Shown here in pieces: positions 1 through 64,000 of a stretch of 64,000 nucleotides of DNA. The notes under the pieces were generated by a model. It saw only the letters and a program-made list of their open reading frames with translations, searched no databases and had not been told where the DNA came from. Origin of the DNA: Fibrobacter sp. UWR3 (lineage in GTDB: Bacteria > Fibrobacterota > Fibrobacteria > Fibrobacterales > Fibrobacteraceae); the NCBI RefSeq assembly GCF_900143055.1, contig NZ_FRCW01000009.1, forward strand, positions 1-64,000, read 5' to 3'. The position numbers and the translations under genes were made by a program. How positions within the stretch are numbered: position 1 is the stretch's first letter; each line of letters starts with the position of its first letter.

Positions 1-226
1 CAAAATATAGATTATTCCGCTGTCAAAAGGTGACGCCACGCCCGGAAGGCAAGAAAAAAGCAAAAAAACGCAGAATTCAACCGCCTGCAGGGGTCACTTT
101 TCCTCAAAAATGCCAAAATTTCCGCGAAAATCGCCGATTGTCATAATATGACATACGAGGAATGTATATTTGCATCGAGAACACTTTGCCCCGCCTTTTT
201 TTGCTTGTAGGCGGAAGGAGTAGAAG
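1..226. other. Leader region before the ORF6N gene
   Basis: No convincing gene is visible here. Short open frames on either strand have no ribosome binding site and no recognisable motif. A purine-rich ribosome binding site (GGAAGGAG, around 213-220) precedes the ATG at 227. The rest is AT-rich and could hold the promoter, but no clear promoter box could be assigned. Confidence 0.5.
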
Positions 227-468
227 ATGGCTAGAAAGACCGAAAAAACGGATGATATCGCACCTAACCCGCTGATGGAGTCGGGCATCGGAAAGATGAT
301 TCAAGTCATTCGAGGCAAGCAGGTGTTGCTTGACCGCGATTTGGCGACGCTTTACGGGGTGGAAACGAAGCGTATAAATGAGCAGGTAAAGCGCAATATT
401 GAGCGTTTTCCCGAAGATTTTTGCATACAACTCTCTTTAGAGGAATCGCAACTTCTAAGGTCGCAAAA

Positions 469-1923
469 GGGGATGCGGACGAATAGTTGGACACAACTAG
501 AGGACGCATCATGTACTTTACTGAAGAACAAATCGCCAAGGCGCTGGAAACATTCCATGATTTAAAGTCGGCGACAAAGGTCGTAAGAGAACTCGGCTAT
601 CCATCGACAAAACAGCTATATAAGTGGATAAGGAGGGAAGGCCAACCACGTCAGGAAAGAAAAAAGCATCACAAGGTTATAAACACTACAGAACATCCGG
701 CTCACGCCCCTCTCAAGATTAAACTTGAGGCCATCCACAGATGCTACGAAATGGGCGAACCGATGATTTCTGTAGCCAAGGATATTGGATATACGTATGC
801 AAGTATCTATTATTGGTACCAGAACTATAAAAAGTACGGACTTATGGGACTACAGAACAAACCTAGACCAACGAAGCGGAAACAGGCGAAAGAAAAGGAT
901 CTTTCTTCCGAAGACGCGAAGGCGCTGAACGAGAAGATTCGAAGCCTACAGCTGGAAGTCGACATACTGAAGGAGACGCTGAACATAATAAAAAAAGACC
1001 CAGGCGTTGACCTGTCTGCCCTTCGGAACAGGGAAAAAACACAGCTCGTCAACGCCTTACGCAACCGCTACGAATTAAGGGATATCCTGCTCGCGCTGGG
1101 GATGTCCCGAAGCGTCTATTACTACAACGTAAAACACCTGGACGACCGGAGCAACAAGGATCGTCGGCTGCTCAAGGAACTCGTTCCCATATTTGACGAA
1201 TCCAATAAAACCTACGGCTACAGGCGAATCCACAGTGAGCTTTCAAAGACCGGAAGGACGGTTTCCGAGAAGGTTGTCAGACGAGCAATGAAGCTCGGCA
1301 ACCTCGTTGTCTACAGGCCCAAGAAGCTGAAGTATAGTTCGTACAAGGGCGAGATCACGCCCGCTGTCCCCAATATCCTCAACCGTAATTTTCACGCCGA
1401 CGCACCCAATCAAAAATGGCTGACGGACATAACGGAGTTCCCGCTGCATGACGGCAAGGTGTACCTATCGCCGATTATCGACTGCTTCGACGGGGCACCA
1501 GTGTGCTGGACAATCGGGGAGTCCCCTGATGCGACCCTTGTCGACGAGATGCTGGACAAGGCCGTCGCGACACTCCACGAGGGCGAAGCCCCGATTATCC
1601 ATACAGACCGAGGGAGCCATTACAGATGGCCTGGATGGATCGAGAGGATGAAGAAGTACGGCTTGACCCGCTCCATGTCAAGGAAGGGCTACACTCCCGA
1701 CAATGCCGCCTGCGAGGGCTTTTTCGGTATACTCAAGAACGAGTTCTTCTACAGCAGAAATTGGAGAAAAGTCGACAAGGAAGAGTTCAAGGCCGAGCTT
1801 GAAAAATATCTGGAATGGTTTTGCACGAAACGGATAAAGGTCGGGCTCAACGGAATGAGCCCAGCGGATTACCGGAAACTATATTTGGACAAACAATCTG
1901 TCTAAATTATTGTCCGCATCCCC
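469..1923 (+). mobile_element. IS3-type insertion sequence, 1455 bp
   Basis: The element is bounded by 12-bp perfect terminal inverted repeats, GGGGATGCGGAC at 469-480 and its complement at 1912-1923. Weaker matches continue inward (AATA, ACA). A 3-bp AAA direct repeat flanks it (466-468 and 1924-1926), as expected for IS3-family elements, which give 3-5 bp duplications. The ends are not the usual TG...CA of IS3 elements, so the exact boundary could shift slightly. It carries one transposase gene. The host gene frame is exactly restored if the IS and one AAA are removed, which supports these borders. Confidence 0.87.
511..1905 (+). CDS. IS3-family transposase (single-frame OrfAB)
   Basis: This encodes a DDE transposase of about 464 residues. 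Two N-terminal helix-turn-helix segments (about residues 1-50 and 70-120, the second with IGYTYASIYYWYQNYKKYG) precede a coiled-coil stretch (about 140-165) and a retroviral-integrase-like catalytic core. Candidate catalytic residues are the Asp in WLTDITEF, the Asp in IIHTDRGSHY and the Glu in NAACEGFFGILKNE. IS3 elements usually split OrfA and OrfB and join them by -1 frameshifting; here both halves lie in one open frame. The ATG at 511 is preferred to an in-frame TTG at 487, which lies next to the terminal repeat. The gene looks intact. Confidence 0.9.
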   Translation: MYFTEEQIAKALETFHDLKSATKVVRELGYPSTKQLYKWIRREGQPRQERKKHHKVINTTEHPAHAPLKIKLEAIHRCYEMGEPMISVAKDIGYTYASIYYWYQNYKKYGLMGLQNKPRPTKRKQAKEKDLSSEDAKALNEKIRSLQLEVDILKETLNIIKKDPGVDLSALRNREKTQLVNALRNRYELRDILLALGMSRSVYYYNVKHLDDRSNKDRRLLKELVPIFDESNKTYGYRRIHSELSKTGRTVSEKVVRRAMKLGNLVVYRPKKLKYSSYKGEITPAVPNILNRNFHADAPNQKWLTDITEFPLHDGKVYLSPIIDCFDGAPVCWTIGESPDATLVDEMLDKAVATLHEGEAPIIHTDRGSHYRWPGWIERMKKYGLTRSMSRKGYTPDNAACEGFFGILKNEFFYSRNWRKVDKEEFKAELEKYLEWFCTKRIKVGLNGMSPADYRKLYLDKQSV

Positions 1924-2708
1924 AAATGCGACCTTAGAAAAAAAGGGGCAAAATTTAAAGGGAAAGCACACAAAATACCGTTCTTTAGCCTTCACCGAAC
2001 AAGGCGTTGCGATGCTGTCTTCGGTTCTAAAAAGCGAGACAGCAATCAAAGTCAATATCGCCATCATGCGGGCTTTCGTGCAATTGCGTCACCTTATGAT
2101 GGGTAACGGGGGCCTCGTCAACCGGCTTTCAAACGTGGAAGCAAAGGATTTGGAACAGGACTGCCGCTTGACTGGTCATGACGAGCATCTGCTTGACCAT
2201 GACCGTAAATTTGACGAACTGTTCGAGGCGATGGACCGTGGCGAGCTCAAATCCAAGGGTTTATTTTATAACAACCAGGAGTTCGATGCCTATGTATTTG
2301 TCTGCGACCTGATTCGTCAGGCAAAGAAAAGAATCGTACTTGTCGACAGGTACGTGACAGAAAAAACGTTGACCATGATGCTCAAACGGGAAAAGGGCGT
2401 TTCTGTGACAATCTACACCTACGACAAAAGCAAAGTCCTTGAAATGGACCTAGCCACTTACAATGAACAATATCCCGACAGCCCGATGCAAGTTTTGCCT
2501 AGTTACGGAATGCACGACCGATTCTTGTTCATAGACGATACGGCCTTCCACTTCGGAGCTTCGCTCAAGGACCTTGGCAAGAATACGTTCTTCTTTACGC
2601 AAGAAGATTTCACGTTGCAAGAAGTGCTGAAGGAATCGCAGAAAATTCAGGCAGAAAAAGAAAGCTAGGCGTTACAAGGTAACAACGCAGATTAGGGTTC
2701 TGCGGGCG

Positions 2709-3554
2709 TTACTCCAGCGTAAAACCCCGCCTAAAGTTCTCAATGAGGCAGCAGCTGATGCTCACGTCGGTCTCGTACTCGGGAATGTCCTCGCGCTTCA
2801 CCCACATGGCTTCGGAGAGTTCTTCTTTTTGCATGTGGATGGTGTCGTCGCCGTCGAGTTCAGCGGTGAAGCCCGCGATGAGCGAGTCGCTGAAGGGCCA
2901 CGGCTGACTCCCGAAATAGCGGATATTTTTCACGCGGAGGCCAGCCTCTTCCAAAACTTCACGGTGAACCGCCTGTTCAAGACTCTCGCCCACTTCCACG
3001 AAACCCGAGATGAGAAAGAGTCGCGGGTTCGGGTTGTCGATGTTGTGCGCCATCAGGAGTTTGTCGCCATTGCGGACAGCCACAATCACGACCGGCGAGA
3101 TGCGCGGGTACACGGTGTTCCTGCATTTAGGACAAACTACCGCGCGTTCCTTTTCGCTACGGGTCATTTCACTTCCGCAACGGCCGCAGAACCTGTTGAG
3201 CGATTCCCAGTGAGCGATGTGCGCGGCGGTCGCGCCACCCATGCGTAAAAGCGGGTCACCCATGTAGCGGTACGTGCGCGCGGGGCAAAGGACATAATCG
3301 TCCGACGCGGATTCCACCAGTTCTTTCGAAATGCTTAAATCCGCCAGGAAATACGCAGCATCGTCAATGCTGAAAAGGTAATGGCACGGGATATTCCCTT
3401 GATTGAAATCTTCTACCCTAGGAATTTCAAAGGAATCGCCGTTCTTTTTGAGAAGGCTCTTATCCCCGAAAAAAACGACAAGAAAATCCGACGGTTTCGG
3501 GCTTTGAACCCGGAACTCGTTATGCAATTTATGTGGCGCGATTTCGTGAATCAT
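2709..3554 (-). CDS. nudC: NAD+ diphosphatase / NADH pyrophosphatase
   Basis: This Nudix hydrolase is expected to cleave NAD(H) to NMN(H) and AMP and, as known for E. coli NudC, possibly to remove NAD caps from RNA. The 281 residues show a four-Cys zinc ribbon (C123, C126, C141, C144), a complete Nudix box beginning GFVEVGESLEQAVHREVLEEAG at about 184, and downstream the SQPWPFS motif (216-222) that marks the NADH-specific subfamily. The length matches NudC. It lies about 105 bp downstream of speA on the same strand, with an inverted repeat in the gap, so it may be a separate unit. Confidence 0.93.
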   Translation of the reverse strand: MIHEIAPHKLHNEFRVQSPKPSDFLVVFFGDKSLLKKNGDSFEIPRVEDFNQGNIPCHYLFSIDDAAYFLADLSISKELVESASDDYVLCPARTYRYMGDPLLRMGGATAAHIAHWESLNRFCGRCGSEMTRSEKERAVVCPKCRNTVYPRISPVVIVAVRNGDKLLMAHNIDNPNPRLFLISGFVEVGESLEQAVHREVLEEAGLRVKNIRYFGSQPWPFSDSLIAGFTAELDGDDTIHMQKEELSEAMWVKREDIPEYETDVSISCCLIENFRRGFTLE

Positions 3555-3575
3555 GATCTAGTTATTAGTAGTTAG

Positions 3576-3645
3576 TCATTAGTCATTGGTTTAGATAATC
3601 GCGCCTACGGCGCCTGAATAAATTCTATTGACCATTGACTAATGA
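3576..3645. repeat. Imperfect inverted repeat between speA and nudC
   Basis: The 15-bp arms TCATTAGTCATTGGT (3576-3590) and ACCATTGACTAATGA (3631-3645) differ by one base. They enclose a small GC palindrome (GCGCCTACGGCGCC). The structure could fold in RNA from either strand. There is no strong T-run, so it is not a typical terminator. Related TAGTCATT direct repeats surround it. Confidence 0.6.
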
Positions 3646-3659
3646 CCAATGACCATTTC

Positions 3660-5558
3660 CTATTCCAGATACGTGTACCCGTAAAGGCCGCCGCGGTAGA
3701 TGTTCAGGAATTCCTTGCCTTCTTGCAGGCTAATCTTCCCTTCCTTCACGGAGCGCGACACCCAGTTTTCCATGGTGCGCACGAGAGCCTTGTCGCTGAA
3801 GTTCACGTAGTCGAGCACGTCTTCCACGGATTCGCCGTCAATCACCTTGTCGATTTCGTAGCCGCCCTTGTCGTTGCACACGATATGGACAGCGTTCGTA
3901 TCGCCAAAGAGGTTGTGCAGGTCACCGAGGATTTCCTGGTAGGCGCCCACGAGGTAGACCGCGATGTAGTACGGTTCGCCGTTCTTGAGTTCATGCAGCG
4001 GGAGCGTGCGGCTCACGTCGCCACCGCGGACGAACATATCGATTTTTCCGTCGGAGTCGCAAGTGACGTCCTGGATGGTCGTCTCGACTGTGGGTTCCTC
4101 GTTCAGGCGCTGGATAGGCATGAGCGGGAAAACCTGGTCCACGCCCCAGCTGTCGGGCAGGCTCTGGAACAAACTGAAGTTGCAGAAATACTTCTGTGCG
4201 AGCAAGCGCGGGAGTTCGCTGAGTTCGTAAGGCGGATGGCGCAAATCCTTCGCCAGCTGGTCCACCTTGCGTACGATGCTCCAGAACAGGCGTTCGCACA
4301 TGGCGCGCGTCGGCAGGTCGTAATCGCCCACCTTGAAACCGTTCAGAACGTCATCGTTCAGCTGGATGGCATCGTGCCAGCTTTCGAGCAGGTTCTTCGG
4401 GGTAAGTCCCTTGTAAATGCCGTACAAATCCTTCAACGCATCGGGAGCGTCGTCGTCAATCTCGTGAGCGTTCTCGTCGAAGAACGCCTGGCCTGCGGTT
4501 TCCAGCACGTTGAACACCAAAATGGAATGGTGCGCCGCAAGAGCGCGGCCCGATTCCGCAATGATGTTCGGGTGCGGCACGTCGCCGTTTTCGCAGGCTT
4601 CGTACATGGCGTACACCACGTCGTTCGCGTATTCCTGGATGGAGTAGTTCACCGAGCTCGCGTTGGAACTGCGGGTGCCGTCATAATCCACACCGAGACC
4701 GCCGCCCACGTCCACGAATTCAAGGCTCATGCCCATCTTGCGAATCTGCACATAGAACTGCGAGACTTCGCGCAGGCCCGATTTGATGTGGCGGATGTTC
4801 GTAATCTGGCTACCCAGGTGGAAGTGGATGAGCTTCATGCAGTCTTCCATCTTCTCCTGCTTGATGTAGTCCAGCGCTTCTAGCAGTTCGGAACTGTTGA
4901 GACCGAACTTGCTGTGGTATCCGCCAGATTCTTCCCACTTGCCGCTGCCGGAGCTAGCAAGCTTGATGCGGATGCCGATGTTCGGGCGCACGCCGATACG
5001 GCGGGAAAGTTCCACCACCAAGTGGAGCTCGTTCATCTTCTCGACGACGATGAAAATCTTCTTGCCCATCTTCTGCGCGAGGAGGGCAAGTTCAATGAAG
5101 TCCTCGTCCTTGTAGCCGTTGCAGATAATCAGCGAATCCGGGTTGTCCATGTTCGCGAGCACCGCATGCAGTTCCGGCTTGGAACCGGCCTCGAGACCGA
5201 TGTTGTATTTTTTGCCGTGGCTGACGATTTCTTCGAGCACGGCGCGTTGCTGGTTCACCTTGATCGGGAAGATGCTGTAGTAGCTCCCGTTGAAACCATA
5301 TTCCTGACGGGACTTGTTGAAGCACTCGTTTATCTTCTCGATGCGGCTGTCCAGGATGTCCGGGAAGCGAAGCAGCATCGGAGTGGAGACGTCGCGGAGC
5401 GAAAGTTCCTGCACGAGTTCGTACAGGTCAATGTCCGGGCCGCCTTCCTTGAGCGGGTGAACAGTCGCGTGGCCCTTCTCGTTGATGTCGAAGAAGTTCA
5501 CGCCCCAACCCTTGACGTTATACAAGTCACGGGAATCGTCAATGCGCCATTTTTTCAT
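3660..5558 (-). CDS. speA: Biosynthetic arginine decarboxylase
   Basis: This PLP enzyme converts arginine to agmatine, the entry step of polyamine synthesis. The 632 residues match the long bacterial SpeA type (alanine-racemase-like fold III). The PLP-binding lysine is K100 in YSIFPIKVNQQ. Further signatures are HFHLGSQI, the phosphate-binding VDVGGGLGVDYDG and the ESGRALAAHHS segment, with a DxCD-type region (TIQDVTCDSDGKIDMF) near the C-terminus. The start lies 14 bp after the stop of the carboxynorspermidine dehydrogenase gene, which indicates an operon. No agmatinase or agmatine deiminase gene is visible in the window. Confidence 0.96.
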   Translation of the reverse strand: MKKWRIDDSRDLYNVKGWGVNFFDINEKGHATVHPLKEGGPDIDLYELVQELSLRDVSTPMLLRFPDILDSRIEKINECFNKSRQEYGFNGSYYSIFPIKVNQQRAVLEEIVSHGKKYNIGLEAGSKPELHAVLANMDNPDSLIICNGYKDEDFIELALLAQKMGKKIFIVVEKMNELHLVVELSRRIGVRPNIGIRIKLASSGSGKWEESGGYHSKFGLNSSELLEALDYIKQEKMEDCMKLIHFHLGSQITNIRHIKSGLREVSQFYVQIRKMGMSLEFVDVGGGLGVDYDGTRSSNASSVNYSIQEYANDVVYAMYEACENGDVPHPNIIAESGRALAAHHSILVFNVLETAGQAFFDENAHEIDDDAPDALKDLYGIYKGLTPKNLLESWHDAIQLNDDVLNGFKVGDYDLPTRAMCERLFWSIVRKVDQLAKDLRHPPYELSELPRLLAQKYFCNFSLFQSLPDSWGVDQVFPLMPIQRLNEEPTVETTIQDVTCDSDGKIDMFVRGGDVSRTLPLHELKNGEPYYIAVYLVGAYQEILGDLHNLFGDTNAVHIVCNDKGGYEIDKVIDGESVEDVLDYVNFSDKALVRTMENWVSRSVKEGKISLQEGKEFLNIYRGGLYGYTYLE

Positions 5559-5572
5559 TGCTCTGAGTCTCT

Positions 5573-6847
5573 CTAGTCAACGAGAACAGGGTTGAAGTTT
5601 TCCTTCCACGGGAGGCCGTACTTGGTGAGGGCTTCCATGAACGGATCCGGGTCGAATTCTTCCACGGTATGCACGCCCGGCTTGTTCCACTTGCCGGTAA
5701 GCACCATCATGGCGCCGCACATGGCCGGCACGCCGGTCGTGTAGGCGATAGCCTGGCTGCCGAGTTCCTTGTAGCATTCCTGGTGGTCGCAAACGTTGTA
5801 CAGGTAGTAGGTCTTGTCCTTGCCGTCCTTCTTGCCCTTGAAAATACAACCGATGTTCGTCTTGCCCACGGTGCGGGGGCCGAGGCTTGCCGGGTCCGGA
5901 AGGAGCGCCTTGAGGAACTGGATAGGCACGATTTCCTGGCCCTGGAACTTGATGGGCTGCGTGCTGAGCATGCCCACGTCTTCGAGGCAGCGCATGTGGT
6001 CGAGGTAGCTCTGGCCGAACGTCATGAAGAAGCGGATGCGCTTGACGCCCGGGATGTTCTGGGCCAGCGATTCGATTTCTTCGTGGTGCAGCAGGTACAT
6101 GTCCTTCTTGCCCACTTCGTCAAACACGTATTCGCGCTTGATGCTCATGGCCGGGATTTCGACCCAGTGGCCCTTGCCGTTAGCGTCGGTGTCCCAGTAG
6201 CTGCCCGGAGCGGAAACTTCGCGCAGGTTGATTTCGGGGTTGAAGTTCGTCGCGAACTTGTAGCCGTGATCGCCGCCGTTGCAGTCGAGGATGTCGATTT
6301 CCTCGATGGTATCGAACTGGTGCTTGAGGGCGTAGGCGCAGTAGGCCTGGGAAACACCCGGGTCAAAGCCCGAGCCGAGCAACGCCGTGAGGCCGGCCTT
6401 TTCAAACTTTTCCTTGTAAGCCCACTGCCAGCTGTAGTCGAAGTAGGCGCTAAAGCCCTGTTCCTTCACGCGCTTGTCGTAGACCTTGCGCCATTCCGGA
6501 TCGTCGATGTTTTCGGGCTCGTAGTTCGCCGTGTCCATGTAGTTCACGCCGCATTCGAGGCAGGCGTCCATGATGGCGAGGTCCTGGTACGGGAGCGCAA
6601 TGTTCATCACCAGGTCGGGCTTATATTCCTTGATGAGCTTAGAGACATTTTCGGCCTTGTCCGCATCCACGGCGGCAGTCGTGATGACCGTCTTCGTGTT
6701 CGGGCGCAGTTCCTGTGCCAGCTTCTCGCAGTTTTCGCGGTGGCGGCTAGCGATGCAGATTTCGCTGAACACTTCGCTTGCCGTGCAGCACTTCTTGATA
6801 GCAACCGTGGCGACAGCGCCACAACCGATAATCAATGCTCTTGCCAT
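5573..6847 (-). CDS. Carboxynorspermidine dehydrogenase-like (saccharopine dehydrogenase family)
   Basis: This NAD(P)-dependent enzyme of the saccharopine dehydrogenase-like fold begins ARALIIGCGAVATVAIKKC, a Rossmann dinucleotide-binding loop. Within this family, an adjacent arginine decarboxylase points to carboxynorspermidine/carboxyspermidine synthase. That enzyme condenses aspartate semialdehyde with diaminopropane or putrescine in the S-adenosylmethionine-independent route to (nor)spermidine. The GSGFDPGVSQAYCAYA segment and DCNGGDHGYKF are typical of this subgroup. The ATG at 6847 is chosen over a GTG at 6865 because GAGG lies just upstream of the ATG. The partner decarboxylase NspC is not in this window. 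A lysine-pathway role is less likely. Confidence 0.87.
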   Translation of the reverse strand: MARALIIGCGAVATVAIKKCCTASEVFSEICIASRHRENCEKLAQELRPNTKTVITTAAVDADKAENVSKLIKEYKPDLVMNIALPYQDLAIMDACLECGVNYMDTANYEPENIDDPEWRKVYDKRVKEQGFSAYFDYSWQWAYKEKFEKAGLTALLGSGFDPGVSQAYCAYALKHQFDTIEEIDILDCNGGDHGYKFATNFNPEINLREVSAPGSYWDTDANGKGHWVEIPAMSIKREYVFDEVGKKDMYLLHHEEIESLAQNIPGVKRIRFFMTFGQSYLDHMRCLEDVGMLSTQPIKFQGQEIVPIQFLKALLPDPASLGPRTVGKTNIGCIFKGKKDGKDKTYYLYNVCDHQECYKELGSQAIAYTTGVPAMCGAMMVLTGKWNKPGVHTVEEFDPDPFMEALTKYGLPWKENFNPVLVD

Positions 6848-6970
6848 TTTTTGTTTATTCCTCACGTTAAGAGTTAATCCATCGGGATGGCGATCCCGGT
6901 GGTGAATGTTAGCTTGATAAATTTAGGAAAAAAGTAAGCGTACATTCCCATTCTATTCTTAAAAAGTTCT

Positions 6971-7999
6971 TCAACGATATGTATAGGTGTATTTGTACCG
7001 CCTTATAACCTTATCAAAGTAATCATCTGCGGTTTTACGAACATAGGAACTTTCCACAACATTTCCATTCTCATCAACCGTAACGCCGACCACCCACCTC
7101 AGTTTTCCGCCATAATCATAATACTCTTCCCGATCCAAGCGCCCATCCTTATATACAGCACTTCGTGAAACCCCATTTTCCCAAATTGATTTAGTTGTTC
7201 CGTCTAGGTTGTAGGTATACTTCCGATGAATTCGTCTTCCAGAAAAATCATCCGAAAAAAGTATTTCAATTGGATTTCCTTTAGCATCCATCTCTTTTAG
7301 GCGATAACTATACATCTCTCCATTATAAGTAACCTTCTCTTCTTTTCTGTTTTCGCTAACATCAAAATCAACACGACTCTCACTAAACGACCGCTCATCA
7401 TGAATAGAAACAAGCGAGCCATCCTCATCGTAATCAATCTTTAATTTGTGTATAAACGGATAATTTATTCGGGCAGAAACCATCCTGTCATTATCCACTC
7501 GATATTGGACCTCAAAAACCTTTCCAGAATCATTCTGTAAGGTGTACACCCTTGTAATCGCCCCCTCGTCTACAGATTCCGTCATTCGGAGAGATGATCT
7601 TCTATCGGTCCGGCGAGAAATCGGCAGTGTAAAATTTTCAATCGTCCTACTTAATACAACCCCTTTTTCAGTAGTGGATTTTGCCGAAAAGAGAATTTTT
7701 CCCAGGGAATCTTCTACAACATGTTCAATCTGTATTCCATAATCATCCCAACACTTTCTCTCTTTCCCATCAACTTTCAATTTGCCGGAAACTGTATCCA
7801 ACACAAATAGTTCAGCATTTACGCACGCAATCTTTTCAGAAAGCACCCTCCCCTCAAAGTCCGTACGTTCATACTTTTTCCAACATCCAGTTTTATCGAG
7901 ATGCGAAAAGAATTCCAGCGCCCTTGCTCCTTGGAAATTCGTACATCCCCAAAAGAGAAACGAAATTACAAGGACAAGGGAAAATCGCATCAAAGACAT
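6971..7999 (-). CDS. Putative lipoprotein with YD/MORN-like sequence
   Basis: A hydrophobic leader ends in a lipobox (LVISFLFWGC, Cys about residue 19), so the product is probably anchored in the envelope. The rest of the 342 residues is rich in Tyr, Asp, Gly and Arg. It has loosely repeated KYTYNLDGTTKSIWENG and EEYYDYGGKLRWVVG segments, reminiscent of YD/RHS or YwqK-type beta repeats. No catalytic motif was recognised. The start codon lies 3 bp after the stop of the upstream outer-membrane-like gene, so the two are probably translated together. Base composition is more AT-rich than neighbouring housekeeping genes. Confidence 0.7.
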   Translation of the reverse strand: MSLMRFSLVLVISFLFWGCTNFQGARALEFFSHLDKTGCWKKYERTDFEGRVLSEKIACVNAELFVLDTVSGKLKVDGKERKCWDDYGIQIEHVVEDSLGKILFSAKSTTEKGVVLSRTIENFTLPISRRTDRRSSLRMTESVDEGAITRVYTLQNDSGKVFEVQYRVDNDRMVSARINYPFIHKLKIDYDEDGSLVSIHDERSFSESRVDFDVSENRKEEKVTYNGEMYSYRLKEMDAKGNPIEILFSDDFSGRRIHRKYTYNLDGTTKSIWENGVSRSAVYKDGRLDREEYYDYGGKLRWVVGVTVDENGNVVESSYVRKTADDYFDKVIRRYKYTYTYR

Positions 8000-8002
8000 T
8001 TG

Positions 8003-9250
8003 TTACCAAAGCGAAGGTGTTGTAAATGAGAATCCAATTTCTGCATACACCCCAGGAATATATTGTATAGGCGACAACTTCAAGCCCATTTCAAAGCGAG
8101 TCCAGGAATCATAAAAGAACCCAGTCTTGGAAGTGATATATTTGATATCGGCATCTAAGGGGATGTCTATACTTTGACGAATGCCAGAAGGAGTATTTCC
8201 CTTGATATAATATTCTCCATAAACCATTAAATTATTGACGTGTTTAGTATCAAACACTTCCGTGCTATCCCTTCTATTGGGTTTCTTTTCAAGTTTATTT
8301 CCACAGAAGATATTTCTCGCATATCCGGCACCAAAGCCAAAGCACTTCCCACTTGACGGGGAGCAATGGACGACACCTATAGTCGCATCTACAAGGAATC
8401 CGACACCTATGCCCGAAGTATCTTCGACCCAACCATTGTCATCCAAAAGATTATCCGTCGGGAAATAGACATCCAAGCCAACCGTAGCACCAAACTTTAA
8501 CGCCCACGTCTTGTCGTTTGTTCCTTTGGACATTGCCGGGAACAGCCCCTCATCAAAGGTTAGTTTTCCATCCCCAGCATTCTCGGCAACCTTCTTCTTT
8601 TCCCAAGTTTTAGAAGCCGAAAATTCCTTACTCCTTCCACCATTCGGATTGTACTCAGTCCAATAATGCTTGAAAGGCGAGTAATAACGCAAGGAATCAT
8701 AACTATTTACAAATTTGTACGAGAATTTTCCGCTAGAAAAAACACTCATCGGGTTATCCGATTCAAGTTTGTCCCAAATAAGACTTTCTCCATTATACCT
8801 ATATTGGAAGTTCCCATAAAACGGGGTTATTAGTTCGAGCTCTTCCAAGACTCCGTTCCGAAACGAAGCTCTCATCTTGAACGATTTCTTCTCCGCCGCG
8901 GTCTGTTCCGCAACGCTCTGGTCAGATTGCTTCTGCGCAAACTTTTGGTCTTTGATTAAGTTTTCGAGGACTCTAATAAGCGGAGAGTCCTTGAAAAACT
9001 TGGGTCCGTATTTTTCGGAGTCAAACAGGTCCCCACAGTCCTGCATCCATTTAGCAGCCAAATCATCCGTTTGCTTGATGACGTCTTCATCGTAACGCAA
9101 CAGAAGGGAGCCTCTTTCGAAAGAGGTGTGCAAGGCTTTTTGCGGATTGTATTCCTCACCAGTGAATGCCTTGAGGTAGTCCAAACATTCCTGGGCATGA
9201 ATTTCCAACTGCCTCGTTTTTTCATCTGAGGCAAAGGCATGCCCTGCCAT
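8003..9250 (-). CDS. Predicted outer-membrane/envelope protein, start region out of frame
   Basis: No named family was recognised. The 415 residues have an acidic, helical N-terminal third and a beta-rich C-terminal half with many aromatic residues. The protein ends in Trp, as outer-membrane barrels often do. The in-frame ATG at 9250 (MAGHAFASD) has no good ribosome binding site and would begin in the middle of a signal peptide ending in the AxA-type site HAFA. A strong ribosome binding site and ATG at 9308 lie in a different frame across a TTTC repeat. Losing one 4-bp unit would join them into a normal signal peptide. As written, the gene therefore appears off, or the repeat is misassembled. 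Confidence 0.72.
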   Translation of the reverse strand: MAGHAFASDEKTRQLEIHAQECLDYLKAFTGEEYNPQKALHTSFERGSLLLRYDEDVIKQTDDLAAKWMQDCGDLFDSEKYGPKFFKDSPLIRVLENLIKDQKFAQKQSDQSVAEQTAAEKKSFKMRASFRNGVLEELELITPFYGNFQYRYNGESLIWDKLESDNPMSVFSSGKFSYKFVNSYDSLRYYSPFKHYWTEYNPNGGRSKEFSASKTWEKKKVAENAGDGKLTFDEGLFPAMSKGTNDKTWALKFGATVGLDVYFPTDNLLDDNGWVEDTSGIGVGFLVDATIGVVHCSPSSGKCFGFGAGYARNIFCGNKLEKKPNRRDSTEVFDTKHVNNLMVYGEYYIKGNTPSGIRQSIDIPLDADIKYITSKTGFFYDSWTRFEMGLKLSPIQYIPGVYAEIGFSFTTPSLW

Positions 9251-9258
9251 TACAACAA

Positions 9259-9286
9259 GAAAGAAAGAAAGAAATAAAGAAAGAAG
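9259..9286 (-). repeat. Tetranucleotide TTTC repeat (candidate phase-variation tract)
   Basis: On the plus strand there are four perfect GAAA units (9259-9274), then TAAA, GAAA and GAA. Read on the coding (minus) strand this is a TTTC tract. It falls inside the first codons that follow the ATG at 9308, in the segment coding for the hydrophobic core of a signal peptide. Four-base units change the reading frame when the copy number changes. Confidence 0.85.
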
Positions 9287-9305
9287 TCTTTCTTGTACAA
9301 TTCCT

Positions 9306-9320
9306 CATCAGAAACCTCCT
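9306..9320 (-). promoter_or_regulatory. Strong ribosome binding site and ATG upstream of the TTTC tract
   Basis: On the minus strand AGGAGG (9320-9315) is followed by 6 bp and ATG (9308-9306). From this ATG the frame reads MRNCTRKTSFFISFFLS and stops after 28 codons. It is offset by one base from the 8003-9250 frame (58 bp lie between the two ATGs). This is the best translation start in the region and decides the interpretation of the gene. Confidence 0.8.
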
Positions 9321-9419
9321 GAAAGAGTAAAAAATGGAGATCCCCACCTTGGTGGCCATGCGCACTAAACAACAAGTTGTTAAGTGCTGTCCGCCCGCCT
9401 GCGCGGGGATGACACCCTA

Positions 9420-9959
9420 CTAATAATTTTCAGCGGTCACTTCGAAGAAGGACTGCGGGTGGGCGCACACCGGGCATGCGGCCGGAGCCTTGGTGCCCAC
9501 GACGATGTGGCCACAGTTGCGGCATTCCCACACCTTGACTTCGCTCTTCTCGAACACGGCGGCGGTTTCCACGTTCTTGAGGAGGGCGCGGTAGCGTTCT
9601 TCGTGGCGCTTTTCAATGGCGGCGACCATGCGGAACTTGTTGGCGAGAGCCTTGAAGCCTTCGGCCTCGGCGGTCTTCGCGAAGTCTTCGTACATGTCGG
9701 TCCATTCGTAGTTTTCGCCATCGGCGGCGGCCTTCAGGTTGGCAGCGGTATCGCCGATGCCTTCGAGTTCCTTGAACCACAGCTTGGCGTGTTCCTTCTC
9801 GTTGTCGGCGGTTTTCAGGAACAGTTCGGCGATCTGTTCGTAGCCTTCCTTCTTGGCGCAGCTAGCGAAGTAGGTGTACTTGTTGCGGGCCTGGGATTCG
9901 CCAGCGAAGGCGGCCTGGAGGTTCTTTTCGGTCTGGGTTCCGGCGTACTTGTTTGCCAT
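9420..9959 (-). CDS. rbr: Rubrerythrin
   Basis: This is a cytoplasmic non-haem iron peroxidase that reduces hydrogen peroxide in anaerobes. The 179 residues contain the ferritin-like four-helix domain with diiron ligands in [22 protein letters not shown] and [13 protein letters not shown]-terminal rubredoxin-like domain has CRNCG and CPVC pairs for the FeS4 site. The start at 9959 follows AAGGAT. It appears monocistronic, with its own upstream region facing the argBD terminator area. Its presence fits an anaerobic host that meets occasional oxygen. Confidence 0.97.
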
Positions 9960-10052
9960 ATTGTATCCTTTTGTGAATTGTGTCTCTTTGTCCTACTAAT
10001 GTAGATTATTTTGGCTCCAAAAAGCAACCAATTGATAAAATTAACGCGAAAA

Positions 10053-10077
10053 CCGCAGCGAATTAAATTCGTTGCGG
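10053..10077. terminator. Bidirectional terminator-like hairpin downstream of argD
   Basis: The 12-bp arms CCGCAGCGAATT and AATTCGTTGCGG pair fully except for one G-T. T-rich tracts occur on both outward sides (CTTTTAT on the plus strand, GGTTTTCG on the minus strand). It could end the argB-argD transcript. Confidence 0.65.
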
Positions 10078-10129
10078 CTTTTATGCATTCAAAAAAGAAA
10101 CTTTTCGAAGCTTATCATCTTCAATTTTT

Positions 10130-10218
10130 ACGAGAAGCGAGCAGAGCGAGGCCGCAGGACCGAAGCTGTACAAATAGTACAGCGAGAGTCCGAGAACGAA
10201 GCTATGCGACGCTTATCG
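10130..10218 (-). repeat. Dispersed intergenic element, copy A (3' of argD)
   Basis: Read on the minus strand, the element begins GATAAGCGTCGCATAGC, has a central GTACTATTTGTAC palindrome and ends GCTCGCTTCTCGTAAAAA. It begins about a dozen bases after the argD stop and points the same way as argD. The same layout recurs after argF (36259-36355). Confidence 0.7.
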
Positions 10219-10224
10219 TGAAAA

Positions 10225-11421
10225 TTATACAGCCGCGAATGCGGCGCCGAGCTTCGCGAGGGCCTCGTCGCATTCCGCGGCGCTCACGTTCAGCGGCGGC
10301 AAGAGACGCAGCACGTTGCCCTTGGCGCTAAGCACCATGAGCTTTTCGCCCCGGGCGGCGGCGATGATGTTACCCACCGGCATGGATTCGTCAAGAGCCA
10401 CACCGAGAATCAGGCCTTCACCGCGGATTTCCTTGGCAAAGCTGTACTTCTCCACGAGGGCCGCCAAACCGGCCTTCAGCTGGGCGGAACGTTCGGCGAC
10501 ATTCTTGAGTAGCCCCGGAATCTGCTTCACGACAGCGAGACCTGCGGCGCAGGCAATCGGGTTACCGCCGAATGTGGTACCGTGGTCACCGGCCTTGAGC
10601 TGGTCGGCAATCTTCTGGCGCAGGAGCACCGCACCCAGCGGGAGACCGCCACCGATTCCCTTGGCAAGCGTTACCAGGTCCGGATTCAGGCCGTACTTCT
10701 CGAAACCGAGGAAGGTTCCAAGACGTCCCACACCCGCCTGCACTTCGTCAACGATGACGAGGCAGCCGCATTCCTTTTGCAGGCTATTGATCGTTGCAAC
10801 CATCTCGGCAGAAAGCGTCATCACGCCACCTTCGGCAGCCAGCGATTCCAGCATGATGGCACATGTATTGCCATCCACCTCAGCCTTCAATGCAGCACAG
10901 TCATTCCATGTTACGTGCACAAAATCACCCGGCATGGAACCGAAGCCTTCGCGGATGGCCGGCTGGCCCGTCGCAGAAAGTGCGGCATACGTCCTTCCGT
11001 GGAAACTGTTCACGAACGTGATAATCTTCTGCCGGTTCTTTTCGCCCTTCCGGTCGAAGTACTTACGTGCAAACTTGATTGCACCTTCGTTCGCCTCGGT
11101 ACCCGAGTTGCAGAAGAACGCCTTGTCGAACTTGGTGATTTCAAGGAGTGCCTTGCCGAGATTAATCTGCGGGTAGTTCGGGTAAAGGTTGCTGATGTGG
11201 TTGAAGTGGTTCATCTGTTCCACCACAGCATCCTTAATCGCCTGGTTCTGGTGACCGAGCGCATTCACGGCAATACCCGCAACGAAGTCCAGGTACTGAG
11301 TGCCCTGGTCGTCATAGAGGTAAGAGCCTTCGCCCTTCACGAAGTTGATGTCTGCCTTGCCGTAGAGCGGCGCGATAATTTGTTTGTCCTGTTCGAGCAG
11401 GTTAGCGCAAGATTGTGCCAT
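10225..11421 (-). CDS. argD: Acetylornithine aminotransferase
   Basis: This PLP-dependent class III aminotransferase interconverts N-acetylglutamate semialdehyde and N-acetylornithine in arginine synthesis. In many bacteria it also acts in the lysine pathway. The 398 residues show FCNSGTEANEGAIKFAR, SFHGRTYAALSATGQ, the Asp motif VIVDEVQAGVGRLG, and the Schiff-base lysine in LVTLAKGIGGGLPLGAVL. The start follows GGAG and lies inside the last codons of argB (20-bp overlap), so the two genes are translationally linked. The hairpin at 10053-10077 probably ends the operon. Confidence 0.96.
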   Translation of the reverse strand: MAQSCANLLEQDKQIIAPLYGKADINFVKGEGSYLYDDQGTQYLDFVAGIAVNALGHQNQAIKDAVVEQMNHFNHISNLYPNYPQINLGKALLEITKFDKAFFCNSGTEANEGAIKFARKYFDRKGEKNRQKIITFVNSFHGRTYAALSATGQPAIREGFGSMPGDFVHVTWNDCAALKAEVDGNTCAIMLESLAAEGGVMTLSAEMVATINSLQKECGCLVIVDEVQAGVGRLGTFLGFEKYGLNPDLVTLAKGIGGGLPLGAVLLRQKIADQLKAGDHGTTFGGNPIACAAGLAVVKQIPGLLKNVAERSAQLKAGLAALVEKYSFAKEIRGEGLILGVALDESMPVGNIIAAARGEKLMVLSAKGNVLRLLPPLNVSAAECDEALAKLGAAFAAV

Positions 11422-12193
11422 AGTTTAAATCTCCATTAATTTGTTTGCCAAAGTGTTCCGCGTCCTTCCAACCCACGATGTGGATGCTCTTGAGTCCTCG
11501 TCGGATCGACTTGAAACTCTCGCGGACTTTGGGAATCATACCGCCGGAGATGACGCCAGCTTCGATCAGCTTTTCGGCGTCCGCCTCGCTCAGTTCGGGA
11601 ATCACATTCTTGTTTTCGTCCATCACGCCCGGCACATCGCTCACCAACACGAACTGGTCGGCCTCCAGCGCCACAGCCAGTTCGCTTGCAGCCGTGTCTG
11701 CGTTCACGTTCCAGCTCACGCCGTTACCGTTAGCGTCAGGACCAATAGAAATCGGGCTCACCACGGGAACAAACCCCGCACCCCAGAGCGCGGTCACAAT
11801 GCCCGGGTTCACCTTCTTGATTTCGCCTACCAGGCCAAGGTCTACCTTGCCCTGCTTCTTGACCACCTGGAACAAATTCGCGTCTACGCCCGAAATACCG
11901 ACGGCACCACAGCCGTTGTTCAGGAGCATGCGCACGAGCTTCTTGTTCACGTGGCCAGAGAGGGTCATCTCGACCATCTTCATGATGCCGGGGGTCGTGA
12001 CTCGGAGGCCGTCGATGAATGTCGGTTGTTCCTTGAGCAAGGCGATATTCTCGTTGATGTCCTTGCCACCGCCGTGAACCACGGCCACCTGACAGCCACT
12101 ACCGGGGAGGGTAGAAACTGCCGACACAAAATCAGCCAGCTTGGCTTCGTCGATTGCCAGGCTGCCACCAATTTTTACAACCACTTTTTTCAT
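11402..12193 (-). CDS. argB: Acetylglutamate kinase
   Basis: This enzyme phosphorylates N-acetylglutamate, the second step of arginine synthesis, and belongs to the amino acid kinase family. The 263 residues begin KKVVVKIGGSLA (phosphate-binding Lys and Gly loop), followed by VVHGGGKDIN, the substrate site around NVNADTAASELAVALEAD, and SDVPGV. The N-terminal helix needed in arginine-inhibited hexameric kinases seems absent, which suggests a dimeric, feedback-insensitive form; this is inference from length. The start follows GAGGAAC. It is divergent from the ferredoxin gene across about 135 bp and overlaps argD. Confidence 0.95.
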   Translation of the reverse strand: MKKVVVKIGGSLAIDEAKLADFVSAVSTLPGSGCQVAVVHGGGKDINENIALLKEQPTFIDGLRVTTPGIMKMVEMTLSGHVNKKLVRMLLNNGCGAVGISGVDANLFQVVKKQGKVDLGLVGEIKKVNPGIVTALWGAGFVPVVSPISIGPDANGNGVSWNVNADTAASELAVALEADQFVLVSDVPGVMDENKNVIPELSEADAEKLIEAGVISGGMIPKVRESFKSIRRGLKSIHIVGWKDAEHFGKQINGDLNYGTILR

Positions 12194-12328
12194 CGCTCGG
12201 TTTGTTCCTCTCGAGTTTTGCCTTGCAAGGCAGTGAAATTACGCGCAAAAATAAAAAAAAGAGGCCGCAGCGGCAATGTTTTTATTATATTATACCCATA
12301 ATTCAACCAAAGACACAAGAGGTATATT

Positions 12329-12526
12329 ATGGCAATCACGAAAGTTTGGCTCGACGAATCCAACGACGAGTGCGTTTCCTGCGGCGCTTGCGAAGCTACT
12401 TGCGACGCAGTGTTCGAAGTTCCCGAGAAGATGAAGGTCAAGGAAGGTGTTGACTATTCTGCTTACGAAAGCGAAATCAAGGACGCTGCTGACGGCTGCC
12501 CGGCAGGCGTGATCAAGTACGAGTAA
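12329..12526 (+). CDS. Single [4Fe-4S] ferredoxin
   Basis: This small acidic electron carrier of 65 residues has cluster ligands in the order C15, C18, C21 and a remote C57 (CVSCGAC...GCPAG). An extra C25 could form a disulfide with another Cys or be spare. The arrangement matches monocluster bacterial ferredoxins of the type found in Desulfovibrio, Thermotoga and Fibrobacter. An AAGAGGT ribosome binding site precedes the ATG. The gene stands alone, ended by the hairpin at 12572. Its partner enzymes cannot be told from the context. Confidence 0.93.
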   Translation: MAITKVWLDESNDECVSCGACEATCDAVFEVPEKMKVKEGVDYSAYESEIKDAADGCPAGVIKYE

Positions 12527-12571
12527 TTGAGGTCCGGCGCAACACGCCACCCGAACTCAAAACTTTTAAAG

Positions 12572-12600
12572 CCCCGTCTTCGTGACGGGGTTCTTTTTTT
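12572..12600 (+). terminator. Rho-independent terminator of the ferredoxin gene
   Basis: The stem CCCCGTC / GACGGGG has a short loop containing TTCG and is followed by TTCTTTTTTT. It is the strongest canonical terminator in this part of the window. Confidence 0.9.
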
Positions 12601-12620
12601 GCAACTCTCCAAGAAAACGG

Positions 12621-14039
12621 TTATTCCGGTTTCAACGCCTCGTACTTCGCCCTTATCCACTCGGGGGTGCGAGCGCGGGTTTCGATGCTCACGCGGTCGA
12701 TGACGCCGTTCCAAGTTTCGGTCCTAACTTCGTTGCCGCCTATGCGGAACGGGACACTGCGGTTCAATTCGTTAGGGACAAATTCCTGCGTTTCGCCCAC
12801 GGGCCTGCCGTTCACGTACATGTTCACCATGTGGTCCTTTGACACTAGCGCGATGAACGCCCACTCGCCCACGGGGATACTGCTAGAATCACCGAAGAAT
12901 ACCGCCTCAGGATAGCTGGGCATGCTCTTCATCACGGCAAACGACCCGCTATTCACCTCGTAGTGCCACTGGAACCTTGAGGTAGAATCGCTCCAGTAGG
13001 CGCGCTGGCAGAACAGCACCTGATGCTCGCCGTTGGGGCCGTTCCACTTGGTCCACAGCGAAAGCGTGAAGTCGCCACCGGTCGGGTTTAGCGTATCGAG
13101 GTCGATATACTGGCCAGCACCGAGCAGCACGCCCTTGCCGCTCACGCCATCCACGTAATTCACACTGTCAGCCAGTCTGCCGTCGTGGTTGAACACGTAC
13201 TCGTCGCCATTCATCTCGATATTCACGGTTGTCCAGCCGGTATCGGACCAGCGAACATAATCGGTATGGTAAGAGTTAAACCCGTACGCATCTGCAAGCA
13301 GGGACAGGTCAGGGTTCCAGAGGAATCCGTCATAGTTTTCAAGCTGCGGGAGAACAACGGTATCGCCTTCATCTTGTATGGTAAACGGAATGTAACCCAG
13401 TACGGAATCACTTTCCGAATAAATTAACTCTTCCTGCATTCCCGGCGGGATAGAATCAAAACTGAACGAGCCATCTTCCTGCACATCGGCGCTAAGATGC
13501 GTCCCGCCAATGTGGACCTTGCCCGAAGTCACACCGGACATGCTCCCGCGCAGGGCCTTGCGCGAACCGACACGAACCTCAGTCGCCTTTCCACTCGGCG
13601 GGAGCGAGATACCCGAAAGGGACCCCGACCGTGCATACAGATAAACACCCGCAAACGCATTTACCACGCCCTTTGCAGAATCCGCATACTGGATGACAGT
13701 CGTCCGCCCGTTTTGCAGGTAACCGTGCATGTCATTACTTGCCACCTTGAATTCGAACTGCGCATTTGAATCGGCAACAGCTTCCAGAGAATCCTCAATC
13801 GCATAACCGTTATCCCAGTACAGCGTGAGCCGTGCGGCAGGCATCTTGTTGCCCTGCATGTCGACAACGGTCCCCGCAATCTTTGTCGTATCCGGTTCAC
13901 GCGCAATAGAGTTCCCGATATCGGTCACGCCACCCGCAACGTCGTCGCCGTTCGAACAGGCAAAAAACGCAAGGGAAGCGGCAAGGGCAAGCGCCCATAC
14001 TTGGCAAGGCTTTTTAAGACAAACTATCAAGCGATTCAT
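12621..14039 (-). CDS. LamG-domain lipoprotein (cassette 1, downstream gene)
   Basis: This is a predicted surface or periplasmic lipoprotein of 472 residues. The leader ends in a lipobox (ASLAFFAC). Next comes a carboxypeptidase-regulatory-like beta domain (KIAGTVVDMQGNKMPAARLTLYW, about 52-130), then other beta-rich segments. The C-terminal LamG/concanavalin-like lectin domain is at about residues 295-465 (GGDFTLSLWTKWNG, IPVGEWAFIALV, VNMYVNGRPVGET, FRIGGNE, WNGVIDRVSIETRART). Such lectin domains bind glycans, so a role in substrate attachment is plausible but unproven. Its ATG overlaps the stop of the TIGR02147 gene by 4 bp (ATGA), indicating coupled translation. Confidence 0.85.
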   Translation of the reverse strand: MNRLIVCLKKPCQVWALALAASLAFFACSNGDDVAGGVTDIGNSIAREPDTTKIAGTVVDMQGNKMPAARLTLYWDNGYAIEDSLEAVADSNAQFEFKVASNDMHGYLQNGRTTVIQYADSAKGVVNAFAGVYLYARSGSLSGISLPPSGKATEVRVGSRKALRGSMSGVTSGKVHIGGTHLSADVQEDGSFSFDSIPPGMQEELIYSESDSVLGYIPFTIQDEGDTVVLPQLENYDGFLWNPDLSLLADAYGFNSYHTDYVRWSDTGWTTVNIEMNGDEYVFNHDGRLADSVNYVDGVSGKGVLLGAGQYIDLDTLNPTGGDFTLSLWTKWNGPNGEHQVLFCQRAYWSDSTSRFQWHYEVNSGSFAVMKSMPSYPEAVFFGDSSSIPVGEWAFIALVSKDHMVNMYVNGRPVGETQEFVPNELNRSVPFRIGGNEVRTETWNGVIDRVSIETRARTPEWIRAKYEALKPE

Positions 14040-14890
14040 CCTTCGGCCTCCTTCCCCACCTTCTTGCTCATCGGGAACGCCACGAGCATCATCTCGTAAA
14101 CGCGTTCCACGTTCGTGTCGTTGGACGCACGGGCAATAATCTTCTTGCGGGCTTCTTCGAGGACTTCCACAGCATAATTATAGGAACTTTCGCTCATGGC
14201 AAGCGTCGTGAAGGCGGCAAAGCGCTCGTCCTTCGGCATGGACTCCACCGCGCCTATCGCATGCTGGATATACTCGCGACGAATCTGCCGGAGGGCAATC
14301 GGCGGGATTTCTGCAGCATCGAGCATCTGCGAGGTCTGCACGTAACGGCCGTCGTCGAGCTTGCGCAAGAGCCCCCATTCCAGCAGGTTCTTCACCGCAT
14401 CGCGCGCCTCTTCCGTAGTTATCTGCGGGGTAAGCGAGCGGGCCAACACGCGGTAGTCGCCGTGCCACTGCGTATCCGCCGCGAGTTCACGAATTACCGG
14501 GTAGTACCACTTGCTGAAGTAGGCCTGCTCGCGCGTGGTGATGTGCGTGAATTCAATCTGCTTGCGAATTTGCAGAATCTGCTTCCAGGCCTGGTCGCGC
14601 TCGTCCACCTGCTGCGCCTGGTTGTACTGCACCAGCGCCTCGAAGTATTCCTTTTGCAGGGGCTCGAAATCCATCGCCTTCGAAATCTTCTCGATAGATT
14701 TCGGCGTGAGGTTGAACCGCCCGCGAATCACGTTCAGGCAGTACGAGGAACTGCTGAACCCCGCCTTCGCCGCAAAGAAACGGTGCGAAAACACGGAGCG
14801 CATTTTCTTCTGCTCTTCGAAATAGTCCTGCATGAACTTGCGGAAGTCATCGTAGTCAAAAAGATGTTCCAGCGCGATACTCATGCCCAT
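14036..14890 (-). CDS. TIGR02147/DUF4423 regulator-like protein (cassette 1)
   Basis: The 284 residues match the TIGR02147/DUF4423 family known mainly from Fibrobacter and Bdellovibrio-like bacteria. The N-terminal part resembles a Cro-type helix-turn-helix (SHRFFAAKAGFSSSSYCLNV, then GRFNLTPKSIEKISKAM, about 35-75). The family signature AYFSKWYYPVIREL is at about 125-140, and a winged-helix-like region with AVKNLLEWGLLRKLDDGRY is at about 165-190. The family is thought to be DNA-binding, but no target is established. The upstream region has TTTTACAC repeats and a GTTTAAAC palindrome that could be an operator. The gene overlaps the LamG lipoprotein gene (ATGA). The start could also be the next ATG, two codons downstream. 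Confidence 0.87.
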   Translation of the reverse strand: MGMSIALEHLFDYDDFRKFMQDYFEEQKKMRSVFSHRFFAAKAGFSSSSYCLNVIRGRFNLTPKSIEKISKAMDFEPLQKEYFEALVQYNQAQQVDERDQAWKQILQIRKQIEFTHITTREQAYFSKWYYPVIRELAADTQWHGDYRVLARSLTPQITTEEARDAVKNLLEWGLLRKLDDGRYVQTSQMLDAAEIPPIALRQIRREYIQHAIGAVESMPKDERFAAFTTLAMSESSYNYAVEVLEEARKKIIARASNDTNVERVYEMMLVAFPMSKKVGKEAEG

Positions 14891-14990
14891 AAACTACATT
14901 ATTTTTACACAAAAAGGCGATTTTTGAGTAAAAAAGCGTGTAAAACGCGTTTAAACCGCAAATTTTTGCTACACACGCAGTGTAAAACTA

Positions 14991-15125
14991 AGATCCCCGA
15001 CCACGTCGGGGATGACAACAGGAAAACCAAAGATCCCCGATCAAGTCGGGGATGACTACAGGAAAACCAAAGATCCCCGACCACGTCGGGGATGACGACA
15101 GGATGACAACGGGATGACGACAGGA
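14991..15125. repeat. Three tandem 40-bp units with a REP-like palindrome
   Basis: Units start at 14991, 15031 and 15071. Each contains GATCCCCGA-N6-TCGGGGATGAC followed by ACAGGAAAACCAA, and a shortened GGATGACAACGGGATGAC tail follows. The middle unit differs at a few positions. They lie between the TIGR02147 gene start and the end of the membrane-protein gene at 15129. Single relatives are scattered elsewhere (for example 16277-16300 and 41756-41779). Confidence 0.88.
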
Positions 15126-15128
15126 AAA

Positions 15129-16121
15129 TTACGCGACCTGGCGGAGGGTGAACACGACGGAAGCGGGCCTCCCCTCTTCGTCCCTCTCGACAAGGATAAA
15201 CGAAAGCTGGACCCTGCCATGCAACTTCCCCTGGCACTCCGCAAAAATCAGGCTCTGCTGATCCAAGCGAGCCGGAAGCGTTTTCAAGTCCAGGAATTCG
15301 AGCATCTGCAGCTTGTCCTTGGTCTCGACAAGCGCAAAGACAGCGCGCTCGATGTTTGTCGCCAGGTTGTCCTCGTCACGAACGACATCCGAGACAAAGG
15401 GGTCGCGCTGCACCACCTCGTACGTATCATTCTTCAAGTCGACAACATACACGCATTGGTAAAGCGAGGTAATCGCGCGCGTGACTCGGTCCTTGTGTTC
15501 CTCGTCGCGGTACTTCTGGTCAAGCACGATATTGCTGGTATAGATGCTCCTGAAGTGATTAGATATGCGGTTGCACAGATAATAGCCCGCCATTCCAATC
15601 GCGATGGATTCAATCGTATAGCCGCCCATCACCGCAATGAACCAATCCAGCGGCTCATGGAAATCACTACGGACCAGGGAGCGAAAATCACTTACCAGCA
15701 CGTTAGACACAAGAATCATCACATAGTTCAAGGCAACGCTGATAAGGTAAATTTTCTTTTCGCAATAGAACAGGCTCACCATGGGCACAAGCGCGTAGGT
15801 AATATAGACACCCACCTTGGCCGTACACATGAACGTGAGGACCCCCATAAAGCCAACCAGCCCCCAAAAAACGGTCCACAGGCTAAGCGGGAAGTAGCGG
15901 TTCAGAATTTTTTGACCAAACGAAAGAATAATGAGGGCCAAGCTCATCAGTACACACGACGAATACGAGACGTCACAGTAACCCAAGAAACGGTCAAGCG
16001 CGATGGCCGGGCCCGCAAAGGCGCAGAAGAACAGAATCTTGGCCATAGACTCGTTCATCGAACGTCTATTCTTTAGAACAAAATCTCTATACCTATTGAT
16101 CCCGCTATCTTGCACTGGCAT
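15129..16121 (-). CDS. Integral membrane protein with a C-terminal PAS-like domain
   Basis: The 330 residues contain about six hydrophobic segments in the first 195 residues, then a helical linker (about 200-220). The soluble C-terminal domain has YQCVYVVDLKNDTYEVVQ, which resembles the PAS-like domain found before GGDEF modules. No GGDEF, EAL, kinase or phosphatase domain follows, so it looks like a sensor without an output module. It may act through a partner. The ATG at 16121 has a GCGGAG ribosome binding site. The tex terminator lies upstream, suggesting independent transcription. No family name can be given with confidence. Confidence 0.65.
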   Translation of the reverse strand: MPVQDSGINRYRDFVLKNRRSMNESMAKILFFCAFAGPAIALDRFLGYCDVSYSSCVLMSLALIILSFGQKILNRYFPLSLWTVFWGLVGFMGVLTFMCTAKVGVYITYALVPMVSLFYCEKKIYLISVALNYVMILVSNVLVSDFRSLVRSDFHEPLDWFIAVMGGYTIESIAIGMAGYYLCNRISNHFRSIYTSNIVLDQKYRDEEHKDRVTRAITSLYQCVYVVDLKNDTYEVVQRDPFVSDVVRDEDNLATNIERAVFALVETKDKLQMLEFLDLKTLPARLDQQSLIFAECQGKLHGRVQLSFILVERDEEGRPASVVFTLRQVA

Positions 16122-16241
16122 AAATCTCCGCTTTCAGTACAAGATAAAATAATCAAAATAAAGTTCAATAGAGCGCAATGCAAATAATTTGTAAGAAAAA
16201 AGTTTACTTTGCGACGAGAAAATAATTTTTTGATATGAAAA

Positions 16242-16262
16242 AGCCCCGCACAAGGCGGGGCT
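16242..16262 (-). terminator. Terminator of tex
   Basis: The stem AGCCCCGC / GCGGGGCT with a short loop is followed on the minus strand by TTTTTC, downstream of the tex stop codon. Confidence 0.85.
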
Positions 16263-16276
16263 GAATTTGAATGGGA

Positions 16277-16300
16277 GATCCCCGCCTGCGCGGGGATGAC
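16277..16300. repeat. REP-like palindrome
   Basis: GATCCCCGCC-TGC-GCGGGGATGAC, a single copy of the dispersed family that also occurs in tandem at 14991-15125. It lies just after the tex stop, between the gene and its terminator. Confidence 0.8.
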
Positions 16301-16309
16301 AGAACCAAA

Positions 16310-18715
16310 CTATCTACCCCTCTTCATCTGCTTGAGGAGGGCGCTCATTTTCGGGGGCTGGGCAACCACGTTCTTCTTGGGCGCAAAACCCGGGCGATCC
16401 TTGCCCGCAATCTTGTTCTTGAGGTCAGCGATGGTCGCATGGCCCTGGATGCCGCCCTGCGGGCGGGCATTGCCGCGAGCACCATCGCGGCCGCGGCCAC
16501 CGAAGTTCCCGCGAGAACCGCCGACACGCTGGCCGCGAGGGCCAGTCACACCCGCACCTGCCACACCGTCGGTAGATTCCTGCTTCATCGAGAGGCTGAT
16601 ACGCTTCTGGTTCGCATCTACGGCAACAACGCGCACCTTCACGACATCGCCCACGGTCAGGACTTCCTTCGCGTCGGTCACGTACTTGTCGCTGATTTCA
16701 GAAATATGCACGAGGCCATCCTGGTGAACGCCAATGTCCACGAACGCGCCGAAGTTCGCCACGTTCGTGACCACGCCTTCCATCCAGCTGCCCGTAACGA
16801 GGTCGTTGATGGTCTTGATGCGGTCATCGAATTTCGCATAACGGAATTCCTTACGCGGGTCGCGGCTCGGCTTCTGCAGTTCCTTCACGATATCGTCGAG
16901 GGTAGCCTTACCCACCTCGTCGGAGAGGAACTCATCGACCTTGATAGCCTTCACCGCTTCGGCATTGCCCACGATATCCTTCACCGGAACACCCACCTTC
17001 TCGGCCATCTGTTCCACGAGGGCGTAGTTTTCGGGGTGCACCGCGGAATCATCCAGCGGGTTTTCGGCACCCGGGATGCGCATGAAGCCCGCCGCCTGCT
17101 CGAAGGCCTTCGGACCGAAGCCCTTCACCTTCTTCAGGTCTTCACGGCTGGCAAACGCGCCGTTCTCTTCGCGGTACTTCACGATGGCTTCCGAAAGCGT
17201 ATTGCTGAGGCCCGCCACATGGGCAAGGAGCGGAGCGGAAGCGCTGTTCACGTCCACACCCACCATGTTCACGCAGCTTTCCACCACTTCGTCGAGGCGT
17301 TTCTTGAGTTCGCGCTGGTTCACGTCGTGCTGGTACTGGCCCACGCCGATAGACTGCGGGTCTACCTTCACGAGTTCGGCAAGCGGGTCCTGCAGGCGGC
17401 GGCCAATCGAAATCGCGCCGCGGGTCGTCACGTCTTCCTTCGGGAATTCCTGGATGGCAATCATGCTTGCGCTGTAAACGGAAGCGCCGGCCTCGCTCAC
17501 GATAACGCGCGGCGGAACCTTGCCCTTGAACTTGAGGGCCATCTCGCCACAGAAGGCGTCGGTTTCGCGGCTCGCGGTTCCGTTACCAATGGCGATGAGG
17601 TCAATCTTGTACTTGTCGATGAGCTGCATCAGGTACACAGCGGCACCGGCCTTGTCGTTCCACGGTTCATGCGGCTTGATAATGCCATGATCCATGAACT
17701 TGCCGTTTTCGTCGAGCACAGCCACCTTGCAGCCCGTACGGAAACCCGGGTCGAGAGCGAGCACGGCCTTGTGACCGGCAGGGGCGGCAAGCAGAACGTC
17801 TTGCAGGTTCTTGCTGAACACCTTGAAGGCTTCCTCTTCGGCGGCGTCCTTGAGCATCAGGCGCACTTCGCTTTCCATGCTCGGCTGCAGCAGGCGTTCC
17901 CAGGCGTCCTGGCACATGGCCTCCAGGTACGGAGTCCAGGTCGTTTCGCCCTTGATAATCTGGGTCTTGAGGTAGCCGACCATTTCGTCGTTCGGCACTT
18001 CGATGGTGAGGCGCAGCACCTTCTCCTTTTCGCCACGGCGGAGCGCAAGCATGCGGTGGCTCGGAATCTTGCTGACCGGCTCGCTGAAGTCGTAATAGTC
18101 CTTGAACTTTGTCTCCTGCTTCTCGAAATCCTTCTTGACCTTGGAAACCATCACGCCGGTCTTTTCCATCTTGGCACGGAGGTACTGGCGGAATTCGGTA
18201 TTGTCGGCAACCTCTTCGGCGAGAATGTCGGCGGCACCCTTGAGGGCGGCCTTCGGGTCGGCAAGGCCCTTCTCCTCGGAGAGGTAGATGCGGGCGATTT
18301 CTTCGGCGGTGTTGCCGGTATTTTCCTGTGCCCACATCAGGCGAGCCAGCGGTTCAAGACCGAGTTCCTTCGCGATGGTCGCGCGGGTGCGCTTCTTGGG
18401 CTTGTACGGGGCGTAAATATCTTCGAGGAGAGTCTTGTCCTTGCAGGCCTCGATCTGGGCCTTGAGTTCGGGAGTGAGCTTGCCCTGTTCCTCGATGCTC
18501 TTGAGCACCGTTTCCTTACGGTCGGCAAGTTCCTGCAGATAGTCGCGACGGTGGCTGATGTCGCGCAGTTCAATTTCGTTCAGCGAACCCGTCTGGTCCT
18601 TGCGGTAGCGGGCGATAAAGGGGACCGTGCCCCCCTGGTCCATGAGTTCAAGCGCCTTAGCGACGCGCCATACTTCGAGCTTCAGTTCTTCGGCAATAAT
18701 TGCGGAAAAATCCAT
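16310..18715 (-). CDS. tex: Tex-like RNA-binding protein (S1 domain)
   Basis: This cytoplasmic nucleic-acid-binding protein of the Tex/YhgF family affects transcription and stress tolerance in other bacteria. The 801 residues follow the family order. A helical Tex N-domain contains VPFIARYRKDQTGSLNE. A YqgF/RNase H-like domain is near 317 (VLALDPGFRTGCKVAVLD). Helix-hairpin-helix repeats include VGVDVNSASAPLLAHVAGL and LKKVKGFGPKAFEQAAGF. The S1 domain starts near 640 (GVVTNVANFGAFVDIGVHQD), and a Gly/Arg-rich tail follows. The AGGAAT before the ATG fits the start. It is divergent from the small lipoprotein gene at 18970. Confidence 0.96.
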   Translation of the reverse strand: MDFSAIIAEELKLEVWRVAKALELMDQGGTVPFIARYRKDQTGSLNEIELRDISHRRDYLQELADRKETVLKSIEEQGKLTPELKAQIEACKDKTLLEDIYAPYKPKKRTRATIAKELGLEPLARLMWAQENTGNTAEEIARIYLSEEKGLADPKAALKGAADILAEEVADNTEFRQYLRAKMEKTGVMVSKVKKDFEKQETKFKDYYDFSEPVSKIPSHRMLALRRGEKEKVLRLTIEVPNDEMVGYLKTQIIKGETTWTPYLEAMCQDAWERLLQPSMESEVRLMLKDAAEEEAFKVFSKNLQDVLLAAPAGHKAVLALDPGFRTGCKVAVLDENGKFMDHGIIKPHEPWNDKAGAAVYLMQLIDKYKIDLIAIGNGTASRETDAFCGEMALKFKGKVPPRVIVSEAGASVYSASMIAIQEFPKEDVTTRGAISIGRRLQDPLAELVKVDPQSIGVGQYQHDVNQRELKKRLDEVVESCVNMVGVDVNSASAPLLAHVAGLSNTLSEAIVKYREENGAFASREDLKKVKGFGPKAFEQAAGFMRIPGAENPLDDSAVHPENYALVEQMAEKVGVPVKDIVGNAEAVKAIKVDEFLSDEVGKATLDDIVKELQKPSRDPRKEFRYAKFDDRIKTINDLVTGSWMEGVVTNVANFGAFVDIGVHQDGLVHISEISDKYVTDAKEVLTVGDVVKVRVVAVDANQKRISLSMKQESTDGVAGAGVTGPRGQRVGGSRGNFGGRGRDGARGNARPQGGIQGHATIADLKNKIAGKDRPGFAPKKNVVAQPPKMSALLKQMKRGR

Positions 18716-18969
18716 GTTCTATTCCTATATGTAGATTTTTAGGGTCATAAATGCCCTGGGTTGACAAAGGCGGAATATAGCAAATGAAAATGTCAGTTTT
18801 ATGACAGAAAAGGCCTTTTTACAAGAAGCATTTTTTGCCACGCACCGTCAAAGCAGCCCTATTTCGTTGAATATCAACGTTTTAGCCCGATTGTGAAAAA
18901 TCCCACACAACATTACCACAACCGGAAAATTTTTGGTATTTTAAGGAAGACGTCCAACAGGAGTTCCGG

Positions 18970-19350
18970 ATGAAAAGACTTATCGCCATCGCCATGTGCG
19001 CAATTTTTGCGGGGTGCCTAGAGCCCCAGCAGGTCAAGGTAGAAATACCTGCCCAAGAGACGCACGCCAAGGCGGAGTCCGTTTTCGACAGCGGCCTGGG
19101 TTGGACCCCGGTAAAGACGGTCAAGGTTTTCACGCTCGGCGAAAAGAAGGTCGAGGTGGAACAGATTGCCGTAAGCAGCAAGCAGGATATCGACAGGGCC
19201 CTGAAGGAAGGCGCCAAGCACTGGATTACGGACTCAATCTTTATACACGAATCCGCAGACTTTATACTCATCCGCGAATACAGGCGCGACGCTCCACGGT
19301 TCTACGAATACCCGCGCAGCCAGTTCGTATTCGAGTTTCAGCCCAAGTAG
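18970..19350 (+). CDS. Small lipoprotein of unknown function
   Basis: A short leader (MKRLIAIAMCAIFAGC) ends in a lipobox, so the mature product of about 110 residues should be membrane-anchored. The rest includes TLGEKKVEVEQIAVSS and an aromatic, Arg-rich C-terminus. No family was recognised. The ribosome binding site AGGAGT lies 6 bp before the ATG. Its 3' end overlaps the convergent acyltransferase gene by 13 bp. Confidence 0.72.
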   Translation: MKRLIAIAMCAIFAGCLEPQQVKVEIPAQETHAKAESVFDSGLGWTPVKTVKVFTLGEKKVEVEQIAVSSKQDIDRALKEGAKHWITDSIFIHESADFILIREYRRDAPRFYEYPRSQFVFEFQPK

Positions 19351-20261
19351 ATTTCGGGATTTTTAGAATAGAACCTGCGATGAGTCCAGCCGTACCAGAG
19401 GGCTGGATTTTCTTTTATGCGGGATTCGAGCCAGGCGTTGAAGGCGGGCATGACACCGCCGGGCTTTGAGCTTTTATCGCAGGGAGCGGAAGCTTCATTG
19501 CAAGTGTCGGATGCGCGCGGCAGTTCAATCGCATGGAGCACGTGAATTGTTTTCGAGATGCCGGGAACGTCCGTTTTAGACTGTCCGCGGCAATCCTCCA
19601 GCCAGCAGATATACACGGGCGTCTCGGGGCGGTGCCGGAGCAGAAAGTCCGGGAGCGGGTTGTTGCGCACGGGCCTGTGCATGAACTCGCCATCGAGCGC
19701 ACTCGGGATGCGGCTATCCTGATCGGCCAGCAGACAAACTAACTTCCCATCACCCAGCAGGCGCAAGAACTCCCGCGGGGTGCGCGCATCTACGCCGTAA
19801 GGGCGACCATCGACGGCCCGAATTCGCTTGTCCAAAATGCGGTTGAGCCAGGCAGGCCTTAGCGGGATGTAGCTTGCCACCAGCGGGATTCCGAGGCGGC
19901 AGAGCCAGGGGCCAATCGCCTCGTAGTTCCCGAAATGCGCCGTAAGGAATATACCACCACCGCGCATCTTCTCGAGGACCGGTGCAGAACCTTCCGCAAG
20001 GGCAAAGTCCCAACCCTCGATGCGGCAGGGGTACGCCGATACTTCGCGGGGCAACTTCTTGAATGTCGGGAACCGGAAAAGGAGTTCACCCGCGTGGTGC
20101 GCGAGATTGCAGATGAGCGTGCCGTAAAACTTTGAGTAACTCGTGCCATAGACATGCCGCAGGTTCGCGTACACCGTAGAGCGCTTCCACCCGCTGGAGC
20201 GGAGCACGAAACCGGCGGTTCGCGCGAACACTTTCGACATGATGGAACGGAGTACGGGCAT
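19338..20261 (-). CDS. LpxL/HtrB-like lipid A acyltransferase family protein
   Basis: This is a predicted inner-membrane acyltransferase that adds a secondary acyl chain to lipid A or a related lipid. The HX4E catalytic motif appears as TAHFGNYEA, followed by the family segments GIPLVASYIPLRPAWLN and LVCLLADQD. About 307 residues are counted from the ATG at 20261, typical for LpxL/LpxM. An in-frame ATG at 20315 would add 18 residues but would place the palindrome at 20291-20309 inside the gene. The C-terminal region has an unusual Cys/Ser-rich insertion near the DTCNEASAPCDKSSKP stretch. The gene is divergent from the TIGR02147 gene at 20426. Confidence 0.84.
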   Translation of the reverse strand: MPVLRSIMSKVFARTAGFVLRSSGWKRSTVYANLRHVYGTSYSKFYGTLICNLAHHAGELLFRFPTFKKLPREVSAYPCRIEGWDFALAEGSAPVLEKMRGGGIFLTAHFGNYEAIGPWLCRLGIPLVASYIPLRPAWLNRILDKRIRAVDGRPYGVDARTPREFLRLLGDGKLVCLLADQDSRIPSALDGEFMHRPVRNNPLPDFLLRHRPETPVYICWLEDCRGQSKTDVPGISKTIHVLHAIELPRASDTCNEASAPCDKSSKPGGVMPAFNAWLESRIKENPALWYGWTHRRFYSKNPEIYLG

Positions 20262-20290
20262 ATTACAGCAAAATATACTTAAAAATTGAT

Positions 20291-20384
20291 ATGATACGCA
20301 CCGTATCATTCCCATAAAAATATTGAAAATTTTTGTCTAAAAAATTAAGTTTTTACAACAATTTTCTCATTTTTGTATCATTCC
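20291..20384 (+). promoter_or_regulatory. Candidate operator: palindrome plus repeated half-site
   Basis: ATGATACG-CAC-CGTATCAT (20291-20309) is a perfect 8-bp inverted repeat. Its right half plus flank, GTATCATTCC (20303-20312), recurs exactly at 20375-20384. Both sites lie just before the TIGR02147 gene (start 20426) and close to the divergent acyltransferase gene. Self-regulation by the helix-turn-helix protein is an inference. Confidence 0.6.
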
Positions 20385-20425
20385 AAGTATTGCTTTTTCA
20401 AAATACAGAAGATAAATTTATAGAC

Positions 20426-21259
20426 ATGAAACCGATAACCGAATACAAGGACTACCGCAAGTTCATGCAGGACTTCTACGACGAGCGCAAGCGCACGGGC
20501 GCGTTCTCGTGGAGGGAATTCTCGAAACTTGCGGGGTTTGCATCCCCCACCTACCTCAAGCTGGTATGCGAAGGCAAGAGTGGCCTGAGCAAGGTCAAGA
20601 TGTTGCAGGTTTCCAAGGCGATGGGGCTCACCGGTTACGAGGAGGAATACTTCTCGCTGCTCGTGACACTTGCCAAGGCAACCAAGGATGCCGACAAGAA
20701 GGCAACGCTGCTCAAACTGGAAAAGATTGCAGTCGAGCACAAGGTGCGCGTTGTCGATAGCGAAGCCTTCCAGTATTACGAATCCTGGAAGTACCCGGTA
20801 ATTCGCGAACTTGCGCCAATGATGCCGGGAGCACAGCCGCGAAAGATTGCCGACGAGTGCAAGGAATATGTTTCCGCCGAAGAAGTCCGCGACATCCTCG
20901 CCTTCCTGGTGAAAGCAGGGTTCCTGAAGAAGGACGGCGAGAAGGCCTATTCACAGACCGAGAAGGCTGTCATCGGTTCGGCAGAAGCGCAACCTATTGC
21001 CATCCGCGCCATGCACAAGGAAATGGGCAATATGGCCGTGCGTGCGGTAGACCGCTACAGCGCAAGCGAGCGGTACTTTACCGGAATGACCATCGGCGTG
21101 AACGAATCCAACTATGCACGCATCGTCGCCGAAATCGATGCCTGCGCCAAGAAAATCGCCGCCATCGCAAACGAGGGCGGCAAACTGGACCAGGTCTATG
21201 GCCTGAACTTTCAACTTTTCCCGTTTACAAACAAGATAGAAGGAGTGAACCATGCTTAA
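20426..21259 (+). CDS. TIGR02147/DUF4423 regulator-like protein (cassette 2)
   Basis: The 277 residues are clearly paralogous to the proteins at 14036 and 37639. The N-terminal motif ITEYKDYRKFMQDFYDERK precedes a Cro-like helix-turn-helix (WREFSKLAGFASPTYLKLV, then GLSKVKMLQVSKAMGL). The family signature YYESWKYPVIRELAPMM follows at about 120. A winged-helix-like RDILAFLVKAGFLKKDGEKAYS segment is next, and the C-terminal part contains RYFTGMTIGVNESNYARIV. The ATG at 20426 aligns with the other copies. Its stop overlaps the following lipoprotein start by 8 bp (ATGCTTAA). Confidence 0.88.
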   Translation: MKPITEYKDYRKFMQDFYDERKRTGAFSWREFSKLAGFASPTYLKLVCEGKSGLSKVKMLQVSKAMGLTGYEEEYFSLLVTLAKATKDADKKATLLKLEKIAVEHKVRVVDSEAFQYYESWKYPVIRELAPMMPGAQPRKIADECKEYVSAEEVRDILAFLVKAGFLKKDGEKAYSQTEKAVIGSAEAQPIAIRAMHKEMGNMAVRAVDRYSASERYFTGMTIGVNESNYARIVAEIDACAKKIAAIANEGGKLDQVYGLNFQLFPFTNKIEGVNHA

Positions 21260-22538
21260 CCTCAAGAAGAATCTCTATATCGCAGGCGCGTTCGCCCTTT
21301 GCGCTCTGGCAGCCTGCTCTTCGGATAACCCCTCTTCGGCGGGCTCCACGACCATGCCGAACGCGACTGCCGAAAACAGCAGTTCTTCGGACGAGGTGAC
21401 AACAAGTTCCTCGGACAACGCAATTACTAGTTCGGCAGACGAAGAAATCAACAGCAGTTCCTCCGTAAATTCTTTCGTTCCAGGTAAAGGCATCGTCTTC
21501 ACGACCGCAGCCACATCGGTAAAGAAAATCAATCAGGGCGAAGTCACCGTCTACGGCAATGAAAACGGAGCGGAAGCGACCTGTTCCGCAGGCAAGTACG
21601 CCAGCACGAAGAAATACCTGGCGAGAATCAGCATTGCCGACGGTGAAACCATGGAACGGACAATCGGGTTATACAACTTCGGAAGTGCCTGCAACGATAT
21701 CTACAAGGCTTTCCAGGAATCGTGCAATTCCGGCTTGGTAGATGTCGCACCAGATGCAGTATGTAGCGGGAACGGAGACTTAAAGGCTTTCTGCTACGCT
21801 TCCAAAACTGATTCCGTTACGACATGCAATGCAAGAGGCGAATGCGTCACAGCAGGGCCGGATTCCACAATCAACTTCGACACGCTTCTTGAAAGTTTCA
21901 CCAAGGAATCCAACGATATCTGCGGCACCATCGCAGACGGTGTAGACACGACAGAATACGACATTCCCAAATCAGACCCCGACAGCAGCATCAAGGCGAA
22001 TTCCGGCAGGGTATTCATCCTTGAACCTAATACAGATAAACTAGATGTTACCGATGAAGAGCGTGCGGTTCTGGACAGTCTTGCATCGGCTTTCCCGGAA
22101 AAACGCAGGATAGACGAAATCGACGGCATGACCATTTTTATCAACGACGATGCCGAATACTACTTCACGACGGAAGGCAAGAAATTCATCCTTAACGAAG
22201 ATGACAACACCTGTACCGGAAACATATATGCGGAAGAACTTGGTGTAATGCGTTCCGTATCAAAATACGGCAACTGGCGTGTAACCAATACAACTACCCT
22301 CCTGGTTCGCGACATCGGAATTGTATACCTGGTCAATGACGGTACCGGTTCGGCCAAGGAAGTTTTCCAAGCGGAATGCGAAGCGACAAACGGTTCTTAT
22401 TACGAATATATCGAGAAGGCATTTGGATGTGCCGTAAAGAATTTCACCGGCATTCCGTTCGAAACCATCGTTAGCGAACAGGAAACCTTGAGTAGGAACA
22501 ATTTCAATATTCTTCCGGAATTCACTCCGCGAAACTAG
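21252..22538 (+). CDS. Ser-rich lipoprotein (cassette 2, downstream gene)
   Basis: The leader ends in a lipobox (FALCALAAC). A Ser/Thr-rich linker (about 23-75, with several SSSS runs) follows, as in other exported Fibrobacter proteins. The remainder of the 428 residues has many Cys (for example NARGEC and DNTCTGN) that could form disulfides in the periplasm. No known domain was recognised; two YYF/YYEY-containing beta segments lie near the C-terminus. The gene starts within the stop region of the TIGR02147 gene, so its translation is probably coupled to that gene. Confidence 0.8.
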   Translation: MLNLKKNLYIAGAFALCALAACSSDNPSSAGSTTMPNATAENSSSSDEVTTSSSDNAITSSADEEINSSSSVNSFVPGKGIVFTTAATSVKKINQGEVTVYGNENGAEATCSAGKYASTKKYLARISIADGETMERTIGLYNFGSACNDIYKAFQESCNSGLVDVAPDAVCSGNGDLKAFCYASKTDSVTTCNARGECVTAGPDSTINFDTLLESFTKESNDICGTIADGVDTTEYDIPKSDPDSSIKANSGRVFILEPNTDKLDVTDEERAVLDSLASAFPEKRRIDEIDGMTIFINDDAEYYFTTEGKKFILNEDDNTCTGNIYAEELGVMRSVSKYGNWRVTNTTTLLVRDIGIVYLVNDGTGSAKEVFQAECEATNGSYYEYIEKAFGCAVKNFTGIPFETIVSEQETLSRNNFNILPEFTPRN

Positions 22539-22601
22539 AACGCACTAAAAATTATACTAGATTGTTATCCGTTGCGGCACGTGTCGCGACGGAGTTTTTT
22601 T

Positions 22602-23525
22602 ATGGCAATTTTCAATAGCATTCTCGAAACTATCGGCAACACGCCACTCGTACGCATCAACAAGTTGAACAAGGGCGACGCCGAAGTCTACGTAAAACTC
22701 GAAAGTTTCAACCCGCTCGGCAGCGCGAAAGACCGCGTGGCGTTCAACATGATTGAGCGCGCCGAAAAGGAAGGCAAGCTCAAGCCGGGCGCGCTCATCA
22801 TCGAGCCGACCAGCGGCAATACGGGCGTCGGACTCGCCTACGTGGGTGCGGTAAAGGGCTACAAGGTGGTGCTCACGATGCCCGATTCCATGAGCGTCGA
22901 GCGCCAGATGCTCCTGAAGGCGCTCGGGGCCGAGGTCGTGCTGACCGAAGGCGCGAAGGGCATGGCGGGCTGCATCGAGAAGGCGAACGAGATTGCGGCG
23001 CAGAACCCGGGAAGTTTCATTCCGCAGCAGTTCGAGAATCCGGCGAACCCGGAGGCGCACTACCTCACGACGGGTCCCGAAATCTGGAACGATACCGAGG
23101 GCAACGTAGACGTGTTTATCGCGACGGCGGGCACGGGCGGAACCGTAAGCGGTACGGCGAAGTACCTCAAGGAAAAGAACCCGAACGTTTATGTAATCGC
23201 CATCGAGCCCGATGACTCCCCGATGATTAGCAAGGGTGTAGCGGGTCCGCACAAGATACAGGGAATCGGTGCGAACTTTATCCCGAAAATCTACGACCCG
23301 AAGGTGGTCGACGAGGTGTACCTCACCAGCACGGAGAAGGCCGGGAACGCGGCCCGAGCGGCAGCAAGCGAAGAAGGCATCTTCGTCGGGATTTCGTCCG
23401 GAGCGGCTCTGGAATGCGCGTTGACGGTTGCGAAGCGCCCCGAATTCAAGGGCAAGCGAATCGTCGCGCTCCTCCCCGATACGGGCGAACGCTACCTGAG
23501 CACCTGGCTCTGGACGGAAAAGTAG
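22602..23525 (+). CDS. cysK: Cysteine synthase (O-acetylserine sulfhydrylase)
   Basis: This PLP enzyme makes cysteine from O-acetylserine and sulfide. The 307 residues show NTPLVRINKL, the PLP lysine in NPLGSAKDRVAFNM, the substrate loop EPTSGNTGVGLAY, the phosphate-binding GTGGTVSGTAKYLK and ISSGAALECAL. The ATG at 22602 follows GGAG with 7-bp spacing; upstream in-frame codons lack support. The length matches CysK rather than CysM or cystathionine beta-synthase. It stands alone between a lipoprotein and putP. No T-box or other riboswitch was seen upstream. Confidence 0.94.
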   Translation: MAIFNSILETIGNTPLVRINKLNKGDAEVYVKLESFNPLGSAKDRVAFNMIERAEKEGKLKPGALIIEPTSGNTGVGLAYVGAVKGYKVVLTMPDSMSVERQMLLKALGAEVVLTEGAKGMAGCIEKANEIAAQNPGSFIPQQFENPANPEAHYLTTGPEIWNDTEGNVDVFIATAGTGGTVSGTAKYLKEKNPNVYVIAIEPDDSPMISKGVAGPHKIQGIGANFIPKIYDPKVVDEVYLTSTEKAGNAARAAASEEGIFVGISSGAALECALTVAKRPEFKGKRIVALLPDTGERYLSTWLWTEK

Positions 23526-23578
23526 CCTGTATAGTTATATTTCAATAAACAAGTATTCGAAAATAGGAGATTCACCAA

Positions 23579-25120
23579 ATGGTCATTACCGTATTTATCC
23601 TGTACCTGCTGATGATGCTCGGTATCGGATTCTACTTTTCCAAGAAGGCGAACAGCCTGAACGCTTACTACCTGGGCAACCGCGGCATGAACAAGTGGGT
23701 GGTCGCGATGTCCGCGCAGGCTTCCGACATGAGCGGCTGGCTCCTGATGGGCCTCCCGGGCGCCATCTTCGTGAGCGGTTTCTCCGAAGCGTGGATCGGT
23801 ATCGGACTTGTCATCGGCACATACCTCAACTGGAAAATCGTGGGTCGCAGGCTCCGCAAGTACAGCCACTTCTGCGGCGACTCCATCACGCTCCCCGACT
23901 TCTTTGCGAACCGCTTCCGCGACAACAAGGGAATCATCCGCGTTATCGCCTCCATCTTCATTCTCGCCTTCTTCCTGTTCTACACGGTTTCGGGCTTTGT
24001 CGCAAGCGCCAAACTCTTCGGCACCATCTTCGGCATGGACTACACCACGGGCCTTATCATCGGTGCGGTCGTCGTGGTGAGCTACACCTTCATGGGCGGT
24101 TTCTTCGCCGTGTGCTGGACGGACTTTATCCAGGCGACCATGATGCTCATCGCCGTCATCGCCATTCCCTCGATTATCATGGCAGGTTCGGGCGGTTTTG
24201 CAGCCACCATGGATGCGGTGAACGCGCAGAATCCCTACCTGATGAGCCTGTTCACGAACGCTACCACCGGCAAGTCCATCGGGCTGATTGCGTTGATTTC
24301 TAGCCTCGCCTGGGGTCTCGGCTATTTTGGCATGCCGCATATTCTGGTGCGCTTCATGAGCATCAAGAACGCCGAAGACATCAAGTTCTCCCGCCGCGTC
24401 GCCATGACCTGGGTCACCATCTGCCTCGGTGCCGCCATCATGATTGCAATCCTCGGCCGCTACTATGTGGAAGCGAACGGCATTACCGTCGCCGACCCGG
24501 AACGCATCTTCATGATTCTCTGCCAGACGCTCTGCCACCCGGCTGTCGCCGCCATTCTCATGGCTGCCATCCTTGCCGCCATCATGAGCACCGCCGACTC
24601 GCAGCTGCTGGTTTCGGCATCTGCATTCAGTAACGACCTCTACAAGCACCTGTTCCGCAAGAATGCGAGCAACAAGGAAGTCATGTGGGTGAGCCGCGGC
24701 GTGGTCGTACTCATTACGGTTATCGCGGTCATCGTCGCCATGCAGGGGGCGCCCAGCGCCAACGGCGCTGCACAGGGCAAGAGCTTCCTCGATGTGGTGA
24801 TGAGCCTCGTGAGCTTTGCCTGGGGCGGATTCGGCGCCTGCTTCGGCCCGATTATGCTCCTTGCCCTGTTCTGGAAGCGCACCTCGCTTCCGGGCGCCAT
24901 CGCGGGTATGCTCGTGGGCGGCATCACCGCATTCGTGTGGAAGTTCTACCTCTCCGGATTCTCCGCCGAAATCTTCCAGATTTACGAACTGGTGCCCGGC
25001 TTCGTGCTTAGCTTTGCGACCATCGTGATCGTGAGCCTCTGCACCAAGGCCCCCAGCAAGGAGATTCAGGAGGAGTTTGACGCTGTGGAACACACGCGCC
25101 TGAGCGATATGAAGCTGTAA
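23579..25120 (+). CDS. putP: Sodium/proline symporter (SSS family)
   Basis: This inner-membrane Na+/solute symporter has 513 residues with about 13 hydrophobic segments. It matches PutP along its length, with the early SAQASDMSGWLLMGLPGA motif and the Na+-site region around MSTADSQLLVSASAFSNDLYKHLFRK. Proline is the likely substrate by family resemblance, but other SSS substrates cannot be excluded. The GGAG before the ATG fits the start. A bidirectional terminator follows at 25160. It lies about 50 bp after cysK with no terminator visible between, so it may be co-transcribed. Confidence 0.9.
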   Translation: MVITVFILYLLMMLGIGFYFSKKANSLNAYYLGNRGMNKWVVAMSAQASDMSGWLLMGLPGAIFVSGFSEAWIGIGLVIGTYLNWKIVGRRLRKYSHFCGDSITLPDFFANRFRDNKGIIRVIASIFILAFFLFYTVSGFVASAKLFGTIFGMDYTTGLIIGAVVVVSYTFMGGFFAVCWTDFIQATMMLIAVIAIPSIIMAGSGGFAATMDAVNAQNPYLMSLFTNATTGKSIGLIALISSLAWGLGYFGMPHILVRFMSIKNAEDIKFSRRVAMTWVTICLGAAIMIAILGRYYVEANGITVADPERIFMILCQTLCHPAVAAILMAAILAAIMSTADSQLLVSASAFSNDLYKHLFRKNASNKEVMWVSRGVVVLITVIAVIVAMQGAPSANGAAQGKSFLDVVMSLVSFAWGGFGACFGPIMLLALFWKRTSLPGAIAGMLVGGITAFVWKFYLSGFSAEIFQIYELVPGFVLSFATIVIVSLCTKAPSKEIQEEFDAVEHTRLSDMKL

Positions 25121-25159
25121 CCTAGAACGGGCTTACGCCCTACAGACGAAAGTACAAAA

Positions 25160-25183
25160 AAGGCCTGCTCGCAAGCAGGCCTT
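25160..25183. terminator. Bidirectional terminator between putP and a lipoprotein gene
   Basis: The 9-bp arms AAGGCCTGC / GCAGGCCTT enclose TCGCAA, with A- and T-rich flanks on both sides. It serves two convergent genes. Confidence 0.88.
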
Positions 25184-25232
25184 TTCATTTTCTAGAGTTT
25201 CATCCCGTATTGGGAACGCGATTCCACTAGGC

Positions 25233-26126
25233 TTACTCGACATCCTTAATCGTGCAGTCCATGGACTCGCCCGCCTGTGAGGTAATCGTGCTGTCGGTAC
25301 CCACAGAATAGATGAACATCGAAAGCGATGCATCCTCTTCGCGTAACGGGAGCATCAGCAACGTGGAGCGCTGGATATCGTAGTGACCTTCATGCTTGTT
25401 CACCACATTGTCGCCAACCGAAGTTTCATAGGCGTACGAACTATCGAGGAATTTAAAAATCTTCGTAGAATCGCCATCGGCACATTCATAAATCTTGTTC
25501 TGAATCACTTCGGCCTTGGAGACCTTGCTCTTCTGGACAGCGACGCTAGCCTTAATCGCTTCGCTGTAATCGCCACCGTCTACAGAGTACAGAATTGTGT
25601 CGTCTTCATCGGCATTGTCGGTTTCTTTGACGACGAACGACATTTTGAAGCCTTCTTTCACTTTTTCCACAATCTTTTTGGCGGCATCGGTTTCGCTATA
25701 CTGCACGCCGCTATTGCCCTTTTCAATACTCACCACGCCACCCGCAAAATCCGTATAGGTGACCACCCACAATTCGTCCGGAATGCGAAGTGCCAAAACG
25801 CCCTGCTTGCTGCCAGTCGACAGGTAGACTGTCTGGTCAAACAGCTTGAGTTCCATATTCTTCAGCAGATCTTCCAGTTTCGCAGCGCGGGCACCTTCCG
25901 GAAGCACTATCGAAGATGAAGAAACTTCAGAAGACGAGGATTTTGCATTGTCCTTCCCCGAAGAAGAACTATCGTCTTCTGCCCGCAAAGAGGAGGACGA
26001 ATCATCTTCGTTGGAAGAAGAGGATTCTTCGGAAGAAGGGTCCGCAGAAGCGGAAGAGGAATCGTCACCGCAAGCAGCAAACACGAACGCCGACGAAATC
26101 AAAAGAGCAAGAAACCTATACTTCAT
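25233..26126 (-). CDS. Ser/Asp-rich lipoprotein
   Basis: A leader with a lipobox (FVFAAC) is followed by a low-complexity linker of Ser, Asp and Glu (about residues 20-70, with many SSSS runs), then a folded domain of about 220 residues. The domain contains KLFDQTVYLSTGSKQGVLAL and DELWVVTYTDFAGGVV, and a Cys pair near YECADGD and MDCTIKD. No family was recognised. The linker would hold the domain away from the membrane. The gene is not paired with a TIGR02147 gene, unlike three other lipoproteins here. The TATATTTT just upstream could be its promoter. Confidence 0.78.
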   Translation of the reverse strand: MKYRFLALLISSAFVFAACGDDSSSASADPSSEESSSSNEDDSSSSLRAEDDSSSSGKDNAKSSSSEVSSSSIVLPEGARAAKLEDLLKNMELKLFDQTVYLSTGSKQGVLALRIPDELWVVTYTDFAGGVVSIEKGNSGVQYSETDAAKKIVEKVKEGFKMSFVVKETDNADEDDTILYSVDGGDYSEAIKASVAVQKSKVSKAEVIQNKIYECADGDSTKIFKFLDSSYAYETSVGDNVVNKHEGHYDIQRSTLLMLPLREEDASLSMFIYSVGTDSTITSQAGESMDCTIKDVE

Positions 26127-26154
26127 ATTCTAAAATATAGTTTATCAAGAAACA

Positions 26155-26184
26155 GGAAGCCCGTTCTTGCTTGAACGGGCTTCC
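26155..26184 (-). terminator. Terminator downstream of the GH74 gene
   Basis: The 12-bp arms GGAAGCCCGTTC / GAACGGGCTTCC have a short loop. On the minus strand they are followed by TGTTTCTT. It separates the GH74 gene from the lipoprotein gene at 25233. Confidence 0.75.
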
Positions 26185-26200
26185 TAATTTACGCCATCGC

Positions 26201-28780
26201 TTATCGTAGCGTCACGAACTTGTTCGCAAGCACCTTCCCACGGGCATCAAGCAGCTTCGCCACGTAGCGGCCGGCGGGGAGCGACTCGAGCGAAACATGC
26301 GCGAACCCTGCCACCTGCTTGGAAAGCACCGCCTTGCCCGTCACGGCAAACAGCGAGAGCGTGCTGCCCGCAGGCGCGGTCACATGCATCGAGCGGTTTT
26401 CAAGTTGCATCGCCGGCGCGAAGTTCGCCACCTGACGTGCATCGCGCATCTTGGTAACGAATTCAGTGCCTTCAGGTGCGCCGACAATCGTCCCGCGGCC
26501 CACCGTACTCATGTACACCACGCCAAACGTGTTCATGTCGCCCTGCACGAAGTTTCCGTTACCCGGACCACCGAACTGATGCTTGTCATCGTTCACGCGT
26601 TCAAAAGTCTTGCACTTGTCGGTACTGCGGTAGATGCCGATCGGGTCACCTTCCTTCGCGGCACCCCAGATAAAGATGGTCTCGTAGTCGGCACCTTCCT
26701 TGGCCTTGCCGATACCCACGGCGATTGCAGTCGATGCGCCCTCGCAACGGTTCCAGGTCTTGCCACCATCTTCCGTATAGGCAAGCCCGTTCTCGCTGAA
26801 GCCCTTCGGGAGCCACATCTGCGCCTGGTCCATCGGGACCCACACGTGGCCTTCCCTGCCCGGCACCGTGCGGATGAGGCCGCCGCCGTTGTAGTATTCG
26901 CCCGCGGCGTCGTTCTGCAAGCGCGCACCATATTTCGCGAAGCTCTTGCCACCGTCATCGGAGCGGTACAGGTTCGCCTGCGCATCCATCACGTAGAACA
27001 CATCCGGATTCACGGGGTCCGCGACAATGCGGGAATTCTGCGTCTGCCCGCCGTCGAGTTCCACCGCGGTCCAGGTCGCGCCGTTATCGGCGGAGCGGTA
27101 CGTGGTCGAGCCCATCTCGGGCCGGTGCAGCATCACCTTGCCGTCGGCGGAGAGCACCACCATGCCCTTCGGACCCTTGAGCGTAGTCTTCACGCTGTCC
27201 CATGTCTTGCCCATGTCGTCGCTGCGGTACATCACGTTGTAGTTGATGCTTTCGTACTGGCCGTACACGGTAATCACGCCCGTGCGCAGCAGGCTACCGC
27301 TGAGCGGCGCGAATGCCATCGTCTCGGTGGAGCCGACCGTCGGCGTATGCCTCTGGGCGCTCGCGTTGATATCGGTATAGACGGCGCCGTCGTAGTCGCC
27401 AATCGCGGTCACCAGCGGGCCGCCCGGAATGCTCACGATATCGAGCGGGACGGTTTCCTCGATGCCGCGGGACATGAACTTCCACACGGGGACCTTCGCG
27501 GTGATGTCGTCGGTCATGAAAATGCCGTTGCCGCTCGTGACCCACGCCTGCTTGTTGTCGAACGGGTTAATCTCGAGCGAACCCGCCCAGTGGATGGCGT
27601 TGCCCGGAATCCAGTCCGTGCCGTTCGCGTCAATGTTGATGCCGTCGCCGTAATGCTGCCCGTGAATCCACGTCTTGCCGCCATCCGTGGTCGTGTAGAT
27701 GCGGTCGCCGTAGTTGTCGCGCTCCTCGCCCTTCGCGTTCTTCGCGAGGTGACGCCCCGTGTACTTGCCGAGCGTCGAGACCACGATATACTTCGGATCC
27801 TTCGGGTCGATGGAAATGCCGCCGTAGGAACTATAGTCCTTCTCGTAGGTGGTGGGGCTCTGCTCGTGCGTCACCGAATCACTCGGGGTGATATCTTCCC
27901 ACGTGCCGCCCGCGATGTTGTACTTGTAGACCGCGCCACTGTTGATGTTGTGCGGGCCCGGACCGTCGGCATAGGTGATGTACATGTCGCCACCCACAAT
28001 CTTCGCGCGGTGGGGCATCAGGTTCGCGGGGCCACCCGATACGGTCTTCCATGTGGCACCGCCATCGTTACTCACCTGCAGGTTGTCCTTCGTTTCGGAG
28101 ATGCCGATGTAAATCGTCTTGGTCGAGCCGTCGGCGTTCTTGCCCTGTGCCTCGTCGAACACCACGAAACTGATACCATTCACGTTGGTGAGGCTGTTCC
28201 CTTCGGCATTGGAAAGCGCGACCTTGTAGGCGCTCGTCCACGTCTTGCCGTAGTCGCTGCTCTTGTAGAGGCCCTTCGTGCGACTCCCGCAGAAGATAAT
28301 GTTCGGCTTGTTCGGGTCCACCGCGAGCTTTTCGCCGGTCTGGCGGCCCATGCCGTTGCCGTGGGCGAGCATTTCCACGTAGCTCGTGTCCCAGGTGGCG
28401 CCGTAATCCTCGCTCCGGAGCACGGCAGTCCGGCCCTGGCTAAAGTAGCCCGTCCCGCCGAGCACGTAGATGCGCTTCGGGTCGGTCGGGTCGAGCGCGA
28501 ACGCCTCGGTGCCGTACAGGCCCTTGTCGTTCTCCGAGATCCAGTCCATCAGCGGGATCCACCTCTTGTTCTCGAAATCGAAGCGGTAGATGCCGCCCAC
28601 GTCGGTACGCGCATAGAGCACATTTTCGGCCTTCGGGTGGAAGATCACCGCCGACACGAAGCCGCCTCCATCGAAGCGGACATTGCCCCAGTTGTAGTTT
28701 TCGGCCTGCGAAAGGCCCGCACCCGCCGCGACCAGCGCGGCACCCAGCATCAATTTTTCGAACATATTCTTACCAAACAT
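26201..28780 (-). CDS. GH74-family xyloglucanase with C-terminal sorting-like domain
   Basis: This is a predicted secreted endo-xyloglucanase of 859 residues. A signal peptide (about 1-26) precedes two seven-bladed beta-propellers made of BNR/Asp-box-like repeats (many DYGATWDTS, SDYGKTWTS, DGGATWKTV motifs). The catalytic pair expected for GH74 is visible as D60 in YARTDVGGIYRFD and an Asp near residue 461 in AIGDYDGAVY. The last roughly 70 residues (LFAVTGKAVLSKQ, ESLPAGRYVAKLLD, LANKFVTLR) resemble a type A C-terminal sorting domain of the type IX secretion system. That fits export across the outer membrane. GH74 cleaves xyloglucan in plant cell walls, but substrate specificity cannot be read from sequence alone. 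Confidence 0.9.
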   Translation of the reverse strand: MFGKNMFEKLMLGAALVAAGAGLSQAENYNWGNVRFDGGGFVSAVIFHPKAENVLYARTDVGGIYRFDFENKRWIPLMDWISENDKGLYGTEAFALDPTDPKRIYVLGGTGYFSQGRTAVLRSEDYGATWDTSYVEMLAHGNGMGRQTGEKLAVDPNKPNIIFCGSRTKGLYKSSDYGKTWTSAYKVALSNAEGNSLTNVNGISFVVFDEAQGKNADGSTKTIYIGISETKDNLQVSNDGGATWKTVSGGPANLMPHRAKIVGGDMYITYADGPGPHNINSGAVYKYNIAGGTWEDITPSDSVTHEQSPTTYEKDYSSYGGISIDPKDPKYIVVSTLGKYTGRHLAKNAKGEERDNYGDRIYTTTDGGKTWIHGQHYGDGINIDANGTDWIPGNAIHWAGSLEINPFDNKQAWVTSGNGIFMTDDITAKVPVWKFMSRGIEETVPLDIVSIPGGPLVTAIGDYDGAVYTDINASAQRHTPTVGSTETMAFAPLSGSLLRTGVITVYGQYESINYNVMYRSDDMGKTWDSVKTTLKGPKGMVVLSADGKVMLHRPEMGSTTYRSADNGATWTAVELDGGQTQNSRIVADPVNPDVFYVMDAQANLYRSDDGGKSFAKYGARLQNDAAGEYYNGGGLIRTVPGREGHVWVPMDQAQMWLPKGFSENGLAYTEDGGKTWNRCEGASTAIAVGIGKAKEGADYETIFIWGAAKEGDPIGIYRSTDKCKTFERVNDDKHQFGGPGNGNFVQGDMNTFGVVYMSTVGRGTIVGAPEGTEFVTKMRDARQVANFAPAMQLENRSMHVTAPAGSTLSLFAVTGKAVLSKQVAGFAHVSLESLPAGRYVAKLLDARGKVLANKFVTLR

Positions 28781-28940
28781 AAAGGTACAACACCCCCATA
28801 CACCGGATATGAAAATATATTATTGGGTTCCGATGCGTCACAGAATGCCGCCGGGGCGCCCCAAAAGCGTTTATGCAAACACAACAAGGCAAAAATCGCC
28901 CCAAATTTCCAGAATCCCTTTACAAAACGGCCTTTTTTAT

Positions 28941-28948
28941 TAAATTTG
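28941..28948 (+). promoter_or_regulatory. TAnnTTTG -7 box before tRNA-Gly
   Basis: TAAATTTG lies 8 bp before the first base of the tRNA, the spacing expected of a Bacteroidota-type -7 element. TTTACA at 28919-28924 could be the upstream element (16-bp spacing). Confidence 0.65.
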
Positions 28949-28956
28949 GAACACTC

Positions 28957-29029
28957 GCGGGAGTAGCTCAGTTGGTAGAGCGCGACCTTCCCAAGGTCGA
29001 TGTCGAGGGTTCGAGACCCTTTTCCCGCT
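28957..29029 (+). tRNA. tRNA-Gly (anticodon CCC)
   Basis: The 73 bases fold as a complete cloverleaf. The acceptor stem pairs GCGGGAG with TTCCCGC, the D arm is GCTC/GAGC, and the anticodon stem CGACC/GGTCG encloses the loop TTCCCAA, which gives anticodon CCC (reads GGG). The T arm is GAGGG/CCCTT around TTCGAGA. The discriminator base is T, as usual for bacterial tRNA-Gly. The 3' CCA is not encoded and must be added enzymatically. A terminator follows at once. Confidence 0.95.
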
Positions 29030-29036
29030 CTAAAAA

Positions 29037-29067
29037 AGAAAAGCCACCCAATGGGTGGTTTTCTTTT
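29037..29067 (+). terminator. Terminator of tRNA-Gly
   Basis: The stem CCACCC / GGGTGG with an AAT loop is extended by AAAA/TTTT pairing and followed by CTTTTTT. Confidence 0.88.
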
Positions 29068-29073
29068 TTATGG

Positions 29074-29483
29074 GTCGGGAGAAAAAGGTGGCGAGAACCC
29101 TCGAAGAGGGTTCGGCACAAAAGTGCCGTGGGCACGAAGTGACCATGAAATAGGCACTTTTTGAGCTTGATGCGAGCCTGCGAGCATCGAGCCCGTAGGG
29201 TTGACAATCAGCCGCGCAGCGGAGTCTGATTGTCAACAAACCCTTTTCCCTTTTCATAGTCGGGAGAAAAAGGTGGCGAGAACCCTCGAAGAGGGTTCGG
29301 CATAAAAGTGCCGTGGGCACGAAGTGACCATGAAATAGGCACTTTTTGAGCTTGATGCGAGCCCACGAGCATCGAGCCCGTAAGGTTGACAATCAGCCGC
29401 GCAGCGGAGTCTGATTGTCAACAAACCCTTTTCCCTTTTCATAGTCGGGAGAAAAAAGTGGCGAGAAACTTCAAAAAGAGTTC
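29074..29483. repeat. 185-bp tandem repeat (two full copies and a decayed third)
   Basis: Near-identical units begin with GTCGGGAGAAAAA at 29074 and 29259. A third start at 29444 decays after about 40 bp. Each unit contains inner inverted repeats (GAACCCTC/GAGGGTTC; GTTGACAATCAG/CTGATTGTCAAC) and ends ACCCTTTTCCC, an 11-bp match to the 3' end of the tRNA just upstream. Open frames across it are duplicated shadows with no coding signs. This explains the whole gap between the tRNA and the next gene. Confidence 0.9.
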
Positions 29484-29502
29484 TTTTTTCTATCATTGTC
29501 GC

Positions 29503-30120
29503 ATGCATTTCCGCAAAAACGTTTTCAGTATATTCGCCGCGACCATCGTGCTCACCGCTCTCTGCGCAAGCCAGAGCGCCGCAGAAGAGGAAAAATCCCT
29601 GTGGCAGCGTTTCGTCGACTGGTTCAAGCCCGCCCCCTCGCTCGAAGGCGAAGGCCCGCTCTACGACGAACTTCGCGAACTGGAAACCCAGATTGACCGC
29701 ATCGAAGGACGCTACTCGCGCGAACGCAGGCCCGGCAACAAGACCCGCCTGAAAAAGGAAATGGAAGACCTTAAAACCAAGCGCGAAAAGCTTATCGACA
29801 GGATCCGCGAAGAGGAAAAGGCCAAGAAAAACGCTCCCGCCGTACAGCCTGTCGCAGCGAGCAGTTCTGCGACCGCCGCTGACACCAGCAAGGCCGCACA
29901 GGCGGACATCTGCACGCCCGACACCGTCTTCGTGCGCGACACGGTCATCGTTCACGATACGTTGTACGTAATAGTTTCCGGAAAGCCCGGCGAGCAGCAG
30001 GCACCCGCAGCGCAGTCCAATACAGCGAAACCCGCCGGAGAAGCCTCCCCCACGGATTCCGCGACAGCCTCGCAGGCCATACCCGCTGCGGATTCCGCTA
30101 CGGTTCCAGGTAATAAGTAG
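29503..30120 (+). CDS. Exported coiled-coil protein of unknown function
   Basis: The signal peptide (NVFSIFAATIVLTALCASQSAA, about 5-26, AxA-type end) precedes WQRFVDWFKPAPS. A charged coiled-coil region follows (about 55-110, with LRELETQIDRIEGRY and KKEMEDLKTKREKLIDRI). The tail is rich in Ala, Ser and Pro, with a VFVRDTVIVHDTLYVIV beta segment at about 150. The ATG at 29503 is preferred because the signal peptide starts there. The product is probably periplasmic or envelope-bound. Its end overlaps the convergent HAD gene by 23 bp. No family name is offered. Confidence 0.75.
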   Translation: MHFRKNVFSIFAATIVLTALCASQSAAEEEKSLWQRFVDWFKPAPSLEGEGPLYDELRELETQIDRIEGRYSRERRPGNKTRLKKEMEDLKTKREKLIDRIREEEKAKKNAPAVQPVAASSSATAADTSKAAQADICTPDTVFVRDTVIVHDTLYVIVSGKPGEQQAPAAQSNTAKPAGEASPTDSATASQAIPAADSATVPGNK

Positions 30121-31003
30121 GCCTCACGCCCAGCAGTTTCTCGTCGGCAGCAAGCTCTGCCGCCGGCTCATTGCGCCCGACAACAAGCGCGCTGTCAAAA
30201 CCCGCAACATACGCGCCGTACACATCCGTCCCGAGCGTATCGCCAATCATAACCGCCTTCGCGCCCGCGGGCAAGGTCGCGCGGACCTTCTGCCATATTC
30301 CGGGGAAAGGCTTGCCGAAATATTCCGCAGCGCAGCCCGTCTCCCGGCGCAGGCGTTCGCAAAGTTCGCCCGAAACAGGCGCACGAGTCCCGTCAATCCG
30401 CGGGGCCCACGCATCCGGGTTCAAGACAAGCAACAGCGCTCCGGGCCGGCGCAAGATAGCTACCGCCTGCGCGTACATCTCGTCCGTCGCCGTCGAAGAA
30501 GAAATCGCCACCACGGGCGAAACCGGATTCTCCACGGCAGCAATCCCGCATTCGGCGAGCACGTTCACGCCCGTCGCACGCCCGATGTAATAGACCTCGC
30601 GACCGGCATCAAAAGGCGAGCCACCCACAGGCAGACGCGACAACCAGCCCTTCAGTAAACTCCCGGAAGAAATCGTTTCCGCAACGGTGAAATCGAACCC
30701 GCGGGCATCCGCCTCATCGGCGAGAGCCTGATCCAAGTTCGACGCCGCATTCGTGACCAGACGGATTTCCTTGCCCACGCGACGCAGTTCAGCGAACCAC
30801 TCCTTCGCGCCCGGGTACACGAAATCGCCCCGGTTATAGAGCGTGCCGTAACCGTCAAAGCAGAATGCATCGTAGCGGTCGAGAATATCGGAGAGGCGCA
30901 CGCGCGGCGGCTCCCCATCGGGGGTCGTACGGCCAGAAAAAGCGCCCGACTTTTCGACAAGCGCGCGATACCGCCCGTATATTTCGAGTTCAAGTGCTTC
31001 CAT
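30098..31003 (-). CDS. HAD-superfamily class IIA phosphatase (NagD-like)
   Basis: This is a predicted cytoplasmic sugar-phosphate or nucleotide phosphatase. HAD motif I is AFCFDGYGTLYNRG, motif II is RLVTNAASN, and motifs III/IV are EYFGKPFPGIW and AVMIGDTLGTDVYGA. The cap position between motifs II and III and the length (about 301 residues) fit class IIA (TIGR01459/NagD relatives). Motif I reads DGYGT where many members have DxDG, so the second Asp is replaced by Tyr. The ATG at 31003 is chosen over a TTG two codons upstream. It follows the hypothetical gene at 31020 with a gap of about 16 bp, suggesting an operon. Confidence 0.86.
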   Translation of the reverse strand: MEALELEIYGRYRALVEKSGAFSGRTTPDGEPPRVRLSDILDRYDAFCFDGYGTLYNRGDFVYPGAKEWFAELRRVGKEIRLVTNAASNLDQALADEADARGFDFTVAETISSGSLLKGWLSRLPVGGSPFDAGREVYYIGRATGVNVLAECGIAAVENPVSPVVAISSSTATDEMYAQAVAILRRPGALLLVLNPDAWAPRIDGTRAPVSGELCERLRRETGCAAEYFGKPFPGIWQKVRATLPAGAKAVMIGDTLGTDVYGAYVAGFDSALVVGRNEPAAELAADEKLLGVRPTYYLEP

Positions 31004-31019
31004 CGGCAAGCGAAATGCG

Positions 31020-31691
31020 CTAGGCGTCGCTTCTCAATATGCCGTAGTCACGCCCTTCTACAGGAATTACCAACTGCATCTTGGAAAGCGTGCCGATATA
31101 CTTCTTGAAAACAGCCTTGAAATCTTCGCCCAGCACCTCTTCGTCGTCATTTTCGAGGTTGTAGGCGACATAACTTCCGTCCGCAAAAATCGAAATACAG
31201 CAGTCCCACGTGATATCGCCTTCCTGTTCTTCCTGGTCGTCGTCGCGGTCCTGGCTTTCGAGCATGAGCATCGGGCGCGGAGCCGGGATAGCCTCCGCAT
31301 GGCCGTTCTCATAGACAAAGTAATTGCGGCTGATGAGTTCGTGTTCCAGCGCCATCGTGGAAGGCTCGCGTTCAAACTCGCCACGCAGGCGGCGGATATT
31401 GCCGAGGTCGTCCTCGTAGGGGTCCTCGAAATCCTTCGGGAGCACAATCTGGTAGTAGTCGAACTGCTTGCCGCTCGCCGCATACGTGTCCTTCCACGCC
31501 TGCGGAGGTTCGGGGCGCAACGTCAAGAAGTCCTCGAAAGAATCAAGAATGTCGTGAAGGCGGGACTCCCAGCCTTCGCCCCTCTGGGCTTCAATCAACT
31601 GCATCAGGTTGCCCAGGCGCTCTTCGCCCGAGATGGAAGAAAGTTCCTCGCTCGGCACGCCGCTCATATCAAATTCGTTCATATTTTTCAT
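31020..31691 (-). CDS. Acidic hypothetical protein
   Basis: The 223 residues are strongly acidic, with runs such as QDRDDDQEEQEGD. There is no signal peptide or membrane segment, so the product is probably cytoplasmic. A helical N-terminal region with RLGNLMQLIEAQRGEGWESR leads to a mixed alpha/beta part with WDCCISIFADGSYVAYNLEND. No family was recognised. It lies just upstream of the HAD phosphatase gene on the same strand. Confidence 0.75.
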   Translation of the reverse strand: MKNMNEFDMSGVPSEELSSISGEERLGNLMQLIEAQRGEGWESRLHDILDSFEDFLTLRPEPPQAWKDTYAASGKQFDYYQIVLPKDFEDPYEDDLGNIRRLRGEFEREPSTMALEHELISRNYFVYENGHAEAIPAPRPMLMLESQDRDDDQEEQEGDITWDCCISIFADGSYVAYNLENDDEEVLGEDFKAVFKKYIGTLSKMQLVIPVEGRDYGILRSDA

Positions 31692-31713
31692 TCCAAGTCA
31701 AACATTCATTCCT

Positions 31714-31757
31714 GGATCCTTCGACTTCGAGGCTTCGCCTCTCCGCTCAGGATGACA
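31714..31757. repeat. REP-like palindromic element
   Basis: GGATCCTTCGACTTC, a small GAGGCTTCGCCTC hairpin and GCTCAGGATGAC form an imperfect inverted repeat. It has the same ATCC...GGATGAC ends as the GATCCCCG family but a different core. Confidence 0.65.
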
Positions 31758-31759
31758 CA

Positions 31760-32671
31760 TTACCACTTTTCAACGGTCTTTATGGTCAGGCTCATCGCAA
31801 TGTCCTTCTCGTAGTACGCGGGTTCGTTGATGAAGATGGGCCACACGCTCTCGCGCCCGTCAGCCTCGCCTTCGTACAAAATGTCCTTGCCGTCGAAGGT
31901 GCGGAAAAGTTTGTCGCCCTTCTTAAGTTCGCGATAGTCTGCCCCAAGCAAATCCGGGTGAATCATCGCCTCGATGGGTGCGCCCGCCCAAGCCTTCGGG
32001 TAACCGAGGTCACGCAACTGCGTATAGACCTCCACCTGGATGGGGGCACGCTTCTGCAGTTCCCCGCGGTTCCATTCATCCGCAAGTTCCAGGTAACGCT
32101 TTACCAGCTTTTCGGTCCGTTCGAACAGGCGGGCATCCAGCGTGCCGTGCTGCTGCGGGCCAATTTCAATACACACGTCCGCCTTCGCGACCGTGCCGAA
32201 GTAGGGCGACGCGGAGCGCTCCTCCGGCTGGTAGTAAATCCAGGCGTCATCGAATTCCTGCGTCAAGACGGCGGAGGCCTTCATCGTGAACGGGTCACGT
32301 GCCGAAAGAATCAGGCACAGCCCCATATTCGAGCCCGTGTTGTGCACGTCGAGCAACAGGTCGGTCTTCGTGTTTGCTCCCTTCGGGCCGTAAATGCGGT
32401 TGAGTTCGCGCGCACGGCGAAATTCATACTGCTGCGGTTCGAAAGACGCGTCTAGACAAGTTTGCGAAAAAGAACGGTTCAAATCAAAGTCGCGGTAACG
32501 CCGGTTGAGCCGCATGGCCTCCGGGTTCGCAAGCACCAGCGAAACCTCTGCGCTGGGGCAGCACGCACTGTAACATTCGGGGTGGTCCATCCACTTCTCG
32601 ACAAGACGGACTCCCGTGCGTTCATTCCCGTGCGTTCCGCCAGAAACGACTATGGAATTAATCAAACTCAT
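31760..32671 (-). CDS. Aspartoacylase-like N-acyl amino acid amidohydrolase
   Basis: This zinc carboxypeptidase-like enzyme of the AspA/AstE superfamily removes acyl groups from N-acyl amino acids. Zinc ligands are visible as H14 and E17 in GGTHGNERTG and the His in LLLDVHNTGSN. The substrate loops NPEAMRLNRRYRDFDLNRSF and a candidate catalytic Glu in ADVCIEIGPQQHG match aspartoacylases. The 303 residues are the usual length. N-acetylaspartate or N-acyl aromatic amino acids are possible substrates; sequence alone does not decide. It is separated from the gene at 31020 by a REP-like element. Confidence 0.87.
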   Translation of the reverse strand: MSLINSIVVSGGTHGNERTGVRLVEKWMDHPECYSACCPSAEVSLVLANPEAMRLNRRYRDFDLNRSFSQTCLDASFEPQQYEFRRARELNRIYGPKGANTKTDLLLDVHNTGSNMGLCLILSARDPFTMKASAVLTQEFDDAWIYYQPEERSASPYFGTVAKADVCIEIGPQQHGTLDARLFERTEKLVKRYLELADEWNRGELQKRAPIQVEVYTQLRDLGYPKAWAGAPIEAMIHPDLLGADYRELKKGDKLFRTFDGKDILYEGEADGRESVWPIFINEPAYYEKDIAMSLTIKTVEKW

Positions 32672-32718
32672 ACTATTTATTATAGAAAAATTTATATTCC
32701 CTTTAAACAGGAGTCCTT

Positions 32719-33639
32719 ATGAAAAAGCACCTCATCCCCTTTGTCGCCGCGATGGTTTCTCTTGCCGTCTTCGGTTGCAGCGAAACCAAGACACCTGCCA
32801 CGGAAAACAAGGCGGCAGAAACCGTCGAGAAACCCGCCCCGGTTGAAAACACCGCAGTCGAGAAAGCCTCGCCTACAGAAAACGCAGTCGAAGGGACAAA
32901 AACAGTGACCCTCGCGAATGGCGCAAAGGTAATCTGGATGCAGGACAACCAGGGCGAAAAACTGAACCCGCGCAGCCTCTTCAGCGATGCAAGCGATTCG
33001 CTATTTGCAAGCCTGAACATGCCCGACGGCATCCCCGCCTCGGTGAGCACTTTCCTCGTGCAGGTCGATGGCAAGAACATCCTATTTGACGCGGGCCTCG
33101 GCGCCTTCGGCGGGCAGACGACGAAACGTCTCGAAGCGCTCGGCATAAACGCCGACGACATCACACTCATCTACCTGACGCATTTCCATGCAGACCATAT
33201 CGCGGGCCTTATCACAAAGGACGGCGAAGGCAAAGACGTGAAGGTCTTCAAGAACGCGAGCGTCTATGCGGGCAAGGTGGAATACGACGCATGGATGAAC
33301 GACATCCCGAAAAACGACTTGCAAAAAATGGTCATGGAAATCTACAAGGACAGCATTCATTTGTTCGCATTCGGCGACAGCCTCCCGAACGGAGTCCTCG
33401 CGTTTGATGCCATCGGGCACACTCCCGGCCATACCGTTTTCCAGTTCGGGAACCTGCTCGTGATCGGTGACCTGATGCACGGTTACGCCCTGCAGAAGGA
33501 CCACCCCGAAATCAATTCCAACTACGACATGGACAAGGAAAAATCCATCGAGAGCCGCAAACGCATCATGCAATACGCCCGCGAAAACAAGCTCCTGATG
33601 GCGGGCATGCACCTGCCTCCCCCGGGATTTGCGGAATAG
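32719..33639 (+). CDS. MBL-fold metallo-hydrolase lipoprotein
   Basis: A leader ends in a lipobox with C20 (LAVFGC), followed by a Glu/Lys/Pro-rich linker (about 22-60) and a metallo-beta-lactamase fold. The metal motif HFHADH is at about 155, GHTPGHTV at about 234, an Asp in VIGDLMHG, and a late His in AGMHLPP complete the set. The envelope location is unusual for non-lactamase members. Substrates could be lactones, lactams or other esters; the closest look is to periplasmic quorum-quenching-like lactonases and related hydrolases. An AGGAG ribosome binding site precedes the ATG. Confidence 0.88.
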   Translation: MKKHLIPFVAAMVSLAVFGCSETKTPATENKAAETVEKPAPVENTAVEKASPTENAVEGTKTVTLANGAKVIWMQDNQGEKLNPRSLFSDASDSLFASLNMPDGIPASVSTFLVQVDGKNILFDAGLGAFGGQTTKRLEALGINADDITLIYLTHFHADHIAGLITKDGEGKDVKVFKNASVYAGKVEYDAWMNDIPKNDLQKMVMEIYKDSIHLFAFGDSLPNGVLAFDAIGHTPGHTVFQFGNLLVIGDLMHGYALQKDHPEINSNYDMDKEKSIESRKRIMQYARENKLLMAGMHLPPPGFAE

Positions 33640-33699
33640 GTTAAGGTGTGAGTAGAAAAGGCTTCGCCTTGACTTTATAACCTTTCAGCGGAGAACAAC

Positions 33700-33906
33700 A
33701 TGCCAACCCAGAACAGAAAAGAAATCCTGAAAAAAGAGGGATATGTGGAAACCAGCGGTCCGGGCGGAACACGCCGCATATTCACGCCGGAAGAGTACAA
33801 AGCGTTCATGGAAGAAATTGATGCCTATCCCGACCAACACAAGGCTGACATGCTAAGGCGCATGCTGAAACCGGTGTATCACGAGCCCGAGAATAAAAAG
33901 GATTAA
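33700..33906 (+). CDS. Small cytoplasmic protein of unknown function
   Basis: The 68 residues are charged, with no signal peptide or membrane segment. Features are KKEGYVETSGPGGTRRIFTPEEYKAFMEE and a helical C-terminus. CGGAG lies 7 bp before the ATG, which supports translation. No family was recognised. It sits between the MBL lipoprotein and dusA, separated from the former by a short hairpin (AAGGCTTCGCCTT). Confidence 0.65.
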   Translation: MPTQNRKEILKKEGYVETSGPGGTRRIFTPEEYKAFMEEIDAYPDQHKADMLRRMLKPVYHEPENKKD

Positions 33907-33934
33907 AAAACGGGTACTCGCCCTGTATTTTTTC

Positions 33935-33942
33935 TACATTTG
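33935..33942 (+). promoter_or_regulatory. TAnnTTTG -7 box very close to the dusA start
   Basis: TACATTTG ends only 5 bp before the ATG at 33948. If this is the -7 box, transcription would start at or near the ATG, and no ribosome binding site is visible. Confidence 0.5.
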
Positions 33943-33947
33943 CGCGC

Positions 33948-34973
33948 ATGGATCTGGATTTCAACCGCAAGCTTTCCATCGCGCCGATGCTAGACTGCAC
34001 CGACCGTCACGAGCGCTACTTTCTGCGGCTGATTTCCAAGCACATTCTGCTCTACAGCGAGATGGTTGTCGCAAACGCGGTGCTCCATGCAAAGCCGGAG
34101 CAGTTCCTCGGGCACGAAGCCTTCGAGCACCCCGCAGTTCTGCAGCTCGGGGGCAGCAACCCGGCCGACCTCGCGCAGGCAAGCAAACTCGTGGAATCCG
34201 CGGGTTTCCAGGAAGTGAACCTGAACTGCGGATGCCCTTCGGACCGCGTGCAGAACGGGAACTTCGGGGCTTGCCTCATGAAGGATAAGAACCTCGTGGC
34301 TGACTGCTTCAAGGCCATGCAGGACGCAGTTTCCATTCCCGTCTCCATCAAGTGCCGTATCGGGGTCGACGAGTTCGACAGCTGGGAATTCTTCACCGAT
34401 TTTGTACAAACTATCCGCGATGCGGGTTGCAGGGTTTTCATCGTGCATGCGCGCAAGGCCTGGCTCCAGGGTTTAAGCCCCAAGGAGAACCGCGAGGTCC
34501 CGCCGCTGCACTACGACTTCGTACACCGCCTCAAGGCAGAGATGCCAGGCCTGAACATCAGCATCAACGGCGGCATCAAGACGCTCGACCAGGTGGAAGA
34601 GCAACTGCAGGACCTGGACGGAGTGATGGTCGGGCGAGAAGCGTACGAAAACCCGTGGTTCCTGCGCGATGCCGACGAGCGGATTTTTAACGACCTGCGA
34701 CCGGCGAGCGACAACCCCGCAGACATTATCGCCGGCAAGGCACGTCCCGCCACCCGCAAGGCGCTGCTCGAGGCCTACCTCCCCTACGTGGAGAAGCAGA
34801 CCGCCGAAGGCTGCCCCGCGACCATCCTCGTTCGCCACCTGTACGGGCTATTCACCGGACTCCCCGGCGCCCGAAAGTTCCGCCAGATGCTGAGCAACAA
34901 CGCCCCGCGAGCCGCACAGTTCGGCGGTGCCGCGGCACTTATCCGCCAGGCAATGGACCAGGTGACCGAGTAA
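33948..34973 (+). CDS. dusA: tRNA-dihydrouridine synthase (DusA type)
   Basis: This FMN enzyme reduces uridine to dihydrouridine in the D-loop of tRNA. The 341 residues show LSIAPMLDCTDRH (FMN site), VLQLGGSNPADLAQA, the catalytic Cys region EVNLNCGCPSDRVQNGNFGA, VSIKCRIGVDE, VHARKAWLQGLSPKENREVPPL, SINGGIKT and GVMVGREAYENPW. HARKAWLxGLSPKENR is characteristic of DusA rather than DusB or DusC. The gene is preceded by a TAnnTTTG box almost at the start codon. Confidence 0.95.
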   Translation: MDLDFNRKLSIAPMLDCTDRHERYFLRLISKHILLYSEMVVANAVLHAKPEQFLGHEAFEHPAVLQLGGSNPADLAQASKLVESAGFQEVNLNCGCPSDRVQNGNFGACLMKDKNLVADCFKAMQDAVSIPVSIKCRIGVDEFDSWEFFTDFVQTIRDAGCRVFIVHARKAWLQGLSPKENREVPPLHYDFVHRLKAEMPGLNISINGGIKTLDQVEEQLQDLDGVMVGREAYENPWFLRDADERIFNDLRPASDNPADIIAGKARPATRKALLEAYLPYVEKQTAEGCPATILVRHLYGLFTGLPGARKFRQMLSNNAPRAAQFGGAAALIRQAMDQVTE

Positions 34974-35041
34974 TTTGCGTTTTTCGGTAAAAAACAGCCC
35001 CGTCCGCACCCCCTAGTCTGCCCTAAAATCCCTCTTTCCCC

Positions 35042-35072
35042 TTGACAAAAGGCCAAAATATTTCTCTATTTG
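35042..35072 (+). promoter_or_regulatory. Candidate promoter of the small basic protein gene
   Basis: TTGACA (35042-35047), 17 bp, then TCTATTTG (35065-35072). The downstream box is one base from the Bacteroidota TAnnTTTG consensus, while the upstream box is a classic -35. A 5' leader of about 35 bp would precede the ATG at 35114. Confidence 0.6.
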
Positions 35073-35113
35073 GGGGCACATTTTTAAGTTTAACCTTTAA
35101 CGGAGATACAACC

Positions 35114-35209
35114 ATGCCTTGCGGAAAGAAAAGAAAGCGCAGGAAGATTGCGACCCACAAGCGTAAAAAGCGCCGTCGTCGTGACCGTCACAAAAAGAAA
35201 CTTCGCTAA
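35114..35209 (+). CDS. Very small Lys/Arg-rich ribosomal-like protein (AURKAIP1/COX24 type)
   Basis: The 31 residues (MPCGKKRKRRKIATHKRKKR, then RRRDRHKKKLR) match the short basic proteins annotated as AURKAIP1/COX24-domain proteins in Bacteroidota. These are related to mitochondrial mS38 and mycobacterial bS22 of the small ribosomal subunit. The role is probably a ribosome-bound peptide that contacts rRNA. A strong ribosome binding site (CGGAG) and a promoter lie upstream. It is only about 95 bp before the argF start and may be co-transcribed with it. Confidence 0.82.
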   Translation: MPCGKKRKRRKIATHKRKKRRRRDRHKKKLR

Positions 35210-35304
35210 TATCCGTTAGCATCTTCTTGTGATTTCCAAAAGACGGAGTGAAAACTCCGTTTTTTAGTTTTTTTTGTTTTTAGGGCTTGCCCAAAGGAAT
35301 CAAA

Positions 35305-36264
35305 ATGATTGATCGCAACAAGCACTTCCTCCGCCTGATGGACTGGAGTGAAGAAAAAATCCTCGAAACCGTCGAAATCGCCTCCCGCCTGAAGGCCGAG
35401 GTTCACGCCGGCAAGGTGTCTGACCGTCTGCACGGCCAGAACATCGCCATGTTCTTCGAGAAACCCTCGCTGCGTACCATCACCACGTTCCAGGTGGGCA
35501 TGAACCAGCTCGGCGGCCACGCCGTGCTCCTCGCCCCGGATTCCATCGGGCTCGGCAAGCGCGAAAGCGTCAAGGACGTCGCCCGCTGCCTCAGCCGCTG
35601 GGTGAACGCCATCGTAGTCCGTTGCTTCAAGCAGCAGCTGGTGGAAGAACTCGCCGAATTCGGCAGCGTCCCTATAGTGAACGCCCTCACCGACGACTGC
35701 CACCCCTGCCAGGCCATCGCCTTCGCGCAGATGATCAGCGAGAACCTCGGCGGTTTCAAGAACGCCGATGGCAAGCCGAAGACTGTCGCCTTCATCGGTG
35801 ACGGCAACAACGTGGCAAACTCCTTCCTCGCGCTCGCCTCCAAGGTGGGCATGAACTTCACTCTCGCCTGCCCCAAGGGTTTCGAGCAGCCGAAGAACGT
35901 GGTGGAAGAAGCCGCAGCCGGCCTCAAGAAGCACGGCTGCCAGTACCGCGTGTTCAACGACCCGAAGGAAGCCGTCAAGGACGCCGACATCCTCTATAGC
36001 GACGTCTGGGTGAGCATGGGCCAGGAAGGCGAAAAGGCCGAAAAGCAGAGCCACTTCCTCCCGTTTCAGATCAACGACGAACTCCTGAAGCTCGCTCCGG
36101 CACACTGCAAGGTGAGCCACTGCCTGCCCGCACACCGCGGCGAAGAAATCACGGATTCCGTGATGGACAACCTCGACGTGAACATGAGCTTCGAAGAAGC
36201 GGAGAATCGTCTCCATGCACATAAAGCCGTTCTCTGGCAAGTCATGACTCCTTTTTCCCGATAA
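35305..36264 (+). CDS. argF: Ornithine carbamoyltransferase
   Basis: This enzyme transfers a carbamoyl group to ornithine to form citrulline in arginine synthesis. The 319 residues show the carbamoyl-phosphate loop FEKPSLRTITTF (about 51), HPCQA (about 133), FIGDGNNVANS, DVWVSMGQE and HCLPAHRGEEITD (about 272, catalytic Cys). The loop reads SLRTI where most OTCases have STRTR, so the second Arg is Ile. The ATG at 35305 follows AAGGA; an upstream TTG is rejected. The stop codon lies at the very start of a dispersed intergenic element. Confidence 0.92.
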   Translation: MIDRNKHFLRLMDWSEEKILETVEIASRLKAEVHAGKVSDRLHGQNIAMFFEKPSLRTITTFQVGMNQLGGHAVLLAPDSIGLGKRESVKDVARCLSRWVNAIVVRCFKQQLVEELAEFGSVPIVNALTDDCHPCQAIAFAQMISENLGGFKNADGKPKTVAFIGDGNNVANSFLALASKVGMNFTLACPKGFEQPKNVVEEAAAGLKKHGCQYRVFNDPKEAVKDADILYSDVWVSMGQEGEKAEKQSHFLPFQINDELLKLAPAHCKVSHCLPAHRGEEITDSVMDNLDVNMSFEEAENRLHAHKAVLWQVMTPFSR

Positions 36265-36355
36265 GCTTCGCTATACTGCGTTGTTCGGCCTCTCACGTAC
36301 CTTTTAGTACGCTACGAGGCCTCGCGCCTTGTCTAGCTCGCTTCTCTGAAAAAAG
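36259..36355 (+). repeat. Dispersed intergenic element, copy B (3' of argF)
   Basis: It starts GATAAGCTTCGCTATAC (its TAA is the argF stop), has a central GTACCTTTTAGTAC near-palindrome and ends TAGCTCGCTTCTCTGAAAAAA. The order and spacing of blocks match copy A after argD, read in the same direction as the upstream arg gene. Confidence 0.7.
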
Positions 36356-36412
36356 TTTTTCGCAACCCTTTTCTTAAGCAAAATGCGTTTTTGATAAAAA
36401 ATTATTAAGTGA

Positions 36413-36439
36413 AAAATCCCGCCAATCCGCGGGATTTTT
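36413..36439. terminator. Bidirectional terminator between argF and a lipoprotein gene
   Basis: The stem ATCCCGC / GCGGGAT is flanked by AAAA on the left and TTTTTT on the right. It is shared by two convergent genes. Confidence 0.88.
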
Positions 36440-36442
36440 TCG

Positions 36443-37642
36443 TTATTTCGCGATAAAGTCGCTGGGCTTGACGCCGTAGAACACGACATCGTCTATCCAG
36501 AATTCGGTCTCGTCGTAGGAGGCTATCGAGATGGTCGTCACCGCCTTGCTGATGACATCCCAACCGAGATTGCCGTACATATCGTCGCGCGGCTTGAAAT
36601 TAGCAGGCTTTATGACGCGCCGCACCCAGCCATCCGTATTGAGGGTATCGTAAGCGAGCGTCTTGCCTTCTTCGTTCGAACTGCCGAGCGTCTCAAGCGT
36701 AATCGAGATGACGCCGTTCCCGCGGGCATAGAACACGATAGAATCCGTTGCAGACAGATCGCACGGAGATTCCTCCGGGCAAACCCAGATTCCGTAGAAC
36801 GACCAGCGTCCGCGCCCCGCAGAAGATACCCAGTGCAAGGCGTTGCCGGCACGGTCCGCACCCGCTTCCACGAAGAATTCCTCAATGTCCTCGCGCGTCT
36901 CGGGCACCATCGCCACCTCGGGAGTCGTCTTCACGCTCGTATCCGTAGAAGACATGTAACCCGCCTCGCTTATACCGAGTTCCCGGATAACGAACTGCGC
37001 TTCCGCAGATTCGAAGTCCAGCACCTTGACAGAATCCGGTTCAAACGTGCGGACATTCGCGAGCGTTTCCTTCCCGGGCCAAACTTCCGCATATTCGTCC
37101 ACAATACTATCGCCCACAACCACACGCAGGTCATAATCATACGCCGGGAGCGAATCCATCTCGTAGAACCCTTCACTATCGGTCTTTACAAGACGGTCGG
37201 TTCCATACACCTGAATCCAAGCATGGTCAACGCCTTCCGGTAGGTAAACCCTACCACGCATGCTCCCCGTCTTTGCCAACACAAACCGCTGACCATCGAA
37301 TTCGCGCAAGTCTTCGGCAAAAATCTTCCGGAACAGGCCCTTGCCCTTATCTACAATCTCGATCGTCGCCACATCAACACCGAGACTATCGATACGGATA
37401 CAGCCCAAGGAATCCGTCACAAATTCCTCATAGTATTCCGGTGCAGCGGAATCTCCGTCAATACTGCGGACAAAACTTGCGGCACGCATACGGGCCAACA
37501 CACCTGCCGCAGGCACGGAATCCTCGTGAACGACCTGAATCAGGTAGGCATTCTCTGTCTCGACCGTGCTGATGCCCGCCACCTTGTCGTTCGAGCACGC
37601 ACAAAGAATCACGGTCACAAGGAATAAGAGGAACTTCTTCAT
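36443..37642 (-). CDS. Lipoprotein with CnaB-like and CBM11-like regions (cassette 3, downstream gene)
   Basis: The leader ends in a lipobox (LVTVILCAC). The 399 residues contain a carboxypeptidase-regulatory/CnaB-like region (GSMRGRVYLPEGVDHAWIQV, then DSEGFYEMDSLPAYDYDLRV, about 130-180). A C-terminal jelly-roll-like domain (about 255-395) has GRGRWSFYGIW, DSIVFYARGNGVISITLE, WVRRVIKPANF and EFWIDDVVFYGV, which resembles CBM11 or related galactose-binding folds. This suggests glycan binding at the surface, not enzymatic activity. Its start overlaps the TIGR02147 stop by 4 bp (ATGA). The plan mirrors the LamG lipoprotein at 12621. Confidence 0.82.
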   Translation of the reverse strand: MKKFLLFLVTVILCACSNDKVAGISTVETENAYLIQVVHEDSVPAAGVLARMRAASFVRSIDGDSAAPEYYEEFVTDSLGCIRIDSLGVDVATIEIVDKGKGLFRKIFAEDLREFDGQRFVLAKTGSMRGRVYLPEGVDHAWIQVYGTDRLVKTDSEGFYEMDSLPAYDYDLRVVVGDSIVDEYAEVWPGKETLANVRTFEPDSVKVLDFESAEAQFVIRELGISEAGYMSSTDTSVKTTPEVAMVPETREDIEEFFVEAGADRAGNALHWVSSAGRGRWSFYGIWVCPEESPCDLSATDSIVFYARGNGVISITLETLGSSNEEGKTLAYDTLNTDGWVRRVIKPANFKPRDDMYGNLGWDVISKAVTTISIASYDETEFWIDDVVFYGVKPSDFIAK

Positions 37643-38493
37643 TTTCTCGCGCCCTCCTTTTTCACCTGATGGCCATTCTGCACTTCGGCAACCGGGTAAA
37701 GGGCAAATACAAACTGCATCGCCTTGTTCGGCACCTTTACCTCACCCACCCTCTTCTGCACCTGGCGCCTGAATTCAAGCGTCATCTCGTTCAGGTCGGC
37801 AAAGCAATCTTCATCGACACCCACGAGCAGCGAAGATATATTGCGCCTCGCAGGCTCAATGGAAACCAGAGCGTTCTGCGCAAGGGCGAGCAACTGGTTC
37901 TGGTAACTGCGTATGGCGGCAGTCTTCGTGGGCGAACTTCCCGATGTAAAGTTCGCTGTCGTTGCCGCATAGCGTTCCGATGCGAGCGGAGTAATGAGCT
38001 TTAGGTCCTTGAGCACCTTTATGGCTTCGCGCACCTGGTCTTCCGAAACAGTCGGCGTAATCTGCTTCACCAGGCGCGAGACTTCGGCATGCCCACCGTT
38101 CATCTCGATAAGCGCGCGTACCACGGGAATCCACCACTTGCTTAAGAACAGGTATTCGCTCGGATTGAACTTGCGCAGGTCAACATCCTGCAGGGCAAGC
38201 GCCATCTTGTAGAGTTTGTCCTTCTTTGCGGGCGACTTTGTCTTGGACGCCGCCACCAGAATCTCGAAAATCTCGCCACTGCGGCCCTTCAGGTCCAACA
38301 GATCCTTGGCCAGCGGAATACTGCGGTTGGGCAAGTGAAGTTCCTTGTTCAGCACGCGGAACACCTGGCTCGTTTCCAGACTGAGCTTCTGCCCCAACAT
38401 CTTGTAAGAATACAGGGGCATCTCCAGCTTGCGCTGGGTATAGTAGTTCTTCAGCAGATCCCTGTAATCGCTTATTTCGTCAATATTCAGCAT
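37639..38493 (-). CDS. TIGR02147/DUF4423 regulator-like protein (cassette 3)
   Basis: The 284 residues are paralogous to the proteins at 14036 and 20426. The N-terminal ISDYRDLLKNYYTQRKLE is followed by a Cro-like helix-turn-helix (SYKMLGQKLSLETSQVFRVL and LPNRSIPLAKDLLDL). The family signature YLFLSKWWIPVVRALIEM lies at about 125-142, a winged-helix-like AIKVLKDLKLITPLASERYA segment follows, and the C-terminal region has RNISSLLVGVDEDCFADLN. The ATG at 38493 is preferred to a GTG two codons earlier. An inverted repeat CTGGC...GCCAG lies about 70 bp upstream. It is translationally coupled to the lipoprotein gene. Confidence 0.87.
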   Translation of the reverse strand: MLNIDEISDYRDLLKNYYTQRKLEMPLYSYKMLGQKLSLETSQVFRVLNKELHLPNRSIPLAKDLLDLKGRSGEIFEILVAASKTKSPAKKDKLYKMALALQDVDLRKFNPSEYLFLSKWWIPVVRALIEMNGGHAEVSRLVKQITPTVSEDQVREAIKVLKDLKLITPLASERYAATTANFTSGSSPTKTAAIRSYQNQLLALAQNALVSIEPARRNISSLLVGVDEDCFADLNEMTLEFRRQVQKRVGEVKVPNKAMQFVFALYPVAEVQNGHQVKKEGARK

Positions 38494-38692
38494 AGGCACA
38501 TTCTAGAAAAGACAATTATCCAATCAATAAAATAATCTATTCTGGCCTAAAAAAGGCGCCAGTAACTCACCCACCATTGAAAAAATTACAATGAATTGTT
38601 ATAAAACAGCCCCATTTTGCCCCTTCAAGTAGGTAATTTCTTATCTAGGAAGATATTTCCGCCAATAAAGTTTCACATCCACACACAAAAAA

Positions 38693-38724
38693 AATCCCGC
38701 CGGTAAACTCCGGTGGGATTTTTT
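38693..38724 (-). terminator. Terminator downstream of fumarase
   Basis: The arms AATCCCGCCGG / CCGGTGGGATT have one G-T pair and T-rich flanks on both strands (TTTTTT on the minus strand). It ends the fumarase transcript and isolates it from the TIGR02147 promoter region. Confidence 0.82.
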
Positions 38725-38734
38725 AGTTGCGAAA

Positions 38735-38758
38735 GATTCCCGCCTTCGCGGGAATGAC
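38735..38758. repeat. REP-like palindrome (ATTCCCGC variant)
   Basis: GATTCCCGCC-TTC-GCGGGAATGAC, with a partial second copy (GCGGGAATGAC) just after it. It is the T-for-C variant of the dispersed GATCCCCGCC family. Confidence 0.75.
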
Positions 38759-38778
38759 GATAAGCGGGAATGACGACG

Positions 38779-40416
38779 CTAGATCAAACCTTCAAAGAAG
38801 TTGTTGCCCTTGTCATCCACGAGGATGAAGGCCGGGAAGTCCTTGATGGTGATCTTGCGGATGGCTTCCATGCCGAGTTCCGGGAAGGCCACGATGTCGT
38901 TGCTGAGGATGTTCTGTTCAGCGAGGATGGCTGCCGGGCCGCCGATAGAGCCGAGGAAGAATCCGCCGTACTTCTTGCAGGCGTCGGTCACGTCCTGGCT
39001 GCGGTTGCCCTTCGCAACCATGATCATCGAGGCACCCTTGCTCTGGAAGCGCATCACGTACGGGTCCATGCGGTTGGCAGTCGTCGGGCCGAAGCTGCCG
39101 GTGGGCATGCCTGCCGGAGTCTTGGCCGGGCCGGCGTAGTAAATCGGGTGGTCGGACACGACCTTGAGCACGGTCTTTTCTTCGTCGGTGAGTTCTTCGC
39201 CGCGTTCCTGCTTGTCGAAGATTTCGGCAATCTTTGCGTGAGCCATGTCGCGGGCCACAATCATCGTGCCCTTGAGGCTGAGGCGCGTCTTCACCGGATA
39301 CTTGGTGAGGTCGGCGAGCACTTCCTTCATCGGGCGGTCAAGGTCGATTTCAACGGCCGGGGCGAGGTTCACGGCATTGCCAGCCGGAATGTAGTTTTCC
39401 GGATGGTGTTCCATCTTTTCGAGCCAGAGGCCGTTCTCGTCAATCTTTGCCTTGATGTTACGGTCGGCAGAGCAGCTAACGCCGATAGAAACCGGGCAGC
39501 TTGCAGCATGACGCGGAGCGCGGATCACGCGCACATCGTGCACTAGGTACTTGCCGCCGAACTGGGCGCCAATGCCCGTCTTCTGGCAAATGTGCAGGAC
39601 CTTTTCTTCCATTTCGAGGTCGCGGAAAATGCGACCGCCTTCGGAACCCGTGGTCGGAATATCGTCGAGGTAGCCGCAGCTAGCGAGCTTCACCATGTGG
39701 GTGTTCATTTCGGCAGAGGTACCGCCAATCACAATCGCGAGGTGGTACGGAGGGCAGGCCGCAGTACCGAGCGTCTTCACCTTTTCGGCGAGGAACTTTT
39801 CCAAGGACTTCGGGTTGAGGAGCGCCTTGGTCATGGGCCAGTAGTAAGTCTTGTTGGCAGAGCCACCGCCCTTGGCCACGAACAGGAACTTCATCTCGGC
39901 GCCTTCTTCGGCGTGGATGTCGATCTGGGCAGGCAGGTTGCAACCGGTGTTCTTTTCTTCGTACATGGTCAAGGGTGCAATCTGGCTGTAGCGCAGGTTC
40001 TTGGTGGTGTAGGCGTTGTAGATGCCTTCCGAAATCGCTTCGGCATCGTCGAAGCCGGTCCACACCTGCTGGCCCTTGTGGGCAACGCAGATTGCCGTAC
40101 CGGTGTCCTGGCAGAACGGGAGGATGCCCTTGGCGGCAACGCAGGCGTTCTTGAGCATGGTGAGGGCGACAAACTTGTCGTTGTCCGAAGCTTCCGGGTC
40201 CTGCAAAATCTTGGCGACCTTCGCCGTATGGGCCGGGCGCAGGCAGAATTCGACTTCTTCAAAGGCTGCCTGGGCAATCTTGGTGAGCGCCTCGGGGGCG
40301 ACCTTCAGAATCTTCTTGCCTTCGAATTCGGCGACGGAAACGCCGTCTTTACCGAGGTTCACGTATTCGGTAGTATCTTCACCGTGCTGGACGGTTGCTT
40401 CGTATTTGAATGCCAT
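38779..40416 (-). CDS. fumA: Class I (iron-sulfur) fumarate hydratase
   Basis: This [4Fe-4S] hydratase interconverts malate and fumarate. In a succinate-forming fermenter it would run towards fumarate, feeding fumarate reductase. The 545 residues carry both alpha and beta parts in one chain, as in FumA/FumB. Motifs include [50 protein letters not shown], and in the C-terminal part [19 protein letters not shown], followed by SIGGPAAI. Candidate cluster cysteines are in [16 protein letters not shown] and AACPPYH. It appears monocistronic with a clear terminator. Oxygen sensitivity is expected from the cluster type. Confidence 0.95.
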
Positions 40417-40647
40417 AATTTGTGTCTCTAGTGAGGGGTTAAATTTTGATTCATAAGATAAAAATTGCCCCGACCGAAGGGGGCGGTCTCGCCAGGCGTA
40501 ATGCCTTTTTTTGTAAAAACCGCCGATGAACGTACAAAAAAAGGGGATTATTTGAATTTTTTTAATTTTTTTTTAGCAATTCGCCCCAAGATGTGCTATT
40601 TTTTAGAGCGTAAGTTTAAAAACAACCCCTAAAGAGGAATGGAATCT

Positions 40648-41337
40648 ATGATGAAAAAGATTTTGATGGTCTCCATGCTCGCTGCGGCAGTCGCATTCGC
40701 CGCGCCGGCCAAGTCCGCCAAGAAGGCAGCCCCCGCTGCCGCACCGGCACCTGCCGCCGAAGCCGCCGCTCCCGCTGCTGCTCCGGCCCCTGCCGCTGAA
40801 GCTGCCCCGGCTGCTGCACCTGCTGCTGAAGCCGCTGCTCCGGCCCCTGCCGCTGAAGCTGCCCCGGCCGCCGCTCCCGCTGCCGAAGCCGCACCGGCAC
40901 CTGCCGCTGAAGCCGCACCGGCACCTGCCGCTGAAGCTGCCCCGGCCGCCGCTCCTGCTGCCGAAGCTGCTCCCGCTGCCGAGGCCGCTCCTGCCGAAGC
41001 CGCAGCCGCCACTGATTCCGCCGCCGCTCCGGCCGAAGCCGCTCCTGCTGAAGCAGCGCCCGCCGAAGCTGCCGCTCCGGCCGACACCGCCAAGACCGAA
41101 GTCCTCGAAGCCAAGACCGAAGAAGCCCCGGTAGACTCCGCCGCTCTCGCCAAGGCCGAAGAAGAAAAGAAGGCTGCCGAAGCTGAAGCTAAGGCAAAGG
41201 CCGAAGAACAGCAGAAGATGGAAGCCCAGAGCATGGGTTCTGCAAAGACCACCATCATGGAAAACCCGTGGGAATTCCTCGTGGTGTCTGCGCTGTTCGT
41301 CGCTTCTGTTCTCGTGATCATCTTCACCGGGGATTGA
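40648..41337 (+). CDS. Ala/Pro/Glu-rich exported protein with C-terminal membrane segment
   Basis: A signal peptide (KKILMVSMLAAAVAFAAPA) is followed by about 105 residues of degenerate AAPAPAAEA repeats. A charged helix (about 170-200, AKAEEEKKAAEAEAKAKAEE) precedes one hydrophobic segment at the very end (EFLVVSALFVASVLVIIF). The low-complexity part could act as a rigid periplasmic spacer like the Pro-rich region of TonB, with the C-terminal helix as anchor; this is inference. Both opposite-strand frames stay open because of the biased codons. The start ATG at 40648 fits the AGAGGA spacing better than the ATG at 40639. It is followed by three stacked terminator hairpins, suggesting high expression. 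Confidence 0.75.
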   Translation: MMKKILMVSMLAAAVAFAAPAKSAKKAAPAAAPAPAAEAAAPAAAPAPAAEAAPAAAPAAEAAAPAPAAEAAPAAAPAAEAAPAPAAEAAPAPAAEAAPAAAPAAEAAPAAEAAPAEAAAATDSAAAPAEAAPAEAAPAEAAAPADTAKTEVLEAKTEEAPVDSAALAKAEEEKKAAEAEAKAKAEEQQKMEAQSMGSAKTTIMENPWEFLVVSALFVASVLVIIFTGD

Positions 41338-41341
41338 TAGC

Positions 41342-41580
41342 GACCGTTCGCGCTTGATGCGTGAGCTACGTCTCCGGACCGCGCTCACTCTCACTGCAAA
41401 GGCTCGTTAATACGAGCCTTTTCCGTTCACGGAAGACCGTTCGCGCTTGATGCGTGAGCCACGTCTCCGGACCGCGCTCACTCTCACTGCAAAGGCTCGT
41501 TAATACGAGCCTTTTCCGTTCACGGAAGACCGCTCGTTCAACAACAGGTTTAAAAGGCCGGCTGAAAGCCGGTCTTTTTG
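41342..41580 (+). repeat. Two tandem 93-bp units with terminator hairpins, plus a third hairpin
   Basis: Units begin at 41342 and 41435 (GACCGTTCGCGCTTGATGCG) and differ by about one base; a third partial start is at 41528. Each unit contains GGCTCG-TTAATA-CGAGCC followed by TTTT (41401-41418 and 41494-41511). A separate hairpin GCCGGCT-GAA-AGCCGGT with CTTTTT follows at 41557-41578. Together they form three terminators in series behind the Ala-rich protein gene. Confidence 0.9.
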
Positions 41581-41962
41581 CAACAAGCCCCAGACTCCAC
41601 GCTATTTTGCAAATCCGGCGGTGAAATCGGACTTTTTTCATCATTTTCACCGCCACTTCCGCAACTTTACCCCCAAAAATACGGCAAAGGAGGGCGCACG
41701 CCCTCCCTAAGACCCTCCCGACACTTAATAATCCGCTAAACAGGTATAAAAAGGAGATCCCCGCCTACGCGGGGATGACAGCAGATTATGTGAGCCGGAG
41801 GCGGCTCGTATCAACGAGCCGTCGTAGGCGACCTTTGGACACTTGCGCTTTAGCGCTTAGTGTACATGGCCACCTTTAGGTGGGAGCGAGTGAGGAACCG
41901 GAGGTTTCAATGCCCTAGATGACGAGCGAGCGGTCGCATTTGCGCGAGCACCTGCGGTGCAC
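41581..41962. other. Intergenic region with REP-like element and small hairpins
   Basis: There is no gene here. A REP-like palindrome (GATCCCCGCC-TAC-GCGGGGATGAC) lies at 41756-41779. Several short inverted repeats follow, such as GGCTCGTATCAACGAGCC, GCGCTTTAGCGC, CCACCTTTAGGTGG and GTGCACCGCAGGTGC-like sequence near the end. The region may include decayed copies of intergenic repeats. Confidence 0.6.
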
Positions 41963-43159
41963 TTACTTATTCACGACGCAGATTGCCGTAACGGAAGCCT
42001 CGATGGAGTACTTCTTTCCAGGAGCGCAACCCGCCGGGTTGAAGTAGGCAAAGTTGGACTGTTCCACGCCGTCCCAAGTCAGCTTCAGGCTATTGTAATC
42101 CGCTCCGACCTTGGGTTTGCACCCGATGGTGCAGTTAGAAGGCGCACCAGCAGGGACCTGCACCGTCATGGGCGTCTGGGCCTGGATGAACAGCGAATCG
42201 GGCAGGTTCGGGAGAACCGTCTCTCCGTAAGAAGCCTGATCGTTGATGCTGCCCAAAGCAAGCACCAGGTCCACCGATTCGGGGTCAAGCACGGTCACGC
42301 CGTCGCACTGGTATGTCTGCGTGGTCCTGTCGTCGTTCGTCACGGCGACAATGGGGGCCACCTTCTGCTTGTGCATAGACGCTTCTGCAGATAAAGTAGC
42401 ACTCGTGCCGAAGCCGGAAATTGTCCCGAGCGTAGACGTCCAGGAATACCCGGTAATGGTCGCCTCGGATTCCGCCTCGACGGTCCACGTGATTGTCTCG
42501 CCCGCCTTGGCAGTTTCCTTGTCGGCCTTGCAGGAATTAATCGTTATAGGAATACCCTGCACCTGCAAGGGTTCGCAGGCAATTTCGGTTCCATCGACAT
42601 TCAGAGTCGCCGTGTAGGTTCCCGACTGTTCGTAGGAAACATTCACGGAGTTCATCCCGTTACCCTGCACGGTCTTGCTCAATTCCGGGAAAGTCCATAC
42701 GAACGGCGCCATGATGGCGTCAAAAACATCGCCCGTCTCGCGGAAGAACGACCAGGTCGCCATCCCCCCCTTCTCGATTATGGCGGTCTTCGGGCCACAG
42801 GCTCCGTTCACAGCCATCTTGGGTTCGTTCAGGACCTCGTCAGAAGAGGCAGTTGCCGTCTTGGACGAAGAGGAAACCACGGGCTGGGGCGTCCTCGAAG
42901 AAGACGAATTCGTTGTTTGCGTCGACGAAGACGTTACAGACGGCGGAATTTCACCCTGCGACAAAGGGGTATCGGAAGAAGTCACAATGGGATCCTGAGA
43001 AGCCGTACTGGTCGGCTCCGGCGTATCCGGGCTGGAAGGATCTTCACCACAAGCAGAAAGGCCCAAAAGGGCAAGACCGCTCACAAACATAGCCGGAGCA
43101 ACTTTGTAAATAAAATTTTTCTTAAAAGAGCGAAAGCGCTTATCTTGAACTGAATTCAT
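41963..43159 (-). CDS. Ser/Thr-rich lipoprotein with Ig-like domains
   Basis: An N-terminal positively charged leader ends in a lipobox (LALLGLSAC). A Ser/Thr/Pro linker (about 40-110) and two or three Ig/PKD-like beta domains follow, with SYEQSGTYTATLNVDGTEIAC, TAKAGETITWTVEAES and TGYSWTSTLGTISGFG. Many Cys residues suggest disulfides. The C-terminal part (VQVPAGAPSNCTIGCKPK and LTWDGVEQSNFAYF) is of unknown fold. The gene is divergent from the GH9 cluster across about 120 bp, so a shared regulatory region is possible. It could be a surface adhesin or cellulose-related lipoprotein; this is inference. Confidence 0.78.
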   Translation of the reverse strand: MNSVQDKRFRSFKKNFIYKVAPAMFVSGLALLGLSACGEDPSSPDTPEPTSTASQDPIVTSSDTPLSQGEIPPSVTSSSTQTTNSSSSRTPQPVVSSSSKTATASSDEVLNEPKMAVNGACGPKTAIIEKGGMATWSFFRETGDVFDAIMAPFVWTFPELSKTVQGNGMNSVNVSYEQSGTYTATLNVDGTEIACEPLQVQGIPITINSCKADKETAKAGETITWTVEAESEATITGYSWTSTLGTISGFGTSATLSAEASMHKQKVAPIVAVTNDDRTTQTYQCDGVTVLDPESVDLVLALGSINDQASYGETVLPNLPDSLFIQAQTPMTVQVPAGAPSNCTIGCKPKVGADYNSLKLTWDGVEQSNFAYFNPAGCAPGKKYSIEASVTAICVVNK

Positions 43160-43283
43160 GTTTTGAAATATATAAAAAAAAGCCCGAAAGTGTAGTTTTT
43201 TTTGATACGGATTTTACGGCCGACCTTAAAAAAGTCTATTTTCTATATGGGATGTTTTGCGCACTTCTTTAAGGGAGGGCTTT

Positions 43284-46200
43284 ATGCCGCTGTTACTTGT
43301 TCCAGTCCTTTTGCTGGTGTCGTTATGTTTTGCCGCTGTTGACCAAGAGCAACCGACACCTTATGATTTGATTAGACCGATTTGGCCCATAAAGTGGGAT
43401 ACTGCCGCTACCGACAATGGCGGTACCGTCGAAAGTTTCAGCAAGTACACGCCCAACCGCAAGAAGCACAATACCGTACCTAAAATTGGTTCGATGCCCC
43501 AGGACTTTGTGCCGAACGGGATTATCCCCGACTCGCTGAACCAGGCATATCGTGACGCCCAGAACCTGCGCATAGGCCGTATCCGCATCAACCAGGCGGG
43601 ATACCTGCCCGAAGACCCTGAAAAGCAGTTCTACTATGTTTCTGCCGGGACCTGTGGCGAGAACTTCTCTGTCGTCGACCTGGATGGTAACGAAGTCTTT
43701 ACAGGAGGAACTTTCACCAACACCGGCAAGTCGACCGGTTCGAGCTGGGATATCAAGGCGGGCACCGACGCCGCGACAAACGACCAGGGACGCTATACCG
43801 CCAGCGCCGAGGGCCCCACGGGCAAGGTATGTATCGGCAACCTGACCCAGGCAACGGGCCTCGAGATGAACACCCGCTACCGCGTAAAGGTGCTCAACCA
43901 GTATTCCGCTACATTTATTATTAGTGACAAGGTCTACTCGATGGTCCGCGACGCGACCCTCAAGTTCTACGGCATCAACCGTTCCGGCAACTCTGAATCC
44001 TGGTTCCACAAGCCGAGCCACACCAAGGACGGTGCAGGCAAGTTTGTAAAGGGTGTCGGCGCCGTTACCGGGTTCACCCCCAAGGAAGGCGCCCTGCAGG
44101 GCGGCTGGTACGACTGCGGTGACCACCTGAAGGAATCCCAGACCCAGGCCTACGCATTCATGGTGCTCGCGGTGATGGCTGCATCGAGCCCGGAACGCGA
44201 CGAGGACCACTATGCCTACAACATGGGCGAAACCATCAATACCGACGGTATCCCAGACATTCTGCGCGAGGCAAAGCACGGTGCGGACTTCTTTATGCGC
44301 GCCTACACCTTCGCGAACGGGGTCATCGACAACATGGCGGTCTCCATCGGAAACTTCGGTGCGGACCACGGATGGTGGGGCCGACCCGAAAACCAGGACG
44401 CCCTCCCGACGACCTTGACCGGACGCGGCGGGCCGCACGAACGTGACATCCGCCTGGGCGAACTGGGTTCCAACATCTCGGGCCAAATTGCAGCGGGCCT
44501 CGCCATATTGAGCAAGGAATACGCGACATACGACAAGCCCTTTGCTGACAGCTGCCTTGTGGTTGCCGAGAAGATGTACGATTTCGCCAAGAACCTGAAA
44601 CTCAAGGAAAAGAGCCTTGGCCCCGGAACCTACGACGGCGGAAAGGCCTACGTGCACAACACGATTGCCGACGGCTGGTCGAGCCCGGCCTACAACGGCA
44701 ACAACGAATCCCACGACGACTTGGCCATTGCGGCAATCGCACTCCACTACGCCACCTACGAAAAGACCGGCAAAATGGACTACCTGAACGACGCCGTGGA
44801 AGATACGCAGATTGGCGTGCCCCAGGAAGCCTCGACCGGATTCTTCAAGGGCGGTTGGATGGCCTGGAGCCGTGACGGCATGCGCAAGTCCAGCAAGAAC
44901 ACGAGCTGGGCGAACGCCTACACCTACACGCTGTACGGTTTCTACAAGATGCTCCTGAAGGACAAGGAAACCGGCCTCAAGTACGGCATCGACGACAAGA
45001 CACGCCTGACCTATGCCGAAAACGTGGCCCTGATTCTCGGAACCAACATCAGTTACCTGAGCGGAAGCGGTTCCCAGAGCATTACTATCCCGACCCTGAA
45101 CGGCCCGACCCCTGTTTCGTTCGGCGACCTGTGGTACAACATGCAGACCGACCAGACCTGGATTTACAACCGCTACCAGGCGGGCAATATCTTTGAAGTG
45201 CTCGCCTACTCCGACGTGACCAAGGACCTGGAAGGCATCAACCTGCCGCAGAAGGGCATGCAGAACTGGAACTCCGCCGAAATGAAGCAACTGGGTATAA
45301 ACCAGCTCAACTACATGCTCGGCGTGAACCCCTGGGATGTATCCTTCTTGCTGGGCGTGGGTGACAAGAACGACGCCCACCCGCACCACCGCGCATCGAA
45401 CCCCGAAGGCAAGAACATGCCGGGCGCAGGCTACAAGTACAATCCGCCTACCGGCGCATTGTTCGGCGGCGTGACCCCGGGTACCGAGAACGCCTGGTCG
45501 CCCTCGACCCTCAGCTGGGAAGACTACCACCTTTCCGAAACCTGTATCGACGCTACGGCCATGTTCGTGGCATCGTGCGCCGTTGCCGTCCGTGAAGAGG
45601 ACCGCAACCGCGCCCCCTCGCAGATTAACGTGGAAATCCGCTACGTGGGTTACGATTCCGCAATCGTGAAGGTAACGCAGGACATGCGCGGCCCCGCGAT
45701 GATCCTCTACAGCACGAACGAGACCGGCCCGTTCAACATCCCCGCGAAGGATACCGTGAACGGCGTGAGCCACGAGATTCACCTGACCGGCCTGCAGAAC
45801 GGCACCACCTACTACTTCAAGGTCATTGCGATTAACATCCGGAGCGAGGCGTATGCCACCAAGTGGCTCGTCGACAGCACTACGACCCCGTTCACGTTCA
45901 CGACCCTCGTGAGCCCGCCGGCACCCGCCGACATCCAGAACGTGAAGGTCTGCAACCTGAGTTCCGACAGCGCCGAAATCATGTGGTACACCCCGAACGG
46001 CCAGTACGAATCCAAGGTCTACTGGGATACGACACTCACAAGCTACGACAAGATGACCTGCCCCGTATCGGGAACGGGCTCTTGCGACATCAACGGCAAC
46101 GCCGACGTCTCGGGAATCCCGACCAGCTTCCACTACGTGAAGATTGGCAAGCTCAAGGAAAAGACAACATACTACTACTGCGTGGAAAGCAACGGCGTGC

Positions 46201-49200
46201 AGCGCTGTACCGACGATAACGGCATGCCGCTCAAGTTTACCACCCCCGTGACGCACTACGACTTCGACGTGAGCGTTTACCAGTACGAGTTCGGCGGGAT
46301 GGACTTCTTGAACCTGAACCTCACCAACAACGAGGACCGCGCGTTCAACGAACTGACCCTGCGATTCTACGTGACCGCAAAGCCCGAAGACATCGAGGCG
46401 CAGCCCGGACAGAACAACCAGCCGGGAACCTGCCCGCTGCTTGTGGACGAAGACATTTGCCAGGCCTACGACGAAGCGGGCTTCAACCGCCCCTGCGTGA
46501 ACCAGGCCGGCGAAAGCGTAGACGACTCGCTGCGCTACTACCTGCGCCATGCAGTACCCGTAAAGCTTGAAGACACCTACAACCCGGCAACGGGCGAATA
46601 CGACTGGTACATCCCGGTACCGCTGGGTGGCACGACCATCAAGTCGTCCTCGCGTATGCGTATCGACCTCGGGTTCTCGAGTGGTATCTACCAGAACAAC
46701 ATGTGCGAAACCCTGCGTACCCCCGCAAAGAAGCGCCTCGTGACCGGCGGTAATTCTCCCGACTGGTCGTGGGCGGCCCACAAGCGCGACGTGGACGGCG
46801 CCGACTACGAAGGCGTCCCCGCATGGGACAAGGACCAGGGCGACTTCGAACAGGCTCCCATCAACCCCTACATCGTAGTCTACCGCAAGGACGAGTTCAT
46901 CTCCGGCTTCAGCCCCTCTTACAAGGAAATGACCACCAAGCGCGCCCACTACGACATGACTGTGGCATTTAACCCGCCGTTCAACGTGTCTAACGGATCC
47001 TACGTGCAGATTGATTCCGCAAGGAGCACGATGTACCTCACGGGTACCGCCCTGATTTCGGAAAGCGGTTACGTGAACGCCATCTGGGTGAACGGCGTCG
47101 CCCTCTCGAAGGAACAGCTCACGAAGGCTGCGGTCTATAACTACGAGACCGGGCGATTCGACCTGAATATCCCGGCGAAGATGAGCATCGGTACCAACAA
47201 GGTGGACGTGACCATATTCGCAGGCCCGAACCCCGAGTGCGCCGAATGCCAGGAGAATGGCGGATGCGCGTTCGTGAACCGCACCTACTACGTACAGTTC
47301 AGCAAGGGCGACCGCACGCAGGGCAAGCTCCTGCTGGTGCAGAAGGATGGCAGTTCGGTAACGAGCCCAGCCCCGATTGACGGTTCGCTCCAGTTCCAGA
47401 TCCAGCTGCGCGACAAGGACAACAAGAACAACGCGAACATGCCCGTGAAGCTGTTCAATTCCCGCACGGGCGATTCTACCGAAGTCATTCTGAGCCGCAC
47501 CAACGACGCGCTGGGCTACTTTGAAGGCGAATGGCTCAAGGCATCGGCGAGCGAAGCGGGTCTCCCCAACGTGAACTTCCTGGGTGGCGATACCATCTGG
47601 GTCAAGTACCAAGACCCAGCCGATGACGAGGAACGCGACTCCGTTTACTTCTACTCGCAGCCGACCCGACCCGACCCCAAGAAGGCGCTTATTGCTAGCG
47701 ACGTGTGCACCATTACCGGCGATGCCGTCACGGAAAACACCCTGAGCATTGAATTCAGCGGAAGCCAGTTCGACGGAACCAGGAACATCCTGGACAGCGT
47801 CGAGGTAACGCTCACCTCCGCAAATTCTGCAGAAAGGTCGTTCATGCTGACTCCGGCCGCTCCGGTAGTCGGCGCTACGGCAACATTCACGTTCGCGGAT
47901 TCCCTTGTCGGGCTTGCGAACCCGAAGGGCTTGGTAACTGTCTACATGCGTGAAGATGGCAAGCAGCAGATGTCGTCCGCCACCATTACCGACGCCGTCA
48001 AGCCCAAGCTCGTCAGCGTCTCTATTCTCGAAAACGAGAACCACGAGAACGAAAACGACACGCTCAAGGTTAGCTTCTCCGAACCCATCAACCTGCCTTC
48101 CAAGACAGAATGGCCGCTGACCGTCTATGACGGGACATCTGAAGTGGTGCAAGCCGGCATCCGCGTGATTTCGGCAACGACAAGCGACGATGGCAAGAAC
48201 TGGATGTACGTGATTCAGGGGAATGCCGGTGGTAACTTGGTGAAGCCCGGTTTCCGTGCACAAATCGATGCCGCATTCAACGTGACCGACATGGCGACAA
48301 ACACGCTCGCCACATGCGCTCCGGTAACCATCATCGAATCGAGCCGCCCCGTGCCCGTGCACTACGCGACCATAACCGACCTCGAAGGTGACGGCCAGCC
48401 CGATGAAATCTACATCGAGTTCGTGCGCGTGCTCAAGGACAAGAACATCCCCGACACGGTCGACGTGTACTGGGGCAACCCCTCTACATACGTACCGTTC
48501 GCAATCCCTGCCGGCGGTTGGGACATTACCACGGTCTATGGCGAAAAGACTCCTGTCGCCATTACGAAGCTGGATTCCGCAAACGGAACCTGGATAAAGG
48601 GAACCGCCAAGAAAACCTGCATCGACTTCAAGGACGACACGACCTACGTAACGCAGAAGGTCTACACCTACACCTACGTCGATGCCGAGGAAACCATCAA
48701 GGCCGACAGCACACTCCTGAGGATAGATACCATCTCTACAACCGTATCGCAGAAGTGCGCACAGTACCAGACCACGCAGGATTCCACGTTCATTCCCAAG
48801 GTCGACACCCTCGGCTGGGATTCCGTGCAATCCGAACACAGCGCATTCACGATTAAGATTCAGGGAGACCTGTTCAAGAACATGACCTATGGATCCAGCG
48901 GCGGCAACGGAGCAATCCTCCCCCGCAAGGGACCGATCGAAAGCCTGCTCGATGCCACGAACGCGACACTCATCGACAAGTGCCCGCCCATCATCGTGAA
49001 GGCGACAAAGACCTCTGCAGGCGCTTACGAGTTCCTCGAAGCGACCATGTCCGAACCGCTCGTTGTCATCGACAATCCGGCACTGGAATACATCGAACGC
49101 AAGCGCAGCTCGCAGGAAGGCATCTACCTGAAGCCGCTCTCCGTATCGACAAAGCAGGACGTGAAGGAAAACTTCGGTTACACCGAGGAATCCGAAGGCG

Positions 49201-49955
49201 CTGTACGCATCGGCGACTATATCAGGCTCGTGCCCATCAAGGAACTTTCGCGCTACAAGGACAAGGCGGGCAACTTCCCCACCATAAACAACCCGTGGGT
49301 TATCGTCTCTGGCGCCACCGCCGAAAAGACAAAGTTCAAGGTCACGCTCGCAAGCGATGTCACCAAGCCGCCTCGTGAAGTTCCGTATATGGGAACCGCC
49401 GTAAGCGAAAACGAAATCTTCCGCGCGACCATCATGAACCCGAACGGGACAGAACTGCTCACGAAGCTTGTTGACGGAACCGTTATCCCGACAACAATCG
49501 TACTCGACACGAATTCCTACAAGCACGCCGGCCCGCAGTTTATCGTGGATATCACGATGCCTTCGGCCCTGCAGACCGACGACTTCGGGAAGCCCATCTT
49601 CGATTTCGTCATCCGGTTCACGATGAACGTCTACGACAACCTCGGGCAGTTTATCGCCAAGCAGGATATCCGCATGAACATGAAGGATATCGGCTACGAC
49701 AAGATTACGGAAGACGGCGTATTGAAGCTGAACCTCGAATGGATGGCGCCTAACGGGTCCCCGGCAAGCAAGTCGGGCAAGAGGCTCGGGACAGGAGCCT
49801 ACATCGCGAAGTTCGATTTCGATGCGAAGGCGACATACGTCGCCGACGAACCGACAACCAACGAAGACGGAAGCACGTCTTACAAGAAGGGTGATGTTAT
49901 CAAGACGACGGACAACACCACGAAGACCTTCGGTTTCAAGCGTGCGAAGAAATAG
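43284..49955 (+). CDS. Giant GH9 endoglucanase-type multidomain protein 1
   Basis: This predicted exported cellulase has about 2,223 residues. A signal peptide (MPLLLVPVLLLVSLCFA) precedes a CelD-type Ig-like domain (IRINQAGYLPED) and a GH9 (alpha/alpha)6 catalytic domain. GH9 motifs are GGWYDCGDH (about 273, nucleophile/base Asp pair), DAHPHHRAS (about 700) and the acid Glu in DYHLSETCID (about 752). Two fibronectin III domains, a CBM3-like beta domain (YQYEFGGMDFLNLNL), Ig-like domains and SbsA-type repeats with DLEGDGQPDE calcium-like loops follow. A FlgD/sorting-like C-terminus ends GTGAYIAK...KTFGFKRAKK. A TTG at 43257 would lengthen the leader. It is the first gene of the cluster. Confidence 0.92.
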   Translation: MPLLLVPVLLLVSLCFAAVDQEQPTPYDLIRPIWPIKWDTAATDNGGTVESFSKYTPNRKKHNTVPKIGSMPQDFVPNGIIPDSLNQAYRDAQNLRIGRIRINQAGYLPEDPEKQFYYVSAGTCGENFSVVDLDGNEVFTGGTFTNTGKSTGSSWDIKAGTDAATNDQGRYTASAEGPTGKVCIGNLTQATGLEMNTRYRVKVLNQYSATFIISDKVYSMVRDATLKFYGINRSGNSESWFHKPSHTKDGAGKFVKGVGAVTGFTPKEGALQGGWYDCGDHLKESQTQAYAFMVLAVMAASSPERDEDHYAYNMGETINTDGIPDILREAKHGADFFMRAYTFANGVIDNMAVSIGNFGADHGWWGRPENQDALPTTLTGRGGPHERDIRLGELGSNISGQIAAGLAILSKEYATYDKPFADSCLVVAEKMYDFAKNLKLKEKSLGPGTYDGGKAYVHNTIADGWSSPAYNGNNESHDDLAIAAIALHYATYEKTGKMDYLNDAVEDTQIGVPQEASTGFFKGGWMAWSRDGMRKSSKNTSWANAYTYTLYGFYKMLLKDKETGLKYGIDDKTRLTYAENVALILGTNISYLSGSGSQSITIPTLNGPTPVSFGDLWYNMQTDQTWIYNRYQAGNIFEVLAYSDVTKDLEGINLPQKGMQNWNSAEMKQLGINQLNYMLGVNPWDVSFLLGVGDKNDAHPHHRASNPEGKNMPGAGYKYNPPTGALFGGVTPGTENAWSPSTLSWEDYHLSETCIDATAMFVASCAVAVREEDRNRAPSQINVEIRYVGYDSAIVKVTQDMRGPAMILYSTNETGPFNIPAKDTVNGVSHEIHLTGLQNGTTYYFKVIAINIRSEAYATKWLVDSTTTPFTFTTLVSPPAPADIQNVKVCNLSSDSAEIMWYTPNGQYESKVYWDTTLTSYDKMTCPVSGTGSCDINGNADVSGIPTSFHYVKIGKLKEKTTYYYCVESNGVQRCTDDNGMPLKFTTPVTHYDFDVSVYQYEFGGMDFLNLNLTNNEDRAFNELTLRFYVTAKPEDIEAQPGQNNQPGTCPLLVDEDICQAYDEAGFNRPCVNQAGESVDDSLRYYLRHAVPVKLEDTYNPATGEYDWYIPVPLGGTTIKSSSRMRIDLGFSSGIYQNNMCETLRTPAKKRLVTGGNSPDWSWAAHKRDVDGADYEGVPAWDKDQGDFEQAPINPYIVVYRKDEFISGFSPSYKEMTTKRAHYDMTVAFNPPFNVSNGSYVQIDSARSTMYLTGTALISESGYVNAIWVNGVALSKEQLTKAAVYNYETGRFDLNIPAKMSIGTNKVDVTIFAGPNPECAECQENGGCAFVNRTYYVQFSKGDRTQGKLLLVQKDGSSVTSPAPIDGSLQFQIQLRDKDNKNNANMPVKLFNSRTGDSTEVILSRTNDALGYFEGEWLKASASEAGLPNVNFLGGDTIWVKYQDPADDEERDSVYFYSQPTRPDPKKALIASDVCTITGDAVTENTLSIEFSGSQFDGTRNILDSVEVTLTSANSAERSFMLTPAAPVVGATATFTFADSLVGLANPKGLVTVYMREDGKQQMSSATITDAVKPKLVSVSILENENHENENDTLKVSFSEPINLPSKTEWPLTVYDGTSEVVQAGIRVISATTSDDGKNWMYVIQGNAGGNLVKPGFRAQIDAAFNVTDMATNTLATCAPVTIIESSRPVPVHYATITDLEGDGQPDEIYIEFVRVLKDKNIPDTVDVYWGNPSTYVPFAIPAGGWDITTVYGEKTPVAITKLDSANGTWIKGTAKKTCIDFKDDTTYVTQKVYTYTYVDAEETIKADSTLLRIDTISTTVSQKCAQYQTTQDSTFIPKVDTLGWDSVQSEHSAFTIKIQGDLFKNMTYGSSGGNGAILPRKGPIESLLDATNATLIDKCPPIIVKATKTSAGAYEFLEATMSEPLVVIDNPALEYIERKRSSQEGIYLKPLSVSTKQDVKENFGYTEESEGAVRIGDYIRLVPIKELSRYKDKAGNFPTINNPWVIVSGATAEKTKFKVTLASDVTKPPREVPYMGTAVSENEIFRATIMNPNGTELLTKLVDGTVIPTTIVLDTNSYKHAGPQFIVDITMPSALQTDDFGKPIFDFVIRFTMNVYDNLGQFIAKQDIRMNMKDIGYDKITEDGVLKLNLEWMAPNGSPASKSGKRLGTGAYIAKFDFDAKATYVADEPTTNEDGSTSYKKGDVIKTTDNTTKTFGFKRAKK

Positions 49956-49997
49956 ACTGGATACAAGTTTTTTGATGAAGTTATTTAAGAAGGAAAG

Positions 49998-52900
49998 TTG
50001 AAATTGAAGTACTTGAAAAGATTGTTCGCTATTTCGTTCATCTTGGGAGAAGTGCTGTGCGTGAACGCCATGGCACAACTCCCGGAAATCGACCGCACCT
50101 GCAAGGATTGCGACCGCAGGTACCTCGACTCGTTGAACGTGTACAACCGTAGGCCCATCCGCGTGAACCAAGCGGGTTTTAGGCCGCAGGACAACAAGTA
50201 TGCCTATGTGGCGGACCCGACGGACATGACGTTCAAGGTGGTCGATGCGAATACGAAGCAGGTCATCGACGTGGGGAACTCGAGCCTCACGCTTATCGAT
50301 GCCGCAGCACCGAAGCCGAATATATGGGTGAACGGAGCGTTCAACTCGCTCGACGCGCTCTATGAATTCGGTAGCAAGGATTCCACAAGCAGAAATACAG
50401 AAAAGCTCTACAAGGCAGACTTCACGAACCTGACCGCCATCGGCGAATACTTCATCGTGAACGGGCACGATACCTCGGCCACGTTCCACGTGCACCCCTC
50501 CATATTCAACGCCGTGCTCGAGAACTCGCTCAAGTTCTTCGGCATCCAGCGCTGCGGCAACACGGATTCGCACCTGCACGCCCCCTGCCACCTGAAGGAC
50601 GGTTCCGAAATCGGGCACGACCTCACCGGCGGATGGCACGACTGCGGTGACCACTTCAAGGTTTCCGAAACGCTCAGCTATACGGCCTATGCACTTGCGA
50701 TGACCTACCTCGTGTACCAAGACAAGGCAGAAGACCGCTATGGACATTCCTACGACGACACAATCCCGGACGGCTACCCCGACATTCTGTACGAAGCCAA
50801 GATCGGTGCCGACTACATCTACAAGCTCTACAAGGCATCGAAGGAAGACGGCCTTATCGCCCAGCACGATATGTACCATTCCATCGCCGTCGGCAGCGAA
50901 GACCACCAGTTCTGGGATGTGCCCGAAAAACAGGATGCACAGCCCCATTCAAAGGGCGGTCCGGACCGTCACGTGGCCAAGGGAGCGGGAACAAACTCGG
51001 GCGTATTCGCGGCAGCACTTGCATACTTCGCCATGGGCTGGTACCCGTACGACCCGGTATACGCCGACTCGCTTATCGAGGCTGCCAAGGACATCTACAA
51101 GAACGTGCTGAAACCGCAGACCTACGGCTACGGCGGACACTACACCAACACGGATGAGCTGGGTGGTTTCTACCCGGGCGGCACTAGCGAAACGAACATG
51201 ATTGACGACGCCGCCGCTGCCGCACTCGCCCTGTGGTTCGCCACTGCAGATACCTCTTACCAGTTCGACCTGTACAAAGACCTGAAAATCAACGACAACT
51301 CCACGAACTACGGCTACAACAACGAACCCGATGATGCGGGCCCGTACTTCAAGGGCGGATTCCTCGGACTCAAAAGTGGCTTTACTCCGGGTGGATGGGC
51401 AACAGACTTCGAGAACATCCATTCCTACGTACTCTTCTCGTTCGTGAAACTCATCCTGAAGGACAAGGAAACCGCACTATACTACAACGTTGGCGAACTG
51501 GAACGCGATACACTTATCCAGCGTGCAACCAACTGCCTGCGCCGCCTTACCGACGATGGCTCGCAGGGTTCAAACCTCATCTACAAAAACCGCTTCGGGC
51601 AGGTTACCTCCGACGGGCCGTATAACCTCGTATGGACTTCGAGCGCCTGGGGTTTCAACCGCTACAACATGGGTGCAGCAAACGCCATCTTCATGCTTTC
51701 TGAGCTCTTGCCCCCGGGAGAAGAAAAGGAAGCCTACAAGAATTTGGCCCTCGACAACATTTACTACAACCTGGGTGCAAACCCGTGGGATATTTCCTTC
51801 TTGATGGGCGTGGGCGACAAGAACTCGAACCACCCCCACAACCGCGCGGCCAACCCGGACGGCTACAATGCAGGCGGCATGCCATACAAGTACCAATGCC
51901 CGCGCGGCGCCCTCATGGGCGGTGCGGCACCTACCGCAGTATTGCTCGAAGACTGGAGCGACTATACCGCAACGGAAACCTGTATCGACTTCTCAGTACA
52001 GCTCTTGATCCCGGCACAAAGCTTTGCAGAAACGCTCCCCATCGACAACGAAGGTCCGCTGTTCAGCAACATTGCCGGCACCCCGATTTCGGATACCGAG
52101 GCCATCGTGAGCTGGGATGCCAACGAAGTCGCACTCGTAACCGTTTTCTACGCAGAATCGCCTGACGAATCCGCGACGCTGTCCGTACAGCAGACAACTG
52201 CATCGAAGGGTGGTGCAGTGACGCTCACAGGCCTCACCCCGAACAAGACCTACTACTTCTTCCTCGAGGGCATGGACACGAAGCACAACCTCACGACCGA
52301 CAACAATCACGGTCAGTGGTACCAGTTCACCATGACGCCCAAGATGACGACCATCAGCGGAGTCACAATCTGCCAGGTGGACAACAGGAGCGCAAAGATA
52401 TACTGGTGGTCTAGCGACCGCATGAACGGCGTCGTGAACTACGGTACATCTCCTAGTTCATATACGCAAGCACAGGCCGCAGAAGGCGGAGCGGTACTCT
52501 TCCATGAAGCAAAGCTCACCGACCTCAAGCCGGGAACCACGTATTACTTTACCGTATCTTCGGGTGCGGCAAAATCCGAGGAATACAGTTTTACCACCGA
52601 AGCCTACGCGACATACGCCGATCTGGACGTGTGGATAAAGCCCAGCGCCTACCAGAATACAAGCAACTGCTCTCCGTCTAACGGCTGGCAGAAATGTGGC
52701 GACTTCATTATTGAAATCGACAACAACGATACGCTCGTGTTCGAGGATTTCGAACTCCGTCTGTATCTGGGCAACAACACAAACATACAAACGCCGGTCA
52801 GCTACATCGGTCAGGTATTCGACGGCACCGGTCTTGTGGTCGGCATGCCGCAACTCACCTTCGGGACGCCTACACCCGATGGCGTGGGGCAGTACTACAT

Positions 52901-55835
52901 GCCCATCACGGTCAAGAGCAAGCTCTACGTTTCAGGCCGCATCATATTCCAGGTCAAGTGGCTCACCACCACGTATGCAGATTTCGATACGCAGGCATGG
53001 TCGCTCACCGCACACACGGGCGAAGACGTTCCCGAAAACTTCGGTGGCGTCGATCTCACGCAGGCGCCGTACTTCACCGGTTCCGAAACATCCCAGCTCG
53101 AAACTAACTCGCAGGGAGTGAAGGTCATAGGCTTCACGCGTGACCCGTACATCCCGGTTTACTACCACGGCAAGCATATTTACGGCTACGGTGCAGACTA
53201 CACGCCCGAATCCGGCCCGCAGATACACCGCACCGTCACGCTCAACTTCGAAACACCGTTTGCAAGCCCGCACTACTCGCTCGAACAGGAAGGCTATGAA
53301 GCACGCTACAGCGGCACCAGCAAGGTATCCCCGATGGGCGTCCTCGACGACCTCGAGATGAACGGCAATTCCTACTTCGGGCATACCATGTACATGCCCG
53401 ATACCCGCAAGGACTCCATCATCTTCCTGCTTGACACCACGCTCTCTTACGGCAACAACTACATGGAATGGGTCAGCTGGCACAACCATGGCGCGAACCA
53501 GAGCGCAGAAAACAAGTATGATTGCGCCTGCACCGTGGTCCGCAGCAACGTGGAAGTCGACTCCATCACGATTCCGCCCGAAATACGCTACCTCAAGTTC
53601 ACCGTCGATACGGTGCGCGTCTATACGGGCAGGATGGTCGAAGTCCACCTGGAACTACTCGATTCGAACCTCGAAATTCTGAAGATTGACCCCATCAGCG
53701 TGCTGCTCACTTCTGAATCCGGCTTCGCGAAGTTCTACACTTCGCCCACGTCCACAACTCCGGTCGAGCACATCGACATCATCAAGGGCGAGGCAGTGTT
53801 CTACCTATCCTCCGACAAGCCGACCATCACAATCTTGAAGGCCACCGGAAACAACTCTTCAAAGTTCAACTACATTCCGGCAACGGTTCCGCTCATTATC
53901 GAGGACCTGCCGCCCTGGCCGATTATCGACAACGCCCTCATGATCGATACCGACTGCGACGACATTCCCGATGCCATGCAGATTACGCTATCCAACGAAT
54001 ACATTGCAGCAGACAACCAATCGTTCAACTCCATCAAGTTTACCTACGCTGGCGATACCGTCACGAGCACAAACCTGATTTCGCAGAACGGCAGGGACAT
54101 TGTCGTGGGTGCAAGCCTCACGGGCGCCACCGTGAACACGAACCCCGAAGGAAGCATCACGCTTGTAAGCAACACGAAGGATGGCAAGAAGGAATCCGCC
54201 GACTTCTACAGGGATGGCATTCCGCCTAATCTCGTGTCCGTTTCTGTACTCGAAAGGCTTTCTACCGCAACAAGCGACTTCGTTTATATCCAGTTCAGCG
54301 AACCCGTGAAGGAACCTTCGCCGGAATGGCCGCTCATGATTGACGGAGCCAATATTCCTGCACACGTGAAGGGCGTAAAGCTCTACAACGAGGCGCAGAA
54401 CATCTGGGAATTCGAAATCGACTTCGACGCAGGCGGAGGCTCGCTCGTTACCGAAGGCATGAAGGCTTCGCTCTCGCCCACAGCAACCATCAAGGACCTC
54501 GCGGGCAACGGCATTGGCCCCTGCGCCCCGAAGGTGGTAGATGTCGTGCTGAAGATTCGCCCGATTCCGATGACCTACGCAAGCATCTCTGACCTGGACG
54601 AAGACGGACTTGCAGAACATATCGAAATCCAGTTCCTGCAGGCGGTAGACGCAAAGCACTATCCGGATTCCATCTCGATTGTCTTCGGTAGTTCCACTCC
54701 CGAAACGCTCACCGTGCGCAAGGCCCAGTTCATGCTGAACGCCGACCAGATGTCGAGTTCGTTCGACCTGCCTGTACCGTTTATGCTGGGCAACACGAAC
54801 GGCAGTTACGAAGACACCCTAAACGGCAAACTCCTCGTGGGTGCGGGCCTCGTGATAGAACATCTCGGTACCGGAGCCGCCTACGAAACGGCAACAGTAC
54901 TTGCAGAAGACCTCGCCGGCCCCGTATTCGTATCGGCAAGCCTGAACTCTGCAAACTACGAGGTGCTCAACGTGTACCTGAGCGAGCCCGTCACAACCGT
55001 CGATTCGACGGCGATTCTCTACGTGCGCGAGCGCAACCTCATGAACATATCCAAGATAGACCTTATAGGATGGAGCCTGAGCAACGGCGGGACAACGCTC
55101 AATGCGCTGTTTACCTCCGACGCGGCATCGGCCGTCATGGAAGGCGACCGCATCAATCTTGCCCCGAAAACAGCGAGCGCGTTCATGGACAAGAACGGCA
55201 ACCGCCCGGCAGAGAACAACCCGAAGGTCACTATCGGCGGCGAGGGCAACCCGAAAATCAAGTTCGATATCCATCTCGCAAGCCAGGTAACGACAGTTTC
55301 TGCCGCAACGCCGTCGCTTATCCCGAGCAAGAATACGATAAACGTCTACGTGGTGAACCCGGCGACCCACAAGCTTGACCGCATCGAAGACGGTGCAGTT
55401 GTGCAGACGGGTATCGACACGCTGGTAACGCCGCTTACGGGAGCCGTATGGACCATGGACCTCACCGTACCGCGTGGCGGCCCGCTGAGCCAGCCGGCCT
55501 ACTGGAGAAGCCTCAAGGTGAAGTACAGCATCCCCATATACTCGAACCTAGGCAACTTCGTGAACCGTGCCTCGGGCACATTCACCGTAGATTCTGACGT
55601 TTACTACTCGGTGAACAACAAGGTGACGTTCTTTGTGGAATGGGTGAACGCCCCCAATGGAGGTATCCGCTCACAGCAAGGCAGAGCCGTGGGCACGGGA
55701 GCCTACATCTACAAGGCAGAACTGGAATGCAAGTTCTACCCGAACCCCAACCAGGACGAGAAAAACAGGGAACGTTTCAACACGTCGAATTCTTACGATA
55801 AGACTGAGACCTTCGGCATACGCCGACTCAAGTAA
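49998..55835 (+). CDS. Giant GH9 endoglucanase-type multidomain protein 2
   Basis: This paralogue of the preceding protein, with 1,945 residues, starts 42 bp after it. The start is probably TTG at 49998 (AAGGA just upstream), giving the signal peptide KYLKRLFAISFILGEVLCVNAMA; no suitable ATG exists. A CelD-type Ig domain is followed by GH9 with GGWHDCGDH (about 212), NSNHPHNRAA (about 613) and the acid Glu in DYTATETCID (about 660). Next come two fibronectin III domains, a CBM3-like domain (DLDVWIKPSAYQN) and SbsA-type repeats with FSEPV motifs and DTDCDDIPD/DLDEDGLAE loops. The same C-terminal module (AVGTGAYIYKAEL...TFGIRRLK) closes the protein. Tandem duplication is likely. Confidence 0.92.
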   Translation: MKLKYLKRLFAISFILGEVLCVNAMAQLPEIDRTCKDCDRRYLDSLNVYNRRPIRVNQAGFRPQDNKYAYVADPTDMTFKVVDANTKQVIDVGNSSLTLIDAAAPKPNIWVNGAFNSLDALYEFGSKDSTSRNTEKLYKADFTNLTAIGEYFIVNGHDTSATFHVHPSIFNAVLENSLKFFGIQRCGNTDSHLHAPCHLKDGSEIGHDLTGGWHDCGDHFKVSETLSYTAYALAMTYLVYQDKAEDRYGHSYDDTIPDGYPDILYEAKIGADYIYKLYKASKEDGLIAQHDMYHSIAVGSEDHQFWDVPEKQDAQPHSKGGPDRHVAKGAGTNSGVFAAALAYFAMGWYPYDPVYADSLIEAAKDIYKNVLKPQTYGYGGHYTNTDELGGFYPGGTSETNMIDDAAAAALALWFATADTSYQFDLYKDLKINDNSTNYGYNNEPDDAGPYFKGGFLGLKSGFTPGGWATDFENIHSYVLFSFVKLILKDKETALYYNVGELERDTLIQRATNCLRRLTDDGSQGSNLIYKNRFGQVTSDGPYNLVWTSSAWGFNRYNMGAANAIFMLSELLPPGEEKEAYKNLALDNIYYNLGANPWDISFLMGVGDKNSNHPHNRAANPDGYNAGGMPYKYQCPRGALMGGAAPTAVLLEDWSDYTATETCIDFSVQLLIPAQSFAETLPIDNEGPLFSNIAGTPISDTEAIVSWDANEVALVTVFYAESPDESATLSVQQTTASKGGAVTLTGLTPNKTYYFFLEGMDTKHNLTTDNNHGQWYQFTMTPKMTTISGVTICQVDNRSAKIYWWSSDRMNGVVNYGTSPSSYTQAQAAEGGAVLFHEAKLTDLKPGTTYYFTVSSGAAKSEEYSFTTEAYATYADLDVWIKPSAYQNTSNCSPSNGWQKCGDFIIEIDNNDTLVFEDFELRLYLGNNTNIQTPVSYIGQVFDGTGLVVGMPQLTFGTPTPDGVGQYYMPITVKSKLYVSGRIIFQVKWLTTTYADFDTQAWSLTAHTGEDVPENFGGVDLTQAPYFTGSETSQLETNSQGVKVIGFTRDPYIPVYYHGKHIYGYGADYTPESGPQIHRTVTLNFETPFASPHYSLEQEGYEARYSGTSKVSPMGVLDDLEMNGNSYFGHTMYMPDTRKDSIIFLLDTTLSYGNNYMEWVSWHNHGANQSAENKYDCACTVVRSNVEVDSITIPPEIRYLKFTVDTVRVYTGRMVEVHLELLDSNLEILKIDPISVLLTSESGFAKFYTSPTSTTPVEHIDIIKGEAVFYLSSDKPTITILKATGNNSSKFNYIPATVPLIIEDLPPWPIIDNALMIDTDCDDIPDAMQITLSNEYIAADNQSFNSIKFTYAGDTVTSTNLISQNGRDIVVGASLTGATVNTNPEGSITLVSNTKDGKKESADFYRDGIPPNLVSVSVLERLSTATSDFVYIQFSEPVKEPSPEWPLMIDGANIPAHVKGVKLYNEAQNIWEFEIDFDAGGGSLVTEGMKASLSPTATIKDLAGNGIGPCAPKVVDVVLKIRPIPMTYASISDLDEDGLAEHIEIQFLQAVDAKHYPDSISIVFGSSTPETLTVRKAQFMLNADQMSSSFDLPVPFMLGNTNGSYEDTLNGKLLVGAGLVIEHLGTGAAYETATVLAEDLAGPVFVSASLNSANYEVLNVYLSEPVTTVDSTAILYVRERNLMNISKIDLIGWSLSNGGTTLNALFTSDAASAVMEGDRINLAPKTASAFMDKNGNRPAENNPKVTIGGEGNPKIKFDIHLASQVTTVSAATPSLIPSKNTINVYVVNPATHKLDRIEDGAVVQTGIDTLVTPLTGAVWTMDLTVPRGGPLSQPAYWRSLKVKYSIPIYSNLGNFVNRASGTFTVDSDVYYSVNNKVTFFVEWVNAPNGGIRSQQGRAVGTGAYIYKAELECKFYPNPNQDEKNRERFNTSNSYDKTETFGIRRLK

Positions 55836-55856
55836 CAACTATCGGTGGGATAGCCT

Positions 55857-58220
55857 TTGCACGAGATTCTATTTTCAAATTCACCCATTACAATTATCTT
55901 TTCGGCAACGGCTCTCCTGCTGACGTTCGCCTTCCCCACCATATTGGGGCAAAAGACCGGACTCAAGCGCTTCCCGAAGGCAATTTACCAGCTGATGCTC
56001 ATCTGCATCTTCTGGAACGCTTCAAGCCTTGTGGGCGGCATATTCTTCGGCGGCACGGAATTTTCCCTCGCCGCAAAGATTCTGTTTGGCGTGCAGGCAA
56101 TCGCATGGGTGCAGGCGGGCAACGCCATCTACCATATCTGCGCAGATTCCCTCATGTTTCGGCGTTCCAATTTCTGGAGGCTCTTGAACGCGCTGGGGGC
56201 AGCAAACGTCATTGCAGTAACAACCATTTTCTGCCTCAACGAATCGTTCTTCACGCAATTCACGATTCTCGGGATCAGGCCATTCCAGGAATTCCCGTAC
56301 TTCAAGGTCTATTCCATCCTATTCTTTATCTTCGTTGTACCGAACCTAATCCTTACCATATTCAAGCTGACACGGAACACCCTGCAAACCAGCAGCAAGG
56401 ATGTTGCACAAATCAACTTGTACGCAACAGCCAGCTTCACGTTCTTCGTGCTGTTCTCGTTTATACTGGACTATGTGCTTCCCGTTTCGTGCAGTTTCAA
56501 CATCAACGACAATCCTCCCGTATTCTTGCAGTTTAACCAGTATTCGTGCATATTCCTCGCCATCCTTTGCGGGCAGTACTTCACGTCCATTTCGTTCAAG
56601 AACAAGAGTTCGAACTGGCTCATGAAAAGCCTTATGAACCAGCTGAGCGACTGCGTATTCACCTTCCAGCCCGACGGGAGAATAAACAGCAGCAATTCCG
56701 CCGCGCAGCTCCTGTTCCGCATGACAGAATCCGAAATGAAGATGCACCGCATCCAGGACCTGATTCCAAACATCCTCCTCGAAAACGAAATCTTCCGCGA
56801 GAACGAAAAAATCCAGATTAACGACGAAGTCCATACCTTCAACGTGTCCCTATACAAGTACCGTACCACGCTTTCGACGTTCATGTGGTTCCTGCTATTG
56901 AGCGACCAGACAAAATCGCTTTTCTACCAGCAACGCATCAAGACGCTGAACAGCCAGTTCACGGAATACAAGAAGGACCTCATCCGCTACCAGGACCGTC
57001 TCGACAATTCCGAAAAGAAATTCAAGGAGCAGAACAACTTCAGTTCTACCCTTATCAACGCACTCCCGTTCCAGTTCTGGTCCAAGAACGAGCAGGGCGT
57101 TTACATGACGCAGAACATTATGGACATCAGGTCCCGCGGGAACCTCATCCAGACCACCGACTCGCCAAGCAAGATTTCTTACCGCGAAATGCAGGCACGG
57201 AACAACGGGCTTTCGAACATACATACCAGCTACGAGAACGAGCACCACGAAGAAATCACCGAGGAAGAAGCGAACATACTTATCCGCGACAACAAGCCGG
57301 TATTCATTTACAACGTGCAGTTCATCCCGATTATCGCGGGGCAAAAGCCGTACAAGATTATCGGGCTAAAGCAGGACATGACCGAGCAGAAGCGGCTTGA
57401 ACGCGAGCGCGACATGTTGAGCGAGCAGAAGCGAATCCATTCGAGGCTCGAAGACCTGGGAACCATGCTCGGCGGCTTTGCGCACGACTACAAGAACAGT
57501 ATCGGCGCCCAGATCGGATTCTGCGAACTCGCGCAGGAACTCCTCACGAACACCCCAATGGAAGGAGTCCCCGACAAGGCAAAGAACAGCGTCGTGAAGG
57601 CAGGTGAACTCATTGCCGAAGCGAACAAGGCGGCAAACAAGGCGAAGGATTCCGTGAACCAGGTGCTAAGCGCCATCCGCAACGAGACATCCATCGCCCC
57701 GAAGCCCGTACAGTTCTCGCCGTTCCTCATCATCGAGGACGTCATCAAGAAACTTTCTCTCACGCTCCCCGCAAACGTCCACATATCGGCAGACAACCTG
57801 GACCACGAACTGCAAATCGTCTGCCTGCCCGCGGCACTCGACCGCATTTTGAGCAACCTCGCGAACAACGCCATCTTCGCCATGAAGGAGACCGGCGGCA
57901 CCCTCACGTTCGCGCTCGAACGCGAAGAGGTCAAGCGCAAGATTACACACCCCTTCTCGGACCCCATCGAAAAGGGAATTTATGCGAAATTCACGATTGC
58001 CGATACGGGCTCGGGCATGGATTCCAACACGCTGGAACGCATCTTTTCGCCGTTCTTCACCACAAAATCGCCCGGCGAAGGGCTCGGGCTCGGGCTTTCT
58101 TCGGCGCTTAGGTTGTTAAAAGACGGCAATGGGCGATTCACAGTGACCACCACCCTCGGCAAGGGTACTAAATTTAATCTATATTGGAATCTAGCAAACG
58201 AAAAAACGGAGGATGCGTAA
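55857..58220 (+). CDS. Membrane sensor histidine kinase
   Basis: The 787 residues begin with about seven hydrophobic segments (1-245), a 7TM-type sensor. A PAS-like domain follows (about 258-350, NQLSDCVFTFQPDGRINSSN), then a coiled coil (about 355-395) and a second PAS-like domain (about 395-515). The H-box has the candidate phosphorylated His at 543 in GGFAHDYKNSIGAQ, with D where most kinases have E. The ATPase domain has N-box LSNLANNAIFAM, G1 DTGSGM and G2 GEGLGLGLSS. The start is TTG at 55857 with GGTGGGA upstream, 21 bp after the GH9 gene. Its stop overlaps the next start by one base (TAATG). Confidence 0.92.
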   Translation: MHEILFSNSPITIIFSATALLLTFAFPTILGQKTGLKRFPKAIYQLMLICIFWNASSLVGGIFFGGTEFSLAAKILFGVQAIAWVQAGNAIYHICADSLMFRRSNFWRLLNALGAANVIAVTTIFCLNESFFTQFTILGIRPFQEFPYFKVYSILFFIFVVPNLILTIFKLTRNTLQTSSKDVAQINLYATASFTFFVLFSFILDYVLPVSCSFNINDNPPVFLQFNQYSCIFLAILCGQYFTSISFKNKSSNWLMKSLMNQLSDCVFTFQPDGRINSSNSAAQLLFRMTESEMKMHRIQDLIPNILLENEIFRENEKIQINDEVHTFNVSLYKYRTTLSTFMWFLLLSDQTKSLFYQQRIKTLNSQFTEYKKDLIRYQDRLDNSEKKFKEQNNFSSTLINALPFQFWSKNEQGVYMTQNIMDIRSRGNLIQTTDSPSKISYREMQARNNGLSNIHTSYENEHHEEITEEEANILIRDNKPVFIYNVQFIPIIAGQKPYKIIGLKQDMTEQKRLERERDMLSEQKRIHSRLEDLGTMLGGFAHDYKNSIGAQIGFCELAQELLTNTPMEGVPDKAKNSVVKAGELIAEANKAANKAKDSVNQVLSAIRNETSIAPKPVQFSPFLIIEDVIKKLSLTLPANVHISADNLDHELQIVCLPAALDRILSNLANNAIFAMKETGGTLTFALEREEVKRKITHPFSDPIEKGIYAKFTIADTGSGMDSNTLERIFSPFFTTKSPGEGLGLGLSSALRLLKDGNGRFTVTTTLGKGTKFNLYWNLANEKTEDA

Positions 58221-58594
58221 TGTCCACCATCTTGATTATCGACGATGACGAGCAGTTCAACCTGATGATGAAAACCGCTCTCGAGGTTAAAGGGTACGAA
58301 GTAGAAACCGCAAGCAACGGTAAGGAAGCGAAGGCCCTGTACCAGAACAAGAAGTACGATGTCATCGTGACCGACATCATTATGCCCGACGTGGACGGCT
58401 ACGAGGTCATTCTGGACCTACGCCGCATGGGCATGAGTGACCGCACCATCGCCGTGAGTGCCGGCAGACGTACTGCTGCAGACGACTACCTGCTCACCGC
58501 CAAGCATTTCGACGTGGCATGCACGTTCAACAAGCCCATCGACATCCAGCAGTTCCGCGACAAGGTCGAAGAAATCATCAAAAGCCACCAGTAA
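58220..58594 (+). CDS. Single-domain response regulator
   Basis: The 124-residue CheY-like receiver has no output domain. The acidic pocket is D8-D10, the phospho-acceptor is D52 in VIVTDIIMPDVDGYE, a Ser lies in IAVSAGRR, and the conserved Lys is in TFNKPID. All key residues are present, so it should accept phosphate from the adjacent kinase. It begins inside the kinase stop codon (TAATG) and ends 3 bp before the sigma-54-type activator gene. It may act by protein contact or as a phosphate relay or sink. Confidence 0.95.
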   Translation: MSTILIIDDDEQFNLMMKTALEVKGYEVETASNGKEAKALYQNKKYDVIVTDIIMPDVDGYEVILDLRRMGMSDRTIAVSAGRRTAADDYLLTAKHFDVACTFNKPIDIQQFRDKVEEIIKSHQ

Positions 58595-58597
58595 TCC

Positions 58598-60061
58598 ATG
58601 CCGATGAACATCCTGATTGCTGATTCCGACAAGGAGTTTATCAGCGACATTCGACGTTCCTGGAACCTGGACGACACGGAGATTATCCTCTGTGACGACA
58701 AGGACAATTTGATGCCACTGGTAAAGAACGACCCGATAGACCTCGCGTTTATCGAGGTTCCGCTCCTTACCTTCGACAATATGGACTTGGTCAGTTTTCT
58801 CAAGGAGAAAAATCCCGGCATAGAGATTTTTGTCCTGTGCGACAACAAGAACTGGCCCGGCGCCACGAGCGCCATCAACCGCGGTGCAAACAGCTTCCTC
58901 ATGAAGCCGACCACCGTGAACCAGCTGGAAGAGACGGCAAAGAAAATCCAGACCCTCCAGCAGAACAAGTCCACGCACCAGCTCATGGAATCGCAGGTGC
59001 TGGACAGCCTCCTGGGCGATACGCCCGAGATGCGGAAGATTCTCAAGACGGTCTACAAGATTGCCCCCACCACGAGTACCGTGCTCATTACCGGCGAATC
59101 CGGTTCGGGCAAGGAATTCCTCGCAAACGTGATCCACCGCTACAGCAAGCGGGCGGGCGAACCGTTTATCGCGGTCAACTGCGGGGCTATTCCCGAAAAC
59201 CTGGTCGAAAGCGAACTCTTCGGCGCAAAGAAAGGGTCGTACACCGGGTCCACCGCCGACAAGAAGGGCCTGTTCGAGGCCGCAAACGGCGGCACGCTGT
59301 TCCTTGACGAAGTTGGCGAACTTTCTGCCGCAACGCAGGTAAAGCTCTTGCGCTTTTTGCAGAATCACGAGATACGCCGCGTGGGCGAGACCGAGGCGCG
59401 CTACCTCGATATCCGCATCATTGCGGCTACCAACCGCGACCTGCAGGCATCGATGCTCGAAGGTTCGTTCCGCGAAGACCTCTTTTACCGACTGAACACG
59501 TTTCACCTCACGCTCCCGCCGCTGCGCGAACGTAAGCCGGTAATACCCACGCTTATCCGTTACTTCATCCTCAAGTACAAGGAAGCGCACGGCAAGAACA
59601 TTACCGATATAGAACAGGCAGCCCAGTACGCGCTGACCAAGTACCACTATCCGGGCAACATTCGTGAACTCGAGAACATCGTGGAACACGCGATTGTACT
59701 TTCGGAAGGCGGAATTATCCGGCTCGAAGACCTGCCCGAAAACGTGCAGGAAGAGGCCCGCGAAAAGATGCCCGCCATCCCGCACATCAAGGACGGGAAC
59801 GGGAAAACGCTCGCGCTCCCCGCAGGCGAAAGCGCGCCCGCAATCCATATCCAGGGTGGCGATACGCAGGGCAGCCACGACACAGATGCAGGCGAAGAAA
59901 TCCTCTCGCTCGAAGAGGTGGAACGCAGGCACATACTGCATGCACTGAGCGTGTGCAAGAACAACAAAACCGAAGTCTGCCGCAAGCTCGGCATTAGCCG
60001 CGCCACACTCTGGAGAAAACTCAAGGAACTGCAGATCCAGATGGACGGCGAAGAAGACTAG
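58598..60061 (+). CDS. Sigma-54-type activator with degenerate receiver
   Basis: The 487 residues are NtrC-like in plan. The N-terminal receiver-like domain (1-115) has Glu53 in DLAFIEVPLL where the phospho-acceptor Asp is expected, although K103 is kept. The AAA+ domain (about 135-370) has Walker A GESGSGK (166-172), Walker B GTLFLDEVG and the loop GSYTGS (213-218), where sigma-54 activators normally have GAFTGA. A Fis-type helix-turn-helix ends the protein (NKTEVCRKLGISRATLWRKL). It could be a phosphorylation-independent regulator. Whether it still works with sigma-54 is uncertain because of the loop change. It is the last gene of the GH9/two-component cluster. Confidence 0.9.
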   Translation: MPMNILIADSDKEFISDIRRSWNLDDTEIILCDDKDNLMPLVKNDPIDLAFIEVPLLTFDNMDLVSFLKEKNPGIEIFVLCDNKNWPGATSAINRGANSFLMKPTTVNQLEETAKKIQTLQQNKSTHQLMESQVLDSLLGDTPEMRKILKTVYKIAPTTSTVLITGESGSGKEFLANVIHRYSKRAGEPFIAVNCGAIPENLVESELFGAKKGSYTGSTADKKGLFEAANGGTLFLDEVGELSAATQVKLLRFLQNHEIRRVGETEARYLDIRIIAATNRDLQASMLEGSFREDLFYRLNTFHLTLPPLRERKPVIPTLIRYFILKYKEAHGKNITDIEQAAQYALTKYHYPGNIRELENIVEHAIVLSEGGIIRLEDLPENVQEEAREKMPAIPHIKDGNGKTLALPAGESAPAIHIQGGDTQGSHDTDAGEEILSLEEVERRHILHALSVCKNNKTEVCRKLGISRATLWRKLKELQIQMDGEED

Positions 60062-60085
60062 GACGCACCTCACGGATATTTTACC

Positions 60086-60814
60086 ATGATGCGAATAAAC
60101 AAGTTTATTTCCCTGTGCGGTATAGCAAGCAGGCGCGCAGCCGACACGCTCGTGCAGGAAGGCCGCGTGCAGGTGAACGGCTCTACTGTCAAGGACCTGG
60201 GCCACCAGGTAGACGAGAATACGGACGAGGTTCTCGTGGACGGGAAGAAGGCGACGCTCCCGAAGAAGACGAAGGTCATCATGTTCCACAAACCCGCGGG
60301 TTGCGTGTGCACGAAAGATGACCCGCAGGGGCGACGCACCGTATATGACTACCTGCCGCCGGGGTATGCCTCCTTCAAGTACGTGGGAAGGCTTGACCTG
60401 CAGAGCCGCGGGCTATTGCTGTTTACCGATGACGGGGAACTGCTGCACCGGCTGACGCACCCGAGTTTTGAAATCCCCCGCAGTTACTATGTGTGGACAA
60501 CGCGCCCGCTGAGCGATGCCGCCGCGCAGAAACTCGTAGACGGCGTAGACATCCGTGACCCCGAAGACCCGAACGCACAAGAAGAAATCGCGTTTGCGAC
60601 CGACGTGTATCTTGAAAACGGGTTTGCGGAACTCGTGCTTATCGAGGGCAAGAACCGCGAAATCCGCCGCATGATGCGCGCCATCGGGTATGAGATTCGC
60701 GACCTCAAGCGCGTAAGCTACTGCAAGCTCCAGCTGGGCGACTTGCCCGCAGGCGAGTTCCGCGAGCTCACCGCCGACGAGATGAACAAGCTCAGGCAAG
60801 CAGTACACATTTAG
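60086..60814 (+). CDS. rluB: rRNA pseudouridine synthase (RsuA/RluB family)
   Basis: This enzyme converts a specific uridine in rRNA to pseudouridine. The 242 residues have an N-terminal S4 RNA-binding domain (RINKFISLCGIASRRAADTLVQEGRV) and a catalytic domain with the Asp in VGRLDLQSRGLLLFTDDGEL. EIPRSYYVWT and EGKNREIRRMMRAIGYEI are family signatures. RluB (23S, position 2605 in E. coli) is the most likely type, but RsuA and RluF share these motifs. It lies 24 bp after the sigma-54-type gene with a weak ribosome binding site. Confidence 0.9.
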   Translation: MMRINKFISLCGIASRRAADTLVQEGRVQVNGSTVKDLGHQVDENTDEVLVDGKKATLPKKTKVIMFHKPAGCVCTKDDPQGRRTVYDYLPPGYASFKYVGRLDLQSRGLLLFTDDGELLHRLTHPSFEIPRSYYVWTTRPLSDAAAQKLVDGVDIRDPEDPNAQEEIAFATDVYLENGFAELVLIEGKNREIRRMMRAIGYEIRDLKRVSYCKLQLGDLPAGEFRELTADEMNKLRQAVHI

Positions 60815-60858
60815 ACGAAAGATAGATGCTTGCATTTATCCATCATCAATTATAAACC

Positions 60859-61686
60859 ATGTCCAGGACTCTTTACATAGGTGACGTTCACGGTTGCGCA
60901 GATGAACTCGAGCGCATCATCGATGCTTTCGGGTTCGTGCGCGGGAGCGACACGCTCTACCAGACGGGCGACATCATCAACAAGGGTCCCGATATGTGGC
61001 GCGCCCTGCAGACCGTTCTCGACCTCGGGATTCTTACCGTGCGCGGAAACCACGAAGAGCACCTCATCCGCATGATGGAAACGCCGGAGAACACCTGGAC
61101 CGACAAGCAGAGGAAACGCTTCAAGGCGCTCCCGCTGGAGCAGTGGAACTTTATCCGCGATACGGTGAAAGACTGGCCCCTCTGGCGCGACACCCCGCAC
61201 GCACTCCTAGTACACGCGGGCCTCGAACCCGGCAAGGCACGCCTTGAGGACATGAGCCCCGAGGTGTTGCTTTCTATACGCAACTGGAATGACCGCCCGT
61301 GGTTCGAGCAGGTCAAGTGGAACAAGACGGTCGTGTTCGGGCACTGGGCCAAGATGGGCTTCGTGAACGTTCCCGGATTCATCGGGCTCGATTCGGGCTG
61401 CGTGTACGGCAAGTGCCTTACCGCCTGGTGCCCCGAAGAAGACAAGTTCTACACCGTGCCCGCCGCCCGCGAGTACACTCCGGTAAAGGACAAGGCGAAG
61501 GAATCCGAAGGCGCCCCCTGCAAGGTGCTGGGCGACAACACCCCCGAATCCGTACCGCCAAAAACATTCGACGAAATCAAAGCGCGCATTGAAAGCGGGG
61601 ACATCGCACCCGCCAAAGATTCGCCCGAAGATGCGGCCATACGCAAGGCGAGCCCCTCCATAAGCGCGGAATGGGCCGGATACTAA
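60859..61686 (+). CDS. ApaH-like serine/threonine-type metallophosphatase
   Basis: The PPP-family fold with two metal ions is shown by GDVHGCADELERII, TGDIINKGPDMW, VRGNHEEHL and late His residues in LLVHAGLEPGK and VFGHWAKMG. Symmetrical diadenosine tetraphosphatase (ApaH) is the closest bacterial type (275 residues), but a protein phosphatase role is also possible. A C-terminal tail of about 70 residues (PPKTFDEIKARIESGDIAPAKD) extends beyond the usual fold. No good ribosome binding site precedes the ATG. Confidence 0.87.
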   Translation: MSRTLYIGDVHGCADELERIIDAFGFVRGSDTLYQTGDIINKGPDMWRALQTVLDLGILTVRGNHEEHLIRMMETPENTWTDKQRKRFKALPLEQWNFIRDTVKDWPLWRDTPHALLVHAGLEPGKARLEDMSPEVLLSIRNWNDRPWFEQVKWNKTVVFGHWAKMGFVNVPGFIGLDSGCVYGKCLTAWCPEEDKFYTVPAAREYTPVKDKAKESEGAPCKVLGDNTPESVPPKTFDEIKARIESGDIAPAKDSPEDAAIRKASPSISAEWAGY

Positions 61687-61738
61687 GCAAGCGCAAAATC
61701 CCCAGTTTTTCCGCTAGTCGAAGCACAACGCTTTTTTG

Positions 61739-61746
61739 TATATTTG
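61739..61746 (+). promoter_or_regulatory. TAnnTTTG -7 box before the barrel gene at 61780
   Basis: TATATTTG lies 33 bp before the ATG at 61780, leaving room for a short leader with an AAAGGA ribosome binding site. Confidence 0.55.
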
Positions 61747-61779
61747 TACAGCAATTGGGGTATTTGGGTAAAGGAAAAC

Positions 61780-62442
61780 ATGAAGCGTTTTATTATTATA
61801 CTTTCACTGTTGTTTGCAACCGTATCTTTTGCCGAAGATGCTTGGCCGCGTACATTCTTCGGCAGCGTAGGCATGGGCCTTTACGCAAGCAAGGGCGACC
61901 TTAACGAAAGAGTCCTTTCCCTGAAAGATACTTCCGGCCAGAAGCAGACCATCCATTCCCCTGCACTCAATATCTTCGCGAGCCCGGATTTCACTATCGG
62001 CGTGAACGTGCGCGAATTCACCATCGACCTGAACTTTCAAATCTGGGAATCCGAGCAAATCATAAACGGGTTCCCCGACGAATCCGTAAGGGGCAACAGC
62101 CTGTACTGGCGCATAAGCATGGAATTTGTATACAACCTGTTCTGGCCTGAATTTTTCCAGGTAGGGCTCGGCGGGTCACTTTCCTACACGACGCTCACCA
62201 CCGACAACACGGCCTATTCCGGCGACGAGGTGAGCGAATCCGAATTCATGGGCTCGTCATTCGGTTTTATCGCCAATATCAAGTACTACGTGCACGACAA
62301 CATTGCCATTGTTCCCTATGCCAAGATTTACGAGAACTGGTTCAGGAACGTGTACACCGAGGCCAGCGGGCTTTGCGACCTCGATTCGTACATGTGGCAG
62401 ACGTTCTTCTTTGTGGGCGTAAATCTCCAGTTCCAGTTCTAG
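61780..62442 (+). CDS. Predicted outer-membrane beta-barrel protein, small
   Basis: The signal peptide KRFIIILSLLFATVSFA (ends VSFA, then EDAWP) precedes about 200 residues of alternating hydrophobic strands (FFGSVGMGLYAS, FTIGVNVREFTIDLNFQIW, SLYWRISMEFVYNLFW, FFQVGLGGSLSYTT). The chain ends in Phe (GVNLQFQF), the usual end of outer-membrane barrels recognised by BAM. About eight strands are likely. There is no enzyme motif. The ATG at 61780 follows AAAGGA. It is paired with another envelope gene downstream. Confidence 0.78.
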   Translation: MKRFIIILSLLFATVSFAEDAWPRTFFGSVGMGLYASKGDLNERVLSLKDTSGQKQTIHSPALNIFASPDFTIGVNVREFTIDLNFQIWESEQIINGFPDESVRGNSLYWRISMEFVYNLFWPEFFQVGLGGSLSYTTLTTDNTAYSGDEVSESEFMGSSFGFIANIKYYVHDNIAIVPYAKIYENWFRNVYTEASGLCDLDSYMWQTFFFVGVNLQFQF

Positions 62443-62469
62443 CCCCCGAACGCACCTGGCCCCATTTTC

Positions 62470-62477
62470 TATATTTG
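62470..62477 (+). promoter_or_regulatory. TAnnTTTG -7 box very close to the start at 62485
   Basis: TATATTTG ends 7 bp before the ATG at 62485. No ribosome binding site lies between, so the transcript would be leaderless or nearly so if this box is used. Confidence 0.55.
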
Positions 62478-62484
62478 GCGGCGT

Positions 62485-63660
62485 ATGAAAACGCTTGCCA
62501 AGTACACTATCGCAATTTTAATGGGAGCATCCACCTTCGCACCTGCCATGGACGAAGACGGATGGGCATCCATCTACGAATCCATCGCCGCATTCGAAGA
62601 CCGCCCCGGCGGAGACGCCCGCATCTTCAACCGCCCCGGCTACGTAAAGCCCATCATCGAGAACCTGGGCAACGTACTCAACAGCAACTGGTACGTGAGT
62701 GCAAATGTGCCGCAGAGCCTCAACTTTGAATTCGGCCTTCCCATTTCGCTTATCCCGATAGGCGATGACGACCGCACATTCAGCGAGACAAGCCTCATCT
62801 ACGGCGAGCGCGACGTGCCCACAATTTTCGGCGACAAGTGGGACGCGACTGCGGACCCTGCGAACCTGAACAATTTTGTCTACGGCAACGAGACCCTGAA
62901 CGGGCTCGGCGTATTCACCTACCCCTACCTGCAAATCGGCGTGAGCGCATTCCACGCGCGCGTGGTGCTTCGCGGAATGTGGCTCCCGGCAGTAAGCGAA
63001 CTGCGCGGTTTCAGCCTGCTCGGCTTTGGCCTGCAATACAGTTTTGGCAGGTGGTTCCAATACATGCTCCCGCCGGCGGCACAGGGCCTCGACGTGAGCC
63101 TTGTTTTCGGTTATAACTCGAGCAGCATTGGCTACAGGCCCAAGGATTACAATGGACAACTCGACCTCGACGTGAGCGCAACGACATTCGACCTGGTTAT
63201 CGGATACAAGCCGTTCAACTTCTTCGAAGTCATGATGACGCTCGGCTACCAGTCCGCAACGATGGAATCTTCGGGACACCTGGAATTCAAGGAAAACCCC
63301 ACCGGCATGTTCATCAACCCGAATATTTCTGTTGACGGGAATTGCGGATTTAAGTTCGGCATCGCTATAGCACTCCAGCTCGGCAAGAGCTATCACCCGG
63401 TTGTCGGGTTCGATTATGCGGGCAAGTCGAGCTTCACGACGAACATCCTCTACCTGCGCCAGCAATTCGGCGAAGACAAGACGCCGGATGAAATCGCGAA
63501 GGAGAAGGGCTACGTGCGCGGCGCCAAGAAAGAAGACAAGGCAAACGAAACTGCAGAAAAGAACGCCGCTACGGAAGAAGCAAGTAGCGAAGCCCAGCAG
63601 GAACTGAGCCAGGAGACAGAACAGCCCGCAGAACCTGAACCGAGTGAACCCGCAGAATAG
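62485..63660 (+). CDS. Predicted outer-membrane protein (DUF6588-like) with acidic tail
   Basis: The signal peptide (KYTIAILMGASTFAPA, about 6-21) is followed by a beta-strand-rich region of about 310 residues (GVFTYPYLQIGVSAFHARVV, RGFSLLGFGLQYSFGRWF, FDLVIGYKPFNFFEVMMTL). It resembles the DUF6588 group of barrel proteins, but this name is tentative. The last 60 residues are a Glu/Ala/Pro-rich charged tail, unusual for a barrel end because the terminal aromatic is missing. The tail could reach into the periplasm. It lies 42 bp after the small barrel gene. Confidence 0.72.
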   Translation: MKTLAKYTIAILMGASTFAPAMDEDGWASIYESIAAFEDRPGGDARIFNRPGYVKPIIENLGNVLNSNWYVSANVPQSLNFEFGLPISLIPIGDDDRTFSETSLIYGERDVPTIFGDKWDATADPANLNNFVYGNETLNGLGVFTYPYLQIGVSAFHARVVLRGMWLPAVSELRGFSLLGFGLQYSFGRWFQYMLPPAAQGLDVSLVFGYNSSSIGYRPKDYNGQLDLDVSATTFDLVIGYKPFNFFEVMMTLGYQSATMESSGHLEFKENPTGMFINPNISVDGNCGFKFGIAIALQLGKSYHPVVGFDYAGKSSFTTNILYLRQQFGEDKTPDEIAKEKGYVRGAKKEDKANETAEKNAATEEASSEAQQELSQETEQPAEPEPSEPAE

Positions 63661-63686
63661 TTTTTAACTAAAAAAGAAGGCATAAC

Positions 63687-64000
63687 ATGATTACATTCCT
63701 TATCGGTGTCGCCATACTGATTGGCGGATACTTTACCTACGGAAAGTTTGTCGAACATGTCTTCGGCCCTGACGACCGCAAGACTCCGGCACTCGCTAAC
63801 CCCGACGGCGTTGACCGCGTCCCGATGAAGCACTGGAAGAACATGCTCATCCAGCTTCTGAACATCGCGGGTATCGGCCCCGTCATCGGCGTGATTCTCG
63901 GCATCAAGTTCGGCGCCATCGTATTCATCATCCTCCCGCTGGGTAACGTATTGGGCGGTGCGGTGCACGACTACTTCAGCGGCATGATAAGCATGCGCAA
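63687..64000 (+). CDS. cstA: CstA-like carbon starvation/pyruvate or peptide transporter (5' part)
   Basis: Only the first 104 codons are in the window; the gene continues past 64000. The N-terminus has a first membrane segment (ITFLIGVAILIGGYFTYG), then TPALANPDGVDRVPMKHWKN. The conserved LLNIAGIGPVIGVILGIKFG and LPLGNVLGGAVHDYFSGM segments follow. These match the N-terminal region of CstA-family transporters (TC 2.A.114), known for peptide or pyruvate uptake. The ATG at 63687 follows AAGAAGG. Confidence 0.9.
   Translation, partial: MITFLIGVAILIGGYFTYGKFVEHVFGPDDRKTPALANPDGVDRVPMKHWKNMLIQLLNIAGIGPVIGVILGIKFGAIVFIILPLGNVLGGAVHDYFSGMISMR

Follow-up and report, generated by a model that had tools for sequence, protein, structure and literature searches.

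A gene for a putative exported envelope protein in Fibrobacter sp. UWR3 appears to be OFF in the sequence as given, through a frame break in or near a TTTC tandem repeat within its signal-peptide coding region. The break is tentatively explained by slippage at this short repeat, which would be reversible in principle. The gene lies in a window of 64,000 nucleotides (the whole stretch analyzed; contig NZ_FRCW01000009.1, positions 1 to 64,000), and its surroundings contain the following features.

9338-9413, (-) strand: palindromic element in the intergenic region that separates the rubrerythrin gene from the 415-codon ORF gene
9315-9320, (-) strand: ribosome-binding site AGGAGG, read from the sequence, with a 6-nt spacing to ATG 9308
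9222-9308, (-) strand: short ORF with the likely true start ATG 9308, encoding the first part of a signal peptide and then a stop
9257-9285, (-) strand: TTTC array of 7.2 imperfect copies, the upstream part imperfect and broken by a TTTA unit
8003-9250, (-) strand: 415-codon ORF, encoding the signal-peptide end MAGHAFA and the mature protein
6971-7999, (-) strand: partner lipoprotein gene (342 amino acids; lipobox LFWGC), starting just past the stop of the 415-codon ORF

Start region and reading frame

The distance from ATG 9308 to ATG 9250 is 58 bp (58 mod 3 = 1), and the two codons are thus in different frames. Translation from ATG 9308 yields MRNCTRKTSFFISFFLSCCNGRACLCLR*, a product of 28 codons that ends at a TGA at 9222-9224 (-). 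An earlier note on this DNA had described AGGAGG and ATG 9308 as lying 58 bp before ATG 9250 and out of frame with it, and translation as stopping after 28 codons; direct reading of the sequence and its translation gave the same result on both points. The 415-codon frame is closed upstream by a TGA that overlaps ATG 9308. Between this TGA and ATG 9250, the frame contains no ATG, GTG, or TTG, and inspection of the sequence revealed no purine-rich site ahead of ATG 9250.

The TTTC array, whose unit is not a multiple of three, separates ATG 9308 from the mature-protein sequence and encodes the larger part of the signal peptide's hydrophobic core. Of the three frames that enter the tract, one connects ATG 9308 with the 415-codon ORF, as the earlier note had proposed in joining a signal peptide to the 415-residue protein upon frame restoration; the present sequence uses one of the other two, both of which terminate early. 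Gain or loss of units at the tract therefore opens or interrupts a frame that is elsewhere intact. The position of the break must be inside the TTTC tract or close to it.

Relatives in other Fibrobacter genomes

The gene is present in 12 of the 80 genomes of the genus (its own included), and the eleven relatives in other genomes share 32 to 67% protein identity (aligned relatives). In all eleven, the frame is uninterrupted: it opens at an ATG, GTG, or TTG, continues through a signal peptide, and extends over the whole protein. Most of the relatives have a similar purine-rich site before the signal-peptide start. Their signal peptides consist of a charged n-region, a hydrophobic core, and an Ala-type cleavage site, with a best 10-aa Kyte-Doolittle mean of 2.0 to 3.1 in the seven relatives scored.

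The closest relative (67% identical) aligns with the window frame upstream of ATG 9250 (VVVAAGFGFASDEETRQLE versus LVVMAGHAFASDEKTRQLE), and the signal-peptide ends correspond as well (VVVAAGFGFA-SDEETRQLE in the relative versus LVVMAGHAFA-SDEKTRQLE in the long ORF of the window, read upstream of 9250). Because of this match upstream of ATG 9250, we consider ATG 9308 the likely natural start of the gene, which on this reading is OFF in the sequence as given. Homologues starting at the 9250 position and lacking a signal peptide had been named in advance as evidence to the contrary; among the relatives, none starts at that position, and every one has an N-terminal signal peptide. We accordingly rejected ATG 9250 as the start of a protein lacking a signal peptide, as homology also reaches further upstream. 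An automatic annotation starting at ATG 9250 would miss the signal peptide and leave the frameshift unnoticed.

No further lesion occurs across the 415 codons of the mature protein. The dN/dS ratio relative to the 67% identical homologue was approximately 0.18, a rough value (dS, approximately 1.1) that mostly reflects selection predating the break. Given the undamaged mature protein and this ratio, the break would be either recent or reversible. The earlier note had also called for repeat counts to be compared among related strains; none of the eleven relatives has a TTTC tract, and no run longer than 10 nt was present near the start in any of them.

Protein product and partner lipoprotein

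The signal peptide supports a Sec-exported, envelope-type product. No Pfam, NCBIfam, or PDB sequence relative was found that would place the protein in a named family; two NCBIfam matches, each to a single relative (E values of 0.02 to 0.08), were judged to be due to chance. An AlphaFold model (mean pLDDT of 36 from a two-sequence alignment, i.e., low confidence) contained long strands over residues 249 to 413, within the last 165 residues, and the C-terminal end is aromatic in most relatives. These low-confidence strands and the mostly aromatic C terminus allow no more than a guess, albeit a reasonable one, at an outer-membrane barrel.

The lipoprotein gene, which the earlier note had regarded as coupled, is indeed a conserved partner. 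It is found in 8 of the 80 genomes (its own included), each of them one of the 12 with the first gene, and by the listed coordinates the two genes are adjacent on the same strand. The chance of such nesting is approximately 2e-8 under an assumption of independent genomes, which these are not. Other Fibrobacter genomes hold an uncharacterized pair that resembles the window pair in its signal peptide and in a lipoprotein that occurs only alongside the first gene; the relatives differ from the window gene in that their frame is unbroken and they lack the repeat.

Length and rarity of the TTTC tract

The tract had been placed at 9259-9286. An array is present there (9257-9285), but the perfect run is shorter, covering only 9257-9274 (18 nt; 4.5 units); the rest of the array is interrupted by a TTTA unit. 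In 564 kb of the same genome (i.e., the window plus 25 other stretches), this was the longest tetranucleotide run, and five such runs reached at least 12 nt. Simulated order-3 Markov sequence (6 Mb) contained no run of at least 16 nt, and when the 61-nt local segment was dinucleotide-shuffled 20,000 times, one shuffle reached 18 nt. Chance would not be expected to yield a run of this length. The genome as a whole has a single (TTTC)4, which was found in 2 of the 80 genomes of the genus, the other copy being unrelated and inside an intact, ordinary coding region; (TTTC)5 was absent from all 80. Published phase-variation surveys (PMC5953494, PMC6321876) require five or more tetranucleotide units without interruption, which the 4.5-unit run does not reach; it does pass the 3-unit detection threshold of a permissive Haemophilus repeat search (PMC2651432).

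A predicted fold at 9255-9296 (-) contains a 10-bp inverted repeat, one arm of which is the end of the TTTC tract and the other ACAAGAAAGA, immediately ahead of the tract. This quasi-palindrome could by itself favor insertions and deletions.

The second-longest tetranucleotide run sampled was (GCCT)4 at L017:16052-16067, in frame within an intact 994-codon ORF. Among perfect short repeats in the sampled stretches, heptamers rather than tetramers were the longest, i.e., (TCCATCA)6.3 at L027:12441-12484, (TCTTTCG)4.4 at L035:3853-3883, and (AGACGAA)4.3 at L019:1765-1794. The second of these is intergenic, and an epimerase-like gene, with its ribosome site and ATG, follows it immediately.

Explanations for the frame break

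In the explanation that we prefer, the gene would be the first of a two-gene accessory envelope operon that encodes an exported, probably outer-membrane protein and then a lipoprotein. Replication slippage would add or remove repeat units in the TTTC-rich signal-peptide coding stretch, translation from ATG 9308 would leave the frame and end after 28 codons, and the protein would be OFF; lipoprotein synthesis would presumably be reduced in the same state. Since the affected site is a tandem repeat, another slip could restore the frame and thereby produce low-rate translational ON/OFF variation. We would expect the slip rate at 4.5 units to be low, and a return to the intact frame at a useful rate is conjectural. 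A genuine slippage frameshift of this kind, reversible in principle and with low-rate variation possible, is an explanation that we hold tentatively and rate somewhat short of probable. We favor it over a fixed null allele, a sequence error, or noncanonical expression. Counted against switching is the fact that the genome has a single TTTC tract of such size and not a set of them, and the lack of the tract in all relatives counts against conserved switching. Description of the locus as a "hallmark" of phase variation was consequently too strong: the frame is broken in or beside the tract, as claimed, but the 4.5 units are below the five-unit cutoff, and no relative has the tract.

Alternatively, a one-off slippage indel could have become fixed in this strain as an OFF allele, perhaps during culture; the gene would then be a young pseudogene that does not switch adaptively or often. 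The short, interrupted tract and its absence from relatives would fit such an event, and loss of an accessory gene (present in 12 of 80 genomes) may be tolerated; nevertheless, neither the remainder of the gene nor its partner lipoprotein gene is damaged, and we regard this account as rather unlikely. That the real gene is intact and the repeat was missequenced or misassembled is a good deal less likely again. Repeats are common sites of such errors, all relatives are intact, and the assembly is a draft of 20 contigs. It is, however, rated 100% complete with approximately 1% contamination, and a tract of 18 to 29 nt fits easily inside a single short read.

The least credible account, which we consider very improbable, is that protein is made from the present sequence as it stands, by noncanonical initiation, by frameshifting, or as a cytoplasmic form from ATG 9250. 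Initiation at an ATT near 9301 in the frame of the long ORF, or slippage of the ribosome or polymerase on the tract, would yield a different hydrophobic signal, VQERLLSLFLSFFLVVMAGHAFA. Upstream of 9250, this frame does encode a hydrophobic segment, and GTG and TTG starts occur in relatives. That frame nevertheless lacks ATG, GTG, and TTG, ATT start codons are very rare, and ATG 9308 with its well-placed ribosome site would compete; for the cytoplasmic form, no homologue begins at the 9250 position.

Comparison with known phase variation

The tetranucleotide-repeat genes of Haemophilus influenzae are subject to translational phase variation of surface proteins through simple sequence repeats, and the opa genes of Neisseria carry CTCTT repeats in the signal-peptide coding region. 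With its repeat in this region, opa is the closest analogue in layout to the window gene. The common logic of the two systems is a non-triplet tandem repeat in which gain or loss of a unit switches the frame of an envelope protein (surveys PMC2651432, PMC5953494), and the mechanism considered here is of a well-known kind. The window gene differs from these contingency genes in having 4.5 perfect units (at least 5 in the surveys), a single tract, and no recognized protein family.

Among papers on phase variation and Fibrobacter, no phase-variable Fibrobacter gene was found in the portions of text available, and an example of repeat-driven phase variation in Fibrobacter would be new as far as this literature shows. 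That the locus is a genuine translational phase switch in this cellulose-degrading gut lineage, acting on a surface protein-lipoprotein pair, is doubtful. If the gene truly switches, contingency-locus biology would extend to Fibrobacter, which would suggest that surface proteins of a nonpathogenic fiber degrader are under fluctuating selection, e.g., from phages or host factors.

Upstream surroundings

No sigma-70-like promoter consensus was found upstream of the 415-codon ORF gene, and the leader had no Rfam match at the gathering score. The palindromic intergenic element recurs in the window (9338-9413, 15007-15096, 16276-16300, and 41755-41779), with ends GTCATCCCCG and GGGGATCT. The sequence GTCATCCCCG is present in six copies in the window, versus 0.12 expected.
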